Below, piece after piece: positions 1 to 64,000 of a DNA stretch of 64,000 bases; position 1 is the stretch's first letter, and the number at the start of each line of letters is the position of its first letter. Source of the stretch: Leptolyngbya sp. DLM2.Bin27 (GTDB lineage Bacteria > Cyanobacteriota > Cyanobacteriia > Phormidesmidales > Phormidesmidaceae); NCBI GenBank assembly GCA_007694115.1, contig RECJ01000115.1:1-64000 (forward strand), given 5' to 3'. The notes beneath the pieces are model-generated. The model did no database searches, was not told the origin of the DNA, and was given only the letters and a program-made list of their open reading frames with translations. The position numbers and the translations under genes are program-made.

Positions 1-803
1 TTGGCCCGGTTGGAATACACCATGGAAATCGGCACGGTGTAGATCAGGTGGCAGTCGAGCCCCTGGAGCTGATCGCTGCGGTCTAAAAAGATTTCGTCGT
101 GGTTGCTGCGGCCATTGTCATCGTGGATGGGGACGATGCGATCGAGGTTGTCGGCAATCACCACAATGTGCTGTTTGCCCGGCGGCAGTTTGGCCTTGGC
201 ATTGGCAATGAATTCATTCAGCGCCTTCACCAGGGTCATGGTGTGGGGGTTCACCAAGTCGCGAATCTTGCTGCGCTGGCTGGGCACTGCGCGAATGCTG
301 GCGGTGATTTCGGCAAACTGCGCCGCCAGGGTCTTCACATCCAGCGACTCCATCACCACCTTGGTCTGGCCCAGGTCGTAGAGCGCCTGGCCCCGCTCTT
401 TAAACCAGCTGATCAAGGGGGCTGGGTCGGCGTTTTGTAATTCCTCCAGCAGATGGCGGGTGCAGGACAGCAGAATGTCGGTATATTGCACATCCTGGGC
501 GTCGATGTCGCCGTCTTCCCCCACGGCGGCAAAGTAGACCACAAAGCAGCCTTTCTGTTCCAAATCTTGTTTCAGCCGCAGCAGCTCGGTAGATTTTCCT
601 GCCCCCCGGTGGCCGCTGTAGAGTTGGCAGGTGTAGCGGTGCGATCGCAAAATTTCTGGCCCCAGATCCAGCAGCACGTTGGCATCGCCCCGCTCCGCCT
701 CGCAGTGCACATAGGCCGGATCCCCCGGTTCCAAGGGCCGAAAGGGATCAATGGCGTTGTAGATGCCGGTCAAAATGTCGGTCATGGGGCGTAGATTGGC
801 CAT
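1..803 (-). CDS. P-loop AAA-type ATPase, partial (C-terminus runs off the window)
   Basis: Reverse-strand reading from ATG at 803 gives MANLRPMTDILTGIYNAIDPFRPLEPGDPAYVHCEAERG...RYTCQLYSGHRGAGKSTELLRLKQDLE with Walker A GHRGAGKST; open to window edge. Confidence 0.75.
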   Translation of the reverse strand, partial: MANLRPMTDILTGIYNAIDPFRPLEPGDPAYVHCEAERGDANVLLDLGPEILRSHRYTCQLYSGHRGAGKSTELLRLKQDLEQKGCFVVYFAAVGEDGDIDAQDVQYTDILLSCTRHLLEELQNADPAPLISWFKERGQALYDLGQTKVVMESLDVKTLAAQFAEITASIRAVPSQRSKIRDLVNPHTMTLVKALNEFIANAKAKLPPGKQHIVVIADNLDRIVPIHDDNGRSNHDEIFLDRSDQLQGLDCHLIYTVPISMVYSNRA

Positions 804-844
804 AATTGGCCGCAGCGGTAGGCGGTGTGCCTTCTAGGTTACAC

Positions 845-1027
845 GACTTGCCAGGCTAGCTTGTAGGGTCTACGTCCCTCGTTCCCATGCTCTGCGTGGG
901 AATGTAACCCATGGCGCTCCTGCGCCCCAGGCTCAGACGACGCAGGAGCATCTAAGAAGGTGTGTCTCCACGTTGGAGCGCGGGGACAAGTTCAAGACTT
1001 GCCAGGTTAGCTTGCAGGGTCTACGTC
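845..1027. repeat. 32-bp direct repeats (845-876 and 996-1027, about 2 mismatches) flanking a multi-hairpin segment
   Basis: gacttgccaggctagcttgtagggtctacgtc versus gacttgccaggttagcttgcagggtctacgtc; between them cgttcccatgctctgcgtgggaatg and further inverted repeats. Confidence 0.75.
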
Positions 1028-1124
1028 AGAACAGGTGATCGAGTCTATAGCGAATCCCTATCGGGTGAGGGGCATCTCAACTTAATAGAGTGTGCTGTGG
1101 CGAAGCCCAACGCACTGCAGGGTT

Positions 1125-1166
1125 TGGGCTTGGTGCGTCACGCCGGGCGATGACGCACCCTACGAT
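1125..1166. repeat. Dispersed palindromic repeat (TTGGTGCGTCACGCC...GATGACGCACCCTAC type)
   Basis: Inverted arms ggtgcgtcacgc / gatgacgcacc in intergenic DNA. Confidence 0.6.
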
Positions 1167-1238
1167 TCTGTACTTCAACCGGGTGAGAAGCGCTATAGGT
1201 GGGCATCTCCGCATTCCCCCTGATCAACGGCTTATCCT

Positions 1239-1832
1239 TCAATCGGCATCGCGATCGCGCAAAATCATTACCCCACCGCGCAGAACGATCGCCGCCACCA
1301 GCAGGCCCACCACCAAATCAGGCCAGGCCGAACCAGTGAGGCTGACCAAAAAGCCTGCACCGATCACCCCCAGGTTGGCAATCACATCATTTTTAGAAAA
1401 AATCCAGCTGGCCCGCATGTGAATTTCTTCCTGGCGGTGTTTGGCAATCAGCAGCAGGCAGGTGACGTTGGCCCCCAGCGCCAGCATGCCGATGGCGACC
1501 ATCCAGGTTGGCTCCGGCGATTGCCCCGCCAAAAACCGCCGCACCCCATCGGCCAGCACCAGCCCCGCCAGCGCCACCTGCAACCACCCACTCAGCCGCG
1601 CCGCCCGCAGCTTGGCCCCAGCGGCCCGGCCCACCGCATAGAGCGATAGAGCATAGACCGTGGCATCGGCCAACATATCTAAAGCATCGGCCAGCAGCGC
1701 CGTAGACTGGGCCAACCACCCCGTCAACCCCTCCAGGACAAACATCGCCCCGTTGATCGCCAACAAAATCCACAGCGTCCGCCGTTGAGACGCTTCTTTG
1801 GCACTTAGAGAACCACATTCACAGTCAGACAT
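1239..1832 (-). CDS. Cation transporter (CDF/cation-efflux-like membrane protein)
   Basis: 197 aa, CDF-like start (STALLADALDMLADATVYALSLYAVGRA) and multiple TM segments. Confidence 0.7.
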   Translation of the reverse strand: MSDCECGSLSAKEASQRRTLWILLAINGAMFVLEGLTGWLAQSTALLADALDMLADATVYALSLYAVGRAAGAKLRAARLSGWLQVALAGLVLADGVRRFLAGQSPEPTWMVAIGMLALGANVTCLLLIAKHRQEEIHMRASWIFSKNDVIANLGVIGAGFLVSLTGSAWPDLVVGLLVAAIVLRGGVMILRDRDAD

Positions 1833-2114
1833 AGATCAAGGGGTCAGGCAAAACGGTTGGCAGAGGGTAGGGGTTGCTGAATTGAGCCATGGATTTGTGA
1901 TCCAGCCTAGGACACCATAGCGTTCCCCGCGATCGCAGACTGTGCCGTGCAGAACTGGCTGGGGTTTCGGTGGGGCAATAATAATAGAAAATGCCTATTC
2001 TGAGTAGCCGAGTCTAATTAACTGTCGGCGCACCTTACACCGCCCACCCCCATTGCAACAGGGCCAGCCCCAGGCCCTACAATGCGGGTCAGGAGATATA
2101 CCTTCGGAGTCCCC

Positions 2115-2777
2115 ATGCTGACGTTCTACCACCTGCCGCTGTCGATCAACTCCCGCCGGGTTTGGGTGGCGCTGCTGGAGAAAAATTTGTCCTTCAAGGC
2201 CCAGGTGATGACCCTTAGCGGCGACCAGTTCGCCCCCGAGTTCATGGCCCTCAACCCCTTCCACCACATTCCTGTGTTGGTAGACGACGGCTTGGCGGTG
2301 ATCGAATCCTTCGCCATTTTGGACTACTTAGAGGCCAAGCACCCCACCCCCTCGCTGCTGGCCACCACCCCAGCGGGCATCGCCACCATGCGCATGGTGC
2401 AAATGGTGACGGTGAATGAATTGGTGCCCGCCATCAATCCGTTATTTAAAAAAATGATGGGCTTTGGCAATGACCCTGACGATGCGCTGGAGCAGGCTCA
2501 GCAAAAAGCCGAGGTGGTGCTCAGGTTCTACGCCGACCAGCTGGGGGATGGCCCCTTTTTCGGCGGCGAACAGATCACCCTGGCGGACGTGGTGGCGGGC
2601 ACCTACGCCCCCTGGTTTGAGGGGCTGGGCCTGCCCATGGCCCACTACCCCACCCTGCAAGCCTGGGCGGCGCGCCTGATGGCCCGCCCCGCCTGGCAGA
2701 CCACCCAGCCCACGGAGGCCGATTTGGCGGCATTTCGCGATCGCATGCAGCAGCGCATGGCCACCCAGGGCCAGTAG
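2115..2777 (+). CDS. Glutathione S-transferase family protein
   Basis: MLTFYHLPLSINSRRVWVALLEKNLSF...NPFHHIPVLVDDGLAVIESFAILDYLE: thioredoxin-fold GST N-domain plus all-helical C-domain. Start taken at the ATG at 2115. Confidence 0.88.
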   Translation: MLTFYHLPLSINSRRVWVALLEKNLSFKAQVMTLSGDQFAPEFMALNPFHHIPVLVDDGLAVIESFAILDYLEAKHPTPSLLATTPAGIATMRMVQMVTVNELVPAINPLFKKMMGFGNDPDDALEQAQQKAEVVLRFYADQLGDGPFFGGEQITLADVVAGTYAPWFEGLGLPMAHYPTLQAWAARLMARPAWQTTQPTEADLAAFRDRMQQRMATQGQ

Positions 2778-2781
2778 CGAG

Positions 2782-4422
2782 GTGGGTTTGAACCGCAAGA
2801 TGCCCCTCTGGTGGGGCGCATTGGCAATTGGCACGCTGGCATTGGCCCTGCGCCTGGCTGGCCTGGGCCGCATTCAAACCCTGGTGTTTGACGAGGTCTA
2901 CTACATCCCCTTTGCCCTCGACTACTGGCGGGGCACCCCCAGCTTCGATGCCCACCCCCCCCTGGGCAAGTACCTGATTGCCGTAGGTATTTGGCTGGGG
3001 CAGTGGCCCGCCGCCTGGCTGGGTTGGGCCACCGTCGAGGTCAATGGTACTCTTGTCAGCCCCCTGGCCTGCCGCTGGCTCAACGCCCTGGTGGGAGCCG
3101 CGATTCCGGTTTTGCTGGCCGCTCTGGCCTGGGAACTGGGGGCGATTTACCCCAGCGATCGAGGCGATCGATGGCCGACCACGGGCAAACATTCCCCTCA
3201 GGAGCTGTCTAGGAAAGAAGATACCAGCTTCAATCCAGCGACTGTAGCCGCTGTAGGGTGGGCACTGCCCACCCTTAGGGAAACTATTTTCCAGAAGTCG
3301 CCTCACTCCCCCTTAAGACCCTTAAGACAGGAGACTTTGAAGCCAGTCAATTCCACCTTACTCACCACCTTACTCAAAGGAGGCCGGGGGGATCGGCCCC
3401 CGCTGCGTCAGCACCGATTTGCCCTGCTGGCGGGTCTGCTCATGGCCCTGGAGGGGCTCACCCTGGTGGAGTCGCGCCTGGCGCTGATCAACATCTACGG
3501 TCTGGCCTTGGGGCTGCTGGGCCAGTGGGCCTGGCTACGGGCGGGGCAGTCTCAGCATCCAGGCCGCTGGCGCTGGGTGGCAGGCATCGCCCTGGGGGCC
3601 GCCATCAACGTCAAGTGGAACTGGGCGGGTCTGTGGCTGGGCCTGCTGCTGTGGGAAATCGGTTGCAACCGCAATCCAGGGTCGACCACCTCGCCTACAA
3701 CCACCCACCCCGCAGGAGCAAACACCAGGAGGGCAAACAACCGTTTGCCCCTACGCCCCTGGCGTAATCGCTTCATCTACCTGGGCATGATTCCTCTGCT
3801 CACTTACCTCAGCCTCTGGCTGCCGCACCTGGCCCTGACGGGAGAATCGCTGGTGGGCGTTCATCGAGCCCTCTGGTCTACCCATCAGGCTATTGGGGCA
3901 AATGGCGGCCATACCTACTGTTCGCCCTGGCACAGCTGGCCGCTGATGGTGCGCCCGGTGGCCTACTTTTTTGAGCGCTCTGGTCAGGGGGCCGAAGCCG
4001 TGGCTACAACCATTCACGCCATGGGCAACCCGGTGCTGTGGTGGCTGTCAACGGCGGCGGTGCTAGCGCTGGGCCTAGGCTGGCTGGGGCGGCAGGTCTC
4101 CGGTGAAAACGACCTCACCAATGGGCAAACCCGCCCGGTGGTGCCGTTTATTTTGATCAACTACCTGGCCAACTGGCTACCCTGGGCGCTGGTCAGCCGC
4201 TGCACGTTTTTTTACCACGCCATGGGGCTGGCCACCTTTGGCACCCTGGGGCTGGCCTGGCTGATGGCCCAGTGGCTAGAAAAACCGCGCGATCGCCCGC
4301 TGGCGCTGCTGCTGCTGGGTGCGATCGCAGTTAGCTTCCTGTTCTGGCTACCGCTCTACCTGGGGCTGCCGCTCCCTACCGAAGCCCTGCAACGCCGCTG
4401 GCTGCTGCCAGGGTGGATCTAG
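2782..4422 (+). CDS. Dolichyl-phosphate-mannose/phospholipid-carrier-dependent glycosyltransferase (PMT family), carrying repeat-derived insertions
   Basis: DEVYYIPFALDYWRG...HPPLGKYLIAVG (PMT N-terminus), many TM helices, C-terminal PMT-like region. GTG start at 2782 or ATG at 2800. Confidence 0.8.
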   Translation: MGLNRKMPLWWGALAIGTLALALRLAGLGRIQTLVFDEVYYIPFALDYWRGTPSFDAHPPLGKYLIAVGIWLGQWPAAWLGWATVEVNGTLVSPLACRWLNALVGAAIPVLLAALAWELGAIYPSDRGDRWPTTGKHSPQELSRKEDTSFNPATVAAVGWALPTLRETIFQKSPHSPLRPLRQETLKPVNSTLLTTLLKGGRGDRPPLRQHRFALLAGLLMALEGLTLVESRLALINIYGLALGLLGQWAWLRAGQSQHPGRWRWVAGIALGAAINVKWNWAGLWLGLLLWEIGCNRNPGSTTSPTTTHPAGANTRRANNRLPLRPWRNRFIYLGMIPLLTYLSLWLPHLALTGESLVGVHRALWSTHQAIGANGGHTYCSPWHSWPLMVRPVAYFFERSGQGAEAVATTIHAMGNPVLWWLSTAAVLALGLGWLGRQVSGENDLTNGQTRPVVPFILINYLANWLPWALVSRCTFFYHAMGLATFGTLGLAWLMAQWLEKPRDRPLALLLLGAIAVSFLFWLPLYLGLPLPTEALQRRWLLPGWI

Positions 4423-4467
4423 CCAACCCCCAACCCGGTCGCTAAAATTTAGGCCCCTTGCTTTTGG

Positions 4468-5130
4468 TCAATACCCATGTTCGGCCAAAAATTCTAGCGA
4501 TAGCCCATGCCCCGCCGCCGCCTCATCTTTTTTGCCCCCGATAAACTTCTCCACATATTTGCCCAGTACGTCGCCCTCCAGGTTCACCGCCTGGCCGGGG
4601 CGCAGGTATCGCAGCGTGGTTTCGCCATAGGTCACGGGGATCACCGCCACCGCAAACCAATCGCCCCTGGGGCTACAGTCGGCCACCGTCAGGCTGATAC
4701 CATTCACCGCAATGCTGCCCTTAGGCACGATGTAGCGAGCCACCCTGGGGTCACCCACCATAAAACTCAGATTCCAGGCGTTGTCGGTCTCCACGGCTGC
4801 CTCCAAATGCCCCTGACCGTCGATGTGGCCCGTGACAAAGTGGCCGCCAATTTTGCTGCCCACCCGCAGCGACGACTCCAGGTTGACTCGGCTGCCGTCG
4901 GCCAGCTGCCCCAGGCTGGTGCGATCTAGGGTTTCGGGCGACACCGCCGCCACAAAGCCATCGGGCAAAATAGTCTCCACCGTCAGGCAAATGCCGTCTA
5001 CGGCAATGCTGTCGCCCAGCTCGACATCGCTGAGCCCCTGGGCGTGGGGCGCAGTCTCCCAGCGAATGTACATCTGATTGTCGCCCTGGTGAGACAGGGT
5101 GCCCACTGCTTGAATCAATCCGGTAAACAT
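4468..5130 (-). CDS. ribE: Riboflavin synthase alpha subunit
   Basis: MFTGLIQAVGTL..., two lumazine-binding repeats (GDSIAVDGICLTV; GSIAVNGISLTV), GHFVTGHIDGQG. Start trimmed to MFTG. Confidence 0.95.
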   Translation of the reverse strand: MFTGLIQAVGTLSHQGDNQMYIRWETAPHAQGLSDVELGDSIAVDGICLTVETILPDGFVAAVSPETLDRTSLGQLADGSRVNLESSLRVGSKIGGHFVTGHIDGQGHLEAAVETDNAWNLSFMVGDPRVARYIVPKGSIAVNGISLTVADCSPRGDWFAVAVIPVTYGETTLRYLRPGQAVNLEGDVLGKYVEKFIGGKKDEAAAGHGLSLEFLAEHGY

Positions 5131-5372
5131 GGTCGTAACCTTAAAAAAAATCTCAGGGAAGCAGCCGCCCACCGTAGACAGATCGGGGCATACTTAGAAG
5201 AACTCAAAGCACCTAGACGAATCAATTGAATCAATAATTTTTTTCTTTAGAGTATCCCCTATTCAATCGCGCCATGGGAGCAGACCGCTACACTGTTGAT
5301 GTACAGCTTCCAGGCGACAAAAACCGCTAGAGCACACCAATCACCAATCAATGGATCCAAGAGGCCAAGCCA

Positions 5373-5897
5373 ATGATTGAAATGAGAGTCGCCGGGATAG
5401 CCCTCGATGCGATGTCGCGAACACCAGTCATTTTGCTGCGGGACACCACCGACCGCCGTCAGCTGCCGATCTATATTGGGGCAGATCAGGCGAAGTCAAT
5501 CATTGCTGTGCTCGAAAACCAGCCCGCCCCCCGGCCCCTCACCCACGATCTGTTTGTCAACCTGCTCGAAGAGTGGGATATGACCCTAGAGCGGGTGATG
5601 ATTCATTCGCTCCAAGACAGCACCTACTACGCCCTGCTCTGCCTCAGCCGGGGCGAGCTGCGCCGTGAGCTAGATGCCCGCCCCAGCGATGCGATCGCCA
5701 TTGCCCTGCGCCTCGACGCCCCCATCTGGGTGATGGAAGAAGTCGTCGCCGAGGCCTCGATCCCCGTTGACCGCGACGCCGACGAAGCCGAAAAAGAAGC
5801 CTTCCAGGCGTTTCTAGCCAACATCAACCCCTCCGACTTCACCCAGCGGGGCAAGTCCTCCACCAGCAACGACACCTTCGAGAGTTCTGATTCCTAG
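5373..5897 (+). CDS. Bifunctional nuclease family protein (DUF151)
   Basis: MIEMRVAGIALDAMSRTPVILLRDTTDRRQLPIYIGADQAKSI...RPSDAIAIALR. Confidence 0.92.
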   Translation: MIEMRVAGIALDAMSRTPVILLRDTTDRRQLPIYIGADQAKSIIAVLENQPAPRPLTHDLFVNLLEEWDMTLERVMIHSLQDSTYYALLCLSRGELRRELDARPSDAIAIALRLDAPIWVMEEVVAEASIPVDRDADEAEKEAFQAFLANINPSDFTQRGKSSTSNDTFESSDS

Positions 5898-5982
5898 GGG
5901 CGGTTTGCGGTCAACGATGTACGGCACAGGGTTCACAGCCAGCCCTGTCAAGCAATTGAGGGGGCGATCCTTCGGCTTGGCC

Positions 5983-6125
5983 GCTGAGCCTAGGACTAGA
6001 AGTCCAAGGCTCAAAGCCGAAATCCTCTGAAGAGGATTGACAGCCGAGTTCCCCAGTCTGCGACCGCAGACTTTTGCTATCAGCCAGGGAGTTCACTCCC
6101 TGGTGGTTGTGGCCGGAGTCCCCTA
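5983..6125 (+). repeat. 143-bp four-hairpin repeat, copy 1
   Basis: Successive stems cctaggact/agaagtcc, aatcctct/agaggatt, agtctgc/gcagact, ccagggagttcactccctgg; near-identical copy at 11040-11182. Confidence 0.9.
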
Positions 6126-6243
6126 GTCTATGGGCGTTTCGGGAATGGTTTGGTCACCTTGACAGAACTAGGTTCACAGCTTGCGGCTCACCGATTGACT
6201 GCCTGTCGTACACCCAATACCCGACCCCCAACACCTCCCTCCC

Positions 6244-7371
6244 ATGCAATACCGCCGGTTTGGCCGCACTAATCTTCAGCTCTCGGTCTTTTCCCTGGGC
6301 ACCATGCGCGCCCTGGCCTCTAAGCCAGTGTTTTTTGACACCATCAAAGCTGGGCTGGCCCTGGGCATCAACCACATCGAAACCGCCCAGGGCTACGGCA
6401 CCAGCGAGCGCTGGCTGGGGGAATTTCTCACCACCGCTGCCTGTGCTGCCGACCTGGTGATCACCACCAAAATTACGCCCCAGCCCGATGCCGCCACCAT
6501 GGCCCAGCGCCTAGAAGCCTCCCTAGATCGGCTGGGCCTCGACCACATTCACTGCCTCGCCATCCACGGGGTCAATACCCCCGAGCACCTGGGGTGGGTG
6601 AGCGATCCCCAGGGCTGTATGGCGGCGGTGCGACGGTTTCAGGCGGCAGGGCGCATCGGCCATGTGGGGTTTTCGACCCACGGCAGTCGGGCGGTGATCG
6701 AGGGTGCGATCGCTACCAACCAGTTCGATTTTGTCAACCTGCATTACTACTACTTCTTTCAGCACCATGCCCCGGTGCTTGACCTGGCCACCGAGCGGGA
6801 TATGGGCATTTTCATCATTTCCCCTGGCGACAAAGGCGGCATGCTCTACAGCCCGCCCGCCCAGCTTAAGAAACTCTGCGCCCCCTTTACCCCCCTAGAA
6901 CTGACCTACCGCTGGCTGCTGGCCGACCCGCGCGTCACCACCCTCAGCACCGGCCCCGCCATCCCCCAAGAACTCGCCCCGCTAAAATCCTTAGGCGATC
7001 GCACCCAGCCCCTGACTACGGCAGAACTCGCCGCCCTCGAACGGCTTGCGGCCCAAGCATCTACCGCCCTGGGGAGCGATCGCTGCGCCCAGTGCTACGC
7101 CTGCCTGCCCTGCCCCGAGGCGATCAATATTCCCGAAGTGCTGCGGCTCAGAAACCTCGCCGTGGCCTACGACATGCAGCCCTTTGGCGAGTACCGCTAC
7201 CGCATGTTTGAGCATGCGGGCCACTGGTTCCCTGGTCGCAAGGCCAGCCACTGCACCGACTGCGGCGACTGCCTGCCCCGCTGCCCCGAACAGCTCGATA
7301 TCCCCACCCTGCTGCGCGACACCCACAGTCGCCTGCAAGGCCCTGCCCGCCGCCGTCTGTGGGGAGATTGA
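6244..7371 (+). CDS. Aldo/keto reductase with C-terminal ferredoxin-like Cys motifs
   Basis: MQYRRFGRTNLQLSVFSLGTMR...NHIETAQGYGTSE; C-terminal CAQCYACLPCPEAINIPE and CTDCGDCLPRCPEQLDIP. Confidence 0.93.
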   Translation: MQYRRFGRTNLQLSVFSLGTMRALASKPVFFDTIKAGLALGINHIETAQGYGTSERWLGEFLTTAACAADLVITTKITPQPDAATMAQRLEASLDRLGLDHIHCLAIHGVNTPEHLGWVSDPQGCMAAVRRFQAAGRIGHVGFSTHGSRAVIEGAIATNQFDFVNLHYYYFFQHHAPVLDLATERDMGIFIISPGDKGGMLYSPPAQLKKLCAPFTPLELTYRWLLADPRVTTLSTGPAIPQELAPLKSLGDRTQPLTTAELAALERLAAQASTALGSDRCAQCYACLPCPEAINIPEVLRLRNLAVAYDMQPFGEYRYRMFEHAGHWFPGRKASHCTDCGDCLPRCPEQLDIPTLLRDTHSRLQGPARRRLWGD

Positions 7372-7377
7372 GGGGGG

Positions 7378-7510
7378 ATGGGTGTTGGGTGTCGGGTATC
7401 GGGTATGCGGTGCAAGGTATGCGGTGCAAGGCCCGAACCGTAGACCGTGAACCGTGAACCGTGAACCTTAAACCTTGAACCGTTTACCGCAACCCGCAAA
7501 CCGTAGAACG
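7378..7510. repeat. Degenerate heptanucleotide repeat tract (GTGAACC / CGGGTAT types)
   Basis: gggtgtcgggtatcgggtatgcggtgcaagg...accgtgaaccgtgaaccgtgaacc. Confidence 0.8.
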
Positions 7511-7669
7511 CTATACTGAGGATTAGTATTTTCAGGCTGGCATTTTGGCTGCACATTTCGGGAAAAGCTTAGGATTCTTAGCCTCTGGCGTTTCAACCCC
7601 CCGGCAACTGTGTGCCCTAAAATCAGGCGGCCTGTCGCACCTGCCCCGTAACTCAGACCCAGGCACACC

Positions 7670-8476
7670 GTGGAAGAACAAAAGCAACCCTCTGAAGTCA
7701 TCACCCTGCTGTCTAGCCGCGAGCTAGAGAGAATGCGCCAAGCCTGCCAGCTTGCGGCCCAATTGCTTGACTATCTCACCCCCTTCGTCAAGCCCGGCGT
7801 TAGCACCCAAGAGCTCAACGACCTAGCCGAAGCCTGGACCCAAAAACACAACGCCAAAAGCGCTCCCCTGGGCTACGCGGGTACGGTGATGCCCTTCCCT
7901 CGCTCGATCTGCACCAGCATTAACGAGGTCATCTGCCACGGCATCCCCAACGGTGAAGACGTGCTGCGCGACGGCGACATTGTCAATATCGACGTCACCC
8001 CGATTCTCAATGGCTACCACGGCGACACTAGCCGCACCTTTTTGGTGGGCGATGTCGCCCCCGCTGCCCGCCGCCTAGTCGAAGTCACCGAAGAAGCCAT
8101 GTGGCGCGGCATTCGCGCGGTCAAGCCCGGTGCGCGGGTGGGCGATATTGGGGCAGCCATTCAAGCCTACGCCGAGGGTGAGGGCTTTTCGGTGGTGCGC
8201 GACTTTGTCGGCCACGGTGTCCACCGCATCTTCCACGCTGCGCCCCAGATTCCCCACTACGGCGAGCCGGGCAAGGGTAAAAAGCTGCGCCCCGGCATGG
8301 TGTTTACCATCGAGCCGATGATCAATATCGGCAGCTACGAGGCCGAAATTCTAGTTGACGGCTGGACGGCGATCACCGTTGATCGATCCCTCTCGGCCCA
8401 ATTTGAGCACACTGTTGCCGTCACCAAAGACGGCGTTGATGTGCTGACGCTCTCACCCGCCAAGGTGCTGGCCTAG
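7670..8476 (+). CDS. map: Type I methionyl aminopeptidase
   Basis: ICTSINEVICHGIPNGEDVLRDGDIVNIDVTPILNGYHGDTSRTFLVG...GHGVHRIFHAAPQIPHYG...GMVFTIEPMI: metal ligands conserved. Confidence 0.96.
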   Translation: MEEQKQPSEVITLLSSRELERMRQACQLAAQLLDYLTPFVKPGVSTQELNDLAEAWTQKHNAKSAPLGYAGTVMPFPRSICTSINEVICHGIPNGEDVLRDGDIVNIDVTPILNGYHGDTSRTFLVGDVAPAARRLVEVTEEAMWRGIRAVKPGARVGDIGAAIQAYAEGEGFSVVRDFVGHGVHRIFHAAPQIPHYGEPGKGKKLRPGMVFTIEPMINIGSYEAEILVDGWTAITVDRSLSAQFEHTVAVTKDGVDVLTLSPAKVLA

Positions 8477-8598
8477 TACAGTAAGGCAGAGGGCACAAGG
8501 CAGAAAGGGAATTCCAGGGCATACAAGGGTTTCCGTGCTCGCGCATTGGTGGGTTTATGGCTGCCTCAGAGTACTAGCCGCTGACGCTTGCCGGTTTT

Positions 8599-8703
8599 AT
8601 ACCAAATCCTGCTTGGCTACCCCCGATACCCCTGGGCGAACCGCCGTTCGCCCCTACAGGTTGGCCGATTGGCAATCGGGGGTAGGGAATTCGGATTGGG
8701 TAT
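8599..8703 (+). repeat. MITE-like nested palindrome, 105 bp (family M1, copy B)
   Basis: Terminal inverted repeats ATACCAAATCC / GGATTGGGTAT; inner TACCCCCGAT / ATCGGGGGTA; core GGGCGAAC-CGCC-GTTCGCCC. Confidence 0.85.
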
Positions 8704-8766
8704 TAGAGACCACTAGGGCCAGCTATCCCCCGAGAATCGTTATGAGATTAATCTCAGGAGGACGCG

Positions 8767-9747
8767 ATGAAACCACTGGACGGAAAGATTGCCCTGGTCA
8801 CCGGGGCCACTCGGGGGCTGGGTAAGGGAATTGCCGTTGGCCTAGGGGAAGCTGGAGCGACGGTCTATATTACCGGGCGCACCCTCAGCGCTACCGCCGA
8901 CGGCGTGGGGTCCCTAGAAGCAACAGCGGCGGCGGTGGCGCAGGCGGGCGGGGTCGCTATCCCTGTGCAGGTAGACCACAGCGACGACGGCCAGATCGAG
9001 GCCCTGTTTGACCGCATTGAGGCTGAGCAAGCGGGTCGCCTAGATCTGCTGGTAAACAATGCCTACGCCGGGGTACCTGCCCTTAGAGCCGCCTACGGCA
9101 AGCCCTTCTGGGAGTCTGAGCCAGAGTTTTGGGATGCCTGCAATGCCGTGGGGTTGCGTAGCCACTACCTGTCCAGCGTCTACGCTGCTCGGCTGATGGT
9201 GCCTCGCCAGCAGGGGCTGATCTGCACGCTGTCGTCGTGGGGCGGGCTGTCGTACATCTTTGGGGTGCCCTACGGGGTGGGCAAGGCGGCCTGCGATCGC
9301 ATGGCCGCCGACATGGCGGTCGAGCTCAAACCCCACGGGGTCACCTCGCTGTCGATCTGGCCCGGCATTGTTGGCACCGAGCTGATGACCCAGTTTGCCG
9401 CCGAGATGGGGCTGGGTAATTTGGGGGCATCGGCGGGTTCTTCAGGAGAGCCCGCCGATGCCCAATACAACTGGGAGACGCCGCTGCTGACCGGGCGGGC
9501 CCTTGCCGCCCTAGCCGCCGATGCCAAGGTTCACCGCCGCGCTGGGCAGGTGCAGATCGTCGCTGAGCTAGCCCGCGAGTATGGCCTGGTGGATGCCGAT
9601 GGTCAACGTCCGGCATCGCTGCGATCGCTGCGGTTTGTGCTGCCCTACGCGGTGCCGGGGCTGCGGCAGTATGCGGGGCTGGTGCCCGATCTAGAGCTGC
9701 CCTGGCCGTTTTTGCTGCTGGGGCCGCTGGGGTCGCCAAAAGCTTAA
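8767..9747 (+). CDS. SDR family NAD(P)-dependent oxidoreductase
   Basis: GKIALVTGATRGLGKGIAVGLGEAGATVYITGR; YGVGKAACDRMAADMA active site. Confidence 0.93.
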   Translation: MKPLDGKIALVTGATRGLGKGIAVGLGEAGATVYITGRTLSATADGVGSLEATAAAVAQAGGVAIPVQVDHSDDGQIEALFDRIEAEQAGRLDLLVNNAYAGVPALRAAYGKPFWESEPEFWDACNAVGLRSHYLSSVYAARLMVPRQQGLICTLSSWGGLSYIFGVPYGVGKAACDRMAADMAVELKPHGVTSLSIWPGIVGTELMTQFAAEMGLGNLGASAGSSGEPADAQYNWETPLLTGRALAALAADAKVHRRAGQVQIVAELAREYGLVDADGQRPASLRSLRFVLPYAVPGLRQYAGLVPDLELPWPFLLLGPLGSPKA

Positions 9748-9817
9748 GCGGCATAGGCTACGCTGGAAACAGACTCAATCGGGCGGCGATGTCTGCAGGT
9801 ATGTCTCAGGTACATCT

Positions 9818-10330
9818 ATGGAGAGAGTGGTGAGCACAAGAGGTAAACAACCGGCCTTGACGAATCGTCGCTCGTGGCTAGCTCGCCTGCTGGCTGGGGG
9901 ATTGATCTGTGCGATCGCAGGCCTCTGCCTACTCGCCTCCCCCGCCCTCGCCACGGGCGAAACCATGACGGTATATCGCAGCTCCAGCTGTCGCTGCTGC
10001 GGCCACTGGGTTGATCATATGCAGGCCGCCGGGTTTGAGGTGCAAGAGGTTGTCACCGACGAGATGGCTGCCATCAAGGCGCAGTCCGGCATTCCCGAGG
10101 CCTTAGCCTCCTGCCACACGGCAATTATTGAGAATTACCGGATCGAAGGCCATGTGCCAGCCGCAGACGTACAGCGTCTGCTCACCGAGCATCCCGATAT
10201 TCTCGGCCTTGCCGCCCCCGGCATGCCCATCGGCGCACCGGGGATGGAAATGGGCGATCGCGTCGATCCCTACACCGTGGTTGCCTTTACCGCAGATGGC
10301 GACACCGCCACCTTCGCCCAACATCCCTGA
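9818..10330 (+). CDS. DUF411 domain-containing protein (putative metal-binding, exported)
   Basis: MTVYRSSSCRCCGHWVDHMQAAGFEV...GIPEALASCHTAIIENYRIEGHVPAADVQRLL preceded by a signal-like hydrophobic stretch. Confidence 0.88.
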   Translation: MERVVSTRGKQPALTNRRSWLARLLAGGLICAIAGLCLLASPALATGETMTVYRSSSCRCCGHWVDHMQAAGFEVQEVVTDEMAAIKAQSGIPEALASCHTAIIENYRIEGHVPAADVQRLLTEHPDILGLAAPGMPIGAPGMEMGDRVDPYTVVAFTADGDTATFAQHP

Positions 10331-10387
10331 GCCCCCATACCTTCGCAGACCCGTGCCAGCCAGCCCCGCCGCTGGCCACCGCCAGCC

Positions 10388-10996
10388 ATGCCCTACTACC
10401 GCTGCCAACCCGACGCCTTTGCCGCCCCCTACCTACACAACCTGCGGGGGGCGATTCAGTCGTGCCGCTACTTTGCCACCAACAACCTCAACCGCGACTT
10501 TGTTGACACCAAGGGGTTTTCGGTGGTGTTTACGCAGGCGGGCCGAGCCGAGGTCGAGCGCCAGTTTCCTTTATTTAAGCCCTACCTCGACCGGGCGCTG
10601 CTGCCCGACTGCAACGCTTTTTACCTCAACCCATTACGGCTCAAGCAGGGGTCGCGGGTTGACCCCCACATCGATCGATCGCTGCGATCGTACTGCAAAA
10701 CCATCGACCCGCCCCAGCAGGTGAGCGTGCTCTACGTGCAGGTGCCCGCCGACCTGGCCAGCGGCGAACTGGTCTTGCAGCGGGGGCGGCAGCGGGTGGG
10801 GCAGATCAAACCCCAGCCGGGCCTATTGCTACATTTCCAGGGCGATCTGACCCACTCGGTCAACGCCATGGCCAGCGGCGGCAGTCGCCTCAGCCTGGTG
10901 TGCGAGCAGTACGCCCTCGATGCCGCTGCCCTGGCGGATATTCCTGAGTTTTTGATCGAGTCGCGGGCGGCAGCCCCAGCTAAGACCAGGCGTTAG
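10388..10996 (+). CDS. 2OG-Fe(II) oxygenase family protein
   Basis: RVDPHIDRSLRSYCKTIDPPQQVSVLYV...GELVLQ...LTHSVNAMASGGSRLSLVCEQY: HxD...H facial-triad pattern. Confidence 0.8.
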   Translation: MPYYRCQPDAFAAPYLHNLRGAIQSCRYFATNNLNRDFVDTKGFSVVFTQAGRAEVERQFPLFKPYLDRALLPDCNAFYLNPLRLKQGSRVDPHIDRSLRSYCKTIDPPQQVSVLYVQVPADLASGELVLQRGRQRVGQIKPQPGLLLHFQGDLTHSVNAMASGGSRLSLVCEQYALDAAALADIPEFLIESRAAAPAKTRR

Positions 10997-11039
10997 GCGA
11001 CTTCTAGGAAAGCAGATACCAGCAGCCCCTGTAGGGTGA

Positions 11040-11182
11040 GCTGAGCCTAGGACTGAAGTCCTAGGCTCAAAGCCAAAATCCTCTGAAGCGGATTGGCAGC
11101 CGAGTTCTCCAGTCTGCTTTAGCAGACTTTCGCTATGAGCCAGGGAGTTCACTCCCTGGTGGTTGTGGCCGGAGTCCCTTAG
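11040..11182 (+). repeat. 143-bp four-hairpin repeat, copy 2
   Basis: Same order of stems as 5983-6125, same orientation: cctaggactgaagtcctagg, aatcctctgaagcggatt, agtctgctttagcagact, ccagggagttcactccctgg. Confidence 0.9.
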
Positions 11183-11264
11183 CCAAACTATCCTGCGGTG
11201 CATTGCTGCGCGAATGCACCCTACGAGACCCTAACACTAGACTTGATGCTCCATTAGGTTGCAT

Positions 11265-12428
11265 CTACACCTTGTGCAGCACTTCACCCAGCGCTTGTAG
11301 CAGCGTATCGACATGCTGACGCTGGCTGTTGTAGCCCATCAGGCCAATGCGCCAGACCTTGCCGCCCAGCTCGCCCAGGCCGCCGCCGATTTCGATGTTG
11401 TAGTCGGCCATTAGCTGGCGGCTGACGGCCTTGGCATCGACCCCGTCGGGCACGCGCACGGTGGTCAGCGTCGGCAGGCGCAGCGATGCTTCGACATGGC
11501 AGGTGAGGCCCAGGTCGGCCAGCCCGGCCCAAAAGTAGGCGGCGGTTTGCTGATGGCGCTGCCAGCGGGCCTCTAGCCCTTCGTCGGCCAGCAGGCGCAG
11601 GGCCTCGCGCAGGGCATAGGTGAGGTTGACCGGGGCGGTGTGGTGGTAGACCCGCTCTGGCCCCCAGTACTTACGCAGCAGGTTGGCGTCGAGGTACCAG
11701 TTGGCGACGGGCTGGCGACGGCGCGCCAGTTTGGCCTCGGCCCGGGGGCTCATGGTGAAGGGAGAAATGCCGGGGGCGCAGCTCAGCCCTTTTTGGCTAC
11801 AGCTATAGGCCAGATCGACCTGCCACTGGTCGAGCCAGATCGGCACCCCGCCCAGGCTGGTCACGGTGTCGACCAGCAGCAGGCAGTCGTGGGCGGCGCA
11901 GGCGGCCCCTAACCCCTCTAGGGGCTGGCGCACCCCGGTGGAGGTTTCGGCATGGACAATCGCCAGCACCGCAGGCCGATGCTGATCGAGGGCGGCGGTC
12001 AGCTGGTCGAGGGTAAAGGCTTCGCCCCAGGGGCAGTGCAGGGTGACCACGTCGGCCCCGTAGCGCTGGGCCATATCGGCTAGACGGTGGCCAAAGTAGC
12101 CTTTGACGCAGACGAGAACCCGATCGCCCGGTTCCACCGCGTTGGCCAGGGTGGCTTCCATCGCCGCTGACCCAGTGCCAGCTACGGCGTAGGTGAGGGG
12201 GTTGGTGGTCTGCCAGGTGTAGCGCAGCAGGTCTTGCACATCGTCCATCATGGCCAGGTAGGCGGCATCGAGGTGGCCGATGGGCTGATGGTTCATGGCA
12301 GCGATCACCCGAGGGTCAGCGTTGGATGGCCCCGGCCCCAACAACAATCGCTGGGGCACCACAAGGGGATCGAGGGACGCAGGCGGAGCTAGTTGGGCGG
12401 AGCTATGGGGGGAAAGAGTGGCTGCCAT
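11265..12428 (-). CDS. Alanine--glyoxylate aminotransferase family protein (class V PLP)
   Basis: [38 protein letters not shown]...[12 protein letters not shown]...[17 protein letters not shown]. Confidence 0.93.
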
Positions 12429-12539
12429 GGGGTAACACCGGCGGTGAAAACGACAAAATAATCAATCGAGGGGATAACCTGGCTCCATTCTCCTACGGAA
12501 GCGGCTGTCTGTAGCGCCGGTCACAGCTCTGGGCCTGGG

Positions 12540-14030
12540 CTAGGCTTCGAGCGATCGCAGCCACACCACAAACAAAGCCCCCGGATGCTGGGGATATTTG
12601 GCGGCCTCTGGCGGCAGCCAGGCAGTGCCCTGCACGGGGCTGATCAAGTCGATATGCCCGCCCATGCCCTGCACCAGGTCTTGCACAATCGCCAGGCCCA
12701 ACCCCGTACCGGGAATATCGCCCTGGGCCTGGACACCCCGAAAGTGACGGTTAAACAACTCGGGCTGGTCGGCGGCGGGAATGCCCCACCCCGTATCACC
12801 CACGGCAATCCCTTGAAAAACCTGCCCCTCAAACCGCTGCCTGAGGCCAGTCGTCAGCCACACTAGCGCTCCGGCCGGGGCGTATTTGAGCGCATTGTCA
12901 ATCAGGTTGTAGAGCACTTCTCCCAGGGCGGCAGCATCCAGCCAGGCATCGGGCAGGGGCGTGGGGATCTGGTGCATCAGGTGCAGCCCTCGATCCTGGG
13001 CCAGGGGCAGCGTCGACTGCACCAGCGGCAGAGCCACATCTGCGATCGCACCAGGCTTAACGTTGAGCGCCCGACCCAGACCCTGGCCGGGGGTCGGTCT
13101 GGGGGTCGGCGTGATCGCCAGGGTGGGGCCTGCTGGGGGAACTGGCCTGGCTAAAGGATCGTCCCCGTCAGCCTGAGCAGAGATAGCGGGCAACAGCAGC
13201 CCCCCCATCGGCGGGTTGGTGGGCTGCTGTTGTACCGCATCGCCCTCCGCCACGGCGGTGTCAAAGTGCTCAGCTAGATCTTGCAGTCGCCGACTCTCCC
13301 GCACAATGCCCTCAGCGATGGGGCGATTGGTATCTTCGGGGGGCAGGCGCTTGACCATCAGCTTGCCAAAGGTTTGCAGCGCCGTGAGGGGATTGCGAAA
13401 CTGGTGCAACAGATCGTGGAAGATCTCAGACTGGTCTGACTGGTTGATCTGGCGCTGGCTGATCTGACGCTGTAGCCACTGATTCCGCTGATCCATCACA
13501 CAGGCAATCGCCAGGGTAGCGGCAACCTGCTCGGCCTGCTGATAGTCGGTTGCCGTCCAGGGGGGCAGCTGACGCGTGCTGACCATCATGCCCAACACAA
13601 CGCCCTCATGGGCCAGGGGCAACACCAGAGGATAGGCCGCCGCCTGCCCCTGGCCCGCCGCTTCCACCCCTGAGGGCACCGCCATCCGGCGCGATTCAAG
13701 CGAGCTATCTGACAGCCGCGAGCGGGCCGATAGTTCTCGATCTGGGTTAGCGAAGCCTTGGGGCCAGTCCTCTTGCACCACGCCCTGGGGAAAGCTCAAC
13801 CGATCGCCTTCAACCTCAGCCTCGGAGATCCCCTCCAACCTCTCGCGGAGATTGCTCCAAAGGTCAGCTGTCTCTGGATAGGCCACCAGCGGCACCAAAG
13901 TTGGATTGATCGCGTCTGCCGTAGTCTCAGCTAGGTAGACCACCGTGGAAGCCGCCCCCAGGGCCTGGGTCAGCAAAAGCACCTGAGACTGGCACAGAGC
14001 GACAAATTCAGAGCTAGGGGAGCCAATCAT
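12540..14030 (-). CDS. GAF domain-containing sensor histidine kinase
   Basis: FHDLLHQFRNPLTALQTFGKLM (HisKA), LGEVLYNLIDNALKYAP and GTGLGLAIVQDLVQGMGG (HATPase); N-terminal GAF-like region. Confidence 0.9.
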   Translation of the reverse strand: MIGSPSSEFVALCQSQVLLLTQALGAASTVVYLAETTADAINPTLVPLVAYPETADLWSNLRERLEGISEAEVEGDRLSFPQGVVQEDWPQGFANPDRELSARSRLSDSSLESRRMAVPSGVEAAGQGQAAAYPLVLPLAHEGVVLGMMVSTRQLPPWTATDYQQAEQVAATLAIACVMDQRNQWLQRQISQRQINQSDQSEIFHDLLHQFRNPLTALQTFGKLMVKRLPPEDTNRPIAEGIVRESRRLQDLAEHFDTAVAEGDAVQQQPTNPPMGGLLLPAISAQADGDDPLARPVPPAGPTLAITPTPRPTPGQGLGRALNVKPGAIADVALPLVQSTLPLAQDRGLHLMHQIPTPLPDAWLDAAALGEVLYNLIDNALKYAPAGALVWLTTGLRQRFEGQVFQGIAVGDTGWGIPAADQPELFNRHFRGVQAQGDIPGTGLGLAIVQDLVQGMGGHIDLISPVQGTAWLPPEAAKYPQHPGALFVVWLRSLEA

Positions 14031-14273
14031 GGCGACGCAACATTTGAGTGTGACGGAAGAAAAATTAAAGTTTTGTCAATTTTTTAACAATTCTGTTCAA
14101 GCTTAACTCACTCAAACACCCTTGTATCCTTTATAAGCCCTGGTGTTTGGCCACTTTAGCCGACTTTTTAGAAGAAGTTGAAATTCTTATTTTGAGCCTA
14201 TATACTTGGCCTGGTTAGCAAATTTTGTAACCGAAACTACATCCAAATATCCAATGAGAGGGAGGTAGGCAAC

Positions 14274-14600
14274 TTGGCAAGGAGACGCAAGCGTAAGAGT
14301 CGTCGTCGCTTAGAAGGCCGTCGAATTTTAGAGGCTGTTCCTCAGTATAGTATTGAGAGCGGCAATGAAAAACCTGTAACCGCAGCCCGGAACTTTATTC
14401 ATTCCGAAGGTATCGCTCCCCCAGCGCTGCTGCTGGTCAAGCGGAATGAACACACCACAGATCGGTATTTCTGGGCCGAGAAGGGTTTGTTTGGTGCCCA
14501 GTACGTAGAAGAGAACCATTTTCTCTTCCCCAGTCTGCGGGTGCTGTTAGGCGAAGACGAAGAAGAAAACGCCTCAGCCCTAGAGACCCTGGCTCACTAG
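14274..14600 (+). CDS. DUF3155 domain-containing protein
   Basis: ARRRKRKSRRRLEGRRILEAVPQYSIESGNEKPVTAARNFIHSEGIAPPALLLVKRNEHTTDRYFWAEKGLFGAQY; TTG start preceded by ggaggt-like RBS. Confidence 0.88.
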   Translation: MARRRKRKSRRRLEGRRILEAVPQYSIESGNEKPVTAARNFIHSEGIAPPALLLVKRNEHTTDRYFWAEKGLFGAQYVEENHFLFPSLRVLLGEDEEENASALETLAH

Positions 14601-14692
14601 ACTCTGTCGGTTGCCGTTGAATGGAAATCTGACGGAAATCTGACGGAAATCTAATCGACGGCAACCCCAGTACAGTGGCTTAAATAACCGCA

Positions 14693-14723
14693 AGAGCTAG
14701 CCTTAAGGGCTAGCTCTTTTTTT
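14693..14723 (+). terminator. Rho-independent terminator downstream of the DUF3155 gene
   Basis: AGAGCTAGCC-TTAAG-GGCTAGCTCT followed by a T run (tctttttttg). Confidence 0.85.
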
Positions 14724-14769
14724 GCGTGGATTGTGACCCACAGCCAGCCGCACGGCTGGGGCGCAGGTG

Positions 14770-15300
14770 TTAGCCCTGACGCCCTAACACCTGCTCTAGA
14801 GCAATCAGTTCATCGCGATGGGCGGTCACGGTTACCGCTGCCGCTGGAACTGCGTTCGAGTCAGCGGTGCTAGGGCGCACCTCTAGGCAAATTTCCTCAT
14901 CGCGATCCGAGCCGCGCCAGTAAAACCATCCCGCCAGCGGAGCTAGACCCAGCAGCCCCAAAAATAAAGCCCCGTAGGCAGGCCACAGATTGGCCAAGAC
15001 CAGGGCAAAACAGAGCGCGCCAACCGTCGCTAGCGCAGTCAAAAACCCGGCCAAAAACAGGCTCGGACGCACTCGCCCCCGCAGCGTCACCCGCTGAGTA
15101 TCCGCCTCGGCGGCGGTGAGAACGTAGGCCCGAGACTCAAAGTGGTGGGTCAACTCCTGCAAGAGCACCAGGGGATCAACCGGACGCTCAAGGGTGAGCG
15201 TTTCAATGCGGTCTTTGGTAGACGCGCGAATGAAAAAGACTAACCCCACTATCATCAGCAAGGTTAGTAACAAAATAGAGTAGGTTGTGGTGTTGGTCAC
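14770..15300 (-). CDS. Cofactor assembly of complex C (CCB-type, DUF3529-like) membrane protein
   Basis: 176 aa, N-terminal TM plus central TM pair; resembles the cyanobacterial CCB-type family. Assignment from memory of the family. Confidence 0.55.
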   Translation of the reverse strand: MTNTTTYSILLLTLLMIVGLVFFIRASTKDRIETLTLERPVDPLVLLQELTHHFESRAYVLTAAEADTQRVTLRGRVRPSLFLAGFLTALATVGALCFALVLANLWPAYGALFLGLLGLAPLAGWFYWRGSDRDEEICLEVRPSTADSNAVPAAAVTVTAHRDELIALEQVLGRQG

Positions 15301-15373
15301 AGCTGGGTCAGGCGGGAGTACCTTTCTAGGGTACGGAATGTTGGATCATTCAGGTAGGCCCAGATTGTCTGAT

Positions 15374-15763
15374 TTATCGTCGGGGGGAGGAAAAGGCGGG
15401 GCTTTGGGTGCAGGAGGGCTGCACTGGGTTACCCATGTAGATTTTCCAAAATTCGGCCAGTTCTTCGGCCTGTAGCCGCCAGTCGGGGTTGAGACGGTAC
15501 ATGCGCCGGGGCCGACCTCGGCCCTCTACCTTTTTCCAGTAGCCGTCAATGGCATTTTCGTCTTCTAAAAATTTAAGCGCTCCGTAAAGAACCGTATCGG
15601 ACAGGCGGTAGTGGGGATACTGGATGGCTAAACGCTGGATCAACTCAGTGCCATAGGAATCTTGCTGCAGCAACATCGACAGCACGTAGCAAACGGCCAG
15701 CTCTTTATTCAGATAAATGGGCGGTGGATCCTCAAAGAACTGATAGATATCCTCAAATTTCAT
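15374..15763 (-). CDS. PadR family transcriptional regulator (Pex-like)
   Basis: YVLSMLLQQDSYGTELIQRLAIQYPHYRLSDTVLYGALKFLEDENAIDGYWKKVEGRGRPRRMYRL: PadR winged helix. Confidence 0.85.
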   Translation of the reverse strand: MKFEDIYQFFEDPPPIYLNKELAVCYVLSMLLQQDSYGTELIQRLAIQYPHYRLSDTVLYGALKFLEDENAIDGYWKKVEGRGRPRRMYRLNPDWRLQAEELAEFWKIYMGNPVQPSCTQSPAFSSPRR

Positions 15764-16058
15764 GGGATCGCTCCAGGTATGTTAAGTGTCACTCGCCCTT
15801 AGGCGGATCAGAGTTAAAACTAACCACCCCCAGGTACAGACAGAATCTGTATTGCTCCGAGGGACAATACTACAGGTCTGAACCTGGATTTAGTTTATTT
15901 AGCCGCTAGCGCATCGCCAGCGAATTTGTAGGTCATTCTAAACAGAAGTGATCCCCAGAGTATCGAAGTCGGGGCAGATGGTAACTATCTGCAAAATTAT
16001 TTAGACATTATTAAATATTCGCCATGACAAATAATTCGTCTTGGATCCTAAGGCTGGT

Positions 16059-17492
16059 TTAGCGGCGCTGGCGCTGGCCCAGGCGGCTGCTGTCGCCCAG
16101 GGGGATCGCCGGGTCATTGGTCTGCAACAGAATCTGGCCGTCGCGTACCGCCACCAGGTGAACCCGCACCGGCCCAGCGGTGAAAATATCAGTCGCTGCG
16201 ATCGCCTGAATATCGACAGCTCGGCCCAGTTGCTGAACGGCTTCAAGAAAATTGAGGATGGTTTCGGGGCGGTTGTCAGCCACCTGGAGGGCGTCGCTGA
16301 CCACGCCATCTTGGCGGGCACGAAACTGAGTCGCGGCCAGCAGCAGATTGATGCGTTCGACCAGCTGGCGCTCATCCAAAGGGGGGGGCTCTAGGGCTAC
16401 GGTGGCCAACCGTTCGCCTGCGGCGTAAATCTGCTCGTTGGGGGTAGCATCGATAAACACCTGCACGCAGGGTTCCCCACGCTGTATAATGCAGGGTTCG
16501 CCGGTAATGTAGTTGGCGGCAGACAGGAGCCGCACCACGTAGTCTTCGCCGGTGGCCAGGCGATTGATCAGCGCTTCTACCTCACGGTTGCCAATCAGCA
16601 GGATCTGCTGGTCGATCACGGTTCCAGGGGCAATGGCCCGAGACACCAGACGATTGGCTTCCCGCAGAAACTCGGTTACAAACTCCTCGGCCTGCTCTCG
16701 ATTTTCGGCCCGCCCCTGCCCGACGAGAATTTCCTGGTTACGGTTGAGGGCAATATTGCCGCGAAACAATCCCTGGAACTGGTTTTGCAGGTCGGCCACC
16801 TGCTGTTCTAAAAAGACTTGCTCAGCTTCGAGGCTGGCCAGCAGCTGCTCCCGCTCGGCAATTTGCTGATCGCGGGCAGCAATTTGCTGGTCACGGGCGG
16901 CAATTTGTTGATCAAGCTGGGCAATTTGCTGGTCACGGGCGGCAATCTGGCTGCCGATGGCCGCCTGCTGCTGAATCAAGTTGTCGCGCTGCACCCGCAG
17001 GGCGTCAGTGGCTGCCCGCAGGGTCGCCGCCTGCTGGGACACGGTATCGAGCTGATTGCGGGTCTGGCGGAGCTGACTCTCGGTCGCTTCCTGCTGGGCG
17101 ATCGCCTGATCGAGCGACTGGTTGACCTCTTGCAGCCGGGCAAGCGCCCGCTGCCGCTCGTCGGTGGCTGACTCGAGATCGGACTCCACACTCTCCTGGG
17201 TGGCCTGGGCCAAGGCCAAATTGGCTTCGGCGTTGGCCAAGTCAGCCTGAATTCTACCCAGCTCGAATACCCCCGTGCGCAGCTGGCTGCTCACCCCAAA
17301 CAGCAGGGCCAGGGTTGAAGCTGAAATGACGCTGCCGGTGGCGATGCTGACTAGGGTAGCGGTCTGGCGAGGGCGCAGATTGAACAGGCTCAGGCGCGCC
17401 TTGCCCACTTTTGTGCCCACGCGATCGCCTAGGGTAGCAATCAAGCCCCCCAGCATTAAAACCGCGAGAATTAGTACGTAACCAGAAACCAT
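16059..17492 (-). CDS. DUF3084 domain-containing coiled-coil protein
   Basis: N-terminal two-TM region, long coiled coil with repeated QIAARDQ heptads, conserved C-terminal domain. Confidence 0.88.
   Translation of the reverse strand: MVSGYVLILAVLMLGGLIATLGDRVGTKVGKARLSLFNLRPRQTATLVSIATGSVISASTLALLFGVSSQLRTGVFELGRIQADLANAEANLALAQATQESVESDLESATDERQRALARLQEVNQSLDQAIAQQEATESQLRQTRNQLDTVSQQAATLRAATDALRVQRDNLIQQQAAIGSQIAARDQQIAQLDQQIAARDQQIAARDQQIAEREQLLASLEAEQVFLEQQVADLQNQFQGLFRGNIALNRNQEILVGQGRAENREQAEEFVTEFLREANRLVSRAIAPGTVIDQQILLIGNREVEALINRLATGEDYVVRLLSAANYITGEPCIIQRGEPCVQVFIDATPNEQIYAAGERLATVALEPPPLDERQLVERINLLLAATQFRARQDGVVSDALQVADNRPETILNFLEAVQQLGRAVDIQAIAATDIFTAGPVRVHLVAVRDGQILLQTNDPAIPLGDSSRLGQRQRR
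16858..16962. repeat. 21-bp tandem repeat (about 5 units) encoding coiled-coil heptads
   Basis: gcaatttgctgatcgcgggca / gcaatttgctggtcacgggcg / gcaatttgttgatcaagctgg / gcaatttgctggtcacgggcg / gcaatctggctgccgatggcc. Confidence 0.85.
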
Positions 17493-17620
17493 GCACCAGC
17501 CACAGGGGAGTTTGCATTTACTCTACTGCATGGGTTAAGGCCTATACGCCTGAATCTCACCAGCAGCTGACGGCCCACCTAGGCCGCTGTGCTCACTCTA
17601 AACCGTTGCCCAGGCGATGC

Positions 17621-18292
17621 CTAGGTAAACTGCTGGCTTAGATTGACCGGGTCGTGGACGGTGATCTTCTTCTTATAGATAGAAATCATGCCCTCCTGGC
17701 GCAGATCGCCTAGCAGCCGCGTCACCGTCACCCGAGTCGAGCCAATGGCTTCGGCGATGGCCTGGTGAGATAACTTCAGATCGATGGTGATACCGTCTTG
17801 GCTGGGCACGCCAAAATCGCGGCAGAGAATCAGCAGAAAGCTGACCAGTCGCGACCCCATGTCGCGGTGGGCCAGGGTTTCAATCATCATCTCGGTCTGC
17901 AAAATGCGCGATGACAGACCCCGCAGCATCAGCAGCGCCAGCTCGGGGTTTTCTTCTAGGGCTTGCTCGACCTGCTCGATCGGTACCGACAGCAGCTCGA
18001 CGGGGGTAAAGGCGACGGAGTGATAGAAGCGATCAGACCGGTTGCCGGTGATCAGCGACAGGACGCCAAACACGCTGTTTTCGCGCAGTAGGGCGACGGT
18101 AATCTCTTCTCCAGCCTCGTATACTCGCGACAGTTTGACCGCGCCCTTGAGCAAAAAATAGACCCGCTCAGCCGGATCACCCGGGAAAAAAATAGTCTTG
18201 CCTCGCTCGTAGGACTCAACTACCGGAGGAAACGCTCCCCCGGACAGCTGGCGAAAAACATTGGCAAGGGGCTTATCTTGGGTCACTACCAT
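17621..18292 (-). CDS. ntcA: Global nitrogen regulator NtcA (CRP/FNR family)
   Basis: [60 protein letters not shown]...[42 protein letters not shown]. Confidence 0.97.
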
Positions 18293-18504
18293 AGGGTTCT
18301 GCTAAGAGCATCACAGAAACTACCTGCACCGACTTGGCTAGCTGCGGCCTTAGACCGCATGGCCACATGACTAATACGGAGCACTATTAATACGGAATAC
18401 TATTGGGCACCAAGCATAGAGCAATTTGGCCGGTCTGACATGTCAGATAATGCAAACGTTCCATGACTTTAGATCACTTAACCTTAACTGCCACGGGACT
18501 GTTT

Positions 18505-18518
18505 GTATAGCACACTAC
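18505..18518. promoter_or_regulatory. Candidate NtcA-binding site GTA-N8-TAC in the ntcA/thrC divergent intergenic region
   Basis: GTATAGCACACTAC is an exact match to the GTAN8TAC consensus; no -10 at canonical spacing was clearly seen. Confidence 0.5.
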
Positions 18519-18555
18519 TTTATTGCTCTCCAGAGTTGAATTCTGGCCATCTGCT

Positions 18556-18580
18556 ATACCCGACTCTTTTAGTCGGGTAT
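18556..18580. other. Perfect 10-bp hairpin in the thrC leader
   Basis: ATACCCGACT-CTTTT-AGTCGGGTAT. Confidence 0.7.
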
Positions 18581-18691
18581 GTTTGACCAGGTATTGTGAC
18601 TGGTGCTACGGTCTTAACCACAGTCAGAGAAATTTTGGCCGCCGCCCCAGGCACCCCCACCCAGCCGTAGAGAAAGAGTTAGAGAACCGCC

Positions 18692-19996
18692 ATGACGCTA
18701 TCCCTTGAACGCTCCGTTGCCACTACCCCCACTTTCTCAGCGCTCAAGTGCCGAGAGTGTGGCGAGACCTACGACTTGGGTGCCAAGCACGTGTGCGAAG
18801 ACGTGTGTTTTGGCCCGCTTGAGGTGGCCTACGACTATGAGGCGATTCGCCAGCGGGTGACCCGTGCCACCATTCAGGCGGGGCCGCTGTCGATCTGGCG
18901 CTACAAAGATTTTCTCCCGGTGACTGGCGAAAACCCCATTGATGTCGGCACCGGCATGACCCCCCTAGTGCGGGCCAACCGCCTGGCGCGGCAGCTGGGC
19001 CTCAAGGAACTCTATATAAAGAACGATGCGGTCAATATGCCCACCCTGAGCTTTAAAGATCGGGTGGTGTCGGTGGCGCTGACCCGGGCGCGGGAACTGG
19101 GCTTTACGACGGTTTCCTGCGCGAGTACGGGCAACTTGGCCAACTCTACCGCTGCGATCGCAGCCCACGCTGGCCTCGACTGCTGTGTCTTTATTCCGGC
19201 CGATCTAGAGGCTGGCAAGGTGCTGGGCACCTTGATCTACAACCCCACGGTGATGGCGGTGCAGGGCAACTACGACCAGGTCAACCGTCTGTGCTCTGAG
19301 GTAGCCAACACCCAGGGCTGGGGCTTTGTCAATATCAACCTGCGCCCCTACTACTCAGAAGGCTCCAAGACCCTGGGCTACGAAGTGGCCGAGCAGCTGG
19401 GCTGGCGCTTGCCCGACCACATTGTCGCTCCCCTGGCCTCGGGTTCGCTGTTTACCAAGATCTACAAGGGCTTCCAAGAATTTGTGAAGGTGGGCCTAGT
19501 TGACGACAAGCCGGTGCGCTTCAGCGGTGCCCAGGCCGAAGGCTGCTCTCCTATTTCCCAGGCCTTCAAAGAGGGCCGCGACTTTGTCACCCCGGTGAAG
19601 CCCAACACCATCGCCAAGTCAATTGCCATTGGCAACCCCGCCGACGGCATTTACGCCCTCGACATTGCCCGCAAGACCAACGGCAACATCGAAGATGTCA
19701 CCGATGCCGAGATCATCGCCGGCATGAAGCTGCTGGCCGAAACCGAAGGCATCTTTACCGAAACCGCTGGGGGCACTACCATTGCGGTGCTCAAAAAGCT
19801 GGTGGAAGCGGGTAAAATCAACCCTGACGAGTCGACGGTGGTCTACATCACCGGCAACGGCCTTAAGACCCAAGAAGCCATTCAGGGCTACATTGGCGAA
19901 CCCTTCACCATCGAGCCCAAGCTAGACAGCTTTGAGCGCGCCCTAGAGCGCTCTCGCACCCTAGAGCGCCTAGAGTGGCAGCAGTTGTCGGTGTAG
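18692..19996 (+). CDS. thrC: Threonine synthase
   Basis: LKCRECGETYDLGAKHVCEDVCFGPLEVAYDY...NMPTLSFKDRVVSVALTRARELGFTTVSCASTGNLANSTAAIAAHAGLDC. Confidence 0.96.
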   Translation: MTLSLERSVATTPTFSALKCRECGETYDLGAKHVCEDVCFGPLEVAYDYEAIRQRVTRATIQAGPLSIWRYKDFLPVTGENPIDVGTGMTPLVRANRLARQLGLKELYIKNDAVNMPTLSFKDRVVSVALTRARELGFTTVSCASTGNLANSTAAIAAHAGLDCCVFIPADLEAGKVLGTLIYNPTVMAVQGNYDQVNRLCSEVANTQGWGFVNINLRPYYSEGSKTLGYEVAEQLGWRLPDHIVAPLASGSLFTKIYKGFQEFVKVGLVDDKPVRFSGAQAEGCSPISQAFKEGRDFVTPVKPNTIAKSIAIGNPADGIYALDIARKTNGNIEDVTDAEIIAGMKLLAETEGIFTETAGGTTIAVLKKLVEAGKINPDESTVVYITGNGLKTQEAIQGYIGEPFTIEPKLDSFERALERSRTLERLEWQQLSV

Positions 19997-20130
19997 GGGT
20001 TTACGGTTTGCGGTGTAAGGTGCGAGATTTGTGGTGTAAGGGACCAGGCGAGTTCTTCTCCCCCCACCGTTGACTACAGGCCGCAGACCTTAAACCCTGC
20101 ACCGTAAACCCTGTACCCTCCAATCCCTAG
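19997..20130. repeat. Degenerate heptanucleotide repeat tract
   Basis: gggtttacggtttgcggtgtaaggtgcgag...cttaaaccctgcaccgtaaaccctgtaccc; complementary halves. Confidence 0.75.
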
Positions 20131-20157
20131 GTTTTTTAATTCACGTTACTGACTGCT

Positions 20158-20433
20158 ATGGCTGTAAAAGTACTCATTCCCACCCCGCTGCAAAAGTTCA
20201 CCAAAGATCAAGCCACCATTGAGTGCGAGGGCGGCAATATCATCGAGCTGCTAGATGCTCTAGAAACTAGCTGCCCCGGCATTAAAGCGCGGCTCTGCGA
20301 TGACACTGGCGAGCTGCGTCGCTTCATCAATTTCTACGTCAATAGCGAAGATATTCGCTTTCTCGACGGCAAAGATACCCCCCTCGGCGATGGGGACGAA
20401 GTCAGCATTGTGCCCGCCGTCGCTGGTGGCTGA
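20158..20433 (+). CDS. MoaD/ThiS family sulfur-carrier-like protein
   Basis: 91 aa ubiquitin-like protein ending [12 protein letters not shown] (C-terminal di-glycine). Confidence 0.9.
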
Positions 20434-20525
20434 GGCACCCTACCCCAGGCGTGACTGGCCCCAGGCACCCATTAACAGAGCCAAATCACCTCTGAGCACC
20501 GCAGCGGCCCCAGCTCCTGCGGTGC

Positions 20526-21083
20526 TCAGGTTTGAGCTGCATCAAAGCGGCAGATAAAATCTCGCTGGGCAGCGACGCCCAAGGCCCCCGATCGCACCTG
20601 CTGAACGGCTGCGATCGCAGCCTCAGCGCTGTAGCCCAGCTTCACCAGACAGGCTGCCACCACCGTTCCGGTGCGTCCGGTACCGCCCCGACAGTGCACC
20701 GCCACGGTTTCGCCCGCCGCCGTAGCCGCCAAAATGCGCTCGACTAAAGCGTTGAACGCCTCTAGAGAAGTCGGCAGATCGTCGTCTACGATGGGTAAGT
20801 TTTCTGTGGTTAGCTCCAGCGCCTGGGCATCGTCTAGGAGCGTGGCAATGCCTAGGTCGTCGAGTTCGTCAGCCCCTAGCAGGCAAACCAGACGGTCGAC
20901 GCCATAGTGCTGCTTGAGTCGGTTTAAGTCAGCCTGTAAATCTCGCCGCCAGACGGTTTTGCTGTCTTCATCCTGACGACCGGGGGCAATGGTCAAACCA
21001 ATTTTTCCCGGATGTTGCAGGTGATCAGGGGTTAAAAAGTCTACGGCCAAGGGCAGAGTTTCAGAGGTATGAATCGGTTTCAT
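20526..21083 (-). CDS. Dual-specificity/tyrosine protein phosphatase family protein
   Basis: VAVHCRGGTGRTGTVVAACLVKLGYS: HCX5R signature. Confidence 0.88.
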   Translation of the reverse strand: MKPIHTSETLPLAVDFLTPDHLQHPGKIGLTIAPGRQDEDSKTVWRRDLQADLNRLKQHYGVDRLVCLLGADELDDLGIATLLDDAQALELTTENLPIVDDDLPTSLEAFNALVERILAATAAGETVAVHCRGGTGRTGTVVAACLVKLGYSAEAAIAAVQQVRSGALGVAAQRDFICRFDAAQT

Positions 21084-21156
21084 CGGTAAGGGGCGGGGGG
21101 CAATCAGCTGACCAGATGCCCGTAGACTAACAGATCGGCTCAGATACTGTCAGTTG

Positions 21157-21365
21157 CTTTGACATGCTCCCCGACCTAAAGGCACGGGGATTCTCCGGCT
21201 AGGCGAACAACCTAAGTTGCTCACTGTACGGATGGCTAGACGGTTCAACGGACATTGCTGGCAAGCCAGTCTTACACGTCCTCCCCGCCCATTAAAGTCG
21301 GCATGCCCTGCCGCTGATGCAATTTTACCATTCTTGTGCCTTAAAGGGCAGGGCTTGAAACCCAT
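21157..21365 (-). mobile_element. IS200/IS605-type right-end remnant with degenerate tnpB tail / omegaRNA-like segment
   Basis: Minus strand ends GGAGAATCCCCGTGCCTTTAGGTCGGGGAGCATGTCAAAG, preceded by hairpin-rich sequence; no intact tnpA or tnpB. Confidence 0.55.
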
Positions 21366-21389
21366 CGCATCTTGGTCAGCCTTGGCCAG

Positions 21390-22511
21390 CTAGCGACGGC
21401 GACCTCCTGTACCCCGGCGATTTCCTCGGCGCATCGTGCCAACAATGGCAACCACAGACCCCAAGATCACCGCAACCGGGTGAGGCGATGACGTTGAACC
21501 CTGCCCTTTTCGCAACGATGAATGACGACGGTGTGGTTGCGGAACAGACGCTGGGTCTGCGGTAGCCTCTGACTGATGGCGCGCAATTGCCTCCACCTGT
21601 TGATTGCGGGGAATGCCCTGCTGCACCCGCCCGTCGTCGGTCAGCGACACCGCATGTTCAGCCGGGCGGATATGAGAGCCGTGGCGGCGAGTGTAGACCT
21701 GGGTAAACTCTGCGCCAAACAACAGTATCTGCGCAGAATAAAACACCCAAACCAGCAAAACCACGAGCGAACCAGCGGCACCGTAGGCCGAACCGACCGC
21801 AGCATTGCCCAAATAAAGCCCAATTAAGGTGCGGCCAATGGTAAACAACAAAGCCGTTACGGCGGCCCCAATCCAAACATCGCTCCAGACGATTTTGACA
21901 TCGGGTAAGACCTTATAGATCGCCGCAAACAGCAGGGTAATCACCCCAAAGGAAATTAAGAAATTGATGAATTCCCACAGCGCCGCCATACCTGGGGCAA
22001 TGCCAGACACATAGGTGCCAGCACCAGCCACAGCCGCACTAATCACCAAGGAAACCAGCAGCAAAAATGCAATAATCAGCACCATGCCAAAGGACAAAAA
22101 GCGCGACCGGACAAAATTGGCTATGCCCTGACCTGGCTTGGGCGCAACTTCCCAAATCGTGTTTAACGCATCCTGCAGTTGAGCAAACACCCCTGAAGCG
22201 CCAAATAGCAGGGTGACAACGCCAATAATGGTGGCAACTAGTCCTCCCTGGGCCTGGTTGGCATTGGCAATCATGCTTTCAACCGCCGCTGCCCCCTCTG
22301 GCCCCATCAAGCCTTGAATCTGATCGACAATTTGCCCCCTAGCGGCCTCTTCACCAAAAAAAATCGCCGCCACTGAAATTGCGATGATCAGTAGCGGAGC
22401 AATAGAGAAAACCGTAAAGTAGGCCAATGCTGCTGCTAATCGAGAGACTTTGTCTTCTCCCCATTCCTTAAAGGTTTCTTTGAACAGGGGCACGAATGCA
22501 GAGACTTTCAT
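21390..22511 (-). CDS. YihY/virulence factor BrkB family protein
   Basis: FKETFKEWGEDKVSRLAAALAYFTVFSIAPLLIIAISVAAIFFGEEAARGQIVDQIQGLMG, six-TM pattern. Confidence 0.92.
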   Translation of the reverse strand: MKVSAFVPLFKETFKEWGEDKVSRLAAALAYFTVFSIAPLLIIAISVAAIFFGEEAARGQIVDQIQGLMGPEGAAAVESMIANANQAQGGLVATIIGVVTLLFGASGVFAQLQDALNTIWEVAPKPGQGIANFVRSRFLSFGMVLIIAFLLLVSLVISAAVAGAGTYVSGIAPGMAALWEFINFLISFGVITLLFAAIYKVLPDVKIVWSDVWIGAAVTALLFTIGRTLIGLYLGNAAVGSAYGAAGSLVVLLVWVFYSAQILLFGAEFTQVYTRRHGSHIRPAEHAVSLTDDGRVQQGIPRNQQVEAIARHQSEATADPASVPQPHRRHSSLRKGQGSTSSPHPVAVILGSVVAIVGTMRRGNRRGTGGRRR

Positions 22512-22550
22512 AGCTTTGGCGGAAAAGAGAAGTTTTAGGTCAGCGATCTA

Positions 22551-22655
22551 ATACGAAATCCTGTCTGGCTACCCCCGATTCCTCAGGGCAAACAGCCGTT
22601 TTCCCCTACAGGTTGGCCTGTTAGGTATCGGGGGTATGGAATTCAGATTCGGTAT
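22551..22655 (+). repeat. MITE-like nested palindrome, 105 bp (family M1, copy C)
   Basis: ATACGAAATCC ... GATTCGGTAT ends; TACCCCCGAT / ATCGGGGGTA; core GGGCAAAC-agcc-GTTTTCCC. Confidence 0.85.
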
Positions 22656-22726
22656 AATTTGCACCAACCTATCAAATTGACTATTTTTTCGCGTCTGCCC
22701 ACAGAGATACAGCGGCTCACATTGGG

Positions 22727-22782
22727 TTTTTATCTGCCGTTGATTTTGCTGAGTTGTCAACAAAATCAACGGCAGATAAAAA
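22727..22782. other. 22-bp perfect inverted repeat, 12-nt loop
   Basis: TTTTTATCTGCCGTTGATTTTG (22727-22748) / CAAAATCAACGGCAGATAAAAA (22761-22782). Confidence 0.9.
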
Positions 22783-22808
22783 AAGAGACGCCCCTAGGAC
22801 GCCTCTTG
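22777..22808 (-). terminator. Rho-independent terminator of ftsH
   Basis: Minus strand AGAGGCGTCCTAGGGGCGTCTCTTTTTTT. Confidence 0.82.
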
Positions 22809-22870
22809 TCATTTAAGTGATCTCAAGTTGTTAGCGATCGCAACTCGCCAGCAAAGCAAACAATCTCGGT

Positions 22871-24712
22871 CTAGATGATGGCAGCCATGCTGACATCATT
22901 GGTGGCCAGCAGCTGCTGTAGCTCTTCAGAGTCCACGGTTTCTTTATCGACCAGCATGTGGGCCAGCTGATCGAGCACGTGGCGGTTGCTGGTGAGCACC
23001 TGCTTGGCGCGGGTGTAGGCCTGATCAACTAGGCCTCTCACCTCAGAGTCGATGGTGGCAGCGGTTTCTTCAGAGAAATCGCGCTCGGCGGAAATGTCGC
23101 GCCCCAGGAACATATTGCCCTGCTGGCGGCCAAGGGCCACGGGGCCAAGCTTGTCGCTCATGCCAAAGCGGGTGACCATCTGACGGGCGACACGGGCCAC
23201 CTGCTGGAGGTCGTTAGAGGCACCCGTGGTGACTTCTTCTTCACCAAAGATAATTTCTTCAGCGATCCGGCCACCGAGGGCCACGGCCATCTGGTTTTGC
23301 AGATAGGAGCGGGAGTAGAGCCCTGACTCCAGACGGTCTTCGCTGGGGGTAAACCAGGTCAGACCACCGGCCCGACCACGGGGGATGATGCTGATTTTTT
23401 GTACCGGGTCGTAGTCGGGCATCAGGGCACCGACTAGGGCATGACCGGCTTCGTGGTAAGCGACTAGCTCCTTGCGCTTTTCGCTCATCACCCGGTCTTT
23501 CTTCTCGGGGCCAGCCAGCACCCGGTCGATGGCATCATTGACCTCATCCATGGAGATTTCGGTCAGGTTGCGGCGGGCGGCGAGAATGGCGGCTTCGTTC
23601 AGCAGGTTAGACAGGTCGGCCCCGGTAAAGCCAGGGGTGCGACGGGCGATCTTCTGCAGGTCGACATCCTTAGAGAAGGTCTTGCCGCGAGCGTGGACGT
23701 TGAGGATTTCGAGCCGACCGGCGTAGTCTGGGCGATCGACCACCACCTGACGGTCAAAGCGACCGGGACGCAGCAGGGCGGCGTCAAGCACATCGGGGCG
23801 GTTGGTGGCGGCAATGATGATGATGCCGGTATTGCCCTCAAAGCCATCCATCTCGGTGAGCAGCTGGTTGAGGGTCTGCTCGCGCTCGTCGTTGCCGCCG
23901 CCGAGGCCTGCGCCCCGCTGGCGACCGACGGCGTCAATCTCGTCGATAAATACGATACAGGGGGCGTTGGCCTTGGCCTGCTCAAACAGGTCGCGGACGC
24001 GGGAGGCACCCACACCAACAAACATTTCAACAAACTCAGAACCGGAGATCGAGAAGAAGGGTACCCCGGCTTCGCCCGCTACGGCCTTGGCCAGCAGGGT
24101 CTTACCGGTACCGGGAGGGCCAACTAGCAGCACCCCCTTGGGAATCTTCGCGCCGACGGCGGTGAAGCGGTCGGCATTTTTGAGGAAATCGACAACTTCG
24201 GTCAGCTCTAGTTTGGCCTGCTCAATACCGGCCACGTCGCCAAAGGTGACCTGGGTTTGCGGCTCCATCTGCACCCGGGCTTTGGATTTGCCAAAGTTCA
24301 TCGCCTGGTTGCCGGGGCCACTCTGGGCGCGGCGCAGCACAAAGAACAGCACCCCCAGCAGCAAGATCGGGATCAGCAGCGTGCTAAAGGCGCGCACCCA
24401 GACACTATCGTCGTTTTGAGGGGTGACGATGATGTCGACGTTGTTGGTTTCCAGGGTGCTAATCAGCTCCTGGTCGTTGGGCAGGTTGACAATCACCTGG
24501 CCGTTGCCCTCTGGGTCTGTAAATCGAGCGCGGGTGCGATCGGCGCTGATGCTGACGCGCTCGATCTGATTATTTTGCACTGCGTCTAGGAACTGGCTGT
24601 AGCGCCAGGTCTGGGTTTCAGGGCCAGAACCGTCAAAAATTGCGGTTGCCAGGGCAATGACTACTACGACCAGCAGGGCGTATAGGCCTGCATTTCTCCA
24701 CCGTTTGTTCAC
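22871..24712 (-). CDS. ftsH: ATP-dependent zinc metalloprotease FtsH
   Basis: [51 protein letters not shown] zinc site; SRH region. Confidence 0.97.
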
Positions 24713-24894
24713 CGGGCTAATGCCTCCACTTACTTCTGAGAATGAAACGCTGCTCAGGAACCGTTGCTCGATGACTGATTCTGAGACTACTGATTCTGAG
24801 ACTGATGTTTAAACGAACGTCAATGATTAGAAAGATATTAACTTATGTTAACGCTATCTGTCGGATTGAGCTAATCAGATGCCGAAATTAGGGC

Positions 24895-25695
24895 TTAAAC
24901 GTCCTGAAAGGCTGTCCGCAAAGCCTCTAGGCTGGGGTGTTGCGGGTCAAGTTCTAGTCTACTGCGATCGCCTAGAACTGTGTGAATTGGCACCACCTGC
25001 ACCGCTGAGTTGCTGTAGGCCAGCGCCTCAAACCGCTGGGTTATCCCCGGTGGCCAAGGGGCTTGATTAACCCGTTTTCCCTGCCGTCTCAGGTGGTCAA
25101 GCAGGTGCGATCGCGCGATTCCCGGCAGCAGGCCTGCCCCTAGGCCAGGGGTGTGCCACTGGCCATTGGCCCAGCCCCAGAGGTTGCCGGTGCTGGTTTC
25201 GAGCCACTGGCCCTGGGCATTGACCAAGATGGCTTCTCTAGCACCGTGCCGCTGGGCCGCTTGCAGGGCCAGCCAGGCTCCCAGGTAGTTGCCGGTTTTG
25301 TGGCCGGGCAGGGGGCGACTGTAGGTTTCGCCCTGGGCCACCCAGACGGCAATACCTGCGGTTTGGATTTGATCTAAATCTGCGGGCAGATTGCGCCCTG
25401 TCACCAGTTCGCGACCGTCGGGGAAACAGGTGACTCTGACCACGGGGTAGGCATGGGATAAGGTTTCGGCCCCCTGGCGTACCCCCTGCCAGTCGGGGTG
25501 GGGCCAGCCAAAGTCTTGTAGGGCCTGGGTGAGGCGCTGGCGGTGGGCGGTCCAGGCGGTGAGGGGATGGTCGAGGCTGCCTCCGTAGACCCGCAGGGTG
25601 GTGAACACCGTCGCCCCGTAGAGTAGCGCGGGGTCGTTGGCGGCCAGGGTGAGGGCGGCGTCGGGGGAGTAGGTGCCGTTAAACCAGTGGGCCAT
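24895..25695 (-). CDS. Aminotransferase class IV (4-amino-4-deoxychorismate lyase / BCAT-like)
   Basis: MAHWFNGTYSPDAALTLAANDPALLYGATVFTTLRVYGG...LETSTGNLWGWANGQWHTPGLGAGLLPGIARSHLL. Start trimmed from the longer ORF to avoid overlap with the upstream gene. Confidence 0.85.
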   Translation of the reverse strand: MAHWFNGTYSPDAALTLAANDPALLYGATVFTTLRVYGGSLDHPLTAWTAHRQRLTQALQDFGWPHPDWQGVRQGAETLSHAYPVVRVTCFPDGRELVTGRNLPADLDQIQTAGIAVWVAQGETYSRPLPGHKTGNYLGAWLALQAAQRHGAREAILVNAQGQWLETSTGNLWGWANGQWHTPGLGAGLLPGIARSHLLDHLRRQGKRVNQAPWPPGITQRFEALAYSNSAVQVVPIHTVLGDRSRLELDPQHPSLEALRTAFQDV

Positions 25696-25702
25696 GTGCC
25701 CC

Positions 25703-27262
25703 CTACAGCCCCTGCTGGATATATTGCAAAATCCCTCGGGCGATGGCCTGGGCCATGGTTTCGCGCCAGGCGGGGTCGGCCAGGCGGGGGGCATCTTGGG
25801 CACCGGTGACAAAGCCAACTTCGACCAGGGCGGCGGGCATGGTGGTCTGCCGCAGCACCAAAAAGCGGGCCTGTTTGACGCCGCGATCGCGCATGCCGGT
25901 CGCCGCCAGCATACTGGCCTGGAGGGTCGCCGCCAGCCGCCGCCCCGACTCTGAGGCAAAGTAGGTCTCAATGCCGTTGACGTCGGGCCGACTCATGCTG
26001 ATGGCGTTGGCGTGGATGCTGACAAACAAATTGGCCTGAGCCCGGTTGGCAATGGCGGCTCGAGCCGGCAGGTCAACGGCTACATCCTCCCGTCGGGTCA
26101 TGACCACCATCACCCCCTGGCTTTCAAGCAGCTCGGCCACCCGCAGCGAAATCGGGAAAATCACCTGCTTTTCTTGCAGGCCACCAATGCCAACCGCGCC
26201 GGGGTCGCGCCCACCATGTCCGGGGTCGATGGCCACCACTACCCGGCCACTGGGCACCGATGGTAGCTGGAGCGGTTCGACTGACCGAGTGGGGGGCGGT
26301 GTGGGGTTGGGTGGGGCTTGGGCCGGGGCCGGCTGGGGCCGGGCAGACTGGGGCCGGACGGGCTGGGGCCGGACGGGCTGGGCCGGGGCGGGCGAGCTGG
26401 GCACCGCCGCTAGGGGCGGCGGTTCATCGGCCACGCTGCTAATCGGCACGCCGCTGGGGGGCAGCAAAATCACGCCGCTGTTGTTGCGCAGGGCACGCCA
26501 GTCGGGGCTGGTGGGGGCGAGCTTGAGGGTAATGCGGGTAGAGGGCGGGTTGGTAGGCTGCTGGGCCACATCCCAAGTGACGACGCTGTAGCGGTAGTTG
26601 GGCAGTGCCTCAGGGCGCAGATCGGCGGCCACAGCGGTATTGGGCAGGTCGATCACGGCGAAGCGGTTGTCGGCCCGGTCGGTGGTAAACCGCACCGTGG
26701 GGGTGGGCGAGTCGCCGCTGACCCGCAGCAAAAACCCATCGCCAGTGGTGACCACACCGTTGAGGGTGGCCTGAGCGCCAGTGCCCGTATTGCCCTGCAC
26801 CTGGTTGGTGGTGGCGGTAGGCGTTGGAATCGCCCCCGTAGGCGGGACCACCGCCTGGGTTAACGTCGGCAACTGTACGGCCCATTGGTTGGGGCGAATG
26901 CCCTGCACGCGCACATCTTGAGGATTGAGGCTGTAGCCAGCAGCGAGTTCGATCACGATGCGGGCGGTTTGGCTGTCGAATTGACCCGCTCGCACCTCGC
27001 GCACCGCGCCACCGACGGCCTGGGGCACAGTATTGCCGCTCAGCCGGGTGTTGGGCAAATCGACCACAATCCGGGTGGGGTTAATGAGCAGCTGAGCCCT
27101 GGGTTGCACCTCGCTATCGGTGGTAAAGACTAGCTGATTGGTTTGGGCATTAAACGACCAGTATTGAAGGGTAGCAGCCCTGACCGGGGCCGCTACCACC
27201 AGGGCACCCAGAGTGGCCAAAGCCCCTGAGGTCAACCCCAAGGTAAGCCATCTCGACTCCAT
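25703..27262 (-). CDS. N-acetylmuramoyl-L-alanine amidase with AMIN domain(s)
   Basis: VVAIDPGHGGRDPGAVGIGGLQEKQV...SIHANAIS; N-terminal AMIN-like region; Pro-rich linker. Start at MESRWLTLGL. Confidence 0.93.
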   Translation of the reverse strand: MESRWLTLGLTSGALATLGALVVAAPVRAATLQYWSFNAQTNQLVFTTDSEVQPRAQLLINPTRIVVDLPNTRLSGNTVPQAVGGAVREVRAGQFDSQTARIVIELAAGYSLNPQDVRVQGIRPNQWAVQLPTLTQAVVPPTGAIPTPTATTNQVQGNTGTGAQATLNGVVTTGDGFLLRVSGDSPTPTVRFTTDRADNRFAVIDLPNTAVAADLRPEALPNYRYSVVTWDVAQQPTNPPSTRITLKLAPTSPDWRALRNNSGVILLPPSGVPISSVADEPPPLAAVPSSPAPAQPVRPQPVRPQSARPQPAPAQAPPNPTPPPTRSVEPLQLPSVPSGRVVVAIDPGHGGRDPGAVGIGGLQEKQVIFPISLRVAELLESQGVMVVMTRREDVAVDLPARAAIANRAQANLFVSIHANAISMSRPDVNGIETYFASESGRRLAATLQASMLAATGMRDRGVKQARFLVLRQTTMPAALVEVGFVTGAQDAPRLADPAWRETMAQAIARGILQYIQQGL

Positions 27263-27597
27263 AAGCACAACCAAGATACGACCAAGACGTAAGCCAAACG
27301 ACAGTATAACGACGGCAGGCAAACTGGCATCCGTAGGGGGAGGATTCTAATCAGAGTTTTGCGATCGCAGCCTCTCTTTCTGGCATGGCTGAATGGTGGC
27401 TAAACGACAGGATGAACCGGGGTACGGGCGCACAGCTGTGCGTCCCGGCGAGGAACATGGATACTTGAATTTACACCTGTGTCCAGCAGTCCCGGCTTTC
27501 TACTTCGCCCTACGGCCCCCCAGGCGATTTGGTGGGGCCTGCCTGGATTGTGGTATTTTCCCTAGGGACATAGTCTGACGTCGATCTGACTGAACCC

Positions 27598-28554
27598 ATG
27601 GTTTTTTTCCTGCTTATGGGCACGGCCACCCTGCTGGGGGTGGGCAGCAGTATTTCTGGGGCAATCAACAGCTTCATTGGCCGTGAGATCGGTCTAATTC
27701 GCGCCACATTTTTATTTCTCAGCCTGGGCACTGCCCTATCTGGGCTGCTGATGCTGGGTTTTGACGATCGCCTGCCCTGGTCTGGGCTCGTCGATCTGTT
27801 GATTCAGCGCCCCTACCTGCTGGCCCCCGGGCTGCTCAACGCCCTGATGATCATGGTGATCATTCGGGTCACCGCCCTAGTGGGTACCACGCTCACCATG
27901 GCAGCTCTGTTCAGCGGCCAAATGCTGATCAGCCTGTGGCTTGACCAGGTGGGGTTTGCGGGGCTGCGGGTGATTCCGATTACACCGCTGCGGGTGATGG
28001 CGGTAATCTGCCTACTGGTGGGGGTGATCCTGCTGAATGTGGAACGTTTTGGCCAGCCGCCGCTGTCGCCGATCCACGTCACCGCCCTACCGCCTAGACT
28101 CACCCCGCCCCGCCCCACGGCCCTGCCGGTGCTAGCGGTGCTGGCGGTGGGGGGGCTACTCAGCGGGGCCAGTTCGATCAATGCGGCCCTAGGACAGGCG
28201 GCGGGGGTGTTCACAGCCACCTTGTTCTTTCTGGGGCCGGGGGTATTGTTGCTGCCGCTGCTGGGGCTAGCGATCGCACCCCAGGCCACCGCCGCTGATC
28301 TTCCCCCCTGGCGGCCCCTCTACCTCATGCCCGGCATTCTCAATGTGCTGTACATTGCCGGGTCAGTAGTGCTCGTGCCGCTGCTAGGGGTACAAACCCT
28401 AATTAGCGCGGTATTTACGGCCAAAATCTGCACCGGGCTAGCGATTGACCGCTGTGGCTGGCTGGGGCTGCCGCGATCGCCGATTACCGCCAGGCGGCTG
28501 CTAGCGGCGGGCCTGCTGGTGGCCGGTGTAGTCCTGTCGTCAGCTCCCAGCTGA
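27598..28554 (+). CDS. DMT superfamily / YdcZ-like membrane transporter
   Basis: 318 aa, about 10 TM segments in two related halves (GVGSSISGAINSFIGRE / GGLLSGASSINAALGQAAG). Confidence 0.65.
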   Translation: MVFFLLMGTATLLGVGSSISGAINSFIGREIGLIRATFLFLSLGTALSGLLMLGFDDRLPWSGLVDLLIQRPYLLAPGLLNALMIMVIIRVTALVGTTLTMAALFSGQMLISLWLDQVGFAGLRVIPITPLRVMAVICLLVGVILLNVERFGQPPLSPIHVTALPPRLTPPRPTALPVLAVLAVGGLLSGASSINAALGQAAGVFTATLFFLGPGVLLLPLLGLAIAPQATAADLPPWRPLYLMPGILNVLYIAGSVVLVPLLGVQTLISAVFTAKICTGLAIDRCGWLGLPRSPITARRLLAAGLLVAGVVLSSAPS

Positions 28555-28572
28555 GCCAGCCTAGACAATAAA

Positions 28573-28597
28573 GCCCAGCGGGGATTTCCCGCTGGGC
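28573..28597. terminator. Intergenic hairpin between convergent genes, likely bidirectional terminator
   Basis: GCCCAGCGGG-GATTT-CCCGCTGGGC, perfect 10-bp stem. Confidence 0.7.
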
Positions 28598-28624
28598 AGA
28601 GTCAGGAACAAACTGGCAATGACC

Positions 28625-29497
28625 CTAATGGGCGCGATTGTCGATCAGCGCCTTTGACAGACCCGATGCCTTCTCCATCACAATCATCAGCAGAGCGGTG
28701 AGAAAGATCAAAACACCGGAGATCGCCGCCGCCCGCACATCCAGGTCATTCTCAATCATCGACCACATGCGAATGGGCAGCATTTCGGTTCTGGCATCGG
28801 ACAAAAACAACGTCACTGCCACATTGTCGAAGGAGGTGAGAAAGGCCATAAACGCCCCAATCAGCACCCCCGGCTTAATTAGCGGCAGAGTCACCTTAAA
28901 AAAGGTGTAGGCCGGGTTGGCCCCCAGAGCCATGGAGGCCTCTTGGAGGGATGAACCCAGCTGGGTGAGACTGGCCAGCACATTGCGCACCACGTAGGGG
29001 GTGCAGATCACGATGTGGCCGACGATCAGGGTAAACAGCGACAGCCGCACGCCCATCATGGCAAAAAACGACATCATCCCCAAACCTAGGGCTACTCCCG
29101 GCAGGGCCAGGGGCGACATCACCAGGGCATCCATCGCCGATACCCAGCGGCCCTTGCTGCTGATCATGGCCAGGCAGGCCGCCACCCCTAGCACCACGCA
29201 GACGATGGCCGTGACCAGCGCCACCTGAAAGCTATTGAGTGCCGCTGCCCGCAGCTCAGGAAAATTAAACAGCGCCACGTACCACTGCAAGGAAAACCCC
29301 GGCGGCGGAAACTGAAGGGTGGCCGACGAGCTAAAGGACGCCAGCAGCACGATGATGGTGGGGGCGGTCAAAATCAGCAGACCCAGCCAGGCCATAATCT
29401 GCATCACCAGCTGAAATGAGACGCTGTCGAGCTGGCGCAGGGGGGCGTTGGAACCTTGGGCCGGCCGAACCTTTGGCTTAACCAATGTGGATGACAT
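28625..29497 (-). CDS. ABC transporter permease (PotC-like)
   Basis: Binding-protein-dependent permease pattern EASMALGANPAYTFFKVTLPLIKPGVLIGAFMAFLTSFDNVAVTLFL. Confidence 0.92.
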   Translation of the reverse strand: MSSTLVKPKVRPAQGSNAPLRQLDSVSFQLVMQIMAWLGLLILTAPTIIVLLASFSSSATLQFPPPGFSLQWYVALFNFPELRAAALNSFQVALVTAIVCVVLGVAACLAMISSKGRWVSAMDALVMSPLALPGVALGLGMMSFFAMMGVRLSLFTLIVGHIVICTPYVVRNVLASLTQLGSSLQEASMALGANPAYTFFKVTLPLIKPGVLIGAFMAFLTSFDNVAVTLFLSDARTEMLPIRMWSMIENDLDVRAAAISGVLIFLTALLMIVMEKASGLSKALIDNRAH

Positions 29498-29525
29498 GAC
29501 AACTCCGAGTAAAGGGGCCTAACAA

Positions 29526-30371
29526 CTAGCGAATATAGCGACGACTGCGCTTACCCAGGGCACTGAGCAGCAGCACCACCGCAATCACCATAACCAGCAG
29601 CAGGGTTGAAACCGCCGCCGCAAAGGGCTGGTTGAGCAGCACAATACCCTGCTGATAGATCAGCGTCGGCAGGTAGATCAGCTGGCCACCGCCGATGATC
29701 GAGGGCGTCACAAAGGAACTCACCGTCAGCGCAAACACCAGCAGCGACCCGGAGATCATCCCCGGCAGGGTGAGCGGGAAGGTAATTTGCCAGAAGGTGC
29801 GCCAGGCCCCGCCGCCCAGGCTTCTAGAGGCGGCGGCCAGGCGCGAGTCAATCTGGGAGAGGGAGGCAACGATCGGCAGCACCATCATCGGTAGCCAGAT
29901 TTGGGTCAGGGCAATCAGCACACCGTTGTGGGTAAACAGCAGCCGAATCGGGTCTTCAATGATGCCCAAGTTGAGCAGGGCGGTGTTGATCAATCCCTGG
30001 CGACCGAGGATGACTACCCAGCCAAAGGTGCGCACCACCGCACTGGTGAGCAGCGGCAGCATGATCACAAAGGTCAAGATCCCCTTCCAGGCGGCAGGGG
30101 CGCTGACATAAAAATAAGCCACCGGGTAGCCGATGATCAGACAGGCAATGGTAACTTGAACGCCGAGGAAAAAGGTGTCGGTGAGGGCTTTGACGTTGAC
30201 ACCACTGGCAAAAAACCTGGTGTAGTTATCGAAGGAAACCCCTCCCCCGTCGCCCTGAAAGCTGGTGGCAATCAAGATCGCCAGGGGCACCACGTAGAAC
30301 AGTTGTAAAAAAATTGCCAGCGGGAGGGCTAGCTGCCCCCCCTGAGGCTTGAGCAGTTGGCTGATATTCAT
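29526..30371 (-). CDS. ABC transporter permease (PotB-like)
   Basis: AAASRSLGGGAWRTFWQITFPLTLPGMISGSLLVFALTVSSFVTPSIIGG. Confidence 0.92.
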   Translation of the reverse strand: MNISQLLKPQGGQLALPLAIFLQLFYVVPLAILIATSFQGDGGGVSFDNYTRFFASGVNVKALTDTFFLGVQVTIACLIIGYPVAYFYVSAPAAWKGILTFVIMLPLLTSAVVRTFGWVVILGRQGLINTALLNLGIIEDPIRLLFTHNGVLIALTQIWLPMMVLPIVASLSQIDSRLAAASRSLGGGAWRTFWQITFPLTLPGMISGSLLVFALTVSSFVTPSIIGGGQLIYLPTLIYQQGIVLLNQPFAAAVSTLLLVMVIAVVLLLSALGKRSRRYIR

Positions 30372-30408
30372 AGTTCGCGTACAGCTGGATGGGGATAGCT
30401 AGAAATCG

Positions 30409-31509
30409 TTAGATTTGGATTTCGCGGTCAAACCGCTCGATCCATTCAGCTCGGTAGGGGTTGATTTGCGACCAGTCTAAAAACACCAGGGTGCCCAGGG
30501 CTTCGTCGAGGGTAGAGCCAAATTTCTCGGCTAAAATCCCCGAGAGCTCTACGTTACGGTTGACTGGCAGAAAGTTGTAGGGAGCCTGGGCCATCGCCGT
30601 CTGCACCTCTAGGCTGAGGCTGGCGTCAATAAAGGCCGCTGCGCTTTCTAAGTTGGCCGTGGTGTTGGCTACCACTTGCTGGGAGGGCCGCATGGCGATC
30701 GCACCCTCCTGCGGTGCCACCCACTCAATTTCTACCCCCCGCGCCTGGAGAGCCATCACATTGTTGAGGTCGTGGGGCGCTAGGACAATTTCACCCTGCT
30801 GAAACAGGGTGGCCAATGCCCCTGAATTGGCCGCTAGCCCCGCCAGGTTAGGGCGCAGTTCCTGATTCAGGGTTTGGAATGCCGGTTCGATATTAGACTC
30901 GCTGCCGCCCCGCAGCTTGGCCAACTGCACCATGACTGAGGTGCCCTGGGTGGTTTGCATCCCCTGCATAGACACCCGACCCCGGTATTGCGGATCGTAG
31001 AGATCTTCCCAGGAGGTCGGCGGAGTAGACACTTCATTGGGATTGTAGGCCAGCCCAATCACCTGAATACCCGTGGTGGGTGCCCAGCCATCGGGGCTCA
31101 AGAGCTCTGGGGCTACCTGGTCATAGTTACTGAGCAGCTCTGGAGACAGGGGCTCAAATAGGTCTTTGGAAGCTGCATTAAATGGGCCTTCGTCAATTAA
31201 GGCCACATCAAAGGGGGGGCTTTGGGGTGATGCGGTGAGCTGGGCCACCTGCTCTAGCGAGACCATCGTTACCAGATTGGCGCTGCCCCCGGCCTTGGCT
31301 TGGTAAGCGGGTACAATCACATCCCGATAGAGCTGCTCCCAACTGCCTGCAAAGGTGGTCACCACGAGATCTGATCGCCCGCCACCGCCGTTGGAGGCCG
31401 TCGGGGTGGGTGTGGTATCGCAGGCTTTAATTAGCAGGCTGGTGCCGGCAAAGAGACCGGCTCCCAGCAGCGTGCGACGGCTGAGGTGAAATGTCTGCTC
31501 TCTAGCCAT
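30409..31509 (-). CDS. ABC transporter substrate-binding protein, polyamine-type (SBP 1)
   Basis: SRRTLLGAGLFAGTSLLIKACD (twin-Arg/lipobox-like leader); VVTTFAGSWEQLYRDVIVPAYQAKAGGSANLVTM. Confidence 0.9.
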   Translation of the reverse strand: MAREQTFHLSRRTLLGAGLFAGTSLLIKACDTTPTPTASNGGGGRSDLVVTTFAGSWEQLYRDVIVPAYQAKAGGSANLVTMVSLEQVAQLTASPQSPPFDVALIDEGPFNAASKDLFEPLSPELLSNYDQVAPELLSPDGWAPTTGIQVIGLAYNPNEVSTPPTSWEDLYDPQYRGRVSMQGMQTTQGTSVMVQLAKLRGGSESNIEPAFQTLNQELRPNLAGLAANSGALATLFQQGEIVLAPHDLNNVMALQARGVEIEWVAPQEGAIAMRPSQQVVANTTANLESAAAFIDASLSLEVQTAMAQAPYNFLPVNRNVELSGILAEKFGSTLDEALGTLVFLDWSQINPYRAEWIERFDREIQI

Positions 31510-31551
31510 AAAAAATTGGTCTCCAATGACGATCAGTAGCGTAAAAATTTT

Positions 31552-32688
31552 CTAGGCCGGGAAAACGGCACAGGCATTGGGTGAGACCAGATCCAAATGG
31601 ATGCGATCGCCCGTTTTGAGGGGTTGAGACCCCAGGGTGCGGGTCTGGGTGAGCTTGATGTGCAGGTCGTCGGCCAGGGTGACGTCGTAGGTCATCACCG
31701 ACCCCAGGGGCAGGCACATGGCCACAGTGCCGGTGAGGGTGTGGCCATGGGTCTGGGGCTGCACCCGCAGGTTTTCGGGCCGCACCGCAACGGTGACTTT
31801 GCCATTGGGGGCCAGGGGCTGGTCGGTGGCGACATCTAGCTCGCCGCCGGGCACCTGCACCCGGTAGCCCGCCTCAGAGCGACCCAGCACCTCGCCGGGG
31901 ATGTGGTTGCAGGTGCCCACAAAGGAGCTGACAAAGTGGGTGGCCGGGCGGTCGTACAGGTTGATGGGGCTATCAAACTGGTGGATTTCGCCGCCGGAGA
32001 GCACCGCAATGCGATCGGACATGCTCATGGCCTCTTCTTGGTCGTGGGTGACCAAGATGGCGGTGATGCCCTGCTCGCCGAGGATACGGCGAATCTCAAT
32101 CTGCATGTCGAGCCGCAGGCTCTTGTCGAGGGCGCTGAAGGGTTCGTCGAGCAGCATGATGCGCGGTTCGACGGCCAGGGCCCGGGCGATCGCCACCCGC
32201 TGCTGCTGACCACCCGACAGCTCGCTGGGCACCCGCTTGGCCAGGTGGCTCATCTGCACCATGTCCAGCATCTCGCCCACCCGGTTAGACACCTGGCCCC
32301 GCGACAGCTTGCCCCCGGCCCGCAGCCCATAGGCGACGTTGTCCCACACGGTCATGTGGGGAAACAGGGCGTAGTTCTGAAACACAATGCCCGTGCCCCG
32401 CTGGCTGGGGGACAGACCCTTCACCGACTGACCGTCGATCAGCACATTGCCCGCAGTGGGGTCGAGAAAGCCCGAGATAATCCGCAGCAGGGTGGTTTTG
32501 CCGCAGCCGCTCGGCCCCAGCAGCGACACAAACTCCCCAGGCCGAATGGCGAGGTTGATGTCTTTGAGGGCCACAAAGGAGCCAAACTGGTGCATCACCT
32601 GGCTGAGGGAGAGGCTGTGGGAGTCGGCCCCTAGCTCTGACGCGATCGCCGCCGCTGCGGTGGTGTGGGTGGTTTGAACTGACTGCAT
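31552..32688 (-). CDS. ABC transporter ATP-binding protein (PotA-like)
   Basis: LLGPSGCGKTTLLRIISGFLDPTAG; LSGGQQQRVAIARALAVEPRIMLLDEPFSALD; C-terminal TOBE-like domain. Start at MQSVQTTH. Confidence 0.95.
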   Translation of the reverse strand: MQSVQTTHTTAAAAIASELGADSHSLSLSQVMHQFGSFVALKDINLAIRPGEFVSLLGPSGCGKTTLLRIISGFLDPTAGNVLIDGQSVKGLSPSQRGTGIVFQNYALFPHMTVWDNVAYGLRAGGKLSRGQVSNRVGEMLDMVQMSHLAKRVPSELSGGQQQRVAIARALAVEPRIMLLDEPFSALDKSLRLDMQIEIRRILGEQGITAILVTHDQEEAMSMSDRIAVLSGGEIHQFDSPINLYDRPATHFVSSFVGTCNHIPGEVLGRSEAGYRVQVPGGELDVATDQPLAPNGKVTVAVRPENLRVQPQTHGHTLTGTVAMCLPLGSVMTYDVTLADDLHIKLTQTRTLGSQPLKTGDRIHLDLVSPNACAVFPA

Positions 32689-32794
32689 TAGATCTATCTC
32701 CAAAGGGAAATTGCCATCAAAACCGTGCACAGCAGGGCAAGTGCTGATCTCAAGCCCTAAACCCTGCCCAGAGAAACTTGTCTCAGCGCTAGGC

Positions 32795-33442
32795 TCACCC
32801 CAGACTCTTTGGGGTCTGTAGGTGAATCAACTCGCCAATTTTGGTGTACTCCACCGGCCCCCCCAGTCGAGTTACCGGCTGCATCTGCACCGTATCCACT
32901 AACCCCAGCTGGCTTCTGTATAAATCTTTGCGAATGTGAAACCGCAGCACTTGGCCCAGCACCATGACGTTGGTGGCCCCCTCCACCGGCACAATTTGCG
33001 TCACCCGGCACTCCATCGCCACCGGCGCTCCCTCAAGTCTTGGGGGCCGCACCTCCGTAGCCGGTACTGCCTTGAGCCCCACGGCATCAAATTCACTGAT
33101 GCCGTGGGGCAGATCCACCGCTGTTTTGACCATGGCCTCAGCCAGCGGTTCATCGACCACATGGCAAACGAACTCCCCCACTTCCTTGACGTTGATCAGG
33201 GTGTCTTTTTCCCTGGGTTCGCTGCGCCGGTAGGCCACCGAAAACATCACCGTAGGGGGAAACCCGGCCACTGCATTAAAAAATGAGTAGGGGGCCAGGT
33301 TGGGCACCCCCGCCGCGCTGATGGTAGACACCCAGGCAATTGGCCTAGGCGCGACCACACTGGTGAGCAGGTGATAGGGAGCGGGGTTATCCATCTCCGC
33401 CGTCACCAGGGTGAGCATGTCGGGATTGCCTGAAATCACCAT
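32795..33442 (-). CDS. Flavin reductase family protein (FMN-binding split barrel)
   Basis: PYHLLTSVVAPRPIAWVSTISAAGVPNLAPYSFFNAVAGFPPTVMFSV; VKEVGEFVCHVVDE. Start estimated at MVISGNPDM. Confidence 0.9.
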   Translation of the reverse strand: MVISGNPDMLTLVTAEMDNPAPYHLLTSVVAPRPIAWVSTISAAGVPNLAPYSFFNAVAGFPPTVMFSVAYRRSEPREKDTLINVKEVGEFVCHVVDEPLAEAMVKTAVDLPHGISEFDAVGLKAVPATEVRPPRLEGAPVAMECRVTQIVPVEGATNVMVLGQVLRFHIRKDLYRSQLGLVDTVQMQPVTRLGGPVEYTKIGELIHLQTPKSLG

Positions 33443-33446
33443 TGCC

Positions 33447-34565
33447 CTAGGCCTGCACGGTCTGGTTAAAGCGCTCGATCCACTCGGCCCGCTGGGGGTT
33501 AATGGTGACCCAGTCAAGGTTGTGGGCCAGGGCGATAAAGTCATCCACCGACGAAATTCCCATGGTTTCCGTCAGCTCGGGGGGAAAGGGCACCGTGGAG
33601 TTGGAGGGAATGTAGAAGTAGGGGTCACCCACCACCTGGGACTGGGCCTCGGGGCTGAGCATGGCATCTACGTAGGCCACGGCTCGATCTAGCCCAGCGG
33701 AGGGATTTTTGACGATGTTGAGACTGTAGCGGGCGGCGGCAATGCCCGTTTCTAGATCTGCGATCGCCAGGGGCACACCCCGATCTACCAGGTTGAGCAC
33801 ATCGTTGTGCCACATCGGCGCTACATCCACTTCGCCCTGCTGGAAGAGGGTCAGCAGCGCCCCCGGGTTGGCGGCGACGCCATTGACCCGGGGCAGCATT
33901 TCCGCCACCGCCTCAAAGGCTGGCTCAATGTTAGACTCGCTGCCCCCTCGGGCCTTGGCCAACTCGACCATAAAGGAGGTGCCCAAGATGCTGTTTAGAC
34001 TGACCAAACCCAGCTGTGCGTTGAGGTTTGGATCGAGCATTACATCCCAGGAGGTGGGCGGTGTCTGCACCCGTTCGGTGTTGTAGGCCAGCACAATGCC
34101 CTGGGCATAGAAGATCGGCGCTAACCCTTGGGCGCTGAGGAATGCAGGTACCACATCACTGGCGTTGGGGCTCTGGTCGGCGGGGAAGGGCTGGATTAGA
34201 TCTTCTTCCAGGGCGATCGCATTCTGACCGTCATCTAAAATTAAAACGTCGAAGGGAGGATTGTTGGGGGAGGCCTTAACCCGGGCGATCTGCTCGAAGG
34301 CCAGCAGGGGCTGGGCACTGATACGCACCCCGGTCTGGTCGGCCACCACGGGGGCTAAGCCCTCCCGAAACAGGCTGTCGGTCGTGCCCGGAAAGGAGGC
34401 TACCACCAGTTCCCCACCCACCGAGTCACCGCCGTCGGCATCGGTAGCGGCGGGGCCTTGAGGGGTTGAAGCGTCACAGCCCTTTAAGGCCCAACTGGCT
34501 CCTAAAAATAATCCGGCCCCCAGCACAGATCGACGCGATACTCGACTGATCAAGCGTTGATTCAC
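33447..34565 (-). CDS. ABC transporter substrate-binding protein, polyamine-type (SBP 2)
   Basis: SRRSVLGAGLFLGASWALKGCD leader; shares ARGGSESNIEPAF and TLFQQGE with SBP 1. Confidence 0.9.
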   Translation of the reverse strand: MNQRLISRVSRRSVLGAGLFLGASWALKGCDASTPQGPAATDADGGDSVGGELVVASFPGTTDSLFREGLAPVVADQTGVRISAQPLLAFEQIARVKASPNNPPFDVLILDDGQNAIALEEDLIQPFPADQSPNASDVVPAFLSAQGLAPIFYAQGIVLAYNTERVQTPPTSWDVMLDPNLNAQLGLVSLNSILGTSFMVELAKARGGSESNIEPAFEAVAEMLPRVNGVAANPGALLTLFQQGEVDVAPMWHNDVLNLVDRGVPLAIADLETGIAAARYSLNIVKNPSAGLDRAVAYVDAMLSPEAQSQVVGDPYFYIPSNSTVPFPPELTETMGISSVDDFIALAHNLDWVTINPQRAEWIERFNQTVQA

Positions 34566-34731
34566 TCTTCCACCATTCCTTAAAAAACCTGAAAACTAGA
34601 CAGTAGACAGCATGAAAGGTAAGGTTAACCGGTCATAGGAGCCGGCTGAGGCCTGGTTTATACCAGCAAACCGTAGGTAAACTTTCAGGCGGTAAATTGG
34701 TCTAGCAATACTCAAGCCTGGACATGTATTC

Positions 34732-34768
34732 TGTATACAAACAGTTTTGTTAAGCTTCTGTATATCAG
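34732..34768. promoter_or_regulatory. Paired CTGTATA-type palindromic motifs upstream of the ABC cluster (candidate operator)
   Basis: CTGTATACAAACAG and CTGTATATCAG spaced about 27 bp apart. Confidence 0.4.
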
Positions 34769-34912
34769 ATCACATTTTCTCGAAAGGTGGATGGTCAAGC
34801 TCTGGACAGCTGATCGCTGGGGTCTGAATTGCAGAGCATCTAAATCGGCCTCAAAAGCCCGCTGCTGGGGCAAAGAGACAGTTTTGACTGCTCAAAAGGA
34901 ACTGCCCGGCAT

Positions 34913-34934
34913 GGGGCAAACAACCGTTTGCCCC
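34913..34934. repeat. Family M1 core palindrome only
   Basis: GGGGCAAAC-AACC-GTTTGCCCC. Confidence 0.7.
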
Positions 34935-35013
34935 AACGGCCCCGGCGATAGAACAACCCATAGGTGAGGTACTTGCTTTGGCTGAAGGTTTCCTGACCTC
35001 TGCGGGCTGAGAA

Positions 35014-35286
35014 TTAACGCTGGGTATAGAGATGGTCGAGCCACTGGCGTAGGGCTGGCTCGGAGACGCCGCAGACGGTTTGCCCGGTGATGGGGTCAAT
35101 GGCATGCCACCGGGTTTGCCCTTCACGGTGGGTCGCCCAGGCGTAGGGCTCGCTAGCGGCCCCGAGGCGACCGGCAACGCTGCGGTACAGAGATTTGACC
35201 GATTCGCTCAGCGCTTGCAGGGTGTAAACTGACCCATTCGAGACATAGAAGCGGGGGTAGACTTGCGCTCTGTAGGTGGACTTCAT
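35014..35286 (-). CDS. Hypothetical protein
   Basis: 90 aa ORF with protein-like composition (MKSTYRAQVYPRFYVSNGSVYTLQALSESVKSLYRSVAGRLG...TRWHAIDPITGQTVCGVSEPALRQWLDHLYTQR). Confidence 0.6.
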   Translation of the reverse strand: MKSTYRAQVYPRFYVSNGSVYTLQALSESVKSLYRSVAGRLGAASEPYAWATHREGQTRWHAIDPITGQTVCGVSEPALRQWLDHLYTQR

Positions 35287-35477
35287 CGGTAGACTCCTTT
35301 GTTAGCAACACTGCCAGCTTAATTCTTCTGTATCTAAAAACACAAAACATGGCTTTCATCTAGCCATGAACAGATTTGATGGTTAAGCTGGCCCAGGCTG
35401 GCCATCGGCTTGACAGTGCCCCCCGGTCGGGGATGCTAGTAAGGCAGTTTTAGCCCCGCAGAGGCAATGGATACCCG

Positions 35478-36221
35478 ATGAAAATTCAAGTGATCAACCC
35501 GAATACCACGGCGACTATGACCGAGAAAATTGGTGTAGCCGCTCGCCAGGTGGCCGCACCCACCACCGAAATTTTGGCCTGCAACCCGGCCATGGGCCCG
35601 GTTTCAATTGAGGGGCACTACGACGAGGCCCTGAGTGTAATTGGCGTACTCGACGAAATTCGGCGGGGGGAAGCCGCTGGGATCGATGGCTATGTGATCG
35701 CCTGTTTTGGCGATCCCGGCCTGGGGGCAGCCCGGGAACTGGCCCGGGGGCCGGTGATTGGCATTGCCGAGGCGGCGATGCATGTGGCCAGTCTGGTGGC
35801 CCCCCGGTTCTCGGTTGTGACCACCCTGGGGCGCACCAAGGGGATTGCCCAACACCTGGTCACCAGCTACGGCATGACCGCCCACTGCGCCAGCATTCGA
35901 GCCGCCGAGGTAGCGGTGCTGGCCCTAGAAGAGTCCGGCAGCGCTGCCTACGATCAGATCTTGCAGGAGTGCCGCCTGGCCCTGGCCGAGGACGAAGCCG
36001 AGGCCATTGTGCTCGGCTGTGGCGGTATGGCGGATCTGGCCGCTGAGTTGGCCGCTAGCCTAGGGGTGCCGGTGATCGAAGGGGTGACCGCCGGGGTGAA
36101 GCTGGTGGAGGCCGTGGTCGCCCTGGGGCTGGGCACCAGTAAGGTGCGCGACTACGCCTACCCGATCGCCAAGCCCTGCCTAGGCCTACTGGACAAGTTT
36201 GCCCTACCCTCCCAGGGCTAA
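35478..36221 (+). CDS. Aspartate/glutamate (hydantoin/allantoin-type) racemase family protein
   Basis: MKIQVINPNTTATMTEKI; two candidate catalytic Cys contexts VIACFGDPGL and VLGCGGMADL. Confidence 0.92.
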   Translation: MKIQVINPNTTATMTEKIGVAARQVAAPTTEILACNPAMGPVSIEGHYDEALSVIGVLDEIRRGEAAGIDGYVIACFGDPGLGAARELARGPVIGIAEAAMHVASLVAPRFSVVTTLGRTKGIAQHLVTSYGMTAHCASIRAAEVAVLALEESGSAAYDQILQECRLALAEDEAEAIVLGCGGMADLAAELAASLGVPVIEGVTAGVKLVEAVVALGLGTSKVRDYAYPIAKPCLGLLDKFALPSQG

Positions 36222-36502
36222 GCGCCCTCTGTCCGCCTGGGTCTCACCTTGCCCTGTCTACCGCCGTTTTTTTGATGGGCGTACCAGAAGCTAGCCCGGC
36301 AGATGCAGCAGCATCACCTAAAGCTCAATTTTCGGAATAGGATGCTGGCAGGGTGTAGTCAACAGTGGCGTGCAAACTCAATCTCGGCCAAAGCATAGGC
36401 ATAGAGTTTTACCTATGGAAAAGCTAATCCCGAGCTGGATTGGGGATAGCAGCAGTCTGAGCCTGTGCGCACCGTCGCCAACAAACGATAGCCGCTATAT
36501 CG

Positions 36503-37522
36503 ATGCATACCCTTACCATGCCCCCCGAATCTCTGCCCCAGGGCGACTCGGCTGACGACGCTGCGGTCGGCGGCCTGGTAGATAGGGCCACCGCCCTCAA
36601 CCAGGCCGCCGACCACCCCAGGCAAACTAGCGATCAAACCTGGAGCTGCACCCGCGTGCTCACCGGCCACAGCAGCTGGGTGCGGACGGTGGCCGTCAGC
36701 GCCGATGGTAATTTCATCATTAGCGGCAGCGGCGACAAGACCGTGCGGGTGTGGAACCTAGTCACCGGCCACACCATTCAGACCATTGACAGCCATCGGG
36801 CCTGGGTGCGGTCAGTGGCCGTCAGCCCCGACCGCACCTGCTTTGCCAGCGTCAGCAACGACAACATCATTCAGCTGTGGGATCTGGCCACCGGGCGATC
36901 CCTCGGTCAGCTGGAAGGTCAAACCAATTGGGTGCGGCCCGTGGCCTTTAGCCCCAATGGCAAGTACCTATTTAGCGGCGGCCAAGATCACAAACTCTGC
37001 GTGTGGCGGCTGAGCGATCGCACCCTGGTTCATCACTTCAACGGCCATACCCACTGGGTGCGAGCCATCGCCGTCAGCCGCGACGGCAGCACCTTGATCA
37101 GCGGCAGCCAAGATCAAACCATCCGCCTGTATCGGCTCAAGGGCAAAGGCACTAACCGGGTGCTGAGCGGCCACACCGGGGAAGTGCTCTCAGTGGCGGC
37201 TAGCCCCAACAACTGGCTGCTGGCCAGCGCCAGTGCCGACTGCACCGTGCGCTTTTGGAAGCTCAACAGCGGCCGCCAAACCACATGTTTTAAGGCCCAT
37301 CCGGCCCCGGTCAATGGCCTGGCCTTTAGCCCCGACGGCAAACTGCTGGCCACCGCCAGCAACGACAGCACCATTCGCCTGTGGGATATGGAGCAGGGCC
37401 AATTGGTGGCGGTGTTAACGGGCCACGAGGGCTGGGTGTGGGGCATAGACTTTGCCCCCGATGGCAAAACTCTAGTCAGCGCCGGGTGGGATGGCACCGT
37501 GCGGGTGTGGCAAGAGCAGTAA
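36503..37522 (+). CDS. WD40 repeat protein (7 repeats)
   Basis: Seven blades ending VRVWN, IQLWD, LCVWR, IRLYR, VRFWK, IRLWD, VRVWQ. Confidence 0.93.
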   Translation: MHTLTMPPESLPQGDSADDAAVGGLVDRATALNQAADHPRQTSDQTWSCTRVLTGHSSWVRTVAVSADGNFIISGSGDKTVRVWNLVTGHTIQTIDSHRAWVRSVAVSPDRTCFASVSNDNIIQLWDLATGRSLGQLEGQTNWVRPVAFSPNGKYLFSGGQDHKLCVWRLSDRTLVHHFNGHTHWVRAIAVSRDGSTLISGSQDQTIRLYRLKGKGTNRVLSGHTGEVLSVAASPNNWLLASASADCTVRFWKLNSGRQTTCFKAHPAPVNGLAFSPDGKLLATASNDSTIRLWDMEQGQLVAVLTGHEGWVWGIDFAPDGKTLVSAGWDGTVRVWQEQ

Positions 37523-37538
37523 AGATGCGATCGCAGAT

Positions 37539-38282
37539 CTAGGTACTCAGGGTCGCCCGCACATACTCGCGGCGCATAGATGCGATCGCATCAATCGAGA
37601 TACCCTTGGGGCACACCGCCTGGCACTCGCCGTGGTTGGAGCAGTCGCCAAAGCCCTCGCTGGCCATCTGGTCACTCATCGCCAGCACCCGCTGGTGGCG
37701 CTCGGGATGGCCCTGGGGCAGCAGCGCCAGGTGGGCGACTTTTGCTGCCGTGAAGAGTGACGCCGAGGCGTTGGGGCAGGCGGCGACGCAGGCCCCGCAG
37801 CCGATGCAGGCGGCGTAGTCAAAGGCGGCATCGGCATGGGCCTTGGGGATGGGCATGGCGTTGGCCTCGGGAGCCGACCCGGTTTTGACCGAAACATAAC
37901 CTCCGGCCATGACAATGCGGTCGAGGGCGGCCCGGTCAACCACCAGATCTTTAATCACCGGAAACCCCTTAGCTCGCCAAGGTTCAATGGTGATCTCGTC
38001 GCCGTCGTTAAAGTGCCGCATGTAGAGCTGGCACGTGGCGGTTTCAGGCCGCCCGCCGTGGGCTTTACCGTTGATCATCACCCCGCACGAGCCGCAGATA
38101 CCCTCGCGGCAGTCGTGGTCAAACTCGACCGGGTCGGCCCCGGCGTGAATCAGCTGCTCGTTGAGCACATCGAGCAGCTCTAAAAACGACATATCGGGGT
38201 GGGCATCGGCCACGGTGTAGCGGTGAAACTGGCCGGGGACACTGGCGCTAGCCTGTCGCCAGACCTTGAGGTGAAGTTGCAT
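37539..38282 (-). CDS. sdhB: Succinate dehydrogenase/fumarate reductase iron-sulfur subunit
   Basis: [23 protein letters not shown] (2Fe-2S); [16 protein letters not shown] and [16 protein letters not shown]. Confidence 0.94.
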
Positions 38283-38332
38283 AGGGCGCGGGAATGGTTT
38301 TATCTGTAGTGTAGCGGGGGCAGGGGGGAAGG

Positions 38333-38430
38333 GGTGTCAGGTGTCGGGGATCGGGTGCACGGTTTACGGTGTGAACCGTGCACCGCAAACCGTATACCGT
38401 GAACCGCAAACCGCAAACCGCAAACCTTCT
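38333..38430. repeat. Degenerate heptanucleotide repeat tract
   Basis: gtgtcaggtgtcggggatcgggtgcacggtttacggtgtgaaccgtgcaccgcaaaccgtataccgtgaaccgcaaaccgcaaacc. Confidence 0.8.
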
Positions 38431-38471
38431 CCCCCCAAATGGTATAAATCAGGCAGTCTATATGAACGCGT

Positions 38472-38828
38472 ATGGCTAAAGGTAAATCAAAACCTGGGGC
38501 TAAATCTGGGGCGGGCGACCGCCACGCCTACCGGGAGTTTGGCCCGGCTGACCCGATGGCGCGGGCGGTGCCTGACCGCCCCCCCAACCAGCAGACGGTG
38601 CGGGTGCAGGTGAGCCGCAAGGGGCGCGGCGGCAAAACCGTCACCATTGTCAATGGCTTTCAGCACAGCCCCGATGCGCTCACGGCCCTGGCTAAGCAGC
38701 TCAAGGCCCAGTGCGGCACTGGCGGCACCGCCAAAGACGACGCCATCGAGATTCAGGGCGACCATGCCCAAAAGCTAGTAGATCTGCTGGTAGCCAAGGG
38801 CTATCAGGCTAAACGGAGTGGAGGGTAA
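38472..38828 (+). CDS. Translation initiation factor SUI1/eIF1-like (YciH family)
   Basis: VRVQVSRKGRGGKTVTIVNGFQHSPDALTALAKQLKAQCGTGGTAKDDAIEIQGDHAQKLVDLLVAKGY. Confidence 0.93.
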   Translation: MAKGKSKPGAKSGAGDRHAYREFGPADPMARAVPDRPPNQQTVRVQVSRKGRGGKTVTIVNGFQHSPDALTALAKQLKAQCGTGGTAKDDAIEIQGDHAQKLVDLLVAKGYQAKRSGG

Positions 38829-38836
38829 GCATCAAC

Positions 38837-39814
38837 ATGATTGATGGAATTGATCAACTTGTTTCTCTATATGGGGGGCAAGACAATTTTGTAGAAGCAT
38901 TTATAGAAAGCACATTATTTATCCCTCCAGAAATTGTTCAGTCGAGGAATGCTGAAATAGTTGATCTTTATCGATCTGGGGGCAAGCTACCGATTCGGTA
39001 CTCGCCTTCTCACCATGAAGTTTTAGGCATTCAGAATAAAGCAGAAGCGATTACCCTGACTAGGCACCAAAAAACATGCTTGCCAAAGTATCCAGCTTTT
39101 AATATAAAAATTGACAATGATGGTAATCATGAAAATAGACGTCAAATCAAACTTCGTCTAAATCAAACTATTAGTCTTGGGAAGAATAGTTCTGTCAAGA
39201 ATTATATTATCTCCCACGTTTGGGGATTGGCATCTCACCCCTTATTTTTTTCTTCGCTTTGGAATATTGTTTTAGTTCCAGCACACTTTAACTATTTGAT
39301 GGATAAAGACCCTGACTCCCATGGGGCAGTAGAGCTTGTTAAAGGTACAATCCGAGACCTATGCATTTCTCTATACGAGCCCTACGAAAATCTCATTCCT
39401 CATATCCCTGAGATTGAAGAGTTCAAGGGCTTTTTAAAGGCTAACTCCGACTTCCCCAAACACAAAGAATACATTGTTAATTTTTTAACTTCAGGCGGTA
39501 TCGAAAGACGCCGGAATGATCTATTTATTTCGGAGGATGAAGGGCGATCGCTCAAAGAACTTCTTGGATCAATCGGAAAGAAATTTTTTCTGGATAACTA
39601 TTCTGCCTATGCAAACGGAGAAGATCTGACGGAGTTAATCCCATTGGGAATGTATACTTACAACTCACTCCAATCAAGAATAAGCAAGTTAAAGAGAATT
39701 TTCAAGGAAGACCTCAATGTCAAAGCCTTGATCTATATTGTAGAAAGTGAAAATTCAAAGTTAGATAGAAGTTCGCTTGATTTGGCAAAAGAATTGCTGG
39801 AAGTGGCTAGGTAA
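38837..39814 (+). CDS. Hypothetical protein, AT-rich, possible HNH-like nuclease
   Basis: 325 aa uninterrupted ORF of markedly lower GC than neighbours; internal ISHVWGLASHPLFFSSLWNIVLVPAHFNYLMDK resembles a His...Asn-rich HNH-type core. Confidence 0.65.
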   Translation: MIDGIDQLVSLYGGQDNFVEAFIESTLFIPPEIVQSRNAEIVDLYRSGGKLPIRYSPSHHEVLGIQNKAEAITLTRHQKTCLPKYPAFNIKIDNDGNHENRRQIKLRLNQTISLGKNSSVKNYIISHVWGLASHPLFFSSLWNIVLVPAHFNYLMDKDPDSHGAVELVKGTIRDLCISLYEPYENLIPHIPEIEEFKGFLKANSDFPKHKEYIVNFLTSGGIERRRNDLFISEDEGRSLKELLGSIGKKFFLDNYSAYANGEDLTELIPLGMYTYNSLQSRISKLKRIFKEDLNVKALIYIVESENSKLDRSSLDLAKELLEVAR

Positions 39815-39851
39815 GAGAGATGGTTCAGGATGAGATCGCTAGGAGAACTAA

Positions 39852-41915
39852 ATGAAGGTTGATCGGATAAATCTTTATGGCCTTTTTAGGCTGCTGACCT
39901 GCTTTTTGGTGTCTTTAGGCTTAACTTTTGCCACTCATGGGCTGTCACCACTGCATTTGGTCGCCAATGCAGCGACACCGTTTGCTGCTACTACTGCAAT
40001 TCAAGCTGCTCCTAAGCAAATTCTCCCCAGCGGTAACGAAGTTCCCACTCTTCCACCGCCGATCATTCCCACCGACATTCAAACCCACTGGACCAAAGAC
40101 TGTATTACTGGCCTGGCCCAGGCGAGAATGCTGACCCCAGACCGCAGCGGGCGGTTTTATCCCGACGAGGCCATTCTCTGGGGCGACTATGTGGCTCTGC
40201 TCAACCAAATTTCGCCGCCGGGGCCAGCGCCGAACTGGGCCAACCCGCTGGAGCGAGCGCTCGGGGCCACTACCGCCCCCACGGTGGCGGCCCACTACCC
40301 CGACCAATACTTTCAGCCCGATCGCCCCCTGGTGCGGGCCGAGGCCATCATGGCCCTGGCCACCAAGCTGGGCGGCAGCTACCAGATTGCCGCCAACACC
40401 TTGATCAACGCCAGCCTAGAGGATGGCCGTCAGGTGCCTGGGTACGCCCGTGAGGGAGTGGCCAGCGCCCTGACCCTAGGCGTGGTGGTCAACTATCCCC
40501 AGGGCAATCGCCTCAACCCTACCCAGCGCCTGACTCGGGGCGAAGCCGCTGCCCTGCTGTGTCGGGCAGCGCCCAATCCGGCCCTGCGGCGATGGATCGA
40601 CCCGGCCTGGGTTGCCCAGGCGCAAACCCCCGCTGTGGCTGCGCCCGCCCGCGAAACTCGCGGTGTGTGGCTGACCAACATCGACAGCCAGGTACTGTTC
40701 TCAACTGAGGCGCTGGAGACGGCGGTGAATCGCCTGGCCGACCTCAACTTCAACACCCTCTACCCCGTGGTGTGGAACTATGGCCACACCCTCTACCCCA
40801 GCGCCACGGCCAAGCGCGAGCTGGGGGTGAGCCAGCATTTGATGGGCGATCTGCGCGCCCCAGGCCCAGCCAGCGAGAGCGATCGCGACATGATGCAGGA
40901 GGCGATCGACTTTGGCCACGCCCGGGGCATGGCGGTGGTGCCCTGGTTTGAGTTTGGCTTTATGGCCCCGGCCAACTACGAGCTGTACCGCCGCCACCCC
41001 GACTGGTTTACCCAAAAGCGAGTAGAGCCAGCCCCCGCTGCCCCTCGCCGCAGCGGCCAGCTTGGCGAGGGGGTGGGGCTCACGGCGATGGATCAGGCCA
41101 AAACCAGCGACCTGGCCCGCGAAAAGCACCGGGCCGACCAGCAGCTGGCCCAAGTGGATGAGTTTTTGCCCGACGATGCCCCGGTCGATGACCCCGGTAT
41201 CTGGATGGAGGGCAACCGTATTCCCCGCCGCTGGATGAACCCCTTTCACCCCCAGGTGCAAAAGTTTCAGCTGGAGCTGATCAACGACCTGGTGAGCAAC
41301 TACGAGGTCGACGGCTTTCAGTTTGACGACCACCTGGGCCTGCCGGTCGACTTTGGCTACGACCCCTACACGATCAACCTCTACCGGGCCGAGCACGGCG
41401 GTCGCGTGCCCCCCAACAACCCCCAAGACGCCGAGTGGGTGGCCTGGCGGGCCAACAAAATCTCTGACTTTTTGGCCGAGGTTTACAAGCTGGTCAAGGC
41501 CCGCCGCCCCAACGCGGTGATGTCGATTTCGCCCAACCCCTATCCCTTTGCCTACGTCAACTATCTGCAAGACTGGCCCGAGTGGGTCAACCGGGGCATT
41601 GTCGATGAGCTGGTGGTGCAGATCTACCGCAGCGACCAAAACCGTTTTATGTGGGAGATGAACAAGCCCTCGATTCAGGCGGCGCGGCGCAAAATTCCGG
41701 TTAGCGTTGGCATCCTCAGCGGGCTGCGGGCCGCCCCGGTGAAGATGGACTTTATTGCTGACCAAATGGCGGCGGTGCGCGATCGCACCTACGCCGGTAT
41801 GGCGTTCTTCTTCTACGAGTCGCTGTGGATTCCGCCGCCGCCCGAGACCGCTGCCCAGCGGGTCGAAACCCTAGGCCAGGCCTTTGCCACCACGGCCCTC
41901 CGGGCCAGCCGCTAG
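39852..41915 (+). CDS. Family 10-like glycosyl hydrolase (GHL10/DUF187) with N-terminal SLH-like domains
   Basis: RGVWLTNIDSQVLFSTEALETAVNRLADLNFNTLYPVVWN...GFQFDDHLGLP; N-terminal SLH-like segments (IQTHWTKDCITGLAQARMLTPDRSGRFYPDEAILWGDYVALL). Confidence 0.92.
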   Translation: MKVDRINLYGLFRLLTCFLVSLGLTFATHGLSPLHLVANAATPFAATTAIQAAPKQILPSGNEVPTLPPPIIPTDIQTHWTKDCITGLAQARMLTPDRSGRFYPDEAILWGDYVALLNQISPPGPAPNWANPLERALGATTAPTVAAHYPDQYFQPDRPLVRAEAIMALATKLGGSYQIAANTLINASLEDGRQVPGYAREGVASALTLGVVVNYPQGNRLNPTQRLTRGEAAALLCRAAPNPALRRWIDPAWVAQAQTPAVAAPARETRGVWLTNIDSQVLFSTEALETAVNRLADLNFNTLYPVVWNYGHTLYPSATAKRELGVSQHLMGDLRAPGPASESDRDMMQEAIDFGHARGMAVVPWFEFGFMAPANYELYRRHPDWFTQKRVEPAPAAPRRSGQLGEGVGLTAMDQAKTSDLAREKHRADQQLAQVDEFLPDDAPVDDPGIWMEGNRIPRRWMNPFHPQVQKFQLELINDLVSNYEVDGFQFDDHLGLPVDFGYDPYTINLYRAEHGGRVPPNNPQDAEWVAWRANKISDFLAEVYKLVKARRPNAVMSISPNPYPFAYVNYLQDWPEWVNRGIVDELVVQIYRSDQNRFMWEMNKPSIQAARRKIPVSVGILSGLRAAPVKMDFIADQMAAVRDRTYAGMAFFFYESLWIPPPPETAAQRVETLGQAFATTALRASR

Positions 41916-41946
41916 GCAGACCCAGCCAGCCGCTAGGCAGACCCAG
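41905..41946. repeat. 21-bp perfect tandem duplication spanning the stop codon
   Basis: ccagccgctaggcagacccag x2. Confidence 0.95.
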
Positions 41947-41985
41947 TAGGATAACAAAGCGCCTTCAACCCATCATTGCTCCCCT

Positions 41986-42258
41986 ATGACGCCTGACCCC
42001 GCTCCCCGAGACCAGCCCCCCCAGGGCATGAGTACCGAAAAATATGCCCGGCTCAAGGCCGAGGCCCAGGCTCCCTATCGGGGGCTGCGTAAGTTTATCT
42101 ACGGGGCCGTAGGGGCCTCGGGGGCAATCGGGGCGGTGACGTTTTTTACCCAGCTGCTGGCCGGGCGCGACGTGGGCAATGCGCTGCCCAACCTGGGCGT
42201 GCAGCTAGGGGTAATTGCCGTCGTCGTGGTTTTATTTCGCTTGGAGAAAAAAGACTAG
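41986..42258 (+). CDS. DUF3493 domain-containing protein
   Basis: YARLKAEAQAPYRGLRKFIYGAVGASGAIGAVTFFTQLLAGRDVGNALPNLGVQLGVIAVVVVLFRLEKKD. Confidence 0.88.
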   Translation: MTPDPAPRDQPPQGMSTEKYARLKAEAQAPYRGLRKFIYGAVGASGAIGAVTFFTQLLAGRDVGNALPNLGVQLGVIAVVVVLFRLEKKD

Positions 42259-42335
42259 GGTGCCTCCATTCAGCTGTGGCTACTGGTTTTGAGCCAGCAT
42301 GATAGGGTGATCATGCCCCCAATCGCCGAGCCGTT

Positions 42336-44384
42336 ATGACCAATCGCCTGGCCGATTCCTCCAGTCTCTACCTGCGGAAACACGCCGAAAACCCGATCGA
42401 CTGGTGGCCCTGGTGCGACGAGGCCCTGGGGCAGGCCAGCCGCGATGACAAACCAATTTTTCTGTCGATTGGCTACTCTAGCTGCCACTGGTGCACGGTG
42501 ATGGAGGGCGAGGCGTTTTCTGACGATGCGATCGCAGCCTACCTCAACGCCAACTTTATTCCGATCAAGGTCGACCGCGAAGAGCGACCCGATCTCGACA
42601 GCATCTACATGCAGGCACTGCAAATGCTGACGGGTCAGGGGGGCTGGCCGCTCAACGTGGTGCTGCATCCGGTCACACAGGTGCCCTTCTACGGCGGCAC
42701 CTACTTTCCTTTAGAGCCAAAGTATGGGCGGCCCGGCTTCTTGCAGGTGCTCAACGCCCTGCGCCAGTTCTACGACGAGGAGAAAGCGCGGCTGAGCGAA
42801 ATCACCGAGACAGTGATCGGCAACCTGCACCAGGGGGTGCAGCTGTCGGCAGCCCCGACGGTGCCCTCGACGGCGGTGCTCACCGCTGGGCTGACGACCA
42901 ACGCCCAACTGCTCCTGCCCAAGGATCAGGGCACCTGCTTTCCGATGATTCCCTACGCCGGGGCGGTGCTGGGCGGGGGGCGCTTTGATCTGGAGCTAGA
43001 CCTGGCCCATCTGTGCGGCCAGCGGGGGCGAGATCTGGCCCTGGGCGGCATCTACGACCACGTGGGCGGCGGCTTTCACCGCTACACCGTCGACCCCACC
43101 TGGACGGTGCCCCACTTTGAAAAGATGCTCTACGACAACGGCCTGATCGTAGAGTATCTGGCCGATCTCTGGGCCAGCGGGCAGCGAGAACCAGCCTTTG
43201 AGCGGGCGATCGCCCTCACCCACACCTGGCTGCGCCGCGAGCTGACTGGGCCGGGGGGCTACTTCTACGCTGCCCAGGATGCCGACAACTTTGTCACCGC
43301 CAGCGACGCCGAACCCGAGGAAGGAGCATTCTACGCCTGGCCCTACAAAATTCTAGAATCGGCCCTGAGGGCTGACCAGCTACAAGAGCTGACCGAAGCC
43401 TTTACCGTCACCCCAGCAGGCAACTTTGAGGGCCAGATCGTGCTGCAACGCCGTCACCCCGGCCCCCTCTCCAGGGCGGTGACAGTGGCTCTAGATCAGC
43501 TGTTCACCCTCCGCTACGGCACCCCGGCAGCCGAGCTAGCGACCTTCCCGCCTGCGACCAGCAACCAGGTGGCCAAAACCCACGGCTGGCCGGGGCGGAT
43601 TCCCCCGGTCACCGACACCAAGCTGATCGTGGCCTGGAACAGCCTGATGATCTCAGGTTTGGCCCAGGCGGCGATCGCCCTGCAAAACCCCGACTATCTG
43701 GCCACGGCGGTGCGGGCAGCCGAGTATATTCGCCAGCACCAGTGGGTCGGCAGCCGTCTGCACCGGCTGGGCTACGACGGCACCCCCCAGGTGCTGGCCC
43801 AGTCAGAGGACTACGCCCTGCTGATCAAAGCCTGCCTCGACCTGCACCAGGCCAATGTGGTGGGGCTAGGTCCCGCCGCCGCAACCGACTGGCTGACGCT
43901 GGCGATCTCCATCCAGCAGGAGTTTGACCACTGGCTTTGGAGTGCCGACCAGGGGGGCTACTTTAGCGCCCCCACCGACAGCGGCGAGGCGCTGCTGGTG
44001 CAGGAGCGCCCCTACCAAGACAATGCCACCCCGGCGGCCAATGGGGTGGCGGTGGCCAACCTCGTCCGCCTCGCCCTGCTCACCGACAATTTAGACTATT
44101 TAGACCGGGCCGATCGCACCCTGCAAGCCTTTGGCACCGTGATCGAGCAGCTGCCCCGCGCCTGCCCCAGCCTGCTAGCCGGGCTGAACTGGTTCCACCA
44201 CGGCACGGTGGTCAAAGCTACAGCAGCGGCGATCGCCGACCTAGCCATCGAGTATTGGCCCACCACCGTCTTCACCCTCAGCCCAGACCTGCCCGCCGGA
44301 GCCGTGGGCATGGTCTGTCGCGGCACCAAATGCCTAGCCGTGGCGAACTCTGTAGACCAACTGCGCCAACAGCTCCAACCATAA
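42336..44384 (+). CDS. Thioredoxin domain-containing protein (YyaL/SPATA20 family, DUF255)
   Basis: MTNRLADSSSLYLRKHAENPIDWWPWCDEAL...SIGYSSCHWCTVMEGEAFSDDAIAAYLN. Confidence 0.96.
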   Translation: MTNRLADSSSLYLRKHAENPIDWWPWCDEALGQASRDDKPIFLSIGYSSCHWCTVMEGEAFSDDAIAAYLNANFIPIKVDREERPDLDSIYMQALQMLTGQGGWPLNVVLHPVTQVPFYGGTYFPLEPKYGRPGFLQVLNALRQFYDEEKARLSEITETVIGNLHQGVQLSAAPTVPSTAVLTAGLTTNAQLLLPKDQGTCFPMIPYAGAVLGGGRFDLELDLAHLCGQRGRDLALGGIYDHVGGGFHRYTVDPTWTVPHFEKMLYDNGLIVEYLADLWASGQREPAFERAIALTHTWLRRELTGPGGYFYAAQDADNFVTASDAEPEEGAFYAWPYKILESALRADQLQELTEAFTVTPAGNFEGQIVLQRRHPGPLSRAVTVALDQLFTLRYGTPAAELATFPPATSNQVAKTHGWPGRIPPVTDTKLIVAWNSLMISGLAQAAIALQNPDYLATAVRAAEYIRQHQWVGSRLHRLGYDGTPQVLAQSEDYALLIKACLDLHQANVVGLGPAAATDWLTLAISIQQEFDHWLWSADQGGYFSAPTDSGEALLVQERPYQDNATPAANGVAVANLVRLALLTDNLDYLDRADRTLQAFGTVIEQLPRACPSLLAGLNWFHHGTVVKATAAAIADLAIEYWPTTVFTLSPDLPAGAVGMVCRGTKCLAVANSVDQLRQQLQP

Positions 44385-44401
44385 GCCCCACCCCACCACC
44401 C

Positions 44402-45586
44402 ATGCCCCACCACCCCGCCCTACACCAGGCGCTGCGCGATCGCATCCAATCCGCCCCCCAAGGCCGCATCTCCTTTGCCGAGTTTATGGATCTGGCCCTC
44501 TACCACCCCCAGGGGGGCTACTACACCACCAAAGAAGCGGTGCTAGGGCACCAGGGCGATTTTGTGACCTCAGCTCACCTGGGCCATGACTTTGGCGAAC
44601 TGCTGGCTGTCCAGTTTGCCGAGATGTGGCAGCACTTGGGCTGTCCCCAGCCTTTTTTGCTGGTGGAAATGGGGGCGGGCCAGGGGCTAATAGCTGCCGA
44701 TGTGTTGGGTGCCCTGCAAAACCATTTTCCGGCCTGCTTTGCCGCCCTCAGCTACCAAATTGTCGAAAAATCTGACCGACTGCGGGTTGCCCAGCAAGAC
44801 CATCTCGCCCCCTGGGCCGGGCGGGTGGCCTGGGTGACGCTGGCCGACATCGCCGACGACAGCATTACCGGCTGCTGGTTTACCAACGAGTTGGTCGACG
44901 CCCTGCCCGTCCACCAGGTGGTAATGACCGCAGCGGGTCTCCAGGAGGTCTACGTCACCCTGGCTGACAGCGCAGACCCTCTCCTGCAGGAGGTGGTAGA
45001 TACCCCTTCGACGCCGCGACTGGCCGACTACTTTGCCTTTGTGGGCATCGACCTGGCCGACCCCCAGTACGCCCCCGGCTACCGCACCGAAGTGCACCTG
45101 GCCGCTTTGGACTGGATGAAAACCGTCGCCACCAAGCTGCGCCAGGGCTACGTGCTCACCGTCGACTACGGCTACCCCGCCAGCCGCTACTACAGCCGCG
45201 CCCGAGCCCAGGGCACAATCCAGTGCTACTACCACCACGCCCACCACGACAACCCCTACAGCCACCTGGGCCACCAAGACATCACCGCCCACGTCAACTT
45301 CACCGCCCTAGAGCGCCAGGGCGAGCGCTGCGGCTTAGACACCCTGGGGGCCACCCAGCAGGGCATGTTTTTGATGGCGCTGGGGTTAGGCGATCGCATC
45401 GCCGCCCTGGGACAGATCCAGGCCAGCGACCCCGCCACCGTCAATCTGGCCATTCAGCGGCGCGACCGGCTGCACCAGTTGATCAACCCCATGGGGCTAG
45501 GGAATTTTGTCGTGCTGGTGCAGGGCAAGGGGCTGACCGCCACCGCCAGGGTGCTCAAGGGGCTGACGGTGCCGCCGCTGATGTGA
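44402..45586 (+). CDS. Class I SAM-dependent methyltransferase (MidA/NDUFAF7 family)
   Basis: ISFAEFMDLALYHPQGGYYTTKEAVLGHQGDFVTSAHLGHDFGELLA; VEMGAGQG; GCWFTNELVDALPVHQV; VDYGYPASRYY. Confidence 0.94.
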   Translation: MPHHPALHQALRDRIQSAPQGRISFAEFMDLALYHPQGGYYTTKEAVLGHQGDFVTSAHLGHDFGELLAVQFAEMWQHLGCPQPFLLVEMGAGQGLIAADVLGALQNHFPACFAALSYQIVEKSDRLRVAQQDHLAPWAGRVAWVTLADIADDSITGCWFTNELVDALPVHQVVMTAAGLQEVYVTLADSADPLLQEVVDTPSTPRLADYFAFVGIDLADPQYAPGYRTEVHLAALDWMKTVATKLRQGYVLTVDYGYPASRYYSRARAQGTIQCYYHHAHHDNPYSHLGHQDITAHVNFTALERQGERCGLDTLGATQQGMFLMALGLGDRIAALGQIQASDPATVNLAIQRRDRLHQLINPMGLGNFVVLVQGKGLTATARVLKGLTVPPLM

Positions 45587-45590
45587 ACCA

Positions 45591-45652
45591 ATACGACATC
45601 CCGCCTAGCTACCCCCGATTGGTTGGGGGCAAACGGTTGTTTGCCCCTACGG
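45591..45652. repeat. Family M1 element, truncated copy D, ending inside the mobA 3' end
   Basis: ATACGACATCCcgcctagcTACCCCCGATtggttgGGGGCAAACggttGTTTGCCCCtacgg; right half missing. Confidence 0.75.
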
Positions 45653-46279
45653 AGTAGCCTGCCGCTGCCACTGGGCCAAATCGGTGGGGGTGTTGAGATT
45701 GATCAGCGTGGCCGCTGTTTGTTTGGTTAAGGCAATGGGGGTGACGGGGCGCTGGTTGAGCCAGGGCTGAAACGATCGCCCTCCAGAGTCTATATAGGTC
45801 TGCAAGTCTGCTAGGGCGCTGACCCGGTAAAACCCAGCCAAAGGTTCCCACCGACCCTGGCGCTGGGGCAGGTAGGCCACCGCTTCGGGAGCCACCTCGG
45901 CCAGCTGATCGCGCCACTGGCCCAGCACCGCCGCCGAGAGATTGGGCATGTCGCAGGCCAGCAGCAGCACCCAGTCGGGCACCGGGGCTGCCGCCCTTAG
46001 CTCGCTCAGCGCCTGCCCCAGCGCCACCACCGGGCCGGGCGACCGCTCTGGGTTTAGGGCAGACTGCTCGACCAACACCTTGACCGAAGCGGGCAGCAGG
46101 GGGCGGTAGCGATCGCCCCAGGGGGTGATTACCGTCACCCCATCGGCACAGGCCAAGGCCACCCGGCAGACGCGCTGAATCAGGGTTTCTGCCCCTGGGC
46201 TGAGGGCAATCAGAGCTTTGTCATGGCCCATGCGAGAGCTGCGGCCCCCTGCTAAAATTACGGCGGCCACAGTGGTCAT
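45647..46279 (-). CDS. mobA: Molybdenum cofactor guanylyltransferase
   Basis: VILAGGRSSRMGHDKALIALSPGAETLIQRV; LLACDMPNLSAAVL. Confidence 0.93.
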   Translation of the reverse strand: MTTVAAVILAGGRSSRMGHDKALIALSPGAETLIQRVCRVALACADGVTVITPWGDRYRPLLPASVKVLVEQSALNPERSPGPVVALGQALSELRAAAPVPDWVLLLACDMPNLSAAVLGQWRDQLAEVAPEAVAYLPQRQGRWEPLAGFYRVSALADLQTYIDSGGRSFQPWLNQRPVTPIALTKQTAATLINLNTPTDLAQWQRQATP

Positions 46280-46340
46280 TGCCAGTCCTCGCCATTAATC
46301 ATTTTATTCACCCCCGATTCAGAAGGGCGAACGCAAAGCG

Positions 46341-47072
46341 TCATAGCTTGCGCGGGATGATTGCCCCCTGGGCAACTTTACGCAGCCGGGCGGTGTCGGC
46401 CCAGGCCAGCCCCTTAAAAAAATAAATCACGGCGGTGAGAAACGCCAGACCCATGTAAAACAGCCGAATGCCCCAGCCTGCCCCATCAAAGATCATCGAA
46501 AATACCCCCGGCTGAATGCCGCTGAAGCGGGTCAGCTCTGAGCGAAACCACTTCTGGTCTTCGACCATGCGCTGAAGCTCAGCGACATTGGCGGGCAAAA
46601 TCGGCATCCGGGTGGTGGTGGTGTAGTGGCCCCAAAACCCGCTGTTGCCGCCCTCGCGTTCGAGCGCCTGGTTGGCCAGGACAGTGATCTCGTCACGGGT
46701 CAGATCAGACTCGGCGGTGAGCTGGTTAATCCACAGGTGGTAACGCAGCCAGTAGCTGCTAAAGAAAACCAGGGGTAGCACCACTAGCAGGGCGATCGCC
46801 TTGATGCCGGTCGAGGTTTTGGTTGACAGATGGCGGCTGGCCCCACCCACCCCAAAACCCAAAAACGCAAACAGCACAATCACGCTCAGCTCAACAATCT
46901 CTAAGCTTTTAAGCCAGCCCCCGACAATGGGAATGGAGTGCAAAAATACCTCCCCGGCCCAGGTCACCAAAAACCTAGCGCCAATCACGGCAGCGGTGAT
47001 GGCAACAACCGTGAGTAAATATTGGGGGATATGGGCCGAAGGGCGCGGGGTGGGCATAGTTGGGGCTGGCAA
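46341..47072 (-). CDS. Hypothetical membrane protein
   Basis: 243 aa ORF with four TM segments; strong protein-like composition. Confidence 0.75.
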   Translation of the reverse strand: MPAPTMPTPRPSAHIPQYLLTVVAITAAVIGARFLVTWAGEVFLHSIPIVGGWLKSLEIVELSVIVLFAFLGFGVGGASRHLSTKTSTGIKAIALLVVLPLVFFSSYWLRYHLWINQLTAESDLTRDEITVLANQALEREGGNSGFWGHYTTTTRMPILPANVAELQRMVEDQKWFRSELTRFSGIQPGVFSMIFDGAGWGIRLFYMGLAFLTAVIYFFKGLAWADTARLRKVAQGAIIPRKL

Positions 47073-47116
47073 AAACGGTGGGAGGCGACGATTCCCCTAA
47101 TAATAATGCCGGGCCA

Positions 47117-47145
47117 ATGATCTGCCATGATCTGCCATGATCTGC
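47117..47145. repeat. 10-bp tandem repeat (about 3 units, atgatctgcc)
   Basis: atgatctgccatgatctgccatgatctgc. Confidence 0.9.
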
Positions 47146-47179
47146 GTTTGCTCTAGAGCCAGCAATGTTGGGGGCTAGC

Positions 47180-48232
47180 TCAGCCCGGCTGGAGGGTGGC
47201 AAGGCGGTCGGGGGCAACCATGCCCTGCTCGGTCACAATCGCCGTGATCAGCCCAGCCGGGGTCACATCCGAGGCGGGGTTATAAAACTCTGCGCCGTTG
47301 GGAGAGGTGACGCGATCGCCCAGGCGGTAAATCTCCTCGGGGGGGTGCTCGGCTATGGTCATGGCGTCGCCGCTGGCCACGGCAGTATCAATGGTTGAAA
47401 CCGAAGCCGCCACCACAAAGGGAATGCTGTGGGCCTGGGCCAGCACCGCCAGGCTGTAGGTGCCAATTTTGCTCAGGGTGTCGCCGTTGGCCGCAATCCG
47501 ATCGGCCCCCGCCAGCACCGCGTGGATCAGCCCTTTCTGCATGCAGTGGGCGGCCATGCTGTCGGTCACCACCGTCACCGGAATGCTCTCCTGCACACAT
47601 TCCCAGGCGGTGAGGCGTGACCCCTGTAGGGTGGGGCGGGTTTCGGCGGCGTAGACCCGCTCTAGGCGGCCCGCCTGCCACAGCGATCGCATAATCCCCA
47701 GCGAGGTGCCGTAGCCCGAGGTGGCCAGCGCCCCGTGGTTGCAGTGGGTCAGCACCGTCAGCCGGGCCGGGGTCTGGGGCAGCGCCCCCAGGCCATAGTC
47801 GCCAATCGCCTGACAGAGGGTAAAGTCGTCGCGCTGCATGGTCTGAGCCTGGGCCAGCAGCCGCTGCCGCAGGGTCTCAATCGGCGCATCGGCATGGTGC
47901 ACCACCGCCAGCATTTGATCGACCGCCCAGCGCAGATGGGCCTTGTCGGGCCGGGTCTGCTTAAACTGCTCGCCAATCGCTTCAATCCGCTCCCAAAAGG
48001 CCGTGGGGTCATCGGTGCGAATTTCGTTCGCCCCCAGATATAACCCGTAGGCCGCCGCCAAGCCCAGGGCCGAGCCGCCCTGGACAATGCCAGATCGCAG
48101 CGATCGCACCACATCTTCACAGCGGCGAATCGCCACAATGTTGTAGCGCTCCGGCAGCTGCCGCTGGTCAATCAGCACCAGGTGGTCGTCTTGCCAGCGC
48201 ACCGGGTAAACCTGGGTCTCGCTAGAAGCCAT
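47180..48232 (-). CDS. mtnA: S-methyl-5-thioribose-1-phosphate isomerase
   Basis: LTHCNHGALATSGYGTSLGIMRSLWQAGRLERVYAAETRPTLQGSRLTAWEC; VLAGADRIAANGDTLSKIGTYSLAVLA. Confidence 0.96.
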   Translation of the reverse strand: MASSETQVYPVRWQDDHLVLIDQRQLPERYNIVAIRRCEDVVRSLRSGIVQGGSALGLAAAYGLYLGANEIRTDDPTAFWERIEAIGEQFKQTRPDKAHLRWAVDQMLAVVHHADAPIETLRQRLLAQAQTMQRDDFTLCQAIGDYGLGALPQTPARLTVLTHCNHGALATSGYGTSLGIMRSLWQAGRLERVYAAETRPTLQGSRLTAWECVQESIPVTVVTDSMAAHCMQKGLIHAVLAGADRIAANGDTLSKIGTYSLAVLAQAHSIPFVVAASVSTIDTAVASGDAMTIAEHPPEEIYRLGDRVTSPNGAEFYNPASDVTPAGLITAIVTEQGMVAPDRLATLQPG

Positions 48233-48233
48233 G

Positions 48234-49010
48234 CTACATACCCATAATGCAGTAGCCCGAGTCCACGTAGAGAATTTGCCCGGTCATGCCGGTCGATAGG
48301 TCGCTACACAAAAACGCCGCCGTGTTGCCCACCTCGGTCTGGGTGACGGTGCGGCGCAGGGGGGCGATTTCTTCGACGTGGTGAATCATGTCGAGAATGC
48401 CGCCCACCGCCGACGAGGCCAGGGTGCGGATCGGGCCAGCGGAAATGCCGTTGACGCGAATGTTGTTTGGCCCGAGTTCAGAAGCTAGGTAGCGCACGTT
48501 CATCTCTAGGGCCGACTTGGCAATACCCATGACGTTGTAGTTGGGCACCACCCGCACGCCGCCTAGGTAGGTGAGGGTGACAATGCTGCCGCCGTCGGTC
48601 ATCAGCGGCTTAGCCCCCCGCGCCAAAGTGATCAGCGAGTAGGCGCTGACGTCGAGGGCCAGCTGAAAGCCCGCCTTGGAGGTATTGCTAAAATCACCGG
48701 TCAAATCATCGCGGTTGGCAAAGGCCAGGCAGTGAATCAAAATATCGAGCTTGCCCCAGCTCTCTTGAATGGTGCTGAAGACCTGCTCCACCTGGGCCTC
48801 ATCCTGCACGTTACAGGGCAAAAACAGGCTGGGGTTGAGGGGGGCCACCAGGTCTTTGACCTTGCCTTCCATCCGGCCCCGGTCGTCGGGCAGGTAGGTG
48901 ACGCCCAGATTGGCCCCGGCGGCGTGGAGCCGCTGGGCAATGCCCCAGGCAATGGACTTATTGTTGGCAATACCCGTTACCAGGGCGTTTTTACCGGTCA
49001 GGTCTAGCAT
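48234..49010 (-). CDS. fabI: Enoyl-[acyl-carrier-protein] reductase (NADH)
   Basis: NALVTGIANNKSIAWGIAQRLHAAGANLGVTYLPDDRGRMEGKVKDL; YNVMGIAKSALEMNVRYLASELG. Confidence 0.96.
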   Translation of the reverse strand: MLDLTGKNALVTGIANNKSIAWGIAQRLHAAGANLGVTYLPDDRGRMEGKVKDLVAPLNPSLFLPCNVQDEAQVEQVFSTIQESWGKLDILIHCLAFANRDDLTGDFSNTSKAGFQLALDVSAYSLITLARGAKPLMTDGGSIVTLTYLGGVRVVPNYNVMGIAKSALEMNVRYLASELGPNNIRVNGISAGPIRTLASSAVGGILDMIHHVEEIAPLRRTVTQTEVGNTAAFLCSDLSTGMTGQILYVDSGYCIMGM

Positions 49011-49150
49011 GGTGTCGTTATGTTGGGGCGGTGGTGATTCGCATTTAGGAGTTTACGGGAATGTGGGGCCAGTGAATAGGGTCTGGGCCGATAGAATGAA
49101 TAGGCCCAAGCAGGGGTGGTTTAGCCTGTTCAGTGGATGAGGGCCAGGGT

Positions 49151-49186
49151 GGTGATCCCCCCGGTGATCCCCCAGGTGATCCCCCA
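49151..49186. repeat. 12-bp tandem repeat, 3 units (ggtgatccccca) upstream of hisA
   Basis: ggtgatcccccc ggtgatccccca ggtgatccccca. Confidence 0.9.
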
Positions 49187-49271
49187 GGGCCCTTGGCAGA
49201 CAGTTTATTGCCATTGCCGCTGCTTGCCATTGCCGCCCACCAGCCCCCTACCGTTTACATCTTCGCTACCC

Positions 49272-50045
49272 ATGGAAGTGATCCCCGCTATTGATTTGAT
49301 CGACGGTCGCTGTGTGCGGCTGTACCAGGGCGACTATGCCCAAACCGAAGTGTTTAACGACAATCCGGTGGAGGTGGCGCGGCAGTGGGCCGACGAAGGC
49401 GCAACCCGACTGCACCTAGTCGATCTCGACGGGGCCAAGTCGGGCAAGCCCGAGAACTGGCAGGCGATCGAGGCGATCGCCCGGGCGGTCAATATTCCCA
49501 TCGAAGTGGGGGGGGGCTTGCGCGATCGCGCCCGCGTCACCGATCTCTTCTCTCTGGGCGTGCGCTACGCCATCCTCGGCACTGCTGCGGTCAACAATCC
49601 TGACCTAGTCAGCGATCTAGCTGGCGAATTTCCCGGCCAGATCATCGTCGGCATCGACGCCCGCAACGGCAAAGTCGCCACCGAGGGCTGGCTCGAAACC
49701 TCTGAAGTCGATGCGATCGCTCTCGCCCAGCAAATGCAGCAGCGCGGCGCAGCGGCGGTGATCTACACCGACATCCAGCGCGACGGCACATTACAGGGGC
49801 CAAACCTTGCCGCCCTGCGGGCCATGGCCGAGGCCGTCACCATGCCGGTGATTGCCTCCGGTGGCGTCGGTGCCCTGCGCGACCTGCTGAGCCTGCTGCC
49901 CCTAGAGGCCCAGGGGGTAGAGGGCGTGATTGTCGGTCGCGCCCTCTATACCGGCGACGTCAGCCTTAAAGAAGCGGTGCGGGCCGTCGGCAACGGGCGC
50001 TGGCAAGATGTGCCCCCCAATCTTGGCGGCTCAGCCTTTGCCTAG
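49272..50045 (+). CDS. hisA: Phosphoribosylformimino-5-aminoimidazole carboxamide ribotide isomerase
   Basis: [58 protein letters not shown]. Start trimmed to [10 protein letters not shown]. Confidence 0.96.
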
Positions 50046-50140
50046 GGGCTGTCACTCATTGACTGCCGATGGTGTTGGAGTTGCGGTGTAGGGTTCACGG
50101 TTCACGGCAGTCCTTTAACCCTATGCCCCACACCCCTGTT

Positions 50141-50246
50141 ATACGAAATCCGCATCGTATCACCCCGATGCCCAAAAGGCGGCTTGCGTAGGGGCAAACG
50201 GTGTTTGCCCAGCCCAACCGGGGCTAACCAAGGCAGCTTCAGTATT
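50141..50246 (+). repeat. Family M1 element, diverged copy E
   Basis: ATACGAAATCC start, CCCGAT, core GGGGCAAACggtGTTTGCCC, terminal agtatt. Confidence 0.6.
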
Positions 50247-50536
50247 ACCTTTGACCTGGCAGACTCCCTAAGCCATGACCAAAAACCGGGTGTTTAGCCA
50301 ACGCGACATCTTTAAAGACTTATCAAAGCTCAATTAAGAAATATCTGCACTCAGAAATATAGTGCTATAAACAGAGTAGCTACAGAAAACATCGGTATCT
50401 TGACCGGGAAACCGTAGATTCAATCGGTATCCATCGGCAGTTGCCCTGGTGCCGCCCGCTCAGTTGCCGATCAATTGCCAGAGAGCTTCCGCCCCAGGAA
50501 GCTTTTGCTCTCAACCCCAGCTCTCAACGACCGCCC

Positions 50537-51076
50537 ATGGCTAGCCCCGCCCACCGCAATGGCCCCCCCCAGAGCCCCGACGATCGCTTCTACTACTTTG
50601 CCTACGGCTCCTGCATGTGCCCGGTCGATTTAAAGCGATCGCTGGGCGAAAGCACCCACGCCTACGTAGTTGGCCCCGCCACCCTGACCGGCTATCGGCT
50701 GGGGTTCTTTCGGCGATCGCGCCTGCGCGACTGCGGCGTACTCGACGTAGTGGCCCATCCGGGGGCGACCGTGCAGGGTGTGCTCTACCACCTGCCCTGG
50801 CGGCTCAGCCCCGCCCTCGACCGGCGCGAAGAGGGCTACCGCCACGAGATCGTCACCGTTACCGCCAACGGGCTCACCTTTGCGTCAACGCGCACCTATT
50901 CTGTGGTCAACAAAACCCACGCCGAAATCGCCCCCAACGAGTGGTACTCCAGCGTGGTCATGCGGGGAGCGGCCACCTGCGGACTGCCAGAGCAATACTG
51001 CTGGGAATTATTTCACCACATTCACTCGCTCCAGCGGCGGCAGACCGAGGCAGCGCCGCTGCCCCGTACCGCCTGA
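50537..51076 (+). CDS. Gamma-glutamylcyclotransferase-like family protein
   Basis: DDRFYYFAYGSCMCPVDLKRSLGESTHAYVVGPATLTGYRLGFFRRSRLRDCGVLDVV...VQGVLYHL. Confidence 0.88.
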   Translation: MASPAHRNGPPQSPDDRFYYFAYGSCMCPVDLKRSLGESTHAYVVGPATLTGYRLGFFRRSRLRDCGVLDVVAHPGATVQGVLYHLPWRLSPALDRREEGYRHEIVTVTANGLTFASTRTYSVVNKTHAEIAPNEWYSSVVMRGAATCGLPEQYCWELFHHIHSLQRRQTEAAPLPRTA

Positions 51077-51145
51077 TCGGCTAGCGTTGGGTCAGGGCGT
51101 TCCCTATAATTAGGGCTAAACCAAACCCTTCACCCCCCTGCCACC

Positions 51146-52396
51146 GTGACTCAAACGCCGCTATCTCCCCGCCAAACCCTATCTCCCATCCTTTCTCGCC
51201 CCGACGCCCTGGGCCGCTTTGGCCAGTTTGGCGGCAAGTACGTGCCCGAAACTCTGATGCCCGCCCTCAGCGAACTAGAGCAGGCGTTTTACCAATACCG
51301 CGACGAAGCGGGTTTTAAGGCCGAGCTAGACGGGCTGCTGGCCGACTACGTGGGCCGGGCCACCCCGCTCTATTTTGCTGAGCGGCTCACCGCCCACTAC
51401 CGCCGCCCCGACGGCAGCGGCCCCGATATCTACCTCAAGCGCGAAGACCTCAACCACACCGGGGCGCACAAGATCAACAATGCCCTGGGGCAGGTGTTGC
51501 TGGCCAAGCGCATGGGCAAGCAGCGCATCATCGCCGAGACCGGGGCGGGCCAGCATGGGGTCGCTACCGCCACGGTGTGCGCCCGCTTTGGCCTGCAATG
51601 CGTCATCTACATGGGCGTGCAGGATATGGAGCGCCAGTCGCTCAACGTGTTTCGCATGCGGCTGATGGGGGCCGAGGTGCGCGGCGTCACGGCGGGTACC
51701 GGCACCCTCAAAGATGCCACCTCCGAGGCGATCCGCGACTGGGTAACCAATGTGGAAACCACCCACTACATCCTCGGCTCGGTGGCGGGGCCGCACCCCT
51801 ACCCGATGATGGTGCGCGACTTCCACGCGGTAATTGGGGTTGAGACCCGCGCCCAGTGCGTCGAAAAGTTTGGCGGTCTGCCCGACATTTTGATGGCCTG
51901 CGTCGGCGGCGGCTCTAACGCCATGGGCCTGTTCCACGAGTTTGTCGACGACGCCAGCGTGCGGATGATCGGCATTGAGGCGGCGGGCAGCGGCGTGGCC
52001 AGCGGCAAGCATGCGGCGACGCTGACGGCGGGCCGGGTGGGTGTGCTCCACGGGGCGATGAGCTACCTGCTGCAAGACAGCGACGGCCAGGTGATCGAGG
52101 CCCACTCGATCAGCGCCGGGCTAGATTATCCTGGCGTTGGCCCCGAGCACAGCTTTTTGAAAGACTTGGGCCGGGCCGAATACTACAGCGTCACCGACCA
52201 GGAGGCCCTCGACGCCTTCCAGCGGGTGTCGCGCCTGGAAGGGATTATTCCTGCCCTCGAAACCGCCCACGCCTTCGCCTATCTCGAAACCCTCTGCCCC
52301 CAGCTCTCTGGCAACCCCCGCCTGGTGATCAACTCCTCGGGCCGGGGCGACAAGGATGTGAATACGGTAGCCAAGGCGTTGGGCGGTCTGGAGTAG
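51146..52396 (+). CDS. trpB: Tryptophan synthase beta subunit
   Basis: [73 protein letters not shown] start. Confidence 0.97.
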
Positions 52397-52554
52397 GCGA
52401 CTGCCTAGAACGTCGGTACAGAAACCCGGTTGCTGGGCCAGAAGGCTAGTCATGTTGTTAGATCAGCGACAAAGAAACCGGGTTTTTAGCCATACTGTAC
52501 CGCTGCTCTAGGCTGAATGGTCCAAGTCACGGATTCAACTGGGGGGGATTGCAG

Positions 52555-53043
52555 ATGAGCGCAAATACCAACGTCCAGCCGAAGTCGCTTTACGACCAGG
52601 ACTACCAGCTCTGGTTAGATGAGACCGCTGCCTATCTGCAATCTCGCAACTTCGATGCGCTTGATTTGGAGAACCTGATTGAGGAAATTGAAAGCTTGGG
52701 CAGAAGTGACAAGCGATCGCTCAAAAGCTATCTTCTGCGACTGTGTGAGCACTTCTTCAAGCTCTGCTACTGGGAGGCTGAACGCGATCGCTGCTTTCGG
52801 GGATGGAATCTTGAAATCACAAACTTCCGCATCAGGATCAGCACCATTCTGGAGGATAGCCCTAGCCTGAGGCGCTACCTGGAGGACAACTTTTTGCCCC
52901 AATACCAACAGGCCCGCCGGATATTTTTGAAAGCTAGCGCCTTTGATGGCATCACAATTCCTGAACAGCCCTGGTTTACCCTTGAGCAGGCTCTAGACCA
53001 TGACTGGTTGCCCTGGCAGCCCGATTTAGAAATCAACAATTAG
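52555..53043 (+). CDS. DUF29 domain-containing protein
   Basis: SLYDQDYQLWLDETAAYLQSRNFDALDLENLIEEIESLGRSDKRSLKSYLLRLCEHFFKLCYW. Confidence 0.93.
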   Translation: MSANTNVQPKSLYDQDYQLWLDETAAYLQSRNFDALDLENLIEEIESLGRSDKRSLKSYLLRLCEHFFKLCYWEAERDRCFRGWNLEITNFRIRISTILEDSPSLRRYLEDNFLPQYQQARRIFLKASAFDGITIPEQPWFTLEQALDHDWLPWQPDLEINN

Positions 53044-53050
53044 GAGTACC

Positions 53051-53677
53051 ATGGCCGACGGTTTTGAAATCTGCGATCGCGATCTCACCCCCGCTCTGCT
53101 AGACCGCTACAGGCAGGCCGACATTATGGCCCTCGACACCGAGACCATGGGGCTACTGCCGCTGCGCGATCGCCTCTGTCTAGTGCAGCTCTCTGACCCC
53201 GAAGGCTACGTGGCGGTCGTGCGCATTGAGCTAGGCCAAACCGAGGCCCCCCTGCTCCAAGCACTGCTCGAAGCGCCCAACATTCTCAAGCTATTTCACT
53301 TCGCCCGCTTTGATCTGGCCACCCTCAAGCACAACCTGGGCATTACCGTGGCCCCGGTGTTTTGCAGCAAAATTGCCAGCAAGCTCAGCCGCACCTACAG
53401 CCCCCGCCACGGCCTCAAGGAGCTGGTGCGCGAGCTAGAGGGCATCGAACTCGACAAAACCGCCCAAAGCTCCGACTGGGGCAACGCCATGCACCTCTCC
53501 GACGAGCAGCTCAGCTACGCCGCCAACGACGTCCGCTACCTCCACGGCATTCACCGCACCCTCACCGCCATGCTCAAGCGCGAGGGCCGCTGGGAGCTGG
53601 CCCAAGACTGCTTTAGCTGCCTGCCCACCTTTGTCGCCCTAGACCTGCTCCAGTACCAGGGCGTGTTTGAACATTGA
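53051..53677 (+). CDS. Ribonuclease D / 3'-5' exonuclease
   Basis: IMALDTETMGLLPLRDRLCLVQLSDPEG; LKLFHFARFDLATLKHNLGI; LSYAANDVRYLHGIH (DEDDy). Confidence 0.92.
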   Translation: MADGFEICDRDLTPALLDRYRQADIMALDTETMGLLPLRDRLCLVQLSDPEGYVAVVRIELGQTEAPLLQALLEAPNILKLFHFARFDLATLKHNLGITVAPVFCSKIASKLSRTYSPRHGLKELVRELEGIELDKTAQSSDWGNAMHLSDEQLSYAANDVRYLHGIHRTLTAMLKREGRWELAQDCFSCLPTFVALDLLQYQGVFEH

Positions 53678-53755
53678 CGTTTCGACACCGCCCTCAGCGA
53701 GGGGGTACGATGGGTCTGACCACTGCCTGGATTGATCGACTAGAGGAGAATCACC

Positions 53756-53989
53756 ATGAGCGTTGACAGTAAAGACTTTCAAGACGAGCTGCAAAAGGCG
53801 ATCGACTACGCCCACCAAATGACGGCTGAGAAGGGCGAAACCTCGTCTGAAGCGGCAGCAGCCTGGGACGTAGTCGAAGAAATGCGGGCCGAGGTTTCCC
53901 ACCAGCACCAGAAGCCCAAGAAAACCGGCTTTGATCAGTATCTAGAAGACAACCCCGAAGCCCCCGAAGGATTGATGTACGACACCTAA
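53756..53989 (+). CDS. CP12-like protein lacking cysteines
   Basis: SSEAAAAWDVVEEMRAEVSHQHQKPKKTGFDQYLEDNPEAPEGLMYDT aligns by eye with the CP12 core AAAWDAVEE...AEASHQ...YC.DNPEA.EC..YD, but has no Cys. Confidence 0.82.
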   Translation: MSVDSKDFQDELQKAIDYAHQMTAEKGETSSEAAAAWDVVEEMRAEVSHQHQKPKKTGFDQYLEDNPEAPEGLMYDT

Positions 53990-54157
53990 AGTCCACGACA
54001 ACTCACCAGCCTGAGGCTCCCCGACTGGCGGAGTGTAATGTTAAAATATGTCTTGGTTAGTTTTCGGTAGATTTCGCTTGTTTCATTTCATTTCTGATTT
54101 CCGATACAGCTTTGTCTCCGTTTACTCGCTGCATTTGTACAGTAAGGAGACAATTCT

Positions 54158-54454
54158 ATGTCACTCTATGTTGGTAACTTGTCCTACGATGTCACCCGTG
54201 AAGACCTAGAGCAGGTGTTTGCAGAATACGGCGACGTGAAGCGGGTTAGCCTGCCCACCGATCGCGAAACCGGGCGTCCTCGCGGCTTTGCTTTTATAGA
54301 CATGGCCGCTGAAGCCCAAGAAGATACGATCATCGAATCCCTCGACGGGGCCGAGTGGATGGGTCGCGAAATGCGGGTCAACAAAGCTCGCCCCCGCGAC
54401 GACGCCCGCAGCGGCAGCGGCAACGGCGGCAACTACCGCCGCACGGGCTTCTAG
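54158..54454 (+). CDS. RRM-type RNA-binding protein (cyanobacterial Rbp)
   Basis: MSLYVGNLSYDVTREDLEQVFAEYGDVKRVSLPTDRETGRPRGFAFIDM; Gly-rich tail. Confidence 0.95.
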   Translation: MSLYVGNLSYDVTREDLEQVFAEYGDVKRVSLPTDRETGRPRGFAFIDMAAEAQEDTIIESLDGAEWMGREMRVNKARPRDDARSGSGNGGNYRRTGF

Positions 54455-54471
54455 ATTCAGCCAGTCCTTGG

Positions 54472-54535
54472 CTAGGTTCACGGTATAAGGTTTACGGTCT
54501 GCATTGACCCTTACACCGCCAACCGTGAACCCTAG
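54472..54535. repeat. Degenerate heptanucleotide repeat tract
   Basis: taggttcacggtataaggtttacggtctgcattgacccttacaccgccaaccgtgaaccct. Confidence 0.7.
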
Positions 54536-54536
54536 C

Positions 54537-54571
54537 AAAGAGGGGTAGGTCGCAGTGGCCTACCCCTCTTT
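54537..54571. terminator. Bidirectional terminator-like hairpin between convergent genes
   Basis: AAAGAGGGGTAGGTC...GGCCTACCCCTCTTT. Confidence 0.8.
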
Positions 54572-54579
54572 GCGTCAGC

Positions 54580-55500
54580 CTAGAACTGCTCGCGCTCGGC
54601 CACCACCGGGGAGCGATCAACCATGGACTGGGGTCTACCGCTGGCATCGAGATAGCCCAAATCCTGCAAAAAGGCGTAGAGCGCCGTGGGAAAATCGGGG
54701 TAGGTTTGAACCACCTCAGCCGCATCGGTGTAGGTGTAGAGGCCCCAGTCATCGGTGCGATCGTAATGGGTCAGCATATACTGCCAGGCCTGCCGATATT
54801 GCCCTAGACGAATGCTCTGGGCCACATAGCCCGCCAGCACCCCATTTTTGTCGATTCGCCCAGCAAACTCTGGGTCTTCTATAACCTCGCGCATGTTGGC
54901 GACAACCGCTTCGAGGTGGGCGCTAAACTCAGCCGTCGCATCTTGGTATTGGCCATTTTCATAGGTGAGAATTACGCTGGGCGGGTACGACCCGGCGTAG
55001 GAGCTAAAGCTGTAAAAGAAGGCGTTGTCGAGGGTGACAAACTCGGTTTTGCCGTCACCGTTGAGGTCTTCAAAGCGGCCACCGCCGGCATCGAGATAGT
55101 CAAAATAGATCGGCTTAAACTGCTCATTTTGCCAGGCATAGGTGGTGTAAGCCATACAGCAGTGGGCCCCGCCGGTAAAGGTTTGCACCACCACCTCAGC
55201 GGTGCCGTTGCCGTCGAGATCGATCAGTTCAATGCCCGCAAACATAGCGGCGGTGGACTCAACCGAGAGTCTCAGCTCGCCGTTGTAAAATAGCTGATAC
55301 CGCAAGTTGTGGCCAATCTCGTCGGCTTGATAGTCGATGGGGGTATAGCTGGCGATCACTCGAATAGCACCCTGCTCAACTGAGGCCCCATCTAGGGTAG
55401 TGGTTTCATAGTCAATATCTAAACGAGGGTTTTCGGCCAGGGCCGGCAGCCCCAGGGTTAAAAAACTACCCATCAACAAACTGGGCCAAAAGAGGTTCAT
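54580..55500 (-). CDS. Secreted FG-GAP/VCBS-like repeat protein
   Basis: Signal peptide; IELIDLDGNGTAEVVVQTFTGGAHCC and RFEDLNGDGKTEFVTLDNAF. Confidence 0.75.
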   Translation of the reverse strand: MNLFWPSLLMGSFLTLGLPALAENPRLDIDYETTTLDGASVEQGAIRVIASYTPIDYQADEIGHNLRYQLFYNGELRLSVESTAAMFAGIELIDLDGNGTAEVVVQTFTGGAHCCMAYTTYAWQNEQFKPIYFDYLDAGGGRFEDLNGDGKTEFVTLDNAFFYSFSSYAGSYPPSVILTYENGQYQDATAEFSAHLEAVVANMREVIEDPEFAGRIDKNGVLAGYVAQSIRLGQYRQAWQYMLTHYDRTDDWGLYTYTDAAEVVQTYPDFPTALYAFLQDLGYLDASGRPQSMVDRSPVVAEREQF

Positions 55501-55580
55501 AAGTTGGTTTATAGCTCAATGCATTTTTGCAATGCATCTATTTACAAGATTGATTTAGCTTGCCCCGGTTGCTTTTGCCG

Positions 55581-56066
55581 CTACCAGCGTTGCCAGTGGC
55601 GCTTGCCCACCACAAAAACGCCCAGCAGCAATCCCACCACCAGCGGGTAAGACACAGATAGCAAAAAGGTCGGAATCGGCAGGAACCCTTTGACAAACAA
55701 CAGCAGCGCCAGGCAAGGTATCAGCGCCCACAGGATGCTCCGGTCGATGTAGATGCTGGTAAACCAGCGCTCCAAAATTTTTAGCGCCAACGCGCCAATG
55801 CCAAACCCGGCGGCAATGGGCAGGGCCATAAACAGAAGCTGCATCAGCGGCAGCAGGCCACTGCCAACGTTGTCAATCAACCACACCAGCCCCTGGGCCA
55901 GCAGCAAGTCGACGGCGGTGGCGATCACCACCGCCGCCAGCGCCACCTGGATCAAAATAGCCCAGGGCAAAGTTTTGAGCTGCGAGAGGGGGTTGCGCAT
56001 GGCGATGGCGATAAAAGTCACGCCCATTATTGCGCCAAATTTTAGATTTGGCTGCTGGCTGGGCAA
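55581..56066 (-). CDS. Hypothetical membrane protein
   Basis: 161 aa, several TM helices; alternative start MGVTFIAIAM at 56024. Confidence 0.7.
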   Translation of the reverse strand: MPSQQPNLKFGAIMGVTFIAIAMRNPLSQLKTLPWAILIQVALAAVVIATAVDLLLAQGLVWLIDNVGSGLLPLMQLLFMALPIAAGFGIGALALKILERWFTSIYIDRSILWALIPCLALLLFVKGFLPIPTFLLSVSYPLVVGLLLGVFVVGKRHWQRW

Positions 56067-56230
56067 TTGACCTGTGTTTTGCCCGGTGGCCCGATCTCAC
56101 AAGCAGCGGTGATTGCGCCGATAAGTAAATCTTTGCCGTGACGGGGCCTTATATATGGGATAACAATAGACGGGGGCCTAGGCATTGGTTAAGCCTGCCC
56201 TGCTGTTTTGCCCTGGTTTTGATCTGCCCT

Positions 56231-57046
56231 ATGGAAAAGCTACTGCAAGGTCTGCGTGAGTTTCAGGAAAACTATATTCCCGACCACCAGGAGCTGATCA
56301 AGCAGTTGGCCAAGGGGCAGCACCCCAGGGTGCTGTTTATTGGCTGCTCTGACTCGCGGGTAGACCCCACGATCATCACCCAGTCAGAGATTGGTGACCT
56401 ATTCATCATTCGCAATGCAGGCAATATCATCCCGCCCTATGAGTCCACCAACGGCGGCGAAGGGGCCACAATCGAATACGCCATGGAGGCGCTGGACATC
56501 CGTCAGGTGATTGTCTGCGGCCATACCCAGTGCGGGGCGATGAAGGGGCTGCTGCAAATCGGCGAACTGGAAGAAAAAATGCCCTTGGTCTACCACTGGC
56601 TGCACCACACCGAGGCCACCCGCAAGCTGGTAGAAGATCACTACGGCCACCTGGGCAAAAAAGAAAAGCTCGATATGCTGGTGGCGCAAAATGTGCTGAC
56701 CCAGATCGACAACCTGCAAACCTATCCCTCGGTGCGTTCCAAGCTGCACGCGGGCATCCTCGACATCCACGGCTGGATCTACCAGCTCGAAACCGCCCAG
56801 CTGCTGGCCTACGATGAAGAGAGCAAGACCTTTGTGCCGCCCCACAGCAAAATCTACTCCAATCTTGAAGAGGCGAAGTCGCTAAGGCCCGGCGGGCTGT
56901 CAATCAAGTTTGAGGGCGGGGCTAAGGCCGGGGCCGCCGCTGCTAGCCAGTCCAAATTTTCAGAGCCGGTGCAGCCCTACTGGCCGGGGGCCAATCGCCT
57001 CAGCCCCGAGCAGGCCGCCCGCATTTACCGAGGGGCCGGGGTTTAG
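56231..57046 (+). CDS. ccaA: Beta-carbonic anhydrase, carboxysomal CcaA-type with C-terminal extension
   Basis: VLFIGCSDSRVDPTIITQSEIGDLFIIRNAGNIIPPY; VCGHTQCGAMKGLL; C-terminal SPEQAARIYRGAGV. Start at MEKLLQGLREF. Confidence 0.93.
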   Translation: MEKLLQGLREFQENYIPDHQELIKQLAKGQHPRVLFIGCSDSRVDPTIITQSEIGDLFIIRNAGNIIPPYESTNGGEGATIEYAMEALDIRQVIVCGHTQCGAMKGLLQIGELEEKMPLVYHWLHHTEATRKLVEDHYGHLGKKEKLDMLVAQNVLTQIDNLQTYPSVRSKLHAGILDIHGWIYQLETAQLLAYDEESKTFVPPHSKIYSNLEEAKSLRPGGLSIKFEGGAKAGAAAASQSKFSEPVQPYWPGANRLSPEQAARIYRGAGV

Positions 57047-57187
57047 GAGACGTGGTGGGGTGTTGGCGAAGCCTGCCCAAGGGCTTAGGGGTGATGCGCC
57101 TAGGACTATGCTGAGAGTAGGCTTGTTAGGTGTTGCCCCGATGCCCCAGGCTCCACAGCGAGTATCGCTCTACGACAAGGATTTTGG

Positions 57188-57796
57188 CTACCGATCAAAA
57201 CTCGCAACCCGCCGCGCTTTGCCAATGCTCTGCTCACCGGGGCCAAAGGTGATCTCAAGCGCCTGCTGATCGGCAAAGGCCCGCGAGGCCTCGCGGTAGA
57301 CCGAGCGGGTGGTGGGCAGGGTGCGGCGCTGACCGTCGTAGTCAAAGGTGATGGCATAGTCAACTTCGCGCAGGATAGCGGGATCGGTGCGCTGTTCGAT
57401 CGGTTCGCGTTTGCGGTCGTCGAGTTCGTCGGCGGTGGGGCGCGGCGGCAAGGGGGGCCAATACAGGCCATTGTCATCGGGGCCGGTGGCGGCTCCCTCG
57501 GGGCGCACGCCGTTGCGGTTGACCAGAGAGTTTGACGCAAAAGTCTGCATGTGGATAGTCTGGCGGCGGTCAAAGCTGCGGGCGTACTCGGCCCGCCAGG
57601 TTTGGGTGACGGTGGCCGTAGCCTCGTAGGTGCCAGTGGTGATGGTGTCGCCCGTGGCGAAGTAGGTTTCGCAGCCTGCAACCAGGCTCAGGGTCAGCCC
57701 TAGAGCCCCCGGCAGCAGCCAGCGGGGCATGGAAAATTGAGCGGTGAACATTGGCATGGCAGCAGTCGGCCCAGTAGTCGGCCCAGTAGTCGGCAC
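57188..57796 (-). CDS. Hypothetical lipoprotein
   Basis: Signal plus lipobox-like LSLVAGCETYFATG; start uncertain (M at several positions). Confidence 0.65.
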   Translation of the reverse strand: MPTTGPTTGPTAAMPMFTAQFSMPRWLLPGALGLTLSLVAGCETYFATGDTITTGTYEATATVTQTWRAEYARSFDRRQTIHMQTFASNSLVNRNGVRPEGAATGPDDNGLYWPPLPPRPTADELDDRKREPIEQRTDPAILREVDYAITFDYDGQRRTLPTTRSVYREASRAFADQQALEITFGPGEQSIGKARRVASFDR

Positions 57797-57812
57797 AGTA
57801 ATCGGCCCAGTA
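57765..57812. repeat. 12-bp tandem repeat, 4 units (gtcggcccagta)
   Basis: gtcggcccagta gtcggcccagta gtcggcacagta atcggcccagta. Confidence 0.92.
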
Positions 57813-58052
57813 ATCAGTAGCGGGCTTTGTATCTATGAACCTACCAGTGGTTTGTCTAAAACGAGTCTGGATCGTAGCAGGGGGCAAAAGTGTCACAGTG
57901 AACTATGGGACGATGGCAGCAACACCCTAGTGGCCACGGATTTGCCCCTGGCCCGTAGCAGTAGTCATAGAAAAAACAACACAAGTCGGCTTGATTTGAT
58001 AGAATGCAGTCTATGTTTCGTTGCGCTCTAACGCGACTGGGGAGGTTACCCG

Positions 58053-59027
58053 TTGATTCACGCTACTCTGCATCAGCTGAAAGTTTTTGAAGCCACGGCT
58101 CGCCACGGCAGCTTTACCCGCGCCGCTGAGGAACTCTACCTCACCCAGCCTACGGTGTCGATTCAGGTAAAACAGCTGACCAAGGCGGTGGGGTTGCCCC
58201 TGTTTGAGCAGATCGGCAAGCGCCTCTACCTCACCCAGGCGGGGCAAAAGCTGCTCGAAACCTGCCAGGAGATCTTCAACGGTCTCGACCAGTTTGAGAT
58301 GGCGGTGTCTGATCTCAAAGGGCTAAAGCAGGGCCAGCTGCGCTTGGCGGTGATCACCACGGCCAAATACTTCGTCCCCCGGCTGCTGGGGCCATTTTGC
58401 CAGCGCTTCCCCGGCATTGATATTTCGCTCAAGGTGACCAACCACCAGCAGATTCAAGAGCGCATGGCCAACAACGACGATGATCTTTACATCATCAGTA
58501 CGCCCCCCGACCAGCCCGACTTAAAGATTTATCCCTTTCTCGAAAACCCGCTGGTGGTGCTGGGGCCGCAGGATCACCCCCTGGTGGGCAAGGCGCGAGC
58601 GCCGATTCAAGCCCTAGACGGTGAGCAGTTCATCATGCGCGAGCCGGGTTCGGGCACCCGCCATGCCGTACAAAAGCTATTTGCCGAGCACAGCGTCGAT
58701 GTCAAGGTGCGGCTAGAACTGGGCAGTAACGAGGCCATCAAGCAGGCGATCGCAGGCGGTCTCGGCATCTCGGTGCTGTCGCTGCACACGATTATCTCGG
58801 AGGGCACCAGGGGCGAGTTTGCCATTCTCGATGTTGACCATTTCCCCATCGATCGCCGCTGGTATGTGGCCCACCTGGCGGGCAAGCAGCTCTCAGTGGT
58901 GTCGCAAACATTTTTGAACTACCTGCTAGAAGAGAGCCACGCGATGGTCGATAGCCTGCTGCCGGGGATTAACCGGGCACCGGCTGTGATCGATACCAAG
59001 GCTACAGAGCTACTGACGAAGGCCTAG
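58053..59027 (+). CDS. LysR family transcriptional regulator (CmpR/RbcR-like)
   Basis: TLHQLKVFEATARHGSFTRAAEELYLTQPTVSIQVKQLTKAVGLPLFEQIGKRLYLTQAGQKLL; TTG start. Confidence 0.9.
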   Translation: MIHATLHQLKVFEATARHGSFTRAAEELYLTQPTVSIQVKQLTKAVGLPLFEQIGKRLYLTQAGQKLLETCQEIFNGLDQFEMAVSDLKGLKQGQLRLAVITTAKYFVPRLLGPFCQRFPGIDISLKVTNHQQIQERMANNDDDLYIISTPPDQPDLKIYPFLENPLVVLGPQDHPLVGKARAPIQALDGEQFIMREPGSGTRHAVQKLFAEHSVDVKVRLELGSNEAIKQAIAGGLGISVLSLHTIISEGTRGEFAILDVDHFPIDRRWYVAHLAGKQLSVVSQTFLNYLLEESHAMVDSLLPGINRAPAVIDTKATELLTKA

Positions 59028-59675
59028 CCCAGGCAGGGACTGTGGTTTCTGCTTTAACCGCCGCTGGGGCTGGGCGTAGTGCTCTAGGGCCAGCAGCAGG
59101 CCATTAATGACTAGGGCTAAACCCGCCACCGCAATCGAACCCGCCACGATCTTGTCGTAGCGGTTGGTTTGAATGCCGTCGAACAGCAGCTTGCCCAGCC
59201 CCCCCGCGTTAAACTTGGCTCCGATTGTAGCGATCGCAATCGCTACAATCGCCGCAATTCTCACCCCGGCCAAAAACACGGGCAGCACCAGGGGCACCTG
59301 CACCCGCCACCACCGCTGGGCTACGCTCATACCCATCCCCCGCGCCGCCTCTAGCACGGCGGGGTTAATGCCCGCCAGGCCCACGGTCAGATTGCGCACC
59401 AAAATCACCTGGGTGTAGAGCACCATCGCCACAATCACCGACGTAGCGTTGAGGCCAAACAGCGGCACCAAAAAGATAATCAGCGCCAGGCTAGGGATCG
59501 TGTAGAGCACCCCCAGGCTGCCCAGCACAGGAATAGTCAGCCAGCGCAGGCGGGTGACTAGCAGGGCAAGGGGAACCGAGAGGGCGATCGCAATCGCCAG
59601 GGCAATGCTGGTCATGCGCAGGTGTTGCAGCAGCAGGGTGATCACATCGCCGGGGTTGTTAATCAGATAGCTCAT
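59010..59675 (-). CDS. ABC transporter permease, glycine betaine/proline type (OpuB-like)
   Basis: VLYTIPSLALIIFLVPLFGLN...VLEAARGMGMSVAQRWWRVQVPLVLPVFLAGVRIAAIVAIAIATIGAKFNAGGLG. Confidence 0.92.
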   Translation of the reverse strand: MSYLINNPGDVITLLLQHLRMTSIALAIAIALSVPLALLVTRLRWLTIPVLGSLGVLYTIPSLALIIFLVPLFGLNATSVIVAMVLYTQVILVRNLTVGLAGINPAVLEAARGMGMSVAQRWWRVQVPLVLPVFLAGVRIAAIVAIAIATIGAKFNAGGLGKLLFDGIQTNRYDKIVAGSIAVAGLALVINGLLLALEHYAQPQRRLKQKPQSLPGLGLRQ

Positions 59676-60664
59676 CGTCGGGTTCCCCCTGATCTTGATC
59701 CTGCCCCTGGCCCCGCCACCGCCGACTCGCGAATATGTTCGAGGGTGAGCAACCCCACCGGGTTGCCCCCTTCTAGCACCGTCAGAGCGGGTGCCCCCGT
59801 CTTCAGCATCAGCGATAGGGCATCGCGCAGGCTGTCTAAATGGGAGAGGGTAGGGTTGTGGCCATCGCTGTAGGTAGGCGGCAGCGCCATCATCGCCGCG
59901 CCCACCCGCAGCAGGCCCAGCTGGCGCACCATATCGTCGGCCCCTAACAGGGTATGCACAAACTCATCGGCGGGCTGGGTGAGCAGGTTAAAGGGGGTAT
60001 CAAACTGCACCACCTCGCCCAGGCGCATGATCAAAATGCGATCGGCCAGGCGCAGCGCCTCTTCCACATCGTGGGAGACAAACAAAATAGTTTTTTTCAG
60101 CTGCCCCTGAAGGCGCAAAATTTCGTCCTGCAACGCCGTGCGGGTGATCGCGTCAATGGCCCCAAAGGGCTCATCCATCAGCATAATGCCGGGGTTGCCC
60201 GCTAGCGCCCGGGCAATGCCCACCCGCTGCTGCTGCCCGCCCGAAAGCTGAGCGGGGTAGCGATCGCGAAACTCCCCCGGCGGCAGCTTCACCAACTCCA
60301 GCAGCTGATCGATGCGCGCCTGAATCTGAGACGTGCCCCAGCCCAGCAGCTTGGGCACCACGGCGACATTGCTCGCCACCGTCATGTGGGGAAACAGCCC
60401 CGACTGCTGAATCACATAGCCAATCTGCTGCCGCAGCTGCGTTGCCTTGATCTTGCGAATGTTGACCCCGTCGAGAAAAATATTGCCGCCGGTGGGTTCG
60501 TAGAGGCGGTTGACCATCTTCAGCAGCGTGGTTTTGCCACAGCCCGACGGCCCCAAAATCACCACAATTTCGCCCGCATTGACCTGGCAGGTGACCCGGT
60601 TCACCGCCGGGTTCCCCCCCCCGGCAAACCGCAGCGAAACATCGTCAAACTGAATGGTGCCCAT
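59672..60664 (-). CDS. ABC transporter ATP-binding protein, glycine betaine/proline type
   Basis: LGPSGCGKTTLLKMVNRLYEPTGGNIFLDG; LSGGQQQRVGIARALAGNPGIMLMDEPFGAIDAITR; C-terminal CBS-like segment. Confidence 0.94.
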   Translation of the reverse strand: MGTIQFDDVSLRFAGGGNPAVNRVTCQVNAGEIVVILGPSGCGKTTLLKMVNRLYEPTGGNIFLDGVNIRKIKATQLRQQIGYVIQQSGLFPHMTVASNVAVVPKLLGWGTSQIQARIDQLLELVKLPPGEFRDRYPAQLSGGQQQRVGIARALAGNPGIMLMDEPFGAIDAITRTALQDEILRLQGQLKKTILFVSHDVEEALRLADRILIMRLGEVVQFDTPFNLLTQPADEFVHTLLGADDMVRQLGLLRVGAAMMALPPTYSDGHNPTLSHLDSLRDALSLMLKTGAPALTVLEGGNPVGLLTLEHIRESAVAGPGAGSRSGGTRR

Positions 60665-60694
60665 AGGAGATGTTGGGGGTCAGAAGGTGAAAAG

Positions 60695-60775
60695 TACGCG
60701 GTGTTGGTATCGGGTGTTAGGTGTCGGGTGTTAGGTAGTGGGGATTAGGCCCGATACCCGATACCCCTATCCTTT
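60695..60775. repeat. Degenerate heptanucleotide repeat tract
   Basis: cggtgttggtatcgggtgttaggtgtcgggtgttaggtagtggggattaggcccgatacccgatacccc. Confidence 0.75.
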
Positions 60776-60785
60776 CCCGTGAGGT

Positions 60786-61691
60786 CTATTCAGCCATCAG
60801 ACCCGCATTGACCAAAAATTCGCGAGCCACATCGGCGGGTTCGCGCTGGTTGCCGCTGACCTCATAGTTCAGCTCGCGCATCACCTCGTCATTGAGCAAC
60901 GGCGACAGTTGATTGAGGGCGTCGGCAATGCCGGGATTGGCGTCAAGCGCTGCCTGGCGAACAACCGGCGCAATCTGGTAGGGCGGAAACAGGTTCTTGT
61001 CGTCTTCAAGCACCACCAGATTAAAGGCATTGATCTCGCCATCGGTGCCAAAGGCCACCGCTACGTCGGCCTCGCCATCAACGAGCCCCCGGTAGCGCAG
61101 CCCCGCATCCACCGCTTTATAGCTGGCCAGCGAGAAATCGCCGTAGGCGGCTTTTAGCCCCGGCAGGCCGTCTTCGCGTACCTCAAACTCGGGCGGGCCG
61201 ATTAAGGTCAGGCTGCTGGCCTGGGCCACAAAGTCAGAAATCGTGCTGATGCCCAGGGCGTTGGCCTGGGCTTCGGTCATGGCCAACGCCTGGGTGTTGT
61301 TCATGGGCGAGGGGTCGAGCCACACCAGGCCAAAGCGCTCCTGATATTCTCGCTGCACGGTGTCAAAGACCTCCTGCTGGTCGCTGCTGGCGGGCAGGTT
61401 GAGCACCGTCAGCAGGGCGGTGCCGGTGTACTCAGGGTAGAGATCGATCTCGCCGCTCTCGATCGCCGCCTGGGCCACGGGGGTACCGCCCAGGTTCAGC
61501 TTGCGCTCGACGGTAAAGCCGTTTTCTTCGAGCACCAGGGCATACATTTCGCCGATGATCAGCTGCTCGGTAAAGTCTTTAGAGCCGACTCTCACCGTAT
61601 CGGCACCGCCGCCGCCGCCGCAGGCCACTGCCACTAGGGCCGCCGCTACCCCTAGGCAGGCTCGGTTAAACCACCGTCGAGATAAAATCAT
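60786..61691 (-). CDS. Glycine betaine/choline-type ABC substrate-binding lipoprotein
   Basis: VRVGSKDFTEQLIIGEMYALVLEENGFTVERKLNLGGTPVAQAAIESGEIDLYPEYTGTAL. Confidence 0.95.
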   Translation of the reverse strand: MILSRRWFNRACLGVAAALVAVACGGGGGADTVRVGSKDFTEQLIIGEMYALVLEENGFTVERKLNLGGTPVAQAAIESGEIDLYPEYTGTALLTVLNLPASSDQQEVFDTVQREYQERFGLVWLDPSPMNNTQALAMTEAQANALGISTISDFVAQASSLTLIGPPEFEVREDGLPGLKAAYGDFSLASYKAVDAGLRYRGLVDGEADVAVAFGTDGEINAFNLVVLEDDKNLFPPYQIAPVVRQAALDANPGIADALNQLSPLLNDEVMRELNYEVSGNQREPADVAREFLVNAGLMAE

Positions 61692-61826
61692 AGATATTTA
61701 TTCAACCCAGAAACTCACAGGGTAAATTGCGCTGGCCTCAAAAGCTTAATTCATGCTGGCAAGCCAATCGTTCCCCTGAGAATATCACAGGATTTTTGGC
61801 TAGGAGCCTGAACCATGGGTAGGTTA

Positions 61827-63752
61827 TTAAAACGGAAACACCCTCGGCGCAATTAGCACCGTCAGCCCCCAGAACATCAGGTTAAAGGGAATGCCCACCC
61901 GCATGAAGTCGGTGAACTTGTAGCCCCCCGGCCCGTAGACCATCAGGTTGGTCTGGTAGCCGATGGGGGTGCTAAAGCTGGCCGAAGCGCCAATCATGAT
62001 CGCCACCGCAAAGGGCATAAAGCTCACCCCCAGGCTCTGGGCGAGGGAGAGGGCGATGGGAAACACCACCGCCGCCGCCGCGTTGTTGGTGATCACCTCG
62101 GTCAGCAGGCTGGTGATGGCGTAGATCGCCGCCAGGGCCACCCAGGGGTTGCTGCCCGCCACCCCCAGCACCGCCCCCGAAAAGGCTGTCGCCGCCCCGG
62201 TCACCTCCAGGGCTTTGCCCAGGGCAAGGGCCGCCGCCACCACCAAAATCACCGACCAGTCAATGGCCCGAAACCCCTGCTGAAACGAGCAGCACCCGGT
62301 CACGATCATCAGCACCGCCGCCAGGGAGGCCGCGTGGAGCATATCCATCCAGCCAAAGGTGGCGAGAACCACCATCACCAGCAAAATGCCGAAGGCGATC
62401 GCCGCTTTGTCGTGGCGCAGCGGGTCGGAGTTGGGCACCGGGCTGATCAGGTAAAAGTCGCGGGAGGCGCGGCGCTCTTCTAAAAACGAGGGGTTGGCCT
62501 CTAGCAGCAGGGTGTCGCCGGGGCGCAGGCGAATGTCGCCAATCTTGCCGGGCAGGCGCTCGCCGTTGCGGCCCACCGCCAGCACCACCGCCCCGTAGCG
62601 GCTGCGAAACTGGCCCTGGCGAATGGTTACCCCCACCAGGGGGCAGGTGTTGGAAACCACCGCTTCGAGCAGCGATCGCTCGGAGCGGGGTAGGTCCAGC
62701 TTAAACACTTGGTCGGTGGCGGGCTTGAGCCCCCGAATCTGGTTCAAGTCGACAATTGAATCGACCATGCCGACAAACACCAGCTGGTCGCGATCGCGCA
62801 GCACCTCCTGGGGCGTCACCACCGTCAGCAGTTGGTCTCCCCGCTGAATTTCGGTCAAAAATAGGCCCGGCAGGTGGCGCAGCCCAGCCTGCTCGACGGT
62901 TTTACCCGCCAGGGGGCTGCCGTCTGCCACCACCATTTCTACGGTGTACTCGCGGGGGTCGTCGGTTTCGGTGATGGCGGGCTTGCGGGTGGGCAGCAGC
63001 CACCGCTGGGCCAAAATCAGCATCAGAGAACCGGCAACGGCGCAGGGCACCCCCACCGGCACCAGGTCAAACATCCGCAGCCCCGGCAGGTCGGTTTCGG
63101 CGATCAGCAGCCCATTCACCACCAGGTTGGTGCTGGTGCCAATCAGCGTACACATGCCCCCCATAATCGCCGCATAGCTGAGGGGAATCATCAGTTTCGA
63201 GGGGCTAATGCGGAGCTTGCGGCACCAGTCGCCCACCGCCGGAATGAACATCGCCACAATCGGAGTGTTGTTCAAAAAGGCGCTCAGACCTACCACCGGC
63301 ACAATCAACCGAATCAAGGCCTGGGTTTGCCCCTGGGGCAGCCCCAGCACCGTGCGCGACACGATATCTAGCCCGCCGGTCTGCTGCAAGCCCGCCACCA
63401 CAATGTAGAGCACCGCCACGGTGATCATACCGGGGTTGCTAAACCCCGCCAGGGCCGTGGCCGTATCGAGCACACCGCTGAGCATCAGCACCGCCAGCGC
63501 CCCCAAAAAAATCGCCTCTGCCGCCAGGCTAGTGAGGGCATTGAGCAGAAACGCGGCTAGGGTGACGGCGATCGCCAGCCAGCCCTGCCAGCTCAACGTG
63601 CCGATCGAGAGGGCCGCCACCAAAGCCGCACCCAGGGCGATCGCCCCCACAGCGGCCAGGCCACTCCCCCTTCGACTAAGTTTATTTTGAGCAGGAGGCA
63701 GCGCCAACCCAGTTCCAGACTGGGCCTGCTTTGCAAACTGATTGTTTTCCAT
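61827..63752 (-). CDS. SLC13 family permease with TrkA-C (RCK_C) domains
   Basis: Two transport halves flanking TrkA-C-like domains (EYTVEMVVADGSPLAGKTVEQAGLRHLPGLFLTEIQRGDQLL); AFLNNTPIVAMFIP; start at MENNQFAKQ or upstream at 63830. Confidence 0.93.
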   Translation of the reverse strand: MENNQFAKQAQSGTGLALPPAQNKLSRRGSGLAAVGAIALGAALVAALSIGTLSWQGWLAIAVTLAAFLLNALTSLAAEAIFLGALAVLMLSGVLDTATALAGFSNPGMITVAVLYIVVAGLQQTGGLDIVSRTVLGLPQGQTQALIRLIVPVVGLSAFLNNTPIVAMFIPAVGDWCRKLRISPSKLMIPLSYAAIMGGMCTLIGTSTNLVVNGLLIAETDLPGLRMFDLVPVGVPCAVAGSLMLILAQRWLLPTRKPAITETDDPREYTVEMVVADGSPLAGKTVEQAGLRHLPGLFLTEIQRGDQLLTVVTPQEVLRDRDQLVFVGMVDSIVDLNQIRGLKPATDQVFKLDLPRSERSLLEAVVSNTCPLVGVTIRQGQFRSRYGAVVLAVGRNGERLPGKIGDIRLRPGDTLLLEANPSFLEERRASRDFYLISPVPNSDPLRHDKAAIAFGILLVMVVLATFGWMDMLHAASLAAVLMIVTGCCSFQQGFRAIDWSVILVVAAALALGKALEVTGAATAFSGAVLGVAGSNPWVALAAIYAITSLLTEVITNNAAAAVVFPIALSLAQSLGVSFMPFAVAIMIGASASFSTPIGYQTNLMVYGPGGYKFTDFMRVGIPFNLMFWGLTVLIAPRVFPF

Positions 63753-63822
63753 TTCAGGGGTATTCAGGGTCAGGGGTATTGAGGGTGTATCTCGATTGAA
63801 CTCGGCCTCCGCCCAGCTTAAG

Positions 63823-64000
63823 TTATGCAATTATGCCTGAGAGGGCATCCCAAAATACCTGAGCAGGCATTTTTCCTAGGGCCAGCCCTAGGGTAGCTAG
63901 GGTAGCTAAGCCAACGCTGTCGCCCTCGATTTTAAGGCGAAAGTTGTCGGCGGCGACCTTCCAGTTGTGGCCGTACTGCAACCCCCAGGGGAGAGGCTGC
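63823..64000 (-). CDS. C-terminal fragment of an unidentified protein (runs off the window)
   Basis: Open reading ...QPLPWGLQYGHNWKVAADNFRLKIEGDSVGLATLATLGLALGKMPAQVFWDALSGIIA followed by TAA. Confidence 0.55.
   Translation of the reverse strand, partial: QPLPWGLQYGHNWKVAADNFRLKIEGDSVGLATLATLGLALGKMPAQVFWDALSGIIA

Follow-up and report, generated by a model that had tools for sequence, protein, structure and literature searches.

A stand-alone, cysteine-free CP12 of the CP12-0 class retained throughout Nodosilinea: a putative redox-insensitive regulator of phosphoribulokinase

The window (the whole stretch of 64,000 nucleotides analysed here, contig C162) belongs to a 4.28 Mb genome of the Nodosilinea group that is 86% complete. 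It carries a short CP12 gene, set in a trpB-rnd-CP12-RRM context that is particular to the window's lineage. The features of this locus, with the basis of each assignment, were as follows:

52549-53043: gene for a DUF29 protein, located between trpB and rnd; most relatives, but not all, have it here
53051..53677, + strand: upstream neighbour, 3'-5' exonuclease (RNase D-like; rnd) (Pfam DNA_pol_A_exo1, E 4e-38; synteny)
53706..53711, + strand: possible -10 element, TACGAT (weak; no proof of function by itself)
53743..53748, + strand: Shine-Dalgarno-like GAGGAG, 7 bases 5' of the CP12-0 ATG (sequence)
53756..53989, + strand: CP12-0 gene, an ORF of 77 codons with ATG start and TAA stop, encoding a 77-aa CP12 without cysteine (ORF; Pfam CP12 profile; orthologues in 28/28 genus genomes)
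53822..53824, + strand: codon 23 (T), canonical Cys1 column (alignment; all orthologues have T/S here, and the 9/9 CP12-N relatives have C)
53852..53854, + strand: codon 33 (A), canonical Cys2 column (alignment)
53864..53902, + strand: codons 37-49, PRK-association motif WxxVEExxxxxxH with the AWDxVEE core, intact (invariant residues; motif from PMC8151241)
53942..53944, + strand: codon 63 (L), canonical Cys3 column (alignment)
53969..53971, + strand: codon 72 (G), canonical Cys4 column (alignment)
54158..54454, + strand: downstream neighbour, RRM RNA-binding protein (Pfam RRM_1, E 9e-21; synteny)

An AGGAG-like element was also present at the Shine-Dalgarno position of the relocated orthologues, and most relatives had TAAGAT at about -45 to -51 in place of the window's TACGAT. 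Functional coupling to the rnd and RRM neighbours was considered unlikely, since their association with the gene is limited to the window's lineage and differs elsewhere, where the gene stays. A phage origin of the gene was also rejected, with no match among 50,697 phage records.

The original prediction of a CP12-like ORF was borne out by the profile search: the protein aligned to positions 2-70 of the 70-position Pfam CP12 profile (PF02672), scoring 82.5 bits (E 3.6e-23; cut-off 22.7 bits). CP12 was the only family above its cut-off in the 77-aa ORF, and N-terminal CBS domains were absent. Solved CP12 and CBS-CP12 chains were matched as well (6gfo, E 1.7e-14; 5nmu, E 7e-14). The AWD_VEE core comprises A36, W37, D38, V39, V40, E41, and E42, of which all but position 39 are invariant in the orthologues. 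Alignment with the canonical CP12 of the same genome placed T23, A33, L63, and G72 in the four cysteine columns, in agreement with the earlier statement that both pairs are gone and that the protein contains no cysteine at all; in the absence of every cysteine, the disulfide switch is unusable by this protein, as had also been proposed. Being stand-alone, with the core present and both cysteine pairs absent, the protein belongs to class CP12-0, one of eight cyanobacterial CP12 types (Stanley, Raines and Kerfeld 2013, as relayed by PMC3906501, entry Leptolyngbya_CP12-0). The published example and the orthologue of Nodosilinea nodulosa PCC 7104 (Lepto7104DRAFT, L115) may be one and the same protein. 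The early caution about novelty was thus justified: the cysteine-free class was known before, and the window protein adds another case to it.

Three more CP12-domain genes were found in the window's genome. The search for a canonical paralogue that had been suggested together with the original prediction yielded a four-cysteine CP12 on contig C105; the normal redox switch is still encoded by this cell, and CP12-0 is therefore an added, differently regulated paralogue and not a replacement. The gene on contig C86 (L003) encodes a CP12 with AWE replacing AWD and only the C-terminal cysteine pair. AWE-type proteins formed a distinct clade (support 100/100) found in many Nodosilinea, and resemble a mirror image of CP12-0, with the GAPDH arm retained and the PRK motif changed. 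Contig C316 (L238, 2492-3722) carries a truncated CBS-CP12 that stops after AWQVYEEM. A hydrogenase maturation protease comes next; despite its presence, no HoxH or HoxU was found in the window's genome. PRK-family genes were present. In another genome of the genus (G007, 96% complete), no canonical CP12 was found, the CP12 complement there consisting of CP12-0, the AWE type, and a partial CBS-CP12 match only.

A CP12-0 orthologue was detected in all 28 genus genomes searched, with an in-frame stop in one; identities were 84-97% for Nodosilinea nodulosa PCC 7104, Nodosilinea sp. LEGE 06152, and Nodosilinea sp. P-1105, among others. The codon-by-codon analysis covered 26 of the 28 and showed no cysteine in 2002 codons. 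The cysteine columns were occupied by T/S, A, L, and G/A, respectively, spelled with many different codons. This variety, together with retention in 28 genomes, excludes the sequencing error that had been named as a possible explanation for the missing cysteine codons. The dN/dS ratio was ~0.05 for the whole gene, 0.017 for residues 34-52, and ~0.06 for the N- and C-terminal parts, compared to 0.08 for the canonical CP12 of the genus; judged from these substitution patterns, purifying selection on CP12-0 is strong. W37, V40, E41, E42, and H49, inside the most constrained segment, were invariant in 26/26 orthologues and in 9/9 CP12-N relatives. In the C-terminal GAPDH arm, Y62, P67, A69, E71, and Y75 were still conserved, and the near-invariant R73 was gone in 25 of the 26. 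The single interrupted copy, from the metagenome-derived Nodosilinea sp. WJT8-NPBG4 (L087/L116), has TAG at W37 of AWD, either a true nonsense mutation or a fault of the assembly.

Outside the genus, the closest relatives were nine proteins (L125-L132 and L035; Leptolyngbya PCC 6406, Halomicronema, and others), here called CP12-N. The signature VEEM.AE.SHQHQ, slightly varied in places, is common to them and the Nodosilinea proteins, and both sets fell in one clade (support 100/99). All nine have the N-terminal cysteine pair and lack the C-terminal pair. The cysteine-less proteins formed a single group within the SHQHQ clade (99/93). They did not form one group in a quick tree made without the cysteine columns, so the grouping rests in part on these columns. 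The simplest reading of these sequences would be a stepwise loss, in which the C-terminal (GAPDH-side) pair was the first to disappear and the N-terminal pair followed at the base of Nodosilinea, this second step being accompanied by a rebuilt first helix (I16, Y18, H20, and Q21 fixed).

The surroundings of the orthologues point to a link with hydrogen metabolism. Of the 12 genus genomes that bear hox, eight have the CP12 orthologue directly 3' of hoxY in the slot between hoxY and hoxH, as do several sister genera, mostly with 20-24 nt between the hoxY stop and the CP12 start; for G005, one of these eight, the contig stops short of hoxH. A match to a curated family, above its cut-off, confirmed HoxU, and HoxF, HoxY, and HoxH were named from homology and gene order. 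In three genus genomes whose hox cluster is divergent, hoxH is directly preceded by a truncated CBS-CP12 closely related to the C316 protein. Beyond the genus, 80 hox regions were read in a sample of the phylum; in 66 of them the distance from hoxY to hoxH was no more than 1.6 kb, and a CP12-domain gene occupied the slot in 29 of the 66. These came from seven families, 22 of the 29 from one family; the other 37 regions had no CP12 gene there. In other cyanobacteria the slot is held by CBS-CP12 genes. In one genome of another family (G333), a stand-alone one-cysteine CP12 (L161, 200-436, - strand) was found between hoxY and hoxH, which suggests that its CBS domains and most of its cysteines were lost independently, in parallel. 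'CBS domain; CP12' appears as one cluster in a table of a 2025 survey devoted to the gene neighbourhoods of [NiFe]-hydrogenase and succinate dehydrogenase, which mentions CP12 nowhere else (PMC12727194). No description of a stand-alone CP12 series in the hox slot with stepwise cysteine loss was found in the literature searched, which excluded Stanley 2013 and Hackenberg 2018, and no priority is claimed.

The CP12-0 gene probably came from the hydrogenase (hox) operon. In the window's lineage, hox was lost and the gene relocated to the context described above. Across the genus, HoxH and HoxU were both absent in 16 of the 28 genomes and CP12-0 was kept in all 16, indicating that CP12-0 does not need the hydrogenase. 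Of the named strains, Nodosilinea sp. P-1105 (L117) bears hox, and Nodosilinea nodulosa PCC 7104 lacks it.

As for its ancestry, CP12-0 showed 46-56% identity to the CP12 part of CBS-CP12 and 39-47% to canonical CP12, and a Cys4-to-Ala change is common to the CP12-N forms and CBS-CP12. Together with the shared slot, this suggests descent from CBS-CP12. One tree placed the branch in a clade with CBS-CP12 (96/86); in trees of 77 columns, grouping with canonical CP12 was not rejected (AU p 0.48 and 0.42). On these comparisons, the branch likely represents CBS-CP12 minus its CBS domains.

With regard to function, Chlamydomonas CP12 associates with PRK through W35xxVEExxxxxxH47 and binds GAPDH through its C-terminal disulfide turn (PMC8151241); the former motif is kept position for position in CP12-0, from W37 to H49. 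AlphaFold2 modelled the hairpin helices (5-26 and 31-51) at pLDDT of about 76-90 and the C-terminal part at 52-65, compared to 66, 81, and 64 in the last three blocks of the canonical CP12 of the same genome. In a Foldseek comparison, the predicted hairpin superposed on CBS-CP12 5npl_A over 44 columns (0.6 A, 55% identity). Because the PRK motif is both intact and the most constrained segment, a putative PRK-directed, redox-insensitive role is best supported. We consider the stand-alone, cysteine-less CP12-0 of this genus to be probably such a regulator, with a rough probability of 0.5. Stable GAPDH binding would have been lost together with the C-terminal disulfide, while the hairpin would still dock on phosphoribulokinase, allowing CP12-0 to restrain or shield PRK regardless of thiol state. 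Published work on CBS-CP12 is in line with this: the protein binds AMP, does not enter a ternary complex, and inhibits either PRK or its activation (PMC9406205, PMC9514657). Two results from canonical CP12 count against the PRK reading, however: removal of the N-terminal cysteine pair weakens PRK binding (PMC9406205), and a Cys1-to-Ser mutant showed no PRK binding (Wedel and Soll, as cited in PMC9514657). The many residues still conserved in the C-terminal GAPDH arm also weigh against it, as some contact with GAPDH may have been kept.

A less probable alternative would be that of a decoy or competitor, which occupies PRK (or GAPDH) without forming a ternary complex, keeps the enzymes out of GAPDH-CP12-PRK, and thereby favours flux. 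The presence of a canonical CP12 in the same genome and the combination of a retained PRK motif with a missing GAPDH disulfide are in line with it, but the inhibitory action on PRK reported for CBS-CP12, the best-studied relative, makes it doubtful. Even less probable is a constitutive GAPDH-binding scaffold in which the C-terminal turn needs no disulfide to fold. The conserved residues of the GAPDH arm would suit such a scaffold; yet in Synechocystis mutants the C-terminal cysteines were required for GAPDH binding and growth with glucose, changes in this pair abolishing or strongly impairing function (PMC9514657, PMC9623430), and both the loss of R73 and the low confidence of the C-terminal model argue against it. 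An accessory role in assembly of HoxEFUYH, in nickel delivery, or in regulation of the hydrogenase, with SHQHQ perhaps binding metal, ranks marginally lower still. It would account for the position between hoxY and hoxH in the genus and its sister genera, the close spacing, and the occurrence of CP12 proteins in the same slot in seven families, and Chlamydomonas CP12 is able to bind Cu (PMC7281370); it is at odds with the retention of the gene under strong constraint in genomes lacking HoxH and HoxU, and with the majority of hoxY-hoxH regions in the phylum sample, which have no CP12 in the slot. Finally, a functionless relic or sequencing artefact, to which the in-frame TAG in 1/28 genomes might point, is very improbable given the low dN/dS, the genus-wide retention, the conserved ribosome-binding site, and the several codon changes at each cysteine column.

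For a redox-insensitive, PRK-directed CP12-0, a plausible use would be in a dark, fermenting, highly reduced cell with the Hox hydrogenase running, in which a disulfide-based CP12 would misread 'light'. That PRK would be held down in such cells is suggested by the hox slot. Persistence of CP12-0 after the loss of hox in the window's lineage would presumably reflect the continued presence of PRK. Taken as a whole, the history would be that of a redox-blind branch that arose from CBS-CP12 in the bidirectional hydrogenase operon, shed its CBS domains and then both cysteine pairs, served as a PRK brake in dark, reduced, fermenting cells where the disulfide switch is misleading, and persisted as a free-standing regulator once the hydrogenase was lost. 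We put this complete scenario forward tentatively, as possible rather than probable.

Compared with known systems, the window protein shows no structural difference from the CP12-0 class, with which it shares the stand-alone form, the AWD_VEE core, and the lack of either cysteine pair. What is added to this class is its conservation throughout a genus, the step-by-step disappearance of the cysteines, and the position of orthologues between hoxY and hoxH. The CP12-N proteins of Leptolyngbya PCC 6406, Halomicronema, and relatives share SHQHQ, and several lie in the hoxY-hoxH slot; unlike CP12-0, they have kept the N-terminal pair. The result is an ordered natural series, from N-terminal pair only to none, alongside a four-cysteine paralogue, and a naturally occurring case in which the PRK and GAPDH arms are separated. 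CBS-CP12 fusion proteins (reportedly Hackenberg 2018; PDB 5nmu, 5npl, and 5nvd) share the hoxY-hoxH slot, in many genomes, with CP12-0 orthologues, but differ from the window protein in possessing CBS domains and in mostly keeping the N-terminal pair and Cys3. The operon link to hydrogen metabolism, with a gene that outlived the hydrogenase, together with the series and the separation of the arms, opens the function of CP12-0 to direct tests in cultured strains and bears on the role of non-canonical CP12s. With canonical CP12 (PDB 6gfo and others), the window protein shares the fold and the core motif, with 41% identity to the solved cyanobacterial protein; canonical CP12, however, has disulfides and a thioredoxin switch, whereas the window protein can form no disulfide.
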